Of a DNA stretch of 27,681 bases, positions 1 through 27,681 are shown one piece after another. Source of the DNA: a virus. The stretch covers positions 1 through 27,681 of the IMG/VR virus record IMGVR_UViG_3300030101_002511; one strand, given 5' to 3'. The stretch's first letter is position 1, and every line of letters starts with the position of its first letter. Made by a program: the position numbers and the translations under genes. Under the pieces are notes generated by a model. That model worked only from the letters and a program-made list of their open reading frames with translations, was not told the DNA's origin and made no database searches.

Positions 1-91
1 TTATTATCTTAAAGATAAACAAGTTGCAGAATTAAGAAAAGATTTAGAATTAAAATATAAAATGCAATACTCAGAAAAGGATTCTTTGTAA
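1..91 (+). CDS. 3' fragment of the small helical protein gene (duplicate of 27583-27673)
   Basis: Read in frame to the TAA at 89-91, this is the last part of the 98-residue protein encoded at 27377-27673. It is truncated only because the circle was cut here. It should be merged with the right-end copy and not counted as a separate gene. Its TAA overlaps the ATG of the next gene (TAATG at 89-93). Confidence 0.9.
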   Translation, partial: YYLKDKQVAELRKDLELKYKMQYSEKDSL

Positions 92-99
92 TGTCTAAG
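1..99. repeat. Direct terminal repeat, left copy (matches 27583-27681)
   Basis: These 99 bases are identical to the last 99 bases of the window. The left copy holds the 3' end of the small gene that is complete at 27377-27673, its TAA, and the ATG of the replication gene. An exact odd-length overlap of this size is what de Bruijn assemblers leave when a circular or circularly permuted molecule is written as a line. I therefore read it as closure of a complete 27,582-bp genome rather than as a biological terminal repeat, though the sequence alone cannot exclude the latter. Confidence 0.95.
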
Positions 100-855
100 A
101 GATTTACTGACACAACAAAGTGGAAAAGAGTTTGGTTTAGAAAATTAAAACCAGAGCATAAAGTTTTTTGGTTCTATTTATTAGATCAATGTTGCCACGC
201 TGGAATTTGGGAGGTTGATTTTGAACAAGCTGAGTTCTTTTGTGGAAAACTTGTGGAAAGTGAAATTAGAGAAGTTTTTAAAAAACAGATATTAGAATTT
301 GATAATGGTAAAAGGTGGTTTATACAAGACTTTATTGACTTTCAATATGGCGAATTAAATGATAAAGTAAATGCTCATAGATCAGCAATTAATAGATTAA
401 AAAAGTTTAAATTGTATAATATAGATGAACCCTTAATAAAGAGTTCATTAACTCTTGATTCTAGGGTTAAGGACAAAGACAAAGATAAGGATAAGGACAA
501 GGTTAATAATAAAAGGCCTAAAAATTTAAACGAAGTAAAAGCATATTTTAAAGAAAAAGGAATAAACGTAGATGCTGAAAAGTTCTTTGATTATTATGAA
601 AGTCAAGGCTGGAAAAAAGCAAATGGTAGGCCAGTTGTCAATTGGAAAAGATGCATTTCAACTTGGAAAACCGATGAAAAGCCAGAAGAAAAAAAAGTTC
701 AGATTGTTTTAGCTTGTCCAAACCACCCAGAAATTACAAAGAAAACAACCGATAAAAATCTTTTTACATTTTGCCCAAAATGCAGAGAAAGATTGATTGA
801 TATTGAAACAATAAAATATAAACAAGTAGTTCAGAGGCCGTATGGATCCGATTAA
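91..855 (+). CDS. Phage replication initiator / replisome organiser-like protein
   Basis: The 254-residue protein has the build of phage replication initiators of the lambda O / DnaD-like type. Residues 8-110 form an N-terminal helical, winged-helix-like region (TKWKRVWFRKL then FWFYLLDQCC). Residues 127-137 are a charged KD-repeat linker. Residues 145-193 carry the helical motif seen in replisome organisers (AEKFFDYYESQGW followed by VNWKRCISTW). The C-terminus has a possible zinc site (C209, C228, C231). Such proteins bind the origin and recruit host helicase, which fits a genome with no polymerase or helicase of its own. The ATG overlaps the previous stop. Domain assignment is by pattern, so the exact subfamily is uncertain. 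Confidence 0.75.
   Translation: MSKRFTDTTKWKRVWFRKLKPEHKVFWFYLLDQCCHAGIWEVDFEQAEFFCGKLVESEIREVFKKQILEFDNGKRWFIQDFIDFQYGELNDKVNAHRSAINRLKKFKLYNIDEPLIKSSLTLDSRVKDKDKDKDKDKVNNKRPKNLNEVKAYFKEKGINVDAEKFFDYYESQGWKKANGRPVVNWKRCISTWKTDEKPEEKKVQIVLACPNHPEITKKTTDKNLFTFCPKCRERLIDIETIKYKQVVQRPYGSD
469..501 (+). repeat. Tandem 6-bp repeats encoding the KD linker; possible origin
   Basis: Between 469 and 501 the unit AARGAY (AAGGAC, AAAGAC, AAAGAT, AAGGAT) repeats five and a half times and encodes alternating Lys and Asp. It lies between the two domains of the initiator gene, the same relative position as the iteron-containing origin inside lambda O. The repeat is seen in the sequence; its role as an origin is inference, and it may be only a flexible linker. 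Confidence 0.45.
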
Positions 856-1057
856 TCCAGAATATTATAAAAACGGCATAGAAACCACAAAGTATATTAT
901 TTCACATAATCTTGGATTCTGTGAGGGCAATATCATAAAATATATTACTCGGTATAAATTTAAGAACGGCGTTGAAGATCTTTATAAGGCCAGAAAATAT
1001 TTACAATTACTAATTAATCAGGAGAAAAAAATAAAAGAGAATTACTATGAAAAATAG
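842..1057 (+). CDS. DUF3310-like small protein
   Basis: This 71-residue protein matches the short DUF3310 pattern of phage proteins: an N-terminal NPEYYKNGIE, then a central GNIIKYITRYKFKNG and the helix EDLYKARKYLQLL. DUF3310 proteins are found in many phages near nucleotide metabolism and replication genes and lack an established biochemical role. It starts inside the end of the initiator gene (14-bp overlap) and overlaps the methyltransferase start by 11 bp, so all three are probably translationally coupled. Confidence 0.8.
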   Translation: MDPINPEYYKNGIETTKYIISHNLGFCEGNIIKYITRYKFKNGVEDLYKARKYLQLLINQEKKIKENYYEK

Positions 1058-1466
1058 AAATTTAAATCACAAAGACGATTGGAAGACCCCAGATGATTTA
1101 TATATGCAACTAAATGAAGAATTTAATTTTGATTTTGATCCTTGCCCATACATGCACAACGTAGAAAAATGGAATGGTTTAGAAATAAGCTGGGGGCAAA
1201 GAAATTTTGTAAACCCACCATATTCAAGAAAATTAAAAGATGCTTTTGTTAAAAAAGCTATTTATGAATCAAAAAAAAATAAATTATGTGTTTTATTAAT
1301 ACCAGTAAGTACAAGTACAATTTTATTTCATGATTTTATTTTACCTAATCAAAAAGAAATAAGATTTATAAGAGGAAGAGTCAAATTTGAAGGATATAAT
1401 ACTAAAAATGAATATGTAAGAAATAAAGTAGGGATGCATGATTCAATGATAATTGTTTTAAAATAA
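1047..1466 (+). CDS. dam: Phage Dam-type DNA N6-adenine methyltransferase
   Basis: The 139-residue protein has the order of motifs of the phage N6-adenine methyltransferase family (PF05869 type): DWKTP at residues 11-15, the acidic DFDPCP at 29-34 and the catalytic NPPY at 56-59, followed by a hydrophobic strand (LCVLLIPVS). It would transfer a methyl group from S-adenosylmethionine to N6 of adenine, with GATC the usual target of the family. No endonuclease partner is adjacent, so it is an orphan enzyme for self-protection or regulation. It may act together with the Mom-like enzyme encoded at about 4.4-5.0 kb. Target specificity is inferred. Confidence 0.85.
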   Translation: MKNRNLNHKDDWKTPDDLYMQLNEEFNFDFDPCPYMHNVEKWNGLEISWGQRNFVNPPYSRKLKDAFVKKAIYESKKNKLCVLLIPVSTSTILFHDFILPNQKEIRFIRGRVKFEGYNTKNEYVRNKVGMHDSMIIVLK

Positions 1467-1478
1467 AGGATAAAAACA

Positions 1479-1757
1479 ATGCAAGAAAAAAAATATATTA
1501 ATGGGATAATTATTAAAGAAAAAGTTTTTGATAACGGTGGATCCATTTTGAAAGTATCTATAAAAACAGATGAGTTTCAAGATCAAGTAAACGCTATTAC
1601 AGAAAAAGGCTGGGCAAATTTAATAATAGCAAAAAGAAAACAAAAATCAGAAACTGGAATATCTCATTACTGCTATGAAGATGATTTTAAACCAACTCCT
1701 CAGAACACCTTTAACAAGCAAACTGAGATTCCAGAAAACGATGATGATCCGTTTTAA
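1479..1757 (+). CDS. Small SSB-like protein with acidic C-terminal tip
   Basis: This 92-residue protein begins with alternating strand-like segments (INGIIIKEKVF, GSILKVSIKTDEF, WANLIIAKRK) and ends in a disordered tail finishing NDDDPF. That tail closely resembles the DDDIPF tip that bacterial SSB proteins use to recruit repair and replication partners. Its position directly after the initiator, DUF3310 and Dam genes suits a single-stranded-DNA-binding role. It is shorter than typical SSB and I do not recognise a full OB-fold signature, so function is an inference from the tail and context. A ribosome binding site (AAGGA) precedes the ATG. Confidence 0.55.
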   Translation: MQEKKYINGIIIKEKVFDNGGSILKVSIKTDEFQDQVNAITEKGWANLIIAKRKQKSETGISHYCYEDDFKPTPQNTFNKQTEIPENDDDPF

Positions 1758-1764
1758 GATAATG

Positions 1765-1795
1765 GCAACGGACTTTTTATCCGTTGGCTTTTAGA
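1765..1795 (+). terminator. Stem-loop with U-rich tail after the replication block
   Basis: CAACGGA (1766-1772) pairs perfectly with TCCGTTG (1780-1786) around a 7-nt loop and is followed by GCTTTTAG. It begins 8 bp past the stop of the SSB-like gene. The T tract is short, so it may be a weak intrinsic terminator or a regulatory hairpin. A second copy of the element lies at 1859-1890. Confidence 0.5.
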
Positions 1796-1890
1796 GAGTA
1801 AAATATATTTTTTATAACATTTTATAACAAAAACGTTAATTTTAAAGTACATAGTGGGGCAACGGATCGTTAGTCCGATGGTTTTTAGAG
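1765..1890 (+). repeat. Two direct copies of a hairpin element in the control region
   Basis: Copy A (1765-1796) and copy B (1859-1890) share the pattern GCAACGGA, seven variable bases, TCCG, W, TGG, Y, then TTTTAGAG. The inverted halves are kept while the loop differs (CTTTTTA against TCGTTAG). Copy B has a shorter stem (CGGA/TCCG plus CA/TG across one mismatch). Between them is very AT-rich DNA. Position upstream of the promoter at 1916-1944 suggests attenuation, antitermination or an operator pair. Confidence 0.6.
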
Positions 1891-1915
1891 GAGAGGTTGA
1901 AAATTTGAACAATTT

Positions 1916-1944
1916 TTGAACAAATACTAAAAAATATTTATATT
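1916..1944 (+). promoter_or_regulatory. Sigma70-type promoter before the sigma-like regulator
   Basis: TTGAAC (1916-1921) and TATATT (1939-1944) are separated by exactly 17 bp in the longest gene-free stretch of the genome (1758-1968). A second TTGAAC lies at 1905-1910. Transcription would start near 1951, leaving a leader of under 20 nt before the AAGGA ribosome binding site and the ATG at 1969. This is the best candidate for the start of the packaging/structural operon. Confidence 0.6.
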
Positions 1945-1968
1945 CTTTTTATAATTAAGGATAATCCA

Positions 1969-2271
1969 ATGCCAGAACCAAGCCATGAACCTTGTCCGAT
2001 GTGTGGAGAATCGGATAAAAAAACAGAAGAGTATTTTATCCAGGAAAAAGCTGAAAGAGCAATCTGGAATCTTAAATTCTTACATTTAGGATTTACGATC
2101 TGTAACAATATGACCGAGTTTGAACGCTCGGTTTTTTTTCGTCATCAAATAAGAAAAGAAAGTTTTCAAGAAATATCTCAAGCTATGAATAAGCCAATAC
2201 ATTCAATATATGCTGCTTGGAAACGCTGTAAATCACGATCGGATAAGACTTTAGAGCAATCAATTATTTAA
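1969..2271 (+). CDS. Sigma-70 region 4-like small regulator
   Basis: The 100-residue protein has one CxxC pair near the N-terminus (C9, C12). From about residue 50 there is a helical segment ending in a helix-turn-helix of the sigma-70 region 4 kind (FERSVFFRHQIRK, then FQEISQAMNKPIHSIYAAWKR, residues 51-86). Region 4 contacts the -35 element and the RNA polymerase beta flap. A free-standing region 4 could act as a phage sigma appendage, activator or anti-sigma. It sits immediately behind the strongest promoter in the genome and ahead of the structural operon, so a middle/late transcription switch is a reasonable inference. No sigma region 2 is present. Confidence 0.6.
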   Translation: MPEPSHEPCPMCGESDKKTEEYFIQEKAERAIWNLKFLHLGFTICNNMTEFERSVFFRHQIRKESFQEISQAMNKPIHSIYAAWKRCKSRSDKTLEQSII

Positions 2272-2285
2272 AAAGTTCTAAACTT

Positions 2286-2312
2286 CCCTATATATAGAGG
2301 GGCATTTATGCC
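2286..2312 (+). promoter_or_regulatory. Two small hairpins in the leader of the zinc-ribbon gene
   Basis: CCCT/AGGG (2286-2289 with 2298-2301, loop ATATATAG) is followed at once by GGCA/TGCC (2301-2304 with 2309-2312, loop TTTA). The two share base 2301, so they cannot both form fully. They lie in the 88-bp gap after the sigma-like gene. There is no clear T tract, so I see a possible leader structure rather than a terminator. Confidence 0.35.
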
Positions 2313-2359
2313 TTACTCGTGATTCAATAATATGAAAAAGCACGAAAAAAGAAAAAATA

Positions 2360-2563
2360 ATGCCTTTGCATGATGTAAAATGCCTCAGATGTGGCCACAT
2401 CCAAGAGGTTTTTTATTTACCAAATGAAAAACCAAATGAACAAAAATGCAATGCTTGTGGAAGTCATCAAACCAGATATTTAATAGGCCGATCAAATGTT
2501 AAGTTTGGTGGGGATATTTGGGAAAAGCAAATCGAACAAGAAGCAGCTGACAATAACTGGTAA
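2360..2563 (+). CDS. Zinc-ribbon protein, FmdB-like
   Basis: This 67-residue protein carries two CxxC knuckles, CLRCGH near residue 8 and CNACGS near residue 30, separated by about 18 residues with a hydrophobic strand between. That is the arrangement of the small FmdB-type zinc ribbons. Such proteins bind one zinc ion and are usually called putative regulators; the true role in phages is unknown. Its stop overlaps the start of the next gene (TAATG), so the two are likely coupled. Confidence 0.65.
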   Translation: MPLHDVKCLRCGHIQEVFYLPNEKPNEQKCNACGSHQTRYLIGRSNVKFGGDIWEKQIEQEAADNNW

Positions 2564-2895
2564 TGTCTTTTAGGCCCCCACAATCTGTTAGAGATGCAGC
2601 AAAAAGATCCCTTGAGATGAGAAGATCGGTTGCACCAAGTAGGAGAGGAGGAACGGCAGTTGGAGTTGCAAGAGCTGGTCAACTTGCATCTGGCAGAGCT
2701 GTATCTTTAGATACGATCAAAAGAATGGTTTCTTTTTTTGCTAGGCATGAAGTAGATAAAAAAGCTGAAGGATTTCGGAGAGGAGAAAAAGGCTATCCAT
2801 CAAAAGGTAAAATTGCTTGGGAACTATGGGGAGGGGATCCTGGCAGAAGATGGGCTAAAAGTATTTTAAGAAGAGAGGAAAGAAAACAAAAATGA
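2563..2895 (+). CDS. Conserved basic phage protein with KGKIAWELWGGD motif
   Basis: The 110-residue protein is rich in Arg and Lys. It contains an RRGGTAVGVARAGQLASG segment at about 28-45, a SLDTIKRMVSFFARHEVDK segment and a C-terminal SKGKIAWELWGGDPGRRWA block. I know this combination as a recurrent phage protein family found near packaging or head genes, without an assigned function. It might contact DNA given its charge. It overlaps its neighbours by a few bases on both sides. Confidence 0.6.
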   Translation: MSFRPPQSVRDAAKRSLEMRRSVAPSRRGGTAVGVARAGQLASGRAVSLDTIKRMVSFFARHEVDKKAEGFRRGEKGYPSKGKIAWELWGGDPGRRWAKSILRREERKQK

Positions 2896-3050
2896 TATAC
2901 TTAAAAAGAAAAGACGGATCTGTTATCGGTAAAATTAACCCATCAAAAGAGCAAATCGCTGCTTATAAAAAAGATGGTTGCGTTTTATGTGATGAGAATG
3001 GAAAAGAAATAAAAGAGAAAAAGAGTGCAAAGAAGAGTAATAAAAGATAA
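2892..3050 (+). CDS. Small lysine-rich hypothetical protein (52 aa)
   Basis: An open frame of 52 codons starts with the ATG overlapping the previous stop (AATGA). It begins MIYLKRKDGSVIGKINPSK, has a CxxC (residues 30-33) and ends in a Lys-rich tail. It overlaps the following GTG-initiated gene by 26 bp. I do not recognise a family. The tight overlap and the run of comparable small basic genes around it support it as real. Confidence 0.5.
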   Translation: MIYLKRKDGSVIGKINPSKEQIAAYKKDGCVLCDENGKEIKEKKSAKKSNKR

Positions 3051-3234
3051 AAAAACTGGTGTTGCAAAAAAATATCTCTCTGGGGTAAAAGGCTCAAAAC
3101 GCTCACAATTAGCAGATGTTATAAAAGAGATGGACAAACTTTATAGATCTGGGAAAAAAATACCAAAATCATTAATAGAAAAAAGGTTAAAACTTGGCCG
3201 TAAAAAGAAAACCACTAAACGCAGCTACCATTAA
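3025..3234 (+). CDS. Small basic phage protein, DUF5872-like
   Basis: Sixty-nine residues, about a third Lys or Arg, from a GTG start. The pattern KDKKTGVAKKYLSGVKGSKRSQLADVIKEMDKLYRSG, followed by KKIPKSLIEKR, resembles the small DUF5872-type proteins of marine phages, whose role is unknown. The strongly positive charge suggests nucleic-acid or capsid-interior contacts. It overlaps both neighbours. Confidence 0.5.
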   Translation: MQRRVIKDKKTGVAKKYLSGVKGSKRSQLADVIKEMDKLYRSGKKIPKSLIEKRLKLGRKKKTTKRSYH

Positions 3235-3445
3235 AAATTTAAGAGCGAAAGCGAAAAAATCTAAAGTTTTTAATTATTCAGATCTTGTTGCCATATACAG
3301 AAGAGGCCAAGCAGCGTGGACTTCTGGATCAAGGCCAGGAATCGGAATGGCTCAATGGGCAATGGCCAGAGTAAACTCAGCACTAAAGGGATCAAGGAAA
3401 CATGATACCGATATTAGAAGAAAAGCTATAAAAAGGAAAAGATAA
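3194..3445 (+). CDS. Small phage protein, DUF5824-like
   Basis: The 83-residue protein starts at TTG (3194), inside the previous gene by 41 bp. Its core is VAIYRRGQAAW, then SGSRPGIGMAQWAMARVNSAL, and a basic C-terminal tail (KHDTDIRRKAIKRKR). The YRRGQ/WAMARVNS pattern is one I associate with the uncharacterised DUF5824-type family in uncultured marine phages. Function unknown. The TTG start is supported by the coupling overlap and the absence of a better in-frame start. Confidence 0.5.
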   Translation: MAVKRKPLNAATIKNLRAKAKKSKVFNYSDLVAIYRRGQAAWTSGSRPGIGMAQWAMARVNSALKGSRKHDTDIRRKAIKRKR

Positions 3446-3621
3446 TGGAAACAGTTAATGGAGTTGATATATCTGAATTAAAAGAAGAGGACAAAGCGAA
3501 TATGAGAATTCATGCTCCACATCATAGCAAAAAACACCTGAAGGAGATGGTTAAAGATTTAAAAAGTGGTAAAAGTTTTTCAGAATCACATCAAATAGCT
3601 CAAAGAAAGGTTGGTAAATAA
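3445..3621 (+). CDS. Small hypothetical protein (58 aa)
   Basis: The ATG overlaps the previous stop (TAATG) and the stop overlaps the next ATG in the same way. The protein is hydrophilic, with MRIHAPHHSKKHLKEMVKDLKSGKSFSESHQIAQRKVG across residues 20-57. A similar short phage pattern (HHSKKHLKEM, then a small helix pair) recurs near packaging genes, but I cannot name a family. Confidence 0.55.
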   Translation: METVNGVDISELKEEDKANMRIHAPHHSKKHLKEMVKDLKSGKSFSESHQIAQRKVGK

Positions 3622-3704
3622 TGCCTTATCATTATGGAAACAAGAAAAAGAAAAAAGCTAAAAAGAAAATTAAAAGCAAAAAAATGGGCAAAAAGAGAAA
3701 GTAA
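3621..3704 (+). CDS. Lys-rich mini-protein (27 aa)
   Basis: This 27-codon frame starts MPYHYGNKKKKK and consists of 14 Lys and 1 Arg. It overlaps its upstream neighbour as TAATG and is followed by TAATTG leading into the next gene. Tiny poly-Lys proteins beginning MPYHYG occur in other phages next to packaging genes, which supports it as real. The charge suggests DNA or RNA contact or condensation; function is unknown. Confidence 0.5.
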   Translation: MPYHYGNKKKKKAKKKIKSKKMGKKRK

Positions 3705-3869
3705 TTGTTTGAGAAATGTCCATTAAAGCAATTCAAAATGTGTGGTTTCGCTGGATACGATAAGGATCAAGTCCTAAGATGTGGAATAGCAACACCGTTA
3801 AACAAAGTTATACAATTAACTAAATGCCCCCTTTATGAAAAACGCAAATCTAAATATCGTAGATTATAA
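3705..3869 (+). CDS. Cys-rich small phage protein (54 aa)
   Basis: A TTG-initiated frame encodes MFEKCPLKQFKMCG, then YDKDQVLRCG, then LNKVIQLTKCPLYEK. The four cysteines (C5, C13, C26, C41) are spaced as in a recurrent small phage family with the pattern C-P-x-C ... Q-x-x-x-C-G ... L-x-x-C-P, likely binding zinc. It directly follows the Lys-rich gene and overlaps the start of the ParB-like gene by 35 bp. Function unknown. Confidence 0.55.
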   Translation: MFEKCPLKQFKMCGFAGYDKDQVLRCGIATPLNKVIQLTKCPLYEKRKSKYRRL

Positions 3870-4395
3870 AATATTCGATTTGATATTTGCTGAATATAAC
3901 CCCAGGGAATTAACAGAGGATCAGCATCAAGATTTAAAAGATTCAATATCTCGATTTGGTTTTGTTGATCCTTTAATAGTAAATATTAATAAAGAAAGAA
4001 AGAATATATTAGTTGGAGGGCATCAAAGATTAAAGATTGCCAAAGAGCTTGGATATAAAAAGGTGCCTTGCGTTGAGGTAGATCTTACACCAGAAAAAGA
4101 AAAAGAATTAAATGTTAGATTAAATAAAAATACTGGTCAATGGGACTGGGATTCACTAAGCAGTTTTTTTGATAATGAAGAATTATTACAATGGGGTTTT
4201 AACGAAAAAGAATTATCATTAAATATAGAACCAGATTTTAATGAAATAGTTGCAGATGATAAAGATAAAAAACCATCAATTAAAATTACTTTTAAAGATA
4301 TTGAAGAGTTTGAGGAGAATGAAAAACAAATTATTTTATTTTTAAATAAAAATTTTCCTTTTTTAAAATACTCAGTTAGTGCAGGTGAAATATAA
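3835..4395 (+). CDS. ParB/sulfiredoxin-fold nuclease-like protein
   Basis: The 186-residue protein shows the N-terminal ParB domain pattern: YNPRELTEDQHQDLKDSI, then FGFVDPLIVN, the loop VGGHQRLKIAKELGY, and KKVPCVEVDL (residues 22-83). A helical tail includes LNKNTGQWDWDSLSSFF. In phages these proteins usually sit beside DNA methyltransferase or terminase genes and may act as DNA-binding proteins or nucleases rather than in partition. Here the gene runs into the mom-like gene (overlap of a few bases). There is no strong ribosome binding site, and the start lies 35 bp inside the previous gene, suggesting coupled translation. Confidence 0.8.
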   Translation: MKNANLNIVDYKIFDLIFAEYNPRELTEDQHQDLKDSISRFGFVDPLIVNINKERKNILVGGHQRLKIAKELGYKKVPCVEVDLTPEKEKELNVRLNKNTGQWDWDSLSSFFDNEELLQWGFNEKELSLNIEPDFNEIVADDKDKKPSIKITFKDIEEFEENEKQIILFLNKNFPFLKYSVSAGEI

Positions 4396-5066
4396 AACTT
4401 TATAGAGCTACACCGAAGGCAGTAAAATATTCATGTCTTAACTATCATTATTCAAAAAAAACACCTGCAAATAATGGATTACCTTTTGCAGTTTTTAATA
4501 AAAAAAATAAATTTTGTGGATGTATAATTTACAGCTATGGTGCAAATCCTAGAATTGCAAGACCTTATAAATTAATGCAAGGGCAAGTAATTGAATTAGC
4601 AAGAATGGCATTAAATGGAAAGCAAGAATCAACCTCAAAAGCTTTGTCTTTAAGTTTAAAATTATTAAAGAAAAAAGCACCTTTAGTTAAATTAGTTGTA
4701 AGCTATGCCGATAAAGGTCAAAAGCATTTAGGGACAATATATCAAGCAACTAACTGGGTATATGAAAATCAAAGTGAAAGCTCTACAACAGAATATTTTA
4801 TAAGAAATAAATGGATGCATTCAAGATCAGCAAATCAAATAATTAGAAATTATAATTTAGATAGATCAAAAATAAAAAAAAGAAAAGCATCGGGTAAGAT
4901 AAAATATTTATATCCATTAGACAAAAATACAAGAAAAAATATTTCAAAACTTTCAAAACCTTATTTGAAAGACATAAGCGATTCTAGTGTAAGTGGAAGC
5001 ACATTATCTTTCCAAGATAAAAGTGGAGGTTCGATTCCTACCGAATCGCTCAAAAATTATGGATAA
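4392..5066 (+). CDS. mom: Mom-like DNA adenine modification protein
   Basis: The protein resembles phage Mu Mom, a GNAT-fold enzyme that turns adenine into an N6-carbamoylmethyl derivative and blocks many restriction enzymes. Seen here are an N-terminal HYSKKTP...GLPFAVF block, GCIIYSYGANP, VIELARMAL, the signature SYADKGQKHLGTIYQATNW (residues 104-122) and a basic C-terminus KYLYPLDKNTRKN. The conserved N-terminus extends about 60 codons upstream of the first ATG (4575) with no ATG, GTG or TTG available. The only plausible start is ATA at 4392, with AGG at 4383-4385 as ribosome binding site, or a frameshift. Residues 196-224 are translated from a tRNA gene and probably are not part of the original protein. 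Confidence 0.8.
   Translation: MKLYRATPKAVKYSCLNYHYSKKTPANNGLPFAVFNKKNKFCGCIIYSYGANPRIARPYKLMQGQVIELARMALNGKQESTSKALSLSLKLLKKKAPLVKLVVSYADKGQKHLGTIYQATNWVYENQSESSTTEYFIRNKWMHSRSANQIIRNYNLDRSKIKKRKASGKIKYLYPLDKNTRKNISKLSKPYLKDISDSSVSGSTLSFQDKSGGSIPTESLKNYG
4978..5050 (+). tRNA. tRNA-Gly (anticodon UCC), with one bulged base in the T stem
   Basis: All arms can be folded. Acceptor GCGATTC (4978-4984) pairs with GAATCGC (5043-5049). The D arm GTGT/GCAC has loop AAGTGGAA with A14, G18, G19 and A21. Anticodon stem TTATC/GATAA is perfect, with loop TTTCCAA and anticodon TCC at 5011-5013. The T loop is TTCGATT. T stem GGAGG (5025-5029) pairs with CCTACC only if A5040 is bulged; without it the stem is perfect. 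G1-C72, C2-G71, G3-C70, C35, C36 and U73 agree with known tRNA-Gly identity elements. CCA is not encoded. It lies inside the end of the mom frame and 8 bp before terS. Confidence 0.8.
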
Positions 5067-5439
5067 ACCGATTCAAAACGGAAAAAATCGGGATAATAAA
5101 GGGCAGTTTGTAGTAGGAAATACTGCCTCAGTTGGAAAAGGTAGGCCAAAAGGATCTCAATCTATTCCAGATTTATTAAGAAAGATTGGAGAAGAAGAAG
5201 TTCCAACTGAATTAAGCGATAAGGTGAAAGAATTATTCGGCAAGGCTAACATTCAAGAGATTTCAATGATTGAGGCTATAATGAGAACAACAATGATGTA
5301 TGCAATTCAAGGAAAATCCTGGGCAGTTCAATTCATTGCTGAAAGATTAGAAGGAAAAGCAAAAGAACATATCATAACTGAAGAGTTTAAACCGATAAGA
5401 GTTTTAGAATTTGGAGATGATCTGATTGATGAAAGATAA
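5059..5439 (+). CDS. terS: Terminase small subunit (DUF5681-type N-terminus)
   Basis: From ATG 5059 the protein has 126 residues. It begins NGKNRDNKGQFVVGN then GKGRPKGS, the basic DUF5681-like segment common at the start of phage small terminases. A helical part (IQEISMIEAIMRTTMMYAIQ, then WAVQFIAERLEGKA) follows and can serve oligomerisation. It would recognise the packaging site and load the large subunit, encoded immediately downstream with a 1-bp overlap. A longer GTG start at 4993 would translate most of the tRNA and is less likely. The ATG has no clear ribosome binding site. Confidence 0.75.
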   Translation: MDKPIQNGKNRDNKGQFVVGNTASVGKGRPKGSQSIPDLLRKIGEEEVPTELSDKVKELFGKANIQEISMIEAIMRTTMMYAIQGKSWAVQFIAERLEGKAKEHIITEEFKPIRVLEFGDDLIDER

Positions 5440-6647
5440 TGCAATTAATTCTAACAGAAGAGCGAAAAGAAATACTTCAAGACAAAACCAGAAACCAAGT
5501 GATAGTGGCTGGGAGAAGATTTGGAAAATCAATTCTGGGACTAATGTTCCTGTTAAAAGGGCAAATGTTGCAGGGGGAAAATCGCTGGTATATCTCACCG
5601 ACTTATCGTCAAGGCAAACTAACAGTATGGCCTTTACTCAAATCAATTATGAGGAATCAGGGAGATTGGAAAATAAACGAAACAGAGCTGAGTTGTACAC
5701 GATACGGTGCTACTATAGCAATAAAGGGCTCAGATGCAGCAGATAATCTTAGAGGAGCAGAAATCAGCAGAGTTTGTCTTGATGAATTTGCATACCAAAA
5801 ACAAGGAGTCTTTGAAGAGGTGATTTATCCAATGCTTACAACTACCCAGGGAAGATCCATGCTTATTGGAACACCAGATGGATTCAGTTCTAATAATTTT
5901 TATGATTACTTTATAAAAGGCCAGAGTGAGGATCCTAATTGGAAATCCTGGCAATACAAAACAATTGATGGTGGTTTTGTAAAAGAAGAAGAGCTTGAAC
6001 TTGCAAAACATAATCTGGATGAAAAGGCATATAATGCAGAGTTCTTAGCAAGTTTTGAAACAGCAGCAAACAGAGCAGCATGGGCATTTGATAGATCTGA
6101 GCATTTAAAAACAACCGATGAGTTCAGTTCTTATTGGGCCATTGGAATTGATTTTAATGTTGATTTTATGAGTGCTGTTCTGGCAAACATATATGGAGAT
6201 GGAACGGTTCATTACGTAGATGAAATAAGGCAGCAAAATAGTTCAACCATGTTGTTATGCGAAGAGATGAAAAAAAGATGGCCCCAGGCAAAAGAAGTAT
6301 ATCCAGATCCAGCTGGAACAGCAAGATCAACAACAAGCCATCGTTCAGACCATCAAATACTTTACGAAAATGGTTATCAAGTATATTCCAGGAAATCACA
6401 TCCAAGCCACAGAGATAGATTAAATGCATTGAATAGAAAATTAAAAGATGCAAAAGGCAGAATTAAGATGACGATAGATCCAAAATGTAAATACTTGATA
6501 AAAGATTTAGAGCAAGTACAGAGAGATAGAAAAGGTGGAATCGATAAAAGCAACATTGAGCTAACTCATGCTCTTGATGCTTGTAGCTACCTCATTGAAT
6601 ACAAATGGCCCATAGTTCAACGAATAGCAACTTCAATAAAATGGTAA
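5439..6647 (+). CDS. terL: Terminase large subunit (ATPase-nuclease)
   Basis: The 402-residue protein has the two-domain plan of the DNA packaging motor. Walker A is GRRFGKS (residues 25-31), Walker B is VCLDEFA (112-118, catalytic E116) and the coupling motif is IGTPDG (143-148). The RNase H-like nuclease domain has acidic residues in GIDFN (D238), YPDPAGT (D290) and THALDA (D380). It pumps DNA into the prohead through the portal encoded next and cuts the concatemer. Length is normal to slightly short for the family. No intein or frameshift is seen. Confidence 0.95.
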   Translation: MQLILTEERKEILQDKTRNQVIVAGRRFGKSILGLMFLLKGQMLQGENRWYISPTYRQGKLTVWPLLKSIMRNQGDWKINETELSCTRYGATIAIKGSDAADNLRGAEISRVCLDEFAYQKQGVFEEVIYPMLTTTQGRSMLIGTPDGFSSNNFYDYFIKGQSEDPNWKSWQYKTIDGGFVKEEELELAKHNLDEKAYNAEFLASFETAANRAAWAFDRSEHLKTTDEFSSYWAIGIDFNVDFMSAVLANIYGDGTVHYVDEIRQQNSSTMLLCEEMKKRWPQAKEVYPDPAGTARSTTSHRSDHQILYENGYQVYSRKSHPSHRDRLNALNRKLKDAKGRIKMTIDPKCKYLIKDLEQVQRDRKGGIDKSNIELTHALDACSYLIEYKWPIVQRIATSIKW

Positions 6648-6653
6648 ATAATT

Positions 6654-7961
6654 ATGATCGTTGAAAATAAAAATCTAATCAGAAGCTCACTCAAAAATTA
6701 TTTGAATGATGTATTAAAAGATAATGTTGAGGAGCGTTATAGATTTCTAAGTTATTATGAGGGGATGCAAGGACAAATGGAGGGAGATCTTCAGAAATAC
6801 TTTCCAATAAGTTCAATTGAGATTCCTTTTGTATGTCAATCAATAACATCAAAACTAATCAATGCCAGGGCAATCGCTTATAAAGAGACACCCCAAAGGA
6901 CTAATTCTGATTATTTAGAATTATTAAACGACCTTGATCAAGCAATGCTAACGGCTGAAAGATTAACTTATCTGCTTGGATCTCATCTAATTAGATCAAG
7001 ATATAATGAACAAGCTGAGAAGATAGAATATGATCAGATCATTGAGTTCGAGCCGATGTTTGAACCCAGGAGCCGAGAGCCATTTGGTTATATCTATCCA
7101 ATATATAATCATGGCCAGGCAAAAGATGATAAGGTTGTCTATGCTTATTGGAGTAACGAAGAACATTTTTTAATTGATCAGAATGGAAACATTGAATCTG
7201 TAAATGATGGGAACGTCAATCCTTATGGAATATTACCATTTACGATCTGCCATCGCCATCCATACACAACAGATTACATGAGAAATGGTGCAAGTGATAT
7301 TGTTAACGCCAATCTGATGATTAACGTATTGATGACAGAGCTTGGTTTAGCAATGCGACTCCAGGCACTTGGGCAGCCAGTAATAACTGGTATTGATAAT
7401 GCTAATAAAGTGAGCCTGGGAGTGGACAAGCCGCTCGTATTACCAGAGGGCAGCTCTTTTAATTTTGTTTCTCCTGGTGGAAACTTATCCCAATATATCG
7501 ATTCAATAAGGTTTTATGTTGATTCAGTTGCTTACAACAATAATTTAAAAGTCAAATGGAGCGTGGGAAGAGAATCATTCGTAAGTGGGGAGGCTCTTAA
7601 AATGGCTGAGATTGATTTAACTGAGGCCGTCATGGGGGATTATCAAATGATCTGGCGAGGCGTAGAAAGAAGAAGATTTCAAACAGATCGAAGAATATTA
7701 GAAGTTCATAATAAAAGAGTTCCAGAAGAATATTCAGTTGATTTTAGTGAGCCACGATTCCCATTAACAGCAGATGAAGAGCGTAAGCAATGGGATTGGG
7801 AGTGGGCCAATGGATTGAGTTCGCCAAAAGATTGGATGAGAAAATACAATCCAGATCTTACCGATGAAGAGATTGATGAGATGATGCAAGAGATGCAGCC
7901 AGAACAAGCACAACCAGCAACAACAGCTGGGGATCTATTAGCAGAGGCGTTGGGTAGTTAA
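6654..7961 (+). CDS. Portal protein (SPP1 gp6-like)
   Basis: This 435-residue protein directly follows terL and precedes the MuF gene, the standard position of the portal. It shows the portal-type features: an N-terminal helical region, FPISSIEIPFVCQSITSKLI, a long mixed alpha/beta core (YAYWSNEEHFLID, then YGILPFTICHRHP), the helix-rich stem region (ANLMINVLMTELGLAMRLQALGQP) and an acidic, Gln-rich C-terminus (DEEIDEMMQEMQPEQAQ). The dodecameric ring would form the DNA entry vertex. Assignment rests mainly on context and general pattern. Confidence 0.85.
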   Translation: MIVENKNLIRSSLKNYLNDVLKDNVEERYRFLSYYEGMQGQMEGDLQKYFPISSIEIPFVCQSITSKLINARAIAYKETPQRTNSDYLELLNDLDQAMLTAERLTYLLGSHLIRSRYNEQAEKIEYDQIIEFEPMFEPRSREPFGYIYPIYNHGQAKDDKVVYAYWSNEEHFLIDQNGNIESVNDGNVNPYGILPFTICHRHPYTTDYMRNGASDIVNANLMINVLMTELGLAMRLQALGQPVITGIDNANKVSLGVDKPLVLPEGSSFNFVSPGGNLSQYIDSIRFYVDSVAYNNNLKVKWSVGRESFVSGEALKMAEIDLTEAVMGDYQMIWRGVERRRFQTDRRILEVHNKRVPEEYSVDFSEPRFPLTADEERKQWDWEWANGLSSPKDWMRKYNPDLTDEEIDEMMQEMQPEQAQPATTAGDLLAEALGS

Positions 7962-8683
7962 TGTCATTAGTTGATTCATTCCAAAGAAACTATCAGCTGT
8001 TAATATCTAAAGTAACATCCAGGGTTTACGATCTGATCCAAGCTGGGCAAACTAAAGAGCAGATTATATCTGTAATTAGTACCGATCAATTTAGAAACGC
8101 AATCCTTAATGATTCAAAGTTCAAGGCATCAACAAATACTTTGAACGCTCTTTATTTAAGGGCCTTGAATGACATTGATCAGTTTGCTGATATTAACCCT
8201 CAAGCATTACAAGCATTGGCAAAAGTTAACCAAACAACATTTATAACAAAATTGGCAAATGATGTGGCTGATAACGTTCAATCAAATTTGACAACTGGAA
8301 TTTTAGGTGGTTTGAGTAAAGAAGAAGTGATTGAGGCAATGAACGTAAATCTTAGGCCAGATCAAATTGAAACATTGGTAACGACTGCAATCAACACTTA
8401 TTCAGCATCTGTTGTATCATTAATGGCTGATAAGCTCCCAGATAATACAGCGTATGTTTATCGAGGACCAATAGATGAAAAAACCAGGCCAATCTGTTTA
8501 GATCTTATGTCCAGAGGAGAAATGACAAGAGCTGAAATAAATAGACTTTACCCAGGAAAATTTATTGACCGAGGTGGTTTTAATTGTAGGCATCAATGGG
8601 CAATAAGCACAGCCAGGAATCCAATGCACTCGCCAAAAGCAGCAAGAGCAGAGGCAAAAGATAGAGGGGTTCCAGTTGGCTAA
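7961..8683 (+). CDS. MuF-like minor head protein
   Basis: The 240-residue protein ends with the MuF/SPP1 gp7 signature, residues 167-213: YRGPIDEKTRPICLDL, then LYPGKFIDRGGFNCRHQW. The spaced Asp, Arg, Cys and His (D172, R176, C179, C209, H211) match the family. The N-terminal two thirds are helical. These proteins sit at or near the portal inside the head and may be ejected with DNA. The ATG overlaps the portal stop (TAATG). No toxin domain is fused to the C-terminus, unlike some MuF proteins. Confidence 0.85.
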   Translation: MSLVDSFQRNYQLLISKVTSRVYDLIQAGQTKEQIISVISTDQFRNAILNDSKFKASTNTLNALYLRALNDIDQFADINPQALQALAKVNQTTFITKLANDVADNVQSNLTTGILGGLSKEEVIEAMNVNLRPDQIETLVTTAINTYSASVVSLMADKLPDNTAYVYRGPIDEKTRPICLDLMSRGEMTRAEINRLYPGKFIDRGGFNCRHQWAISTARNPMHSPKAARAEAKDRGVPVG

Positions 8684-9152
8684 AAAGTTATCAGATATAT
8701 TTAACAATTTAACTGAAAAGCAGATGCTGATTGCCTTTGGATCCGAGATGGCTGATAGGATTATTGAGAGGACTCAAAATGGAAAAGATGTGAGAGGGAG
8801 AAAATTTAAAGCATATTCAAAAAAATACTTTGAAGCAAAAAGAAATGGGGAGTTTGTTAGACAAGCAAGTCAATTCAGACCATCATCCAGGAAAGATGTG
8901 AATCTTACTTTAACAACTGATATGTTAAACTCATTAAAAGTTAAAAGAGTAAGCAAAAAGAAAGTAACAATTGGTATGCCCCCACAAGAGGCAGTTAAAG
9001 CAAATTCAAATGAGAGGCTTGGGAGAGCAATATCAACAACAAAAAGACCAATCTCAAAAGATGATGAGAAGTTTGTTGCTAAGTTTTTTGATAAAAGAAT
9101 TGTTTCTGCTATGAATGAAAATAGTGGAACAGTATCAATAACAATAGGATAA
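8676..9152 (+). CDS. Virion morphogenesis-type protein
   Basis: A TTG start overlapping the end of the MuF gene gives 158 residues. The segment RTQNGKDVRGRKFKAYSKKY (residues 32-51) followed by TLTTDMLNSLKVKRVSKKKVTIGM resembles phage virion morphogenesis or tail-completion proteins (Mu gpG or HK97 gp10 kind), in which a basic loop precedes a beta sandwich. The location between MuF and scaffold is unusual for a tail-completion protein but common for this group in marine phages. Function is provisional. Confidence 0.55.
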   Translation: MAKKLSDIFNNLTEKQMLIAFGSEMADRIIERTQNGKDVRGRKFKAYSKKYFEAKRNGEFVRQASQFRPSSRKDVNLTLTTDMLNSLKVKRVSKKKVTIGMPPQEAVKANSNERLGRAISTTKRPISKDDEKFVAKFFDKRIVSAMNENSGTVSITIG

Positions 9153-9171
9153 CTCACAAAAGAGGATACAA

Positions 9172-9708
9172 ATGTCAGAAGTAGAAGTCAAAACTCAAGA
9201 CGTTAAACAAGAGGAAGTCGTAAATCAAGACGTTAAAAATGATTCCGTAAGCAGCAACGACAATGCTGAAGATTATAGCGTTCCAGGAAAGCGTTTCAGA
9301 GAACTAAATGAAACCAAAAAAAACCTGGAATCTGAGCTGATGCAATTAAAATCAAAGATAAAGGAAAGAGAAGTTCAAGAAGCTGAAGAAAAAGAAGATT
9401 GGAGAAATCTCTATGAAGATACAAAAGCTGAGAGAGATCAATTCAAAGTTCAAGCAGAAAAGTTTCAACAGATTGAATCTGCAAGAAAAGATAGAATCCT
9501 TGAATCATTTCCAGAAAATCTAAGAGAAAAAATGTCAGCTTTAGATTCTGATACCCTGGAACAAATGAAAACAGAATTAAATAACAAAGTACCTCAAGTT
9601 GATAATAGTGGAGGTGGCGTATCTGGTGGCAAAACATTATCTTGGAAAGATATGAATCCAAAAGATCGCAGAAAAAACTTCGCTGATATAATGAGGTTTA
9701 AAAAGTAA
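9172..9708 (+). CDS. Capsid scaffolding protein
   Basis: This 178-residue protein lies immediately upstream of the major capsid gene. It is highly charged, with a predicted coiled coil at about residues 45-105 (LNETKKNLESELMQLKSKIK, then ERDQFKVQAEKFQQIE), a Gly-rich hinge (SGGGVSGGK) and a short C-terminal basic helix (WKDMNPKDRRKNFADIMRF). That C-terminal helix is typical of scaffolds that bind the coat protein. No protease gene is visible in the head module, so the scaffold probably leaves the prohead intact or is removed by a host protease. A ribosome binding site (AGAGGA) precedes the ATG. Confidence 0.8.
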   Translation: MSEVEVKTQDVKQEEVVNQDVKNDSVSSNDNAEDYSVPGKRFRELNETKKNLESELMQLKSKIKEREVQEAEEKEDWRNLYEDTKAERDQFKVQAEKFQQIESARKDRILESFPENLREKMSALDSDTLEQMKTELNNKVPQVDNSGGGVSGGKTLSWKDMNPKDRRKNFADIMRFKK

Positions 9709-9718
9709 AGGATAAAAA

Positions 9719-10585
9719 ATGGCTGAAGTTACAACGACCACAAGTGCCGTTTTTCTGCCAGAAGTCTGGCAAGAGGCCATCTTAGATTATGCTGAGAGGC
9801 AATTCAGATTAAGAAATCAAGTTACTGAAGTTTCAGATGTTGGCTCTGGAGATGTTCTACATATTCCAAGAGTAACTGAAGAAACTGCTGCAACTTTAAG
9901 TTCTGGATCTGCTGTTTCTTTTGGTGCAAATACAGATGGCGAAATACAACTATCAATGGACAAGCATATTGTTGAAGGAAAAAGAATCGGTGATCTCGTA
10001 AGGGTTCAAAGTTCTTACGATCTTTTCAATCTATACTCAAGATCTATGGGTTATGCCGTAGCGAAAAAGATTGAATCAGAGATTGCAACATTAATGCAAA
10101 CAGCATCTGGTAATGACGTTAGTCTTTCAACTGACAACACTTTCACAACTGCATTAGTCAGAAGTGGATTGCAGAAGTTGCTTGATCTAAATGTTGACTA
10201 CACAATGGGAGATACTTTCTTCTATACTTCTCCAGCTGGATTCATGAGCTTGGCATCATTAGGCGAATTTTCTGATTATGAAAAGCGTGGGCCAGAAGCT
10301 GGTGGCGAAGGGCCAAATATTACTGGGATGATTAAAAAAATATATGGCATGGAAGTATATGCATCTACCGATTGGGACGATGACGGTGGAAGTGGAGATG
10401 AGACTGCAACAATCTTCACAAGGGATTCAATTCTTTATGCAGAGCAGTTCCCATTAAGAGTGCAGCAAAGTTACAACCTTGAATATTTAGCTACTGAGTT
10501 GGTTGTTGATCAACTCGTTGGAGTTGCTTTACATCAAGCAGCAAACGCAGCTGATTGTCAAATTGTAAACTTTAACAATCCGTAA
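9719..10585 (+). CDS. Major capsid protein (HK97 fold expected)
   Basis: The 288-residue protein follows the scaffold gene at 10 bp and is closed by a strong terminator, the usual arrangement for the coat gene. It starts TTTTSAVFLPEVWQEAILDYAERQF, has the E-loop-like VTEVSDVGSGDVLHIPRVTEE, a helical spine (YSRSMGYAVAKKIESEIATLMQ) and a C-terminal beta region ending LVVDQLVGVALHQA. The pattern matches HK97-fold coats of marine siphoviruses, close in size to the minimal fold. The N-terminus shows no removable delta domain. Confidence 0.85.
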   Translation: MAEVTTTTSAVFLPEVWQEAILDYAERQFRLRNQVTEVSDVGSGDVLHIPRVTEETAATLSSGSAVSFGANTDGEIQLSMDKHIVEGKRIGDLVRVQSSYDLFNLYSRSMGYAVAKKIESEIATLMQTASGNDVSLSTDNTFTTALVRSGLQKLLDLNVDYTMGDTFFYTSPAGFMSLASLGEFSDYEKRGPEAGGEGPNITGMIKKIYGMEVYASTDWDDDGGSGDETATIFTRDSILYAEQFPLRVQQSYNLEYLATELVVDQLVGVALHQAANAADCQIVNFNNP

Positions 10586-10598
10586 AGATGAGTAATGT

Positions 10599-10625
10599 GG
10601 GGGGCCGCTTTATGGCCCCCCTTTT
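10599..10625 (+). terminator. Strong intrinsic terminator after the capsid gene
   Basis: GGGGGGCC (10599-10606) pairs with GGCCCCCC (10614-10621) around a 7-nt loop and is followed by TTTT. It is the most stable hairpin I see in the genome and lies between the capsid and fibre genes. It would let capsid be made in excess over downstream products. No clear promoter follows it, so partial readthrough must supply the fibre gene. Confidence 0.9.
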
Positions 10626-10640
10626 ATAAGAGGAAAAAAA

Positions 10641-13600
10641 ATGGCAACAGATTTAACAAACGTAGCAGTATCAACTGGATATACGCAATTATTACACATT
10701 GATGGGGGAGTTGGAGGATCGGTTAACAGAGTATATGATGGAGATGGCTCTGGAACACCATTAGAAATTTCATCAACAACGGTTCAGATCAAAGATGGGA
10801 GTTTTGATTTTGATGTTGCCTCGCATGATGGTACAAATGGATTAAAACTTGGAGGAACATTAGTAACTGCAACGGCAGCAGAAATTAATTATTTAGATAT
10901 TTCGAGCATCGGTAGTGCCGAAGCCTCAAAGGCGTTGGTGCTTGACGGCAGCAAAGATATAAGTGGAATCAGAAACCTAACAGCAACTGGCCAAATAAGT
11001 GCAGCTGATTTTGTAACTACTGGAAACACAACCATAGGAAATGCAGCAGCAGATACAGTTGCTTTTAATGCAACCATTACAACAGATTTAATTTTTGAAG
11101 GCTCATCTGCTGATGATAATGAGCTTACATTAACTCCAGGAAATCCAGGATCAGATATAACAATCACATTACCAGGAGCAACAACCACTTTAATCGGAAC
11201 AAATACATCCGACACAATAACAAATAAATCCATAGATGCCGATAATAATACTTTGTCAAACATTGAAGTAGATAACTTAAAAAGTGGAGTTCTTGATACC
11301 GATATAAGCTCTGTAAGTGGATCTGATGATACTTTGGCAAGTGCAAAAGCAATCAAAACTTATATCGATGCACAAGTTACGGCCCAGGATTTAGATGCAA
11401 CAACAGATTCTGGAACTATTGCGATTGATTTAGATTCTGAAACTTTAACTATTGCTGGAGGGGAGGGAATAGATACAAGTGCAACCTCCAACACAATAAC
11501 AATCGCTGGAGAGGATGCATCAACTTCAAACAAAGGAGTTGCATCATTTAGCTCAGATAATTTTGATGTTTCTTCTGGGGTTGTAACTATTAAAAACGAT
11601 GGTGTAATCCTTGCAACTGAAACAACTGGAGATTATGTCAATTCTATAACTGGAGGAACTGGAATTGATTCAACTGGTGCAACATCTGGAGAAAATATAT
11701 CACATACTTTATCATTAGATTTAAATGAATTGCCAACAGAAACAACCATCGCTGATACTGATTTTATCGCAATGGTTGATGCAACAGATTCTGGATCTGC
11801 AAAAATTACTTTTGAAGATTTAGAGGATGCAGTTTTCTCATCTATTTCTGGAGATATTGCAATTACTGAGGCTGGAGTTGCTACGATCCAAGCCAACAGC
11901 GTTGCCCTCGCAACTGATACAACTGGGGATTTTGTTAATTCAATAACAGCTGGAACTGGTTTAACATCAACAGGGGCCACGAGTGGGGAAAATATTTCTC
12001 ATTCGTTGAGCGTTGATGCAAGTCAAACTCAAATAACTTCGGTTGGAACCTTGAACGCTGGTGCAATCAGTTCTGGGTTTGGTGCAATAGATATAGGATC
12101 CAGTAATTTTACAACAACTGGCACGATTGATATTTCTGGGGGAACATTAACCCTGGCCGATAATCAAATCTCTGGAGATAAAGTAGAGGGAGGAACAATC
12201 AATGCGATTACAATATCAACCCTCACAACAGCAGCAATAAACGCATCAACTGATTTAGATATTGGCTCACATGGATTCAGAGCATCAACCTTAACTGCTG
12301 ATTCTCAAACTGCTGGAAGAGTTGCTATATATGGAACCAACGGTTTATTAAGTGAAGATTCCGATTTAACTTTTTCTGGATCAACCCTATCAGTTACAGA
12401 TTTGGCCGTATCTGGTACATTGACAACAACTGGCAGCGTTCAAGAAGTATCAACGACCAACTTAAATGTTCAAGATCCATTAATTTTATTGAACAAATAT
12501 GATTCACAACCTACCAACAATCTTTTTGATGCTGGTTTTATAATCAAAAGAGGCTCTGGAGATTCTGGACCAGCTAATGTTGGTTTTATATTTGATGAAT
12601 CAGCTGATCAGTTTGCTTTGATAGATACTACAGAGGATGGAACAACGGCTGGAAATGTTTCTATAACTGATTATGAAAATCTAAGAATTGGAGCGTTAAC
12701 TGCTGATGATGCCAGTACATTTACCAGCACAATATCAGCTGCAACTGGATCAACAATTGGAAACCTCACTTTGGCAAACGGTTCAATTACTGACTCAAGT
12801 GGATCTATTTCATTTGGTAATGAAAACCTCTCAACTTCTGGAACCTTATCTGCTGGTGCTATAACTGGAACCAGTTTCATTATTGGCAGTGCTGATATAA
12901 ATGAAACAGAGCTTGAGATAATAGATGGTGGAACAATAACAACAGCTGAATTAAATATCCTGGATGGAGATACTTCTGCAACATCAACAACAGTTGCTGA
13001 TGCGGACCGAGTTGTTATGAATGACAGTGGAACAATGGTCCAGGTGGCCGTTACAGATTTGGCAGCATATTTTGATGACGAAATAACAGCCATGCCAAAC
13101 TTGACATCTGTTGGAACCTTAACAGCATTGCAAGTTGATAACATCAATATAAATGGCAATACAATAATTTCATCTGATACTAATGGCGACATAAATCTAA
13201 CACCAAATGGATCTGGCAATGTCGTTATAAGCTCAGTAGACATCAATGGAGGAGCGATAGATGCAACCAACATAACAGTTGGCTCTGGTAAAACATTGGA
13301 TGTATCTGGTGGAACTCTAACACTTGCAAATGACCAAATATCTGGAAACGCAATCAATGGTGGTACAATAGGCTCAACAACAATTAGTGCGTTGGCTGGT
13401 GCATTGAGTATGGGTGGTAATAATATTACAGCAGTTGGCTCAGTAGCATTAGATAGCATAGAATCTGCATCTACTGGCAATGGTTTTGACCTTACTTTAT
13501 TAAATAATAAAGCAGATGCTTTAGAAATAAAAGAAGGCTCAAATGCCTACATGACTTTTATAACTACAACTGGTTCTGAAGAAATACAGATTGATAAAGC

Positions 13601-15143
13601 ATTGGATATTAATGCATCAGTTGATATGGCATCAACGCTGACCGTTGCTGGCGATGTTAACTTTGATTCTAATACTTTATTTGTAGATGCATCTGAAAAT
13701 AGTGTGGGTATAGGAACCAACTCGCCAGTAAATGAATCAAGTGGCAGTTTATTACATATTGCTGACACTGGTGGCTCAAATGCAGCTCATATAAATTTAA
13801 GTGGTGGCGATGGTGCTGATGGTAGTCAGACTGGTAAAATAAGTTTTTCAGACCCAGGTGACCCAGACGATGCAGTAGCTTTTATTTCTTCAAATATATC
13901 TGGCTCAAATGCAAATCCTGGTGGGGCTTTACTATTTTTTACTGCTGCTGATGGTGGCTCTATGGCTGAAGCCATGAGAATAGACAGCTCTGGAAATGTT
14001 GGTATTGGTAGCTCAAGTCCAGATGAAGAACTTGAAGTTTTTGGTGCAAGTGATGTAGGTATAAAATTAAGAGCAACAGGAACATCATCTACTGCTGAAA
14101 GCCATGTTCCAGCTATTAGTTTTCAAAGTGACCAAGGCGATGGGGTAACTGCAAGAGCAAGTATTTCTGCTGATAGGGATGGTGGTGCAACTAAAGGTGC
14201 TTTAATATTCAAAACAAGAATTAGCGATAATATTACAGAAGCCATGAGAATAGACAGCTCTGGGGATGTAACAGTTGGTGCAAGTAATGGCTCTAATGAA
14301 ATAAAGGTTAATAGAGCAAGAATGAGACATATAGATGGACTTGCAGATGCGTCTGATTATTCACATGGAGATTTATTTATTAATCATATTAGCTCTGGCA
14401 ATATTATTTGCTCATCAAATGTGGGTATTGGAACCACCTCACCAGGTGCACATCTTGATGTTGCTGGAGGACAATTTCATTTAGGAACCAATGGGGCATC
14501 AGATATTTACATGAGTCCAGATGATACTAATGAAGTAATAAGATTCTCAAAAAGTGCTGGTGGGAATCTTGATATTCTTTCAAATGGTGGCGTTATACAT
14601 TTAAATGTTAATGGAAATGTTGGTATCAATGATGCCTCTCCATCATTAAAGTTATCTGTAGATGGTGGTAGTTCTGCTGATATAGCAAGGTTTCACAACG
14701 ATGTAAATAGCACAGGACTTGTTATTGGATATACAACTTCAACCCTTGCATCAATTGATTTAGCATCAAGTAATGCATTAAGAATAAGGCAAGGTTCCTC
14801 AGTTCCACTTCTTATAAATACTAACGGTGTGATTGATGGCAATTTTAATCACACATCTGATAGAGCATTAAAAAAAGATATTAAAGATTTAGAAAAAACA
14901 CTTGAAGGTGTTAACAAAATAAAACCTTCAACTTTTAAATGGAAAGAAGAAACAAAGAGCGATAAGAAACAAATAGGTTTTATTGCTCAAGATGTTGAAA
15001 AATATTTTCCAGAGTTAGTTCATGGAGAAGAGGGTACAAAGTCAATTAATACTTTAGGTGTTGTTTCTGTATTAATGAAAGCAGTTCAAGAGCTATCACA
15101 AAAGGTAGAACAACTTGAAAAAAGTTGCAAAGATTGTTGTTAA
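10641..15143 (+). CDS. Giant mosaic fibre protein with C-terminal S74 chaperone
   Basis: The 1500-residue protein is a low-complexity, beta-rich fibre (Thr, Ser, Gly, Ala, Ile). Repeated modules include TAAELN/TAAEIN plus LDG/LDI, pairs of TTGDxVNSIT..GATSGENISHxLS (coding about 11619-11715 and 11913-12008), pairs of SGGTLTLAxxQISG (about 12140 and 13305), and NVGIGxxSP blocks in the last third. The C-terminus is a peptidase S74 intramolecular chaperone. It starts at Ser1406 in SDRALKKDI, with Lys1411 five residues on as the usual dyad, and includes IGFIAQDVEKYFPELV and a coiled coil. Self-cleavage would release about 95 residues after trimer folding. Glycine codon use changes near 13.3 kb. 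Confidence 0.9.
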   Translation: MATDLTNVAVSTGYTQLLHIDGGVGGSVNRVYDGDGSGTPLEISSTTVQIKDGSFDFDVASHDGTNGLKLGGTLVTATAAEINYLDISSIGSAEASKALVLDGSKDISGIRNLTATGQISAADFVTTGNTTIGNAAADTVAFNATITTDLIFEGSSADDNELTLTPGNPGSDITITLPGATTTLIGTNTSDTITNKSIDADNNTLSNIEVDNLKSGVLDTDISSVSGSDDTLASAKAIKTYIDAQVTAQDLDATTDSGTIAIDLDSETLTIAGGEGIDTSATSNTITIAGEDASTSNKGVASFSSDNFDVSSGVVTIKNDGVILATETTGDYVNSITGGTGIDSTGATSGENISHTLSLDLNELPTETTIADTDFIAMVDATDSGSAKITFEDLEDAVFSSISGDIAITEAGVATIQANSVALATDTTGDFVNSITAGTGLTSTGATSGENISHSLSVDASQTQITSVGTLNAGAISSGFGAIDIGSSNFTTTGTIDISGGTLTLADNQISGDKVEGGTINAITISTLTTAAINASTDLDIGSHGFRASTLTADSQTAGRVAIYGTNGLLSEDSDLTFSGSTLSVTDLAVSGTLTTTGSVQEVSTTNLNVQDPLILLNKYDSQPTNNLFDAGFIIKRGSGDSGPANVGFIFDESADQFALIDTTEDGTTAGNVSITDYENLRIGALTADDASTFTSTISAATGSTIGNLTLANGSITDSSGSISFGNENLSTSGTLSAGAITGTSFIIGSADINETELEIIDGGTITTAELNILDGDTSATSTTVADADRVVMNDSGTMVQVAVTDLAAYFDDEITAMPNLTSVGTLTALQVDNININGNTIISSDTNGDINLTPNGSGNVVISSVDINGGAIDATNITVGSGKTLDVSGGTLTLANDQISGNAINGGTIGSTTISALAGALSMGGNNITAVGSVALDSIESASTGNGFDLTLLNNKADALEIKEGSNAYMTFITTTGSEEIQIDKALDINASVDMASTLTVAGDVNFDSNTLFVDASENSVGIGTNSPVNESSGSLLHIADTGGSNAAHINLSGGDGADGSQTGKISFSDPGDPDDAVAFISSNISGSNANPGGALLFFTAADGGSMAEAMRIDSSGNVGIGSSSPDEELEVFGASDVGIKLRATGTSSTAESHVPAISFQSDQGDGVTARASISADRDGGATKGALIFKTRISDNITEAMRIDSSGDVTVGASNGSNEIKVNRARMRHIDGLADASDYSHGDLFINHISSGNIICSSNVGIGTTSPGAHLDVAGGQFHLGTNGASDIYMSPDDTNEVIRFSKSAGGNLDILSNGGVIHLNVNGNVGINDASPSLKLSVDGGSSADIARFHNDVNSTGLVIGYTTSTLASIDLASSNALRIRQGSSVPLLINTNGVIDGNFNHTSDRALKKDIKDLEKTLEGVNKIKPSTFKWKEETKSDKKQIGFIAQDVEKYFPELVHGEEGTKSINTLGVVSVLMKAVQELSQKVEQLEKSCKDCC

Positions 15144-15144
15144 G

Positions 15145-15360
15145 ATGAATGATAATTTTAAAAAATATATCACTATCATTTATACTGCTATTATTACTTT
15201 GCTTATTATGTGTGTATTCGTTTGGGCTTGTGATGATTTTTATTTTGGAAAGTCTCAAGAAGATATTGAAAAAGAGATATATGAAAGCATGTTTGAAATA
15301 GATACTACGATTGGAAGAATTAAAATAATGTTGGGCGATAGTAGCTCAGTTAATAAGTAA
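15145..15360 (+). CDS. Small one-TM protein, lysis candidate
   Basis: From ATG 15145, one base after the fibre stop, there are 71 residues. There is one membrane segment at about 8-30 (YITIIYTAIITLLIMCVFVWA) and then a hydrophilic, helical, acidic domain. With a short N-terminus and a long soluble C-terminus it could be a holin, an inner-membrane spanin subunit, or an unrelated membrane protein. The Cys directly after the TM (VWAC) is a poor lipobox because of the Trp. Confidence 0.55.
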   Translation: MNDNFKKYITIIYTAIITLLIMCVFVWACDDFYFGKSQEDIEKEIYESMFEIDTTIGRIKIMLGDSSSVNK

Positions 15361-15375
15361 AAAAAGGAGTCAATA

Positions 15376-15597
15376 ATGGCAAAAAAAGAAAAAGAACAAA
15401 AGCCAGTTTTGAATCTTGATGGCGAAGAGCATGAAATAGATTCAATGAACGATGAACAGAAAGTTATGATCAATCACATTGCTGATTTAGATCGTAAAAT
15501 AAATACAACTCAATTCAATCTTCAGCAATTGCAGTTTGGAAAATCTGCTTTTGTTAATGCTCTCAAGGAATCTTTAACAGAGGAAGAAGAGAAGTAA
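15376..15597 (+). CDS. Small coiled-coil phage protein (DUF6447-like)
   Basis: Seventy-three residues with an AAGGAG ribosome binding site. After a basic start it has the short strand LNLDGEEHEID and a long helix (DEQKVMINHIADLDRKINTT, then QFNLQQLQFGKSAFVNAL). This is the shape of a common small phage protein found next to fibre and lysis genes and similar to DUF6447; its role is unknown. Confidence 0.5.
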   Translation: MAKKEKEQKPVLNLDGEEHEIDSMNDEQKVMINHIADLDRKINTTQFNLQQLQFGKSAFVNALKESLTEEEEK

Positions 15598-15598
15598 A

Positions 15599-15862
15599 TT
15601 GGGAATTGAGAACTTTACCGAGATTGGTTTTGCTGGTTTAGCAGCTGGAATTTTGTGGATGACTTTTCGTTGGATGACGATGGAATTAAATAAAAAGATT
15701 GATGATCTGCAAAACATTATAATAAAATTAATCGATGCTAAAAATGTGATGGTTGAAAAGTTTCAAGAGCTGAACGATGAGGTAACTGATCAACTTAATT
15801 ATATCGAAGCCAAACTCGGTAATGGTCGAGGATCAAAACAAAGACGTAGGTCTGGAAAGTAA
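15599..15862 (+). CDS. Holin-like one-TM, coiled-coil protein
   Basis: TTG start right after the previous stop; 87 residues. One membrane segment at about 7-26 (EIGFAGLAAGILWMTFRWM) is followed by a long amphipathic helix (LNKKIDDLQNIIIKLIDAKN...) and a basic tail (RGSKQRRRSGK). A basic C-terminus after one TM is typical of small phage holins, and the lysozyme-like gene follows two genes later. Alternatives are an i-spanin or a membrane anchor. Confidence 0.55.
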   Translation: MGIENFTEIGFAGLAAGILWMTFRWMTMELNKKIDDLQNIIIKLIDAKNVMVEKFQELNDEVTDQLNYIEAKLGNGRGSKQRRRSGK

Positions 15863-15875
15863 TAAAGGAGTTATT

Positions 15876-16052
15876 ATGGGAAAAGAAATAGCAGCTTGGA
15901 TGGCAATAGAAGAAAACAGAAAAATGCTAAGAGATGCATTAAATAGAGAAGTGAATATTCCAATCATTGATGAAAACCTTGAAGAAAAGGTTTTTGGAAC
16001 AATGTTAGATGTTATAGCAAAGGTAATGGAAGCAGCTTTTAAAAGTGATTAA
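15876..16052 (+). CDS. Small helical protein (58 aa)
   Basis: I choose ATG 15876 because of the AAAGGAG at 15864-15870. The protein is mainly helical (EIAAWMAIEENRKMLRDALN, then EEKVFGTMLDVIAKVMEAAF), slightly acidic and without a membrane segment. It overlaps the endolysin-type gene by 8 bp. No family recognised. Confidence 0.55.
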   Translation: MGKEIAAWMAIEENRKMLRDALNREVNIPIIDENLEEKVFGTMLDVIAKVMEAAFKSD

Positions 16053-16533
16053 TCAAACTCAGATAAAAGAAATCATCAAGGAAACCCTTTATTTGATGAA
16101 GGGCAAGTATCTAAGTCAAGATGCTGTTGATTTTGTATATGAGATCGGCCTGGTTGAATCCAGGTATGAATATTTAAAGCAGATTGGAGATGGCCCAGCA
16201 AAAAGTTTCTGGCAAGTAGAAGTTTCGAGTTGCTTAGATAATATTCAAAATTATATAGCATATCGAAAGCACCTTGTTGAAAGATTTTCTTTTGCATCTA
16301 ATCTTGATGAATCTTATTGGTTTAATACCGATCCAGATACCTGGGAATGGATTCTAACAACTAACATAGCAGCAGCAATAATTCATTGCCGTTTAAAGCT
16401 CTGGAGGATTCCATTGCCCTTGCCAAAAACACTTGAAGAGAGAGCTGCATTTTGGAAAAAACATTATAACACTGAAATGGGAAAAGGAACAGAGGCACAT
16501 TATATTGAATTAGTCGAAAAATATGATAAGTAA
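16045..16533 (+). CDS. Lysozyme-like endolysin candidate
   Basis: The GTG-initiated protein has 162 residues. The segment AVDFVYEIGLVESRY (residues 27-41) puts a Glu where lysozyme-fold enzymes have the catalytic acid. It is followed by LKQIGDGPAKSFWQVE (about 45-60), the NYIAYRKHL helix, the hydrophobic NIAAAIIHCRLKLWRIPLPLP and the C-terminal AAFWKKHYNTEMGKGTEAHYI. This series of motifs recurs in phage proteins near holins that are often left as hypothetical. I infer peptidoglycan cleavage from the Glu motif and the neighbourhood of holin-like genes. Confidence 0.6.
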   Translation: MINQTQIKEIIKETLYLMKGKYLSQDAVDFVYEIGLVESRYEYLKQIGDGPAKSFWQVEVSSCLDNIQNYIAYRKHLVERFSFASNLDESYWFNTDPDTWEWILTTNIAAAIIHCRLKLWRIPLPLPKTLEERAAFWKKHYNTEMGKGTEAHYIELVEKYDK

Positions 16534-17278
16534 AACTGCAATCGTTATCCCAGATCAGCATTTTCCAATACATGATCAACAAGCTGTGAATTGTGCATTA
16601 AAGATCTTAGAAGTTGCAAAACCAGATATTTTTATTAATCTGGGAGATGTGGGGGAGTGGGAATCTGTTTCATCCTGGAAAGGCAAAACAAAACAACCCC
16701 CTCTGGAATATCAGTTACCATATATTTGCAAAGAAATAGAAGATGTGAATAAAGGAATCGATCAGTTTGATAAAGTTTTAGATAAGATAAAATGTAAAGA
16801 AAGGTATATTTGCGAGGGAAATCATGATTTTTGGTTGAACAATTTTGTTGAAAAGTATCCATATATGGAAGATTTTACTTTTAGAAAAGCGTGTAAATGG
16901 GATGAGAGAGGTTACAAGTTTTATCCAATGAATAAACCATTAAGAATTGGAAAGTTATCTTTTATTCATGGAGCTTATGTTAACATTAGCCACGCAAAAA
17001 AACACGCAGAGGTTTATGGAAATTTGGTTTATGGTCATACTCACGATGTTACTTCTTCAGCAATCGGAAGATTAGACGGAACGGTTAAGGCTTGGAGCAT
17101 GGGTAACTTGAAAGATATGTCCAGCGAAAAAAACGAATGGTTAAAAGGTAGGATGCACAATTGGCAACACGCTGTTGGTCATATTACCTGGTTCAATGAT
17201 GGGAACTTCAGAGTTGAAGTGATTGATATTGTAAAAGGAAAAACAACATTCAGAGGAAAGTTTATCGATGGAAGATAA
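16523..17278 (+). CDS. Calcineurin-like metallophosphoesterase
   Basis: The 251-residue protein has the complete dimetal set: PDQH (residues 10-13), LGDVGE (40-45), GNHD (99-102), HGA (149-151) and GHTH (171-174). It would hydrolyse phosphomono- or diesters using two metal ions; the substrate cannot be read from the sequence. Position between lysis and neck genes is unusual for a DNA-metabolism enzyme. It may act on nucleotides or RNA late in infection, or be a passenger. The ATG overlaps the endolysin-type gene by 11 bp. Confidence 0.85.
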   Translation: MISKTAIVIPDQHFPIHDQQAVNCALKILEVAKPDIFINLGDVGEWESVSSWKGKTKQPPLEYQLPYICKEIEDVNKGIDQFDKVLDKIKCKERYICEGNHDFWLNNFVEKYPYMEDFTFRKACKWDERGYKFYPMNKPLRIGKLSFIHGAYVNISHAKKHAEVYGNLVYGHTHDVTSSAIGRLDGTVKAWSMGNLKDMSSEKNEWLKGRMHNWQHAVGHITWFNDGNFRVEVIDIVKGKTTFRGKFIDGR

Positions 17279-17462
17279 TTACATAGATAATTTGAACACG
17301 CTGAGAGAGTTGGCCAGTTCAATAAAGGCCCTTGATCTTCTGGATCCATCAACCAGAACGGTAACTATTTTAACAGAAATAATTGAACGATGTAAATATA
17401 TTCCAGAGCTGGAGATGATACATCATAACCCATTTATGAATATAGAGGAAGCAGAGGCATGA
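17268..17462 (+). CDS. Small hypothetical protein (64 aa)
   Basis: This acidic, helical 64-residue protein (LNTLRELASSIKALDLLDPS, then TVTILTEIIERCK) begins inside the phosphoesterase gene and its stop overlaps the next ATG. No motif recognised. Overlap at both ends and codon use like its neighbours support it as a real gene. Confidence 0.55.
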   Translation: MEDNYIDNLNTLRELASSIKALDLLDPSTRTVTILTEIIERCKYIPELEMIHHNPFMNIEEAEA

Positions 17463-18430
17463 CAACATTTTTAGAGGCATTTTGCACCCATGAGGATATG
17501 CAATCAATTTTACCATCATTGGGAGAATATAACAGAAACACAGTCTTAACAACTTGGGCAATCCACTCTGGGAGCGTTTATAAATCAGCAAGTTCTGGGA
17601 GAGTTGATGTTTTATATAGAGATGGCAATGAGCTAACAAGCGTAACAGATCTCGCATCTGTTGATTCAGATGGGGAGTATTTTTACGATAGCTCTGCCGA
17701 TGTTGTTTTTTTATTCTCAAATGCAAATCCTCAAACTAATCATACGATTGAGGCTGGAAAAGATTTCTCGGACACAGTAAATGAAGCAAAAAACAGAGCA
17801 TCTGAGATTTGCAGATCAATTGTTTCAAAACCCATTTACAAAAAAATTGGTGTAGGCTATCAAGGAGAATCAACACGCAATTACGATGAGGTTATTATTC
17901 TCAGCACAGCAGCGATAGCAGTTGCATTGATGGTAAGACCTTTTGATATGGAACTCGCTGACGATATTGAGGAGCGTTATAATAGCGAGGAAGATCCAAG
18001 AGGAATGTTGCAACTCGTAAGAGATGGATTTATTAAGCTGCACCACGAATTTTCAGCAGATAGATCCCAGGGATTAATAACTCCAGTCAACATAAATGGA
18101 AGTTCAACTGGCAGCATTGTTGACATCCAGGGAGATCCAAGCAAAACAGATATTCTGCGAATAGAAATTACAACTGGAGGAACGCTATCTTATGGAACAG
18201 CATCATCGATAGTTTATAAAGTTTTAGCTGGGAATAATGATGGTTTGCAAACTCAAGAAATTGTAACTGGAGAAACTTTAACTGGTGGTTATGATACTTT
18301 GGGATTTGGAACAAAGTTTAAAGGATCTCAAGGCGTTTATACAGCTGGAGATTATTGGTTTGTTGATATGGTTGCTGGAATACCAGAAACTCAAAATCCA
18401 ATTAGAACAACAAAAGCGATGAGATATTAA
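17459..18430 (+). CDS. Head-tail connector / neck structural protein
   Basis: The 323-residue protein opens the neck-tail block. The first ~200 residues look like a head-completion adaptor, with long helices near ILSTAAIAVALMV and DPRGMLQLVRDGFIKLHHEF. The last ~110 are a beta-rich module (RIEITTGGTLSYGTASSIVYKV, then GDYWFVDMV), probably a decorating immunoglobulin-like domain. Order before the tail-completion and tube genes supports a portal-to-tail adaptor. No specific family signature was recognised. Confidence 0.6.
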   Translation: MTTFLEAFCTHEDMQSILPSLGEYNRNTVLTTWAIHSGSVYKSASSGRVDVLYRDGNELTSVTDLASVDSDGEYFYDSSADVVFLFSNANPQTNHTIEAGKDFSDTVNEAKNRASEICRSIVSKPIYKKIGVGYQGESTRNYDEVIILSTAAIAVALMVRPFDMELADDIEERYNSEEDPRGMLQLVRDGFIKLHHEFSADRSQGLITPVNINGSSTGSIVDIQGDPSKTDILRIEITTGGTLSYGTASSIVYKVLAGNNDGLQTQEIVTGETLTGGYDTLGFGTKFKGSQGVYTAGDYWFVDMVAGIPETQNPIRTTKAMRY

Positions 18431-18954
18431 TGGCAATCGTTTTCAAGCCGAATCACAGAAGAGTAATTGATGCTCTTACAGATATTATACAAACTGAGTA
18501 TGCTGGAACTCCGATATTATTTGAAGAGCCAGAAAGATTTCGAAATAGATCCCCACAATTTTTTAGTATCATTCCAGGCAATGCAACACTCTTGCAAAAT
18601 TATGCTGGGGGATCACTTAGAGAATACCAAGTTTTAATTAGATACTATTTGAGAAAACCAAGACTGAGAAACTATCGAACAAATATTTTTGATTATATGA
18701 GTGATAGAGGAGAGCGATTAACCAGGCTGATAAATAATAATACAAAATATGAAGATGAGAATAATACATTTTCAGAGCTTGATTTGAGCTTTGGAACCCT
18801 GGCAGATGTTTTCAGCAGCATTGTTACCTACAGATGGCATAATGGCAGAGTTGAAAGTATTGATTATGATCCAGTAAGAACAGATGCAGAAGACAAAAGA
18901 GATCTCCAAATATTTGAAGCAAATTTTATATGTAATGTAATGGAGTTAACATGA
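18430..18954 (+). CDS. Tail completion / terminator-like protein
   Basis: This 174-residue protein starts on the previous stop (TAATG). The pattern of an N-terminal helix (RRVIDALTDIIQTEY), a strand pair around LREYQVLIRYYLRKP, and a C-terminal strand ending FEANFICNVMEL fits tail-terminator or minor tail proteins (lambda gpU type), which cap the tail tube. It lies two genes before the tube protein, as expected. Sequence alone makes this a context-led call. Confidence 0.6.
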   Translation: MAIVFKPNHRRVIDALTDIIQTEYAGTPILFEEPERFRNRSPQFFSIIPGNATLLQNYAGGSLREYQVLIRYYLRKPRLRNYRTNIFDYMSDRGERLTRLINNNTKYEDENNTFSELDLSFGTLADVFSSIVTYRWHNGRVESIDYDPVRTDAEDKRDLQIFEANFICNVMELT

Positions 18955-19136
18955 TAAAAGTAAAAGGTGGCCCACTTTTCAAAAGAATTAGTAAGGCGAT
19001 GAATTATTATCGACTTGGTAAAGAAAAATGGGAAAAATTAAAAAAAGGCGAATCAGTAGAGCTTGAACCATTGAAAGAATTGGTGGAAAAAGGCTACTTG
19101 ATTGAAGAAAAAAAACAAAAGAAGGGAGATAAATAA
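18951..19136 (+). CDS. Small basic protein before the tail tube gene
   Basis: Sixty-one residues starting in an ATGA overlap. It is mostly charged and helical (SKAMNYYRLGKEKWEKLKKG, then LKELVEKGYLIEEKK). Small proteins of this kind commonly sit between tail terminator and tube genes in marine siphoviruses. Function unknown. Confidence 0.5.
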   Translation: MIKVKGGPLFKRISKAMNYYRLGKEKWEKLKKGESVELEPLKELVEKGYLIEEKKQKKGDK

Positions 19137-20194
19137 TGGCTATATCTGGTCAAGTTTATTCTGGAAAAAAATACTCTCTGTTCTTAGGCCGTCAATCAAA
19201 CGCATCAACCCCAGTTGCTATGGGAACTGCACAAACTGCAAATGGAGAATTTGTAGAACTGGATGTAGTAAACGTAACTGATATTGATTTCGCTGGTGGA
19301 TTGGTCAATGATAGAACTTTGAGAACTGGGCAGCAAGTTAAAAAGCTAACTGATCATTATGTATCAGAGAAAGGATCAACTAAATCATTCAACTTTGAAT
19401 GGGTATGCTCACACAAACAAGGAATCCAAATATTATTAGAATTAATTTCTGAGGATGTTGTATCCCCTTATGGGATAAAAGGTGGATTTGAACCTCAAGT
19501 TTATTCACATGGTAGGGATAATTCAAGCGATTCTACTAAACCACAATTTGCAACTATAATTTTAAAAAACTTAGATTCAAATAAAGCAGCTGGTCAAGAT
19601 AGAACAATGCACTCTGCTTGTTTGACAAATCTCAGCTTTTCTATGGATGCAACTGCTAATGGTGGCAGACTTGTTGCAACTGGTACTTTTGTTTCTGGTT
19701 ATTTAGTTAGTACAGCATCAACTTCAGTTGTTCCAAGTGGTCAAGAGACAACATTTGTAAAAACAATATATGATTGCACGACTAAAACAATTAATGGTGC
19801 TGATGTTGTTGTTAGATCATTTAACATGGATATTGCTTACCCAATGCAAAGAGTTGGGTATCAAGGTTCAAATGGTGAACCAGAGGTTTATTCAAGAGCT
19901 GGAGAAATTACTTGCTCTGGTGCAGTAACTGTTTTGTATGATGAAAACTCTGATGGATTTTTAGCAGAGATGCTGACCAATCCAACTGATGGAGGTGGAG
20001 TTGGAGAAACTCCAATCATACTATCAGATAATGCAACCGTTGGCTCTGGTAACTTTGCATTTGAAATCCTCCAGGCAGTTTTAACTGGTCATAATTTAAC
20101 AATCGAGGGAGCAGAAGAAGGAATGATGGTTGAGCTGACATACGAGGGAACTGCTTTTACTAACAATAATCTTTTCAGAGTTGATATAGATTAA
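19136..20194 (+). CDS. Major tail tube protein
   Basis: The 352-residue, beta-rich protein begins GQVYSGKKYSLFLGRQSN and has repeating strand patterns (NLSFSMDATANGGRLVATGTF, then GEITCSGAVTVLYDE) and a C-terminal beta domain (GMMVELTYEGTAF). It lies directly ahead of the two tail chaperone genes and the tape measure gene, where siphoviruses encode the tube subunit. The length allows a core tube fold plus one extra surface domain. A TAATG overlap couples it to the previous gene. Confidence 0.75.
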   Translation: MAISGQVYSGKKYSLFLGRQSNASTPVAMGTAQTANGEFVELDVVNVTDIDFAGGLVNDRTLRTGQQVKKLTDHYVSEKGSTKSFNFEWVCSHKQGIQILLELISEDVVSPYGIKGGFEPQVYSHGRDNSSDSTKPQFATIILKNLDSNKAAGQDRTMHSACLTNLSFSMDATANGGRLVATGTFVSGYLVSTASTSVVPSGQETTFVKTIYDCTTKTINGADVVVRSFNMDIAYPMQRVGYQGSNGEPEVYSRAGEITCSGAVTVLYDENSDGFLAEMLTNPTDGGGVGETPIILSDNATVGSGNFAFEILQAVLTGHNLTIEGAEEGMMVELTYEGTAFTNNNLFRVDID

Positions 20195-20204
20195 GGAGTA
20201 AATC

Positions 20205-20471
20205 ATGGAAATAAAAGCTCTTGGTAAAAAATACAAAATAAAAGAAATCACATATAAAGAGCGAAGAGAACTCCATCGATTAAATGCAAAAGCGTTTTGG
20301 GATGGAAAAATTAATCCAGATAACTATTACGATGTATTGGAAAAAACTGCAGAAATCTCTGGACTTGGGGAAAAGGACTTCAAGGGATTAACAATGATTG
20401 AGATTGATCAAGTGTTGCAGCAGATATTTACACAATACATGGGATTAGAAAAAAAAGAAGATGGGGATTGA
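20205..20471 (+). CDS. Tail assembly chaperone (lambda gpG-like)
   Basis: The 88-residue protein is the first of a pair placed between tail tube and tape measure genes. Its sequence (EIKALGKKYKIKEITYKERRELHRLNAKAF, then GLTMIEIDQVLQQIFTQYM) fits small helical tail chaperones, which coat the tape measure until the tube polymerises. Near its 3' end the run of eight A (20449-20456) makes an A_AAA_AAA slippery heptamer, in the right frame to extend it into the next gene as a 221-residue product. Confidence 0.75.
   Translation: MEIKALGKKYKIKEITYKERRELHRLNAKAFWDGKINPDNYYDVLEKTAEISGLGEKDFKGLTMIEIDQVLQQIFTQYMGLEKKEDGD
20450..20456 (+). promoter_or_regulatory. Candidate -1 frameshift site, A_AAA_AAA
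   Basis: In the frame of the first chaperone gene the codons here read GAA AAA AAA GAA. Slippage by -1 would give AGA AGA TGG GGA TTG and continue in the frame of the next gene. The downstream frame has only a weak TTG start with no ribosome binding site, as expected if it is made mainly as a fusion. Such a site is the conserved hallmark of siphovirus tail chaperones. Confidence 0.75.
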
Positions 20472-20869
20472 GTTTTTATGTATGGATCTCATACTATAAA
20501 CTTCAATCGGTTGAGCAATTTGAAAAGTTGCCTTATGTCGCTCAATCCCCTCTCTCACTCGATTACATTAACTTCAAGGATGAGGCAGATATTTGGAAAG
20601 AGGTTGAAGCAATTTCTGAACTTGCTAAAACTTCACAAAATCGAACTATGGGCCAATTCATGTACGATCTTATTCCTTTATTTGCCTCGCCTTTATTTTT
20701 TGAAAAACAATGGATGATTGAAATCATGAACGAATATCATTGGATAAAAAACTGGAATGTATCTCCAGGTAACTTAGATGATATTTCTGCGTTCAGATTA
20801 GATTGCTGGACAATTATTGAAAATGAAATCAACCAAATAAATAAACACGAAAGCAAAAATGGCAAATAG
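20468..20869 (+). CDS. Tail assembly chaperone extension (lambda gpT-like)
   Basis: This frame encodes up to 133 residues (SFYVWISYYKLQSVEQFEKL, then SAFRLDCWTIIENEINQI) and lies in the -1 frame relative to the preceding gene. The listed start is TTG without a ribosome binding site, so I expect expression mostly as the frameshift fusion with the upstream chaperone. The T-like part would bind the tape measure protein. It ends 11 bp inside the tape measure gene. Confidence 0.75.
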   Translation: MSFYVWISYYKLQSVEQFEKLPYVAQSPLSLDYINFKDEADIWKEVEAISELAKTSQNRTMGQFMYDLIPLFASPLFFEKQWMIEIMNEYHWIKNWNVSPGNLDDISAFRLDCWTIIENEINQINKHESKNGK

Positions 20870-22784
20870 AGTTTTTGATATTATCTTTAAAACAAGAGGC
20901 TTGGATAAGGCTAAAAAAGATTCTGATAATTTAGATAATAGTTTTGATCAATTAGGAAGAACTGCAAAAAAAGTTGCCATCGGTTTTGTATCTTTTCAAG
21001 GTGCATTAAAAGCCGTTGAGTTAGCTCAACTTGCTGCACAAACTGAAACAGTTAGAAGATCATTTGGCAACCTTGCAGAAGAACCAGATAAAATGCTGCA
21101 ATCTATGAAAAGAGCAACTGCTGGAACTATTTCAGAAATGGAGTTGATGCAAAAATTCAACGAGGCATCCTTGCTTGGTTTACCTTTAGATCGATTTGAT
21201 GAGATGTTAGAAATTGCAAGAGGAGCAGCACAAGCAACTGGACAATCAATGGATTTCATGTTAAATAGTATAGTGGTTGCTCTTGGTAGGCAATCAAAAC
21301 TAATGCTTGACAATTTAGGAATTATGATTGACATAACAGCAGCAAATGAAGAATTTGCAAAAGCAATAGGCAAGACATCGAATCAATTAACAGATCAAGA
21401 AAAGAAACAAGCGTTTGTAAATAAAGCCTTACAGATTGGTAATGAAAATCTTGAACGATCTGGAGGGGTAATTGATTCCAATATTGATTCTTTTGGTCGT
21501 TTAAATGCAAGTATTGAAGATTTGCAAGTTACTTTAGGGCAGACATTTTTACCAATTGTAGCCTCGGTCATCGAAAATATGTCAGAATTTATGAACGAGA
21601 TTGATGCTGAAGATTTAATATCTTTTTCTATTGCACTGGGAACAACATCAACAGCACTTGGAGTCTATACGGTTGCACAAAACGCAGCGAATATTTCAGC
21701 AAAAGCATTTTCAAAAGCATTGCCGATTGTTGTCTTTACAACTATTGTTGCTGGATTGACAGAGGTAGTTAAAGAAATAAGAAACATCCAAAAAATTGCA
21801 GATAGTACAACTAAATCAGTAAGTTTATTATTTGTGGGCGATGGATCTATTTTTGGAGAAGCTAATAAAATTTTAGATGAAAATGCAGATTTATCAAGAA
21901 TTTCAACCGACGAACTACAAAAATTAAGTCAAGGTTTTGCAGAGTTAGCAATCGACACAAATCAAAATACAGAAACGCAAAACTTTTTTCTTGAAGCTAA
22001 TAAAAAAGTTAATGAAGAGCTGAAAACAAGGGTTGCAATAAATCAAGATTTAATTATTGGAAGTGAAAAATATAAAGAATTAGTTCAAGATTTGATAAGA
22101 GGTGGAGGAGAAACAGAAAAAGCATATATTGATTCTTTAAATGGTAGCTATGCAGAATTTATTTCTCAACAAATGACATCGTTAGAAATGAGAGATAAAG
22201 AGCAGAAATTTATTGATAGGTTTGTTGCATCATTTCCAGAACAAGCTAAAGCACTTGGTTTGGTTAGCTCTGAACAAATGAAACATAAAAAAACAGTTGA
22301 TGCAACAATTGAATCTTTTAATAATGTCGGATCAGCAGCCTCATCAACATCTGAATTATTGGCAGCATTGGCTGGAGAAAATAAGGAAATGCAGTTAGTA
22401 GCATTGCAACTTGCGAAAATCTCAGCTATTGCAAATATAGCTCAAGGTGTTACAAAAGCATTTGCCCAGGGTGGGGTTTTGGGATTTGCAACTGGAGCGT
22501 CGATAACTGCTGCTGGAGCAGCTCAGATAGCAACTATTGATGCTCAGATCTCACAACTTAAAAAGGCTCAATACGGCATTGATCAAATGATCTCATCCCC
22601 TACTTTGATTTTAGCTGGAGAGGCTGGGCCAGAACGTGTTCAAGTAACTCCATCTGATAGACCAGCATCACAACAGCAAGGAGCATTGACTATCAATTTC
22701 AATGGGCCAGTTACATCCAGGGAATTTGTTCGAGATACTATAATTCCAGAGATTGATCGTGTTCAAAAACTTGGTTTAGCTTAA
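20859..22784 (+). CDS. Tape measure protein
   Basis: The 641-residue protein has the usual start for small tape measures (NRVFDIIFKTRGLDKAKKDSDN), long helices rich in Ala, Gln and Glu, hydrophobic stretches near residues 255-310 (LGTTSTALGVYTVAQNAANISAKAF) and near 535-570, and a C-terminal region NFNGPVTSREFVRDTIIP. It sets tail length and may enter the cell with the DNA. At about 0.15 nm per residue the tail would be roughly 95 nm, an inference from length only. No peptidase domain is seen. Confidence 0.85.
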   Translation: MANRVFDIIFKTRGLDKAKKDSDNLDNSFDQLGRTAKKVAIGFVSFQGALKAVELAQLAAQTETVRRSFGNLAEEPDKMLQSMKRATAGTISEMELMQKFNEASLLGLPLDRFDEMLEIARGAAQATGQSMDFMLNSIVVALGRQSKLMLDNLGIMIDITAANEEFAKAIGKTSNQLTDQEKKQAFVNKALQIGNENLERSGGVIDSNIDSFGRLNASIEDLQVTLGQTFLPIVASVIENMSEFMNEIDAEDLISFSIALGTTSTALGVYTVAQNAANISAKAFSKALPIVVFTTIVAGLTEVVKEIRNIQKIADSTTKSVSLLFVGDGSIFGEANKILDENADLSRISTDELQKLSQGFAELAIDTNQNTETQNFFLEANKKVNEELKTRVAINQDLIIGSEKYKELVQDLIRGGGETEKAYIDSLNGSYAEFISQQMTSLEMRDKEQKFIDRFVASFPEQAKALGLVSSEQMKHKKTVDATIESFNNVGSAASSTSELLAALAGENKEMQLVALQLAKISAIANIAQGVTKAFAQGGVLGFATGASITAAGAAQIATIDAQISQLKKAQYGIDQMISSPTLILAGEAGPERVQVTPSDRPASQQQGALTINFNGPVTSREFVRDTIIPEIDRVQKLGLA

Positions 22785-24796
22785 TGGCATTAAGTCAAGG
22801 ATCATGGAGTCCAGCATCTGGGATGCGAGAAAACTGGCTGGTGCAAGTTCACAAAACAGATGAATCAGCTTTTCAAGCATATAGTTTTTTTGATCAAACA
22901 ATTAATTCAGTTGCTTATAGTGGATTGATATTAAACAATCCGAACATTCGAGAAAGTATAAATCTTTATTCTTCTCAATCTTCACTTTCAAACGTAACTA
23001 TAACTTTGGACAATTCAAGCAATGAAGCAGAAACCCTTTTATTTGGATCTAACTTTTACCTCAATGGAGATGTCAAGATTTTTTCTAATTTACAATCTGG
23101 AACTGTTTCAAATTTTGATAATATTCCACAGATATATTTTGGCCGCCTTGAATCAATTAGTCATGATGAATCAAGCGTAACTTTGAATATTGTTAGCCAA
23201 AGGCCCTGGGAAAATATAATAGTTCCAAATTCTTACTCGGCACAAAAGATTTTAGCTCCATTAGTTTATGGAGATTATACTGGGAATGATTCTGCTTTTC
23301 CTGGAACTGGCACAGATAATTGGTATCCAGCTCCATTTACAAACTCAGATTCAAACGGTGCAAATTATGTAACTGGAACAACGGCAAGAACTGGATTAAA
23401 CCCATCAAGATATTTGGAAACCTATGATGGATTCGTTCCATATTTTGGATTTCCATCTGATACCAGGACAGTATCTGGCGTTGAGGTTGTTGAGATTGAC
23501 CAGAGGGCATTATATACAATTAAATTATCTCCAAATGCAAACTCACAAACTTCATCTGGATCTGATATAACAGAAACAAACATGGCGAATATTTATGATG
23601 ATGATGAATCAACCTTTGGAACTGTTTCAATTGATGCGATTGTTGGTGGTGTTGGATCAGTAAACCAAACCCATGTTGAGGCTTTTACGATTCCACAAAC
23701 TGGAGAAAATTCATTAATTAATTTGAAATATCAAGTCACTCAATTAAATCAAGTTGGAACAATGACAAATGGAGCAGTCCAAATTCAGATCCAAACCTCT
23801 GGGGGAAATAGTTCGACAGTTACAAAAACAGCCGTTATGGGATCGGCTGATACAATTCAATTTTCTGTAAGTTCAGCAGTAACAACAATCAGCGTAAGTT
23901 TGCAATTTACTGGCAACGCAACTGGAAGTGCTGGTGGCACTTTGGCAATGGATGTGAAATTATTTGAGTTGTTTGCACCAGAAAACAAATCTGATGATGA
24001 TGTTGAAAGAGTTTTTGTAGAGGCAGATGGATTGACCAAAAGTTTTTCATCTGGTACAGCAACCAAGTTACATGAGTTTCATCGAGATTTATTTCACAGA
24101 TTTTTGGGGATAACTGCAACACCAGTAGGGTATTCAGATTTGGATACAGCCAGGAGCTGGACAGGTAGATTCTGGGCATTAGAGCAGATCCCAATCAAAC
24201 AATTATTAGATAAATTTGCCTACGAGGGTGGTTTTGTTTATACCTATTCTGCTGCTGGAGTTTTGAAATATATATTTATAAAAGATACATATAGTTCAGC
24301 TGATCACTCAATGGATAAGAACGACATTGCAAACATTAATATTGGCCACACACCAACAAGCGATCTTTTAACAGATATAACGGTCAATTTTGACAAGCAC
24401 CCTGCAAAAGATACTTTTAGAAGTCAAACAACAGCAACAGATTCAACAACCAGGTCAAACTACAATTTTGCAACTAATGAGGGAAAGATTACAATAAATC
24501 TGGATGCTTTAGTAACTGGGATTGGATCCGATATTGATTTGAGCAGTAACGATCCAAACGATGGATTTATTGAATATTATGGAAACATAAGAAATCAACC
24601 CAGGGTGATAATAAGAGCCGATGTTGTAAATCCAGCGTTTTTTGATATGGAGTTAGGAGATATTGTTAGTTTTGGCACAATGATTCCAACAAAAGCATTT
24701 AATAAATCATTTAGTTCAAGATTTTTTATGGTTACATCTCTGAGCAGAAGTTCTGGCAGATTGAATGCAGAATTTTTTGATGTAACACCATTATAA
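22784..24796 (+). CDS. Baseplate / tail-tip protein
   Basis: The 670-residue protein follows the tape measure gene with a TAATG overlap. It is beta-rich: an N-terminal domain (ENWLVQVHKTDE, then FDQTINSVAYSGLIL), an internal module (about 290-405) that looks like a carbohydrate-binding or immunoglobulin-like sandwich (ALYTIKLSPNANSQ to AMDVKLFELFAP), and a C-terminal part (FWALEQIPIKQLLDKFAYEGGF, then DMELGDIVSFGTMIP). That C-terminal pattern resembles hub domains of tail-associated proteins. It probably forms the tail tip and contacts the receptor or cell wall. Confidence 0.65.
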   Translation: MALSQGSWSPASGMRENWLVQVHKTDESAFQAYSFFDQTINSVAYSGLILNNPNIRESINLYSSQSSLSNVTITLDNSSNEAETLLFGSNFYLNGDVKIFSNLQSGTVSNFDNIPQIYFGRLESISHDESSVTLNIVSQRPWENIIVPNSYSAQKILAPLVYGDYTGNDSAFPGTGTDNWYPAPFTNSDSNGANYVTGTTARTGLNPSRYLETYDGFVPYFGFPSDTRTVSGVEVVEIDQRALYTIKLSPNANSQTSSGSDITETNMANIYDDDESTFGTVSIDAIVGGVGSVNQTHVEAFTIPQTGENSLINLKYQVTQLNQVGTMTNGAVQIQIQTSGGNSSTVTKTAVMGSADTIQFSVSSAVTTISVSLQFTGNATGSAGGTLAMDVKLFELFAPENKSDDDVERVFVEADGLTKSFSSGTATKLHEFHRDLFHRFLGITATPVGYSDLDTARSWTGRFWALEQIPIKQLLDKFAYEGGFVYTYSAAGVLKYIFIKDTYSSADHSMDKNDIANINIGHTPTSDLLTDITVNFDKHPAKDTFRSQTTATDSTTRSNYNFATNEGKITINLDALVTGIGSDIDLSSNDPNDGFIEYYGNIRNQPRVIIRADVVNPAFFDMELGDIVSFGTMIPTKAFNKSFSSRFFMVTSLSRSSGRLNAEFFDVTPL

Positions 24797-24805
24797 GGAG
24801 TAATT

Positions 24806-25201
24806 ATGGCAATAAGTACAGCAGCATTTGATGATGGCGATAATGGGGCCTCAAAAATCACATTCACACCATCCAGAAACCCTAATATTGGCGTTGAATA
24901 TGGTTCAAATTATCAAGGTGTTTTAAAAAATCAAGCTATTGGAGGAGAATGTTACACAATTGAAAGATTTGGTAAAAGGCGTACTTTTACAATGACTTAT
25001 TCTTTTTTAACAAGTGCAGATCAAGCAAAACTCCAGGCCCTTATTGATTATGCAGATGGCAGGAAGAATTTTTTCTTTTTTAGCGAGGATAACTTCTCAA
25101 CTACTGGAATAAAAGTCAGATTTGACCAAGATTCATTTGCTTTTCAAGAAGTAGCAAATGGGGCCACAAGCATAACTTTTTCAATAATAGAACAACTTTA
25201 A
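24806..25201 (+). CDS. Small tail-tip protein
   Basis: This 131-residue protein carries the segment FTMTYSFLTSADQAKLQALIDYADGRKNFFFF, then FSTTGIKVRFDQDSFAF and GATSITFSIIEQL. The pattern of a 'DQAKLQALIDYADGRKN' helix followed by strands is one I associate with minor tail proteins of the distal tail type. An AAGGAG ribosome binding site precedes the ATG. It is the last gene before a terminator and therefore the last gene of the structural operon. Confidence 0.6.
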   Translation: MAISTAAFDDGDNGASKITFTPSRNPNIGVEYGSNYQGVLKNQAIGGECYTIERFGKRRTFTMTYSFLTSADQAKLQALIDYADGRKNFFFFSEDNFSTTGIKVRFDQDSFAFQEVANGATSITFSIIEQL

Positions 25202-25218
25202 TTTCACTCCTCCTCCTG

Positions 25219-25255
25219 GCCCTCAGAGATAATATCAAAGAGGGCAATCTTTTTT
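25219..25255 (+). terminator. Intrinsic terminator at the end of the structural operon
   Basis: GCCCTC (25219-25224) pairs with GAGGGC (25240-25245) and is followed by AATC and six T (25250-25255). The loop is 15 nt. It lies 18 bp after the stop of the last tail gene and just before a new promoter, which marks an operon boundary. Confidence 0.75.
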
Positions 25256-25260
25256 CTTTG

Positions 25261-25290
25261 TTATTAGTTTTTTTCATATTAAATTATACT
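25261..25290 (+). promoter_or_regulatory. Promoter candidate for the early accessory genes
   Basis: TATACT (25285-25290), close to the sigma70 consensus, lies 18 bp downstream of TTATTA (25261-25266), immediately after the structural-operon terminator. Transcription would start near 25297 and use the AAAGGAG site for the ATG at 25327. The -35 box is weak, so an activator may be needed. Confidence 0.45.
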
Positions 25291-25326
25291 ATGACGATTA
25301 ACAAAAAAACAAAGGAGAACCCTAAA

Positions 25327-25623
25327 ATGAATAAAGACAAACATAAGTTAGAATATAATGGCTGGACTAATTGGGTTACATGGAATTTTAAGCTTTGGAT
25401 TGATAATGATGAAAAATTACATAAGTTTGTATATTCTAATCTAATAGACTATGAAACACCTAAATATAAAAAAATGTTTTTACAAAAAGTTGGAATAACT
25501 TGTGCTGGTACTGAATTAATGTCTGATCTTACGAAATCAGATTTGACTTTTATTAATTATGAAGAATTAATTAATGAAATAGAAGAAGATATTAAAGAAT
25601 TAAGGCTTGAGCTTAACAATTGA
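25327..25623 (+). CDS. Small phage protein with GWTNWVTWN motif
   Basis: I start at ATG 25327 because of the AAAGGAG 10 bp upstream; an in-frame ATG at 25291 lies within the promoter. The 98-residue protein begins EYNGWTNWVTWNFKLWIDNDE, a pattern shared with a family of small proteins in phages and bacteria (DUF7249-like, 'GW.NYETW...LW..N'). The rest is acidic and helical. Function unknown; it is the first gene of a new operon. Confidence 0.65.
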   Translation: MNKDKHKLEYNGWTNWVTWNFKLWIDNDEKLHKFVYSNLIDYETPKYKKMFLQKVGITCAGTELMSDLTKSDLTFINYEELINEIEEDIKELRLELNN

Positions 25624-25723
25624 TTAAAATCGAAGTGATTATTGATTTTTTGAATATACATTGCATTAATTTCACAATTAATAATAACTGCTTGGGCCTT
25701 AAAACATTAAAGAGGAGAGTAAA

Positions 25724-25921
25724 ATGAATCCATATATATTTTGGCTAATCGTTGCCGTTTTGGTGGCTTTTTTTCAAATGTTTAATAAATTAGTTCAATA
25801 TAGAACATCTGCTAAGTTCTGGAAAAATACAGCATTCCAGGCAACGGAGAGATATAATCAAATGCTTGTAAAACAATCGATGAAACAAGCATTGAGCAAA
25901 TTAGATAAGATAAAAGCATGA
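25724..25921 (+). CDS. Small membrane protein (65 aa)
   Basis: An AGGAGAG ribosome binding site leads to a protein with an N-terminal membrane segment (IFWLIVAVLVAFFQMF, residues 4-19) and then a basic helix (FWKNTAFQATERYNQMLVKQSMKQALSKLDKIK). It is separated from the previous gene by 100 bp that contain an AT-rich dyad (ATTAAT at 25665-25670 and 25677-25682). It could be an early membrane protein such as a superinfection factor; no family recognised. Confidence 0.5.
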   Translation: MNPYIFWLIVAVLVAFFQMFNKLVQYRTSAKFWKNTAFQATERYNQMLVKQSMKQALSKLDKIKA

Positions 25922-25945
25922 ATATTAGAGCGTTCATGCTTTTGA

Positions 25946-26032
25946 ATGGTGGGGGGCGAGGGCGTATCACTCTCTCCGATATGTCCTTTCCTTTGTTGTT
26001 AATCGTCAATTTTCAACCCCCACCATATTTTT
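25946..26032 (+). ncRNA. Candidate structured RNA with a nested hairpin
   Basis: ATGGTGGGGG (25946-25955) pairs perfectly with CCCCCACCAT (26017-26026) and is followed by ATTTTT. Within the 61-nt interior, GGCGTATC (25961-25968) pairs with GATATGTC C-side bases 25978-25985 through eight pairs including two G-U, leaving the loop ACTCTCTCC. The region has no convincing + strand gene. It ends right before the AGGAG of the gene at 26044, so it could be a small RNA with its own terminator or a 5' leader/attenuator. Confidence 0.5.
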
Positions 26033-26043
26033 AGGAGTGACAA

Positions 26044-26247
26044 ATGAAACATAGAATTTTTTATTTTGACAAATCTGGAGAAAAGACCATCGCAATAATT
26101 ACTCATAAAAAAGAAATAAAAAACAAGCAGAGTCAGTTTATAAAGATCATGAAAGTGCTCGAGAGGGATGGATGGACTTCAACAGAAATAAAACAGAAAA
26201 TAGATCCACCTAAAGTATTTCACCCACAAACTGGAGAGGAGATCTGA
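26044..26247 (+). CDS. Small hypothetical protein (67 aa)
   Basis: AGGAG at 26033-26037 precedes the ATG. The protein has a short strand start (HRIFYFDKSGEKTIAIITHKK), a basic helix and a terminal PPKVFHPQTGEEI. Its stop overlaps the next start (TGATG). No motif recognised. Its ribosome binding site lies 7 bp from the structured segment, so its translation may depend on that fold. Confidence 0.55.
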   Translation: MKHRIFYFDKSGEKTIAIITHKKEIKNKQSQFIKIMKVLERDGWTSTEIKQKIDPPKVFHPQTGEEI

Positions 26248-26480
26248 TGTCAGATTTAAGATGGGGTTCGAGTCATTATAGAGTTACCATATTAATAGGG
26301 GATGGCATGACAAATATTGAATCCAGAAGTTTTGTTGATCTAATAACAAAATTATTAAAAATTTTTAAAAAATATGAGGATGCATATATAGTTGATGCAA
26401 CTGCTTTTTTTGAAAAAGAATCTTATAACATAAAACAAAAGGTAATTCAAACATTAAATGAGAGGAGAGATGATGATTGA
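26247..26480 (+). CDS. Small hypothetical protein (77 aa)
   Basis: The ATG overlaps the previous stop. The protein combines strands (SHYRVTILIGDGMTNIES) with an amphipathic helix (FVDLITKLLKIFKKYED) and a charged C-terminus (RRDDD). No family recognised. Coupled starts and stops support it as a real member of this early operon. Confidence 0.5.
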   Translation: MSDLRWGSSHYRVTILIGDGMTNIESRSFVDLITKLLKIFKKYEDAYIVDATAFFEKESYNIKQKVIQTLNERRDDD

Positions 26481-26874
26481 TAATAAGTTTCTTGCTGAGA
26501 AATACGGTCTGGAAAAATCACATTTTTGGAAACATAAACAATCTGGCAAATGGATTGTTTCCCACGTAGCTGTTATGATCATTGCAGATTACGAGGGAAT
26601 TGAGTTTAGCAAACCAGAATATATAGAAAAAGAGATGGGTTCGGTTGTTCTTTTAGGATCTGGAGAGTTAATTTTAGAAAATGGTAATAAAAAAGTAAAA
26701 TGGACTCATGGCGAGGCAAACTTAAAAAATTGTCATGTGCCTTATCCATACGCAATGGCTGAAAAAAGGTTAAAAGATAGGCTAACTTTAATGCTTATAT
26801 CAGCTTATGGGGATGTTTATTCTGAGATTGAGGCAGATGAGTTTGCAGCACAACAAAAAATTCATGATGAATGA
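26473..26874 (+). CDS. Conserved phage protein with YPYAMAEKRLKDR motif
   Basis: I choose ATG 26473 (MIDNKFLAEKYGL) because GAGGAGA sits five bases upstream; ATG at 26458 and 26470 are also in frame. The 133-residue protein has EKSHFWKHKQSGKWIVSHVAV at the N-terminus, a beta core, and GEANLKNCHVPYPYAMAEKRLKDRLTLML, then VYSEIEADEF at the C-terminus. The last block recurs in phage proteins encoded near recombination and single-strand annealing genes. A recombination or DNA-annealing role is possible but not shown. Confidence 0.5.
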   Translation: MIDNKFLAEKYGLEKSHFWKHKQSGKWIVSHVAVMIIADYEGIEFSKPEYIEKEMGSVVLLGSGELILENGNKKVKWTHGEANLKNCHVPYPYAMAEKRLKDRLTLMLISAYGDVYSEIEADEFAAQQKIHDE

Positions 26875-27031
26875 TCAGCCAGATAGGATCGAAGTTGGCT
26901 CCGAAACTGGGATTGAGCAAGATTTGCCATTTGATAACAATATAAAAAGTGAATTTGATTGGTTGGCGTCAATTAAAAGAACTTTTAAAAACATTGTGGA
27001 TATTGTAAAGATATTAACAAAATGGCGATAA
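26867..27031 (+). CDS. Small hypothetical protein (54 aa)
   Basis: ATGAATGA at 26867 couples this frame to the previous stop (an ATG three bases earlier is also in frame). It has an acidic first half (IEVGSETGIEQDLPFDNN) and a basic, amphipathic second half (WLASIKRTFKNIVDIVKILTKWR). It overlaps the nuclease gene by 10 bp. No family recognised; the basic helix might contact DNA or a partner protein. Confidence 0.5.
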   Translation: MNDQPDRIEVGSETGIEQDLPFDNNIKSEFDWLASIKRTFKNIVDIVKILTKWR

Positions 27032-27411
27032 AACGTACAAAGTGGGATGCAGTTTTTTCTGATTTAGTTCGTTATAGAGATAAATGGACTTGTCAGAGAT
27101 GTGGCAAAAAATACCCAGAAAAGAGCAGAGGCTTACATTGCTCCCACTTTTACGGAAGAAGAGCGTACAGCACAAGATTTGAGCCAAGAAACGCTATGTC
27201 TTTATGTTTCTCATGTCATCTTTTTGTAGGATCTAATCCAGTAAAGCATATTGAGTTATGGGAATCTAGATTTTCAAAAGAAGATCAAGATTTTGTTCAT
27301 TGCTTACACAATCAATTAATTAAAAAAAATGAAATAGAAACAGAGGAACATTATAAACAATTAAAGGAGAGATTGAATGCAATCAAAAATAATGGAATTA
27401 TTAATAAGTGA
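27022..27411 (+). CDS. NinG/HNH-like endonuclease
   Basis: The 129-residue protein has a metal-binding frame: CQRC (C24, C27), then LHCSHFYGRR (H39, C40, H42), then LCFSCH (C62, C65, H66), with STRFEPRNAMS between. This order is that of the NinG/Rap-type phage recombination nucleases and small HNH enzymes, where zinc knuckles hold a histidine-centred catalytic site. It would cut branched or double-stranded DNA during replication or concatemer processing. Location just upstream of the replication genes agrees. NinG against generic HNH cannot be settled by eye. Confidence 0.75.
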   Translation: MAIKRTKWDAVFSDLVRYRDKWTCQRCGKKYPEKSRGLHCSHFYGRRAYSTRFEPRNAMSLCFSCHLFVGSNPVKHIELWESRFSKEDQDFVHCLHNQLIKKNEIETEEHYKQLKERLNAIKNNGIINK

Positions 27412-27673
27412 TAATAAGTATCGAGCATCAGATAATGTTTTATTAGCCAGGATTTGGCACGATCATTTGAAATATAAAATAAAAGATATGTCGGCTTTGG
27501 ATCTTTTAAATTTACTTGCAAAGGGTAAGCTGCCAAACCATAAAACAATAACACGAATTAGAAGAAAGTTGCAAAGTCAAAATTATTATCTTAAAGATAA
27601 ACAAGTTGCAGAATTAAGAAAAGATTTAGAATTAAAATATAAAATGCAATACTCAGAAAAGGATTCTTTGTAA
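27377..27673 (+). CDS. Small helical protein before the replication initiator
   Basis: From ATG 27377 (AAAGGAG upstream, overlapping the nuclease gene by 35 bp) there are 98 residues. The pattern SDNVLLARIWHDHL, then SALDLLNLLAKGKLPNHKTITRIRRKLQSQN, suggests two helices and a helix-turn-helix of a type seen in small phage DNA-binding proteins. It runs across the join of the circle: its 3' part is repeated at 1-91. Its TAA overlaps the initiator ATG, so both are probably translated together. Function unknown. Confidence 0.6.
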   Translation: MQSKIMELLISDNKYRASDNVLLARIWHDHLKYKIKDMSALDLLNLLAKGKLPNHKTITRIRRKLQSQNYYLKDKQVAELRKDLELKYKMQYSEKDSL

Positions 27674-27681
27674 TGTCTAAG
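27583..27681. repeat. Direct terminal repeat, right copy (matches 1-99)
   Basis: Exact copy of the first 99 bases. Here the upstream sequence continues the small helical protein gene, so this is the natural context of that gene, and the window ends nine bases into the replication initiator gene. Confidence 0.95.

What the first reader, a model, noticed from the sequence alone, without database searches (positions are those of the whole stretch)
4978..5066. A tRNA-Gly(UCC) gene nested in the 3' end of a mom-like gene, with one bulged base
All four arms fold with canonical bases, and glycine identity positions (first three acceptor pairs, C35, C36, U73) are met. It is translated as the last 29 residues of the mom frame, beyond the point where the Mom-like similarity stops. 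A single extra A (5040) in the T stem is the only defect; without it the stem is perfect and mom would read in frame into terS. Either the tRNA is decaying, the base is an assembly error, or the bulge is real. tRNA genes inside a coding frame are rare.
Basis: partly seen in the sequence, partly recalled or inferred. Interest (0 to 1): 0.72.

Follow-up and report, generated by a model that had tools for sequence, protein, structure and literature searches.

The report
Dedicated glycine tRNA beside phage mom
The tRNA-like sequence at the end of this phage's mom gene is not a decaying tRNA: well over a hundred related phage sequences keep a similar odd glycine tRNA next to mom, most likely to supply the glycine that Mom attaches to phage DNA rather than to make protein.

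Summary
In detail: a tRNA-Gly(UCC) lies at 4978-5050, inside the 3' end of a Mom-family gene (Rfam 39.2 bits, cut-off 29; ARAGORN agrees). The 'defect' A5040 is the family's signature. In two Mom subfamilies about 30% identical, a tRNA-Gly-like sequence lies beside mom in all 158 loci where it could be seen (80 of 81 and 78 of 79; both misses are contig ends), on either strand. Of 72 relatives chosen by terminase, only the five with mom have it. Among 131 distinct copies the glycyl-tRNA synthetase identity bases are fixed (U73, C35, C36, G1-C72, C2-G71), while ribosomal features are lost: U33 missing in 63, 8-nt anticodon loop in 52, an A bulged out of the T stem in 124. Seventeen host tRNA-Gly show none of these. 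Mom's product is an adenine-glycinamide adduct, and a 2025 conference talk reports that Mu's modification depends on tRNA-Gly. Best explanation: a dedicated, non-ribosomal tRNA-Gly whose glycyl form is Mom's donor. Not universal: Mu-type and Firmicute Moms lack it and presumably use host tRNA-Gly. Function is inferred, not shown here.

The parts
4978..5050 (+). tRNA-Gly(UCC)-like gene, G1 to discriminator U73; genome-encoded C74 at 5051, full CCA not encoded
   Evidence: ARAGORN and Rfam RF00005; family model R1 78.9 bits (the window is in the model's training set)
5011..5013 (+). anticodon UCC (U33 at 5010 kept, 7-nt loop)
5040..5040 (+). bulged A in the 3' strand of the T stem, the family signature
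   Evidence: A at this position in 127/131 distinct relatives, 0/17 host tRNA-Gly
4392..5066 (+). mom homologue; conserved part ends near 4976, then reads through the tRNA; likely start is ATA at 4392, where most compared relatives have ATG
   Evidence: Pfam PF25680 1.7e-37, PHROG 1384, AlphaFold model matching phage Mu Mom 8bv8, start region
3835..4395 (+). ParB-N domain gene directly upstream of mom, conserved neighbour
   Evidence: Pfam PF02195 1.4e-8; beside mom in nearly all first-set loci
5059..5439 (+). small-terminase-like gene starting 8 bases after U73; not part of the conserved unit
   Evidence: DUF5681; relatives without mom lack the tRNA

Best explanation
The element is a phage-encoded tRNA-Gly dedicated to DNA modification. 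Host glycyl-tRNA synthetase charges it through G1-C72, C2-G71, (G3-C70), U73, C35 and C36. Because of the T-stem bulge (and, in many relatives, loss of U33, an enlarged anticodon loop or loss of the D arm) it is poorly used by EF-Tu and the ribosome, so its glycine stays available. The neighbouring Mom, a GNAT-fold enzyme, takes the glycyl group from it and transfers it to adenine in phage DNA. A plausible chemical route is attack of adenine N6 on the glycyl ester, then a five-membered (Smiles-type) rearrangement to the known product N-(purin-6-yl)glycinamide. Shown here: the RNA family, its linkage to mom, its conserved charging bases and its lost ribosomal features. Inferred: charging, EF-Tu avoidance, donor role, and the chemistry.
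For: Linkage to mom: 80/81 and 78/79 loci, misses are contig ends. Specific to mom: in 72 terS/terL relatives (489 kb) the only five hits are the five loci with mom; the whole contigs of 27 of the others have neither Mom nor the tRNA. Reverse search by tRNA pattern: 9 of 11 have mom adjacent, one has a parB-like frame with mom gone, one is an orphan. Strand flips repeatedly yet adjacency persists: at least 15 changes forced by well-supported branches. A real RNA: 97.9% of cells paired, 196 compensatory cells, covariation in all four arms. Charging bases fixed while decoding features are lost, against 17 host tRNA-Gly with none lost. Annotated in independent isolates: Microbacterium phage Appa, Salinibacter phage B2_17; unannotated in Arthrobacter phages; two D-armless copies in Psychrobacter phage Y8A. 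Literature: product is a glycinamide adduct (reference in PMC3874153); talk reporting that Mu modification depends on tRNAGly for glycyl transfer (PMC12908700); S. aureus non-proteinogenic tRNAGly avoid EF-Tu through T-stem changes (PMC9976931).
Against: No biochemistry here. Many Mom proteins lack a neighbouring copy (D108/Mu type, Pseudomonas JD024, Listeria, Proteus, Paenibacillus, Yersinia, phiEf11), so it is not required for every Mom. The window's own copy keeps U33 and a 7-nt loop, so only the T-stem bulge argues against ribosomal use in this phage. The Arthrobacter, Microbacterium and L110 copies have a canonical T stem. The Mu report is a conference summary, not a paper. Unmodified RNA folding of the window copy does not give the cloverleaf as minimum energy.
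Confidence: 0.82

Rival explanations
1. An ordinary phage translation tRNA that helps decode glycine codons (GGA) in an AT-rich genome.
For: The window copy has U33, a UCC anticodon and a 7-nt loop; GGA is the commonest Gly codon in the main ORFs (226 of 487); phage tRNA-Gly are common in general.
Against: 98 of 131 relatives have lost U33 or have an 8-nt loop, and 124 have the T-stem bulge; no other tRNA gene is found in the 80 first-set loci; the link is to mom, not to phages in general.
Confidence: 0.07
2. A tRNA-shaped processing signal: cleavage at the tRNA defines the 3' end of mom mRNA or regulates Mom.
For: mom stop codon lies inside or beyond the tRNA in 101 of 107 same-strand cases.
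Against: About a third of the copies lie on the opposite strand and seven lie upstream of mom, where they cannot do this; glycine identity would not need to be conserved.
Confidence: 0.04
3. A remnant of an attachment site, a hitchhiking tRNA, or a decaying gene.
For: tRNA genes are common integration sites; many copies escape ARAGORN (34 of 80 found).
Against: Strong covariation and fixed acceptor, anticodon and discriminator bases; persistence beside mom through repeated strand flips; the lost features are specific, not random.
Confidence: 0.03
4. The RNA is a substrate, guide or inhibitor of Mom rather than the glycine donor.
For: Adjacency alone fits any direct Mom-RNA partnership.
Against: Would not explain conservation of the synthetase identity bases, nor the reported dependence of Mu modification on tRNAGly for glycyl transfer.
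Confidence: 0.04

Closest known systems
Phage Mu Mom (methylcarbamoylase, PDB 8bv8; Pfam PF25680)
   Same: The window Mom is a family member by profile and by predicted fold; same expected product
   Different: D108, a Mu relative, shows no tRNA-like gene beside mom; Mu presumably uses host tRNA-Gly
Non-proteinogenic tRNA-Gly of Staphylococcus aureus (cell-wall glycine donors)
   Same: Extra tRNA-Gly with the T stem altered so as to avoid EF-Tu (PMC9976931)
   Different: Those are bacterial and serve peptidoglycan; here phage-encoded, linked to a DNA-modifying enzyme, with a bulged A rather than changed pairs
GNAT toxins acting on charged tRNA (TacT)
   Same: GNAT fold that handles Gly-tRNA using U73 and G71 (PMC9976931)
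   Different: TacT acetylates the glycine on the tRNA; Mom is proposed to move it to DNA
Ordinary phage tRNA-Gly
   Same: Cloverleaf, UCC anticodon, tRNA-Gly identity
   Different: T-stem bulge, frequent loss of U33 and 8-nt anticodon loop, fixed position beside mom

Membership tests
tRNA (Rfam RF00005) | Score above gathering cut-off with cloverleaf pairs | tested here: met
   39.2 bits against 29
tRNA (Rfam RF00005) | Used in translation | not testable with these tools
   Sequence features argue against it for most relatives
tRNA-Gly by bacterial synthetase identity | G1-C72, C2-G71, U73, C35, C36 | tested here: met
   All present in the window; U73 and C35-C36 in 131/131, G1-C72 and C2-G71 in all, G3-C70 in 123/131. 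The parser favoured CC, but alignment A1 shows it independently
Mom family (PF25680) | Profile match over the conserved domain | tested here: met
   129.5 bits against cut-off 27.1; Foldseek 8bv8 E 6e-13; hmmsearch 8bv8 1.5e-26
Mom family (PF25680) | Makes the adenine-glycinamide adduct | not testable with these tools
   Needs DNA mass spectrometry
Non-proteinogenic tRNA-Gly | Altered T stem at the EF-Tu contact region | tested here: met
   Bulged A5040 (124/131 relatives, 0/17 hosts)
Non-proteinogenic tRNA-Gly | Glycylated but excluded from EF-Tu | not testable with these tools
   Needs biochemistry

The most novel reading that the evidence does not exclude
Phages of many bacterial groups encode a dedicated, non-ribosomal tRNA-Gly as the glycine-donating cofactor of a DNA base-modifying enzyme: a tRNA gene family often missed by standard annotation and recognisable by a bulged A in its T stem.
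Probability: 0.8. Interest if true: 0.9.

Novelty: new variant of a known kind. Interest (0 to 1): 0.85.

Why it matters
The donor for Mom's modification was long open and was assumed by some to be an acyl-CoA (PMC7824862). Genome linkage found here points independently to glycyl-tRNA, agreeing with a recent conference report for Mu, and adds that many phages bring their own specialised tRNA. It gives natural tRNA variants for testing how a charged tRNA is kept from the ribosome, a marker for phages likely to carry this modification, and a tRNA class that gene finders miss or mislabel.

Tried and rejected
Megablast of the window against phage records: no match. Decay and assembly error: rejected, the bulge is conserved. 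Link to terS or parB rather than mom: rejected by loci with those genes but no mom. Canonical T stem with a G.A mismatch instead of a bulge: fewer pairs in nearly all copies. Literature search for a published mom/tRNA-Gly gene link: none found in the held library, which lacks most subscription papers and the main Mom enzymology paper. Foldseek beyond Mu Mom gave only generic acetyl-CoA GNATs, no tRNA-dependent GNAT among the 50 rows shown. Promoter and terminator scan around the tRNA: nothing above chance. The genome tool's first-look filter missed the L110 copy that cmsearch had found, so its negatives are weaker than those.

Full report
Observation. The window is a 27.7 kb virus record. A tRNA-Gly(UCC) lies at 4978-5050, the only tRNA or Rfam hit in it. 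It sits in the 3' end of a Mom-family frame whose similarity ends near 4976. The T stem GGAGG/CCT(A)CC has A5040 bulged.

The pairing with mom. Searching IMG/VR with the window Mom gave 80 loci, 47-63% identical. ARAGORN found a tRNA-Gly or an undetermined tRNA beside mom in 34 and no other tRNA in any, but reading the DNA after mom showed a tRNA-Gly-like sequence in nearly all. A covariance model from 35 of them (R1) hits 80 of 81 sources including the window; the miss, L064, ends inside mom. That set trained the model, so the independent test is a second Mom subfamily about 30% identical (L082 query): R1 hits 78 of 79 loci at 49-88 bits, and the miss, L185, is cut just after mom. In all, the copies lie downstream on the same strand (107), downstream on the opposite strand (68) or upstream (7), all but three within 100 bases of mom.

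Controls. Loci fetched by the window's terS and terL (72 loci, 489 kb) give five hits. Four of these loci match Mom directly, and the fifth, L110, proved to have a Mom gene ending about 10 bases from the tRNA. Thirty whole contigs were then checked: only L110's has Mom, and the 27 terminase-chosen contigs without it have no R1 hit. A pattern search for the tRNA alone found 11 loci: nine beside mom, one (L328) next to a parB-like frame with mom gone, one orphan (L331). On a Mom tree of 167 rows the strand state changes at least 23 times by parsimony, 15 of them forced for the opposite-strand group by well-supported branches (a quick tree with long branches, and L118 was wrongly labelled as lacking the tRNA). 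Linkage kept through so many rearrangements argues for joint function.

The RNA. On 35 aligned sequences 97.9% of pair cells are standard, with 196 double changes and covariation in every arm; the first three acceptor pairs never vary there. Over 131 distinct copies from 186 loci, U73 and anticodon NCC are in all; U33 is absent from 63; the anticodon loop has 8 bases in 52; C74 is encoded in all, the full CCA in few. With one simple rule, 124 have a perfect 4- or 5-pair T stem with the bulged A and four are canonical. Seventeen host tRNA-Gly taken from genomes that carry mom have U33, 7-nt loops and canonical T stems without exception. The copies are related by descent, so these counts are not independent events and the Fisher values printed are only indicative. 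Psychrobacter phage Y8A, reported as having no tRNA genes (PMC10434257), has two tandem D-armless copies beside mom, both with the bulge.

Distribution. Prokaryote genome contigs: 20 of 54 mom loci have an adjacent copy, in Bacteroidota, Acidobacteriota and other groups, and upstream of mom in Chloroflexota-type loci. Named phages: annotated as tRNA-Gly in Microbacterium phage Appa and Salinibacter phage B2_17, unannotated in Arthrobacter phages BarretLemon and Wyborn, absent from Enterococcus phiEf11. Thirteen other named records (D108, Pseudomonas JD024, Listeria, Proteus, Staphylococcus, Aeromonas, a cyanophage and others) have none beside mom.

Meaning. The Mu product is N-(purin-6-yl)glycinamide. 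A report of a 2025 meeting says hypermodification of Mu adenosine depends on tRNAGly for transfer of a glycyl group (PMC12908700). Glycine identity and the EF-Tu-avoiding tRNAGly of S. aureus are reviewed in PMC9976931. Together these make a dedicated glycine donor for Mom the best explanation. What the tRNA works like (a dedicated aminoacyl donor) is better supported than its formal membership in the non-proteinogenic class, which needs biochemistry. The rearrangement that would turn a glycyl adduct into a glycinamide is my inference.

The window's Mom. AlphaFold model pLDDT 89; nearest solved structure is Mu Mom. Its likely start is ATA at 4392, where most compared relatives have ATG, so its expression is uncertain.

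Limits. All function is inferred. The literature library is partial. Virus contigs carry no host names. The window copy itself keeps U33 and a 7-nt loop.

Noticed in passing
window 4392-4394: mom appears to start at ATA, overlapping the parB stop, where most relatives have ATG; the next in-frame ATG (4575) would lose conserved residues
   Followed up: partly
window 3835-4395: A ParB-N domain gene precedes mom in nearly all first-set loci and in Enterococcus, Arthrobacter, Microbacterium and Psychrobacter phages and a Lactobacillus plasmid; a possible partner of Mom
   Followed up: no
L333 2090-2229: Two tandem tRNA-Gly-like sequences without a D arm beside mom in Psychrobacter phage Y8A
   Followed up: partly
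L328 8390-8748: A parB-like frame followed directly by the tRNA-Gly-like sequence with mom missing
   Followed up: partly
L331 2036-2110: An R1-type tRNA in a 52 kb virus record with no Mom match: an orphan copy
   Followed up: partly
L268, L269, L273-L275, L281, L285: Chloroflexota-type mom loci carry the tRNA upstream of mom
   Followed up: no

Follow-up and report, generated by a model that had tools for sequence, protein, structure and literature searches.

The non-coding segment at positions 25946–26032 of this viral DNA folds into nested hairpins and directly precedes the ribosome-binding site of the next gene, which raises the question of whether it encodes a regulatory RNA and, if so, on which gene that RNA would act. 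A preliminary description had proposed a small RNA that blocks early gene translation, a switch in the leader of the gene at 26044, or a terminator with an unusually large loop. Computational analysis showed a stable fold, covariation of its stems in relatives, complementarity of one strand to an upstream leader and joint change of the two sites in three contigs. The segment probably encodes an antisense RNA that lies in the 3' part of a phage operon and represses translation at the 5' end of the same operon.

Gene neighbourhood and fold of the element

The window, i.e. the whole stretch of DNA that was analysed, is a virus record of 27,681 bases. It contains a terminase-like gene, the product of which had its best identity (39%) to Vibrio and Stenotrophomonas phages. 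No cultured relatives were detected by DNA comparison of window bases 1–25000, none were found for the tail protein, and the bacterial genome collection did not contain a relative of this tail protein. A tRNA-Gly (anticodon tcc) is located at 4978–5051 on the plus strand, overlapping the ends of listed open reading frames. A strong terminator-like hairpin, GGGGGGCCGC-TTTAT-GGCCCCCC followed by a T run, is located at 10599–10621 on the plus strand, between an open reading frame ending at 10585 and a 1500-aa open reading frame at 10641.

The order of features around the element is the gene at 24806–25201, a terminator-like hairpin, a leader, the 25327 gene, the 25724 gene, the element and a number of small genes. 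The individual features are as follows.

24806–25201: tail gene upstream of the leader
25219–25255, plus strand: terminator-like hairpin and T run between the tail gene and the leader, read by eye
25291–25326, plus strand: leader of the first block gene, the presumed target, based on complementarity and duplex energy
25327–25623, plus strand: first block gene, 98 aa, DUF7249
25724–25921, plus strand: small gene upstream of the element, 65 aa, with an N-terminus judged hydrophobic by eye
25911–25944, plus strand: separate hairpin of 13 bp that spans the stop codon of the 25724 gene
25946–26032, plus strand: structured RNA element with outer stem, inner hairpin, open strand and T run, based on fold and homologues
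25946–25955, plus strand: 5' strand of the outer stem, ATGGTGGGGG, based on fold and on covariation in relatives
25958–25988, plus strand: inner hairpin of 11 bp with G.U pairs (25958–25968 with 25978–25988), based on fold
25969–25977, plus strand: loop of the inner hairpin, ACTCTCTCC
25987–26008, plus strand: antisense strand, the presumed seed (wider match 25984–26008), based on complementarity and duplex energy
26017–26026, plus strand: 3' strand of the outer stem, CCCCCACCAT, based on fold and on covariation in relatives
26028–26032, plus strand: T run TTTTT after the outer stem

The RNA fold of 25946–26032 has an energy of -34.5 kcal/mol, compared with a mean of -18.65 (sd 2.98) for 200 dinucleotide shuffles, none of which was as low (z = -5.32), and the nested hairpin seen in the preliminary description is therefore real by this control. 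The fold of the minus strand is weaker (-26.2 versus -34.5 for the plus strand). The outer stem is a perfect 10-bp helix, as had been described, while the inner hairpin, previously given as 8 bp, extends to 11 bp when G.U pairs are counted. The GGAGAG motif was located before both the 25724 and the 26473 genes, and the five T at the end of the fold, with the AGGAG of the next gene directly after them, were also confirmed. Neither the element nor the hairpin at 25219–25255 appeared in the scan for terminator hairpins, in which the loop limit was 8.

Occurrence of the element and covariation of its stems in relatives

Relatives were gathered via the neighbouring proteins and a DNA pattern, and an element of the same shape was found at the equivalent position in 24 further contigs of uncultured phages from IMG/VR, some of them nearly identical, on the same strand as the neighbouring genes. 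All 21 loci returned by a profile of the upstream gene (25724), which was built from contigs already known to have the element, bear the element, preceded by homologues of this gene. A scan with the tail gene gave 28 loci, and most of the loci without a seen element stop no more than approximately 1 kb from the tail gene. The element is not universal, since contig L354, which has a close tail gene and continues for 6 kb beyond it, contained no element detectable by the covariance model. There was also no covariance-model match in the remote L355, which likewise continues for 6 kb beyond the tail gene, or in L002, which encodes a 30% relative of the 26044 protein. Weak covariance-model matches outside the known context were observed in L009 (3727–3800) and L010 (5648–5721), with E values of 0.006–0.007.

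The sequence of the element varies strongly among relatives. From the outer stem onward, the folds of 18 distinct elements follow the same plan, with one variation, in L311, where the open strand lies inside a hairpin loop. In subgroup A (seven members), standard pairs occupied 105 of 105 pair cells, and seven of the 15 pairs had changed on both sides, compared with two at most in controls with slid partners. The second subgroup (five members) had 97.8% of cells paired and two both-sided pairs, a number that one slid control also reached, and its covariation, taken alone, is weak. In the alignment of 15 sequences, which was fitted to the covariance model, 99.0% of 204 cells were paired and 13 of the 15 pairs were both-sided, versus no more than six in the slid versions. 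The stems are thus maintained by compensatory changes in relatives, and uncompensated stem-breaking changes, the kind of evidence that the preliminary description had named as refuting its proposal, were checked for in the alignments, and this check did not refute it. The G.U pairs in the stems correspond to A.C mismatches on the other strand, and the conserved molecule therefore appears to be the plus-strand RNA.

The copy in the window is an outlier of this family. It scored 11.6 bits in the covariance model (E 0.17 in a 1.2-kb search) and gave no covariance-model match in larger searches, and its membership in the family rests on position, shape and complementarity.

Predicted pairing partners of the open strand

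The preliminary description missed that 25984–26008, on the 3' side of the inner hairpin, is complementary at 22 of 25 positions (88%) to 25292–25316, a stretch that includes the Shine-Dalgarno sequence of the 25327 gene. The duplex between the window strand and this first leader had an energy of -27.5 kcal/mol, ranking first among 46 gene leaders (mean of the others, -12.7), and was not equalled by any of 300 leader shuffles or 300 strand shuffles. After subtraction of unfolding costs, -17.8 kcal/mol remained. The first leader is the only clear predicted target in the window.

The preliminary description had instead pointed to the inner loop, read as anti-Shine-Dalgarno-like. Compared with 46 genes, the loop CUCUCUCC of the window has its four highest-ranking matches in neighbouring genes (27377, 26473, 26247 and 25724), none of which is selected by the reversed loop. 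Seven relatives have a loop of this type. In five of them, its reversal picked the same top gene, and in a sixth, the same two top genes. The loop as a seed is suggestive in the window, but it was not separated from its reversed control in six of the seven relatives and was not adopted. The active part with the best support is not the pyrimidine loop but the strand that follows the inner hairpin on its 3' side (25987–26008). A translation-blocking small RNA was the best supported of the three options considered earlier, although with a different strand (25987–26008) and a different target (the 25327 leader) from those first proposed.

The fit between strand and leader was compared in 19 contigs; G004, in which the first leader is missing from the contig, was excluded. 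By duplex energy, the first leader ranked first in 10 of the 19 contigs and among the top four in all 19. With 300 shuffles each, none was as good for the leader in 16 contigs and for the strand in 15, and the 16 pairs examined retained -9.0 to -17.8 kcal/mol after unfolding costs. In subgroup A, G005 and G007, the equivalent strand reads UUUGUCCUCC and then (U)UAAUCAUC or similar, and ATGATGATTAAY-N-GGAGGACAAA in most cases precedes the ATG of the first block gene.

When strands and leaders were swapped between contigs, the window leader paired at -27.5 kcal/mol with its own strand and at -13.7 with the best of 18 foreign strands. The window strand binds the leaders of G007 (-27.4) and G005 (-27.1) almost as well as its own (-27.5), which makes the swap test one-sided for the window. 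In L340, both sites have changed, and the leader pairs at -28.0 with its own strand and at -21.9 with the best foreign strand. L311 has GGAGGTAAA before the first gene and TTTACCTCC in the strand; its duplex is weak, as 5 of 300 and 17 of 300 shuffles were as good, and on its leader two foreign strands slightly outperform its own.

Joint changes were tabulated by hand for 12 of the 19 contigs. In the leader-start block, 87 of 99 cells were paired, with both-sided changes at positions 4–7 (window and L340), and in the Shine-Dalgarno block, 105 of 110 cells were paired, and positions 6, 7 and 9 have changed on both sides (L311 and L340). Strand and leader have therefore changed together in three contigs, at four leader-start and three Shine-Dalgarno positions, these being counts of both-sided positions and not of independent events. 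Absent from the table are G006, G010, G012, L322, L335, L327 and L328, and two of these, if tabulated, would count against the leader-start block: G006, which has an altered leader start, and G010, in which the leader start is lost and a tRNA-like end is found in its place. The G011 type is without the leader start and has kept the Shine-Dalgarno match. Just before block genes, tRNA-like 3' ends were observed in G010 (L298) at approximately 2690–2838 and in G007 (L277) at approximately 3700–3760.

These comparisons also bear on the other two options of the preliminary description. A switch in the leader of the 26044 gene is the weaker reading, as relatives differ in the type of gene that follows the element and the strand changes jointly with the upstream leader. 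In L327, L328 and L329, the usual small genes between the element and the 26473-like gene are absent, and a 179-aa gene directly follows the element. The terminator may hold for some copies, and the GC-rich outer stem followed by TTTTT in the window has the expected form. As a general explanation, however, an intrinsic terminator with an enlarged loop and only incidental complementarity is very unlikely, since at least five T within approximately 2 bases of the outer stem were found in 5 of 18 elements (the window and four others; a sixth has TTTTT some bases further from the stem), and the match of the open strand to the leader far exceeds that of shuffled sequences.

A second potential partner of the strand is present in most relatives, in which a short leader-like sequence immediately precedes the outer stem and is predicted to pair with this strand, with energies of -14.2 to -22.5 kcal/mol in 15 relatives, so that the conserved function could be base-pairing internal to the RNA. 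This 5' element matches the changed strand in L311, L319 and L340, and several MFE folds favour its pairing, as would be expected of a self-contained RNA switch in which the strand pairs with its own 5' element, as a pseudoknot or an alternative hairpin, and controls the downstream gene or read-through, its likeness to the block leader arising because both are start sites. We regard such a switch as unlikely. The 5' element is absent in the window (-4.9 kcal/mol for the strand at this place versus -27.5 for the leader), the separate, plain 13-bp hairpin at 25911–25944 occupying this site. The strand also paired more strongly with the leader than with the 5' element in 15 of 16 contigs and equally in one; this comparison covered 16 of the 19 contigs, leaving out G010, G012 and L322, the elements of which resemble those counted. 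Furthermore, the 5'-element helix showed no both-sided change in subgroup A (0 of 10 pairs), and the Shine-Dalgarno sequences of the next genes in L311 and L340 match the GGAG/GGAGG core only. The leader is thus the better-supported partner of the strand. In the relatives, an AU-rich spacer, seen by eye and absent in the window, precedes the outer stem, and the 5' element may form a pseudoknot or may keep the strand locked until cleavage of the RNA within this spacer.

Extended Shine-Dalgarno sequences in the block

In many relatives, the strand also fits the extended Shine-Dalgarno sequence GGAGGACAAA of further block genes. Across the 19 contigs, 35 of 64 GGAGG sites between the leader and the element were extended to GGAGGACAAA, compared with 0 of 75 elsewhere (Fisher 1.5e-15, which is overstated because the contigs are related). 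The exact complement of the contig's own 9-mer was found at 26 of 64 block sites versus 3 of 73 outside. It was absent from the blocks of G011, L319, L322, L335, L327 and L328, because strand and ribosome-binding site differ in outer bases in these six contigs. All 26 matches to GGAGGACAAAN0-4ATG, in 13 records, were on the strand of the element, with none for the reversed control; the window and G004 had no match to this pattern.

Eleven leaders were examined for the reading frame of the ATG at their start. In ten of them, this ATG shares the frame of the first block gene, at distances of 36, 39 or 42 nt, and in the eleventh, that of G007, the frame ends at a stop overlapping the start codon. 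The in-frame leaders, including 25291–25326 of the window, are open, with peptides like MMINNNNVLKEDK, and might possibly encode a leader peptide or an N-terminal extension. No Shine-Dalgarno sequence was seen upstream of the leader-start ATG, and it is conceivable that this ATG is a translated, possibly leaderless start, which the RNA would also cover. Among nine leaders searched for promoter-like hexamers, only that of G005 stood out clearly (6 of 300 random windows were as good). An own promoter for the RNA was considered and rejected, as the hexamers before the element were near the AT-rich background in 16 of 16 cases.

Blocks that vary in gene content lie between the two complementary sites, an arrangement that could also be produced by a DNA inverted repeat serving as a recombination site at the borders of an exchangeable gene cassette. 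This explanation is extremely improbable, considering the unequal spacing of the sub-sites in the two arms, the additional copies of the ribosome-binding site within the block and the retention of G.U pairs on the plus strand.

Proposed mechanism and comparison with known regulators

According to the antisense reading, the segment would encode a structured RNA, approximately 85 nt long, within the 3' part of a short block of accessory genes of a tailed phage. The outer stem and the inner hairpin would keep the strand 25987–26008 open, and this strand would block ribosome entry by base-pairing with two sites in the leader of the first gene, namely the Shine-Dalgarno sequence and the leader start (ATGACGATTAAC in the window). 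In relatives with GGAGGACAAA before further block genes, the whole block would be turned down together. We infer that the 25946–26032 RNA would be made and stable, would repress by pairing and would act in trans. The one-sided swap test, L354 and the count of own 9-mers slightly lowered confidence in this reading. Alternatively, the 3' strand might fold back on the 5' leader within a single polycistronic mRNA and act in cis only; in 19 contigs, leader and element do share a strand, with 0.5 to 2.3 kb between them, but we consider such long-range pairing unlikely.

An Rfam cmscan (E<=1) of window positions 25000–27000 gave no match, and that of eight relatives gave two unrelated sub-threshold matches, neither of them to RF01695. 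No RNA of this layout was found in the literature, as covered by open-licence papers.

The c4 RNA is encoded upstream of an antirepressor gene. In phages P1 and P7, complementary stretches presented by its structure pair around the target ribosome-binding site and block translation (PMC12197685), and c4 RNA is also listed in PMC2864571. Like c4 (RF01695), the element would be a phage antisense RNA whose sequence complements the ribosome-binding region of a gene nearby. Unlike c4, it gave no match to the RF01695 covariance model, its position is downstream of the presumed target, and this target is not an antirepressor but a variable accessory block with a DUF7249 gene in first position. By Rfam model or gene order, the element is not a c4 RNA. 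T4 RegA is a translational repressor that acts at the start sites of several phage genes; it resembles the proposed RNA in that one phage regulator serves several start sites, and differs in being a protein.

With respect to position, the element, located at the 3' end of its presumed target block in 19 contigs, is similar to OppZ and CarZ of Vibrio cholerae, RNAs from operon 3' ends that pair with their own transcript and inhibit translation (PMC7398697). OppZ and CarZ are bacterial 3' UTR RNAs processed by RNase E, while the element is known from sequence, and no sequence relation to them is claimed. CisR, a 3' UTR RNA of bacteria, targets a phage mRNA (PMC13250501), and its direction of action is different from that proposed here.

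A more far-reaching and rather doubtful possibility is that the element represents a new phage RNA family, the regulon of which is defined by an extended Shine-Dalgarno code. Such an RNA would cover a possibly leaderless AUG together with the Shine-Dalgarno sequence of the same gene, would fit the sites of other block genes, and would mostly carry a 5' copy of its target as a lock to be cut or displaced.

Few structured regulatory RNAs of uncultured phages have a target supported by sequence, and in the present case both the RNA and its target are legible from the sequence, with their contact changed on both sides. If the antisense reading is true, a fast-changing block of accessory phage genes would be under RNA feedback, and an extended ribosome-binding site would mark the genes under this control.
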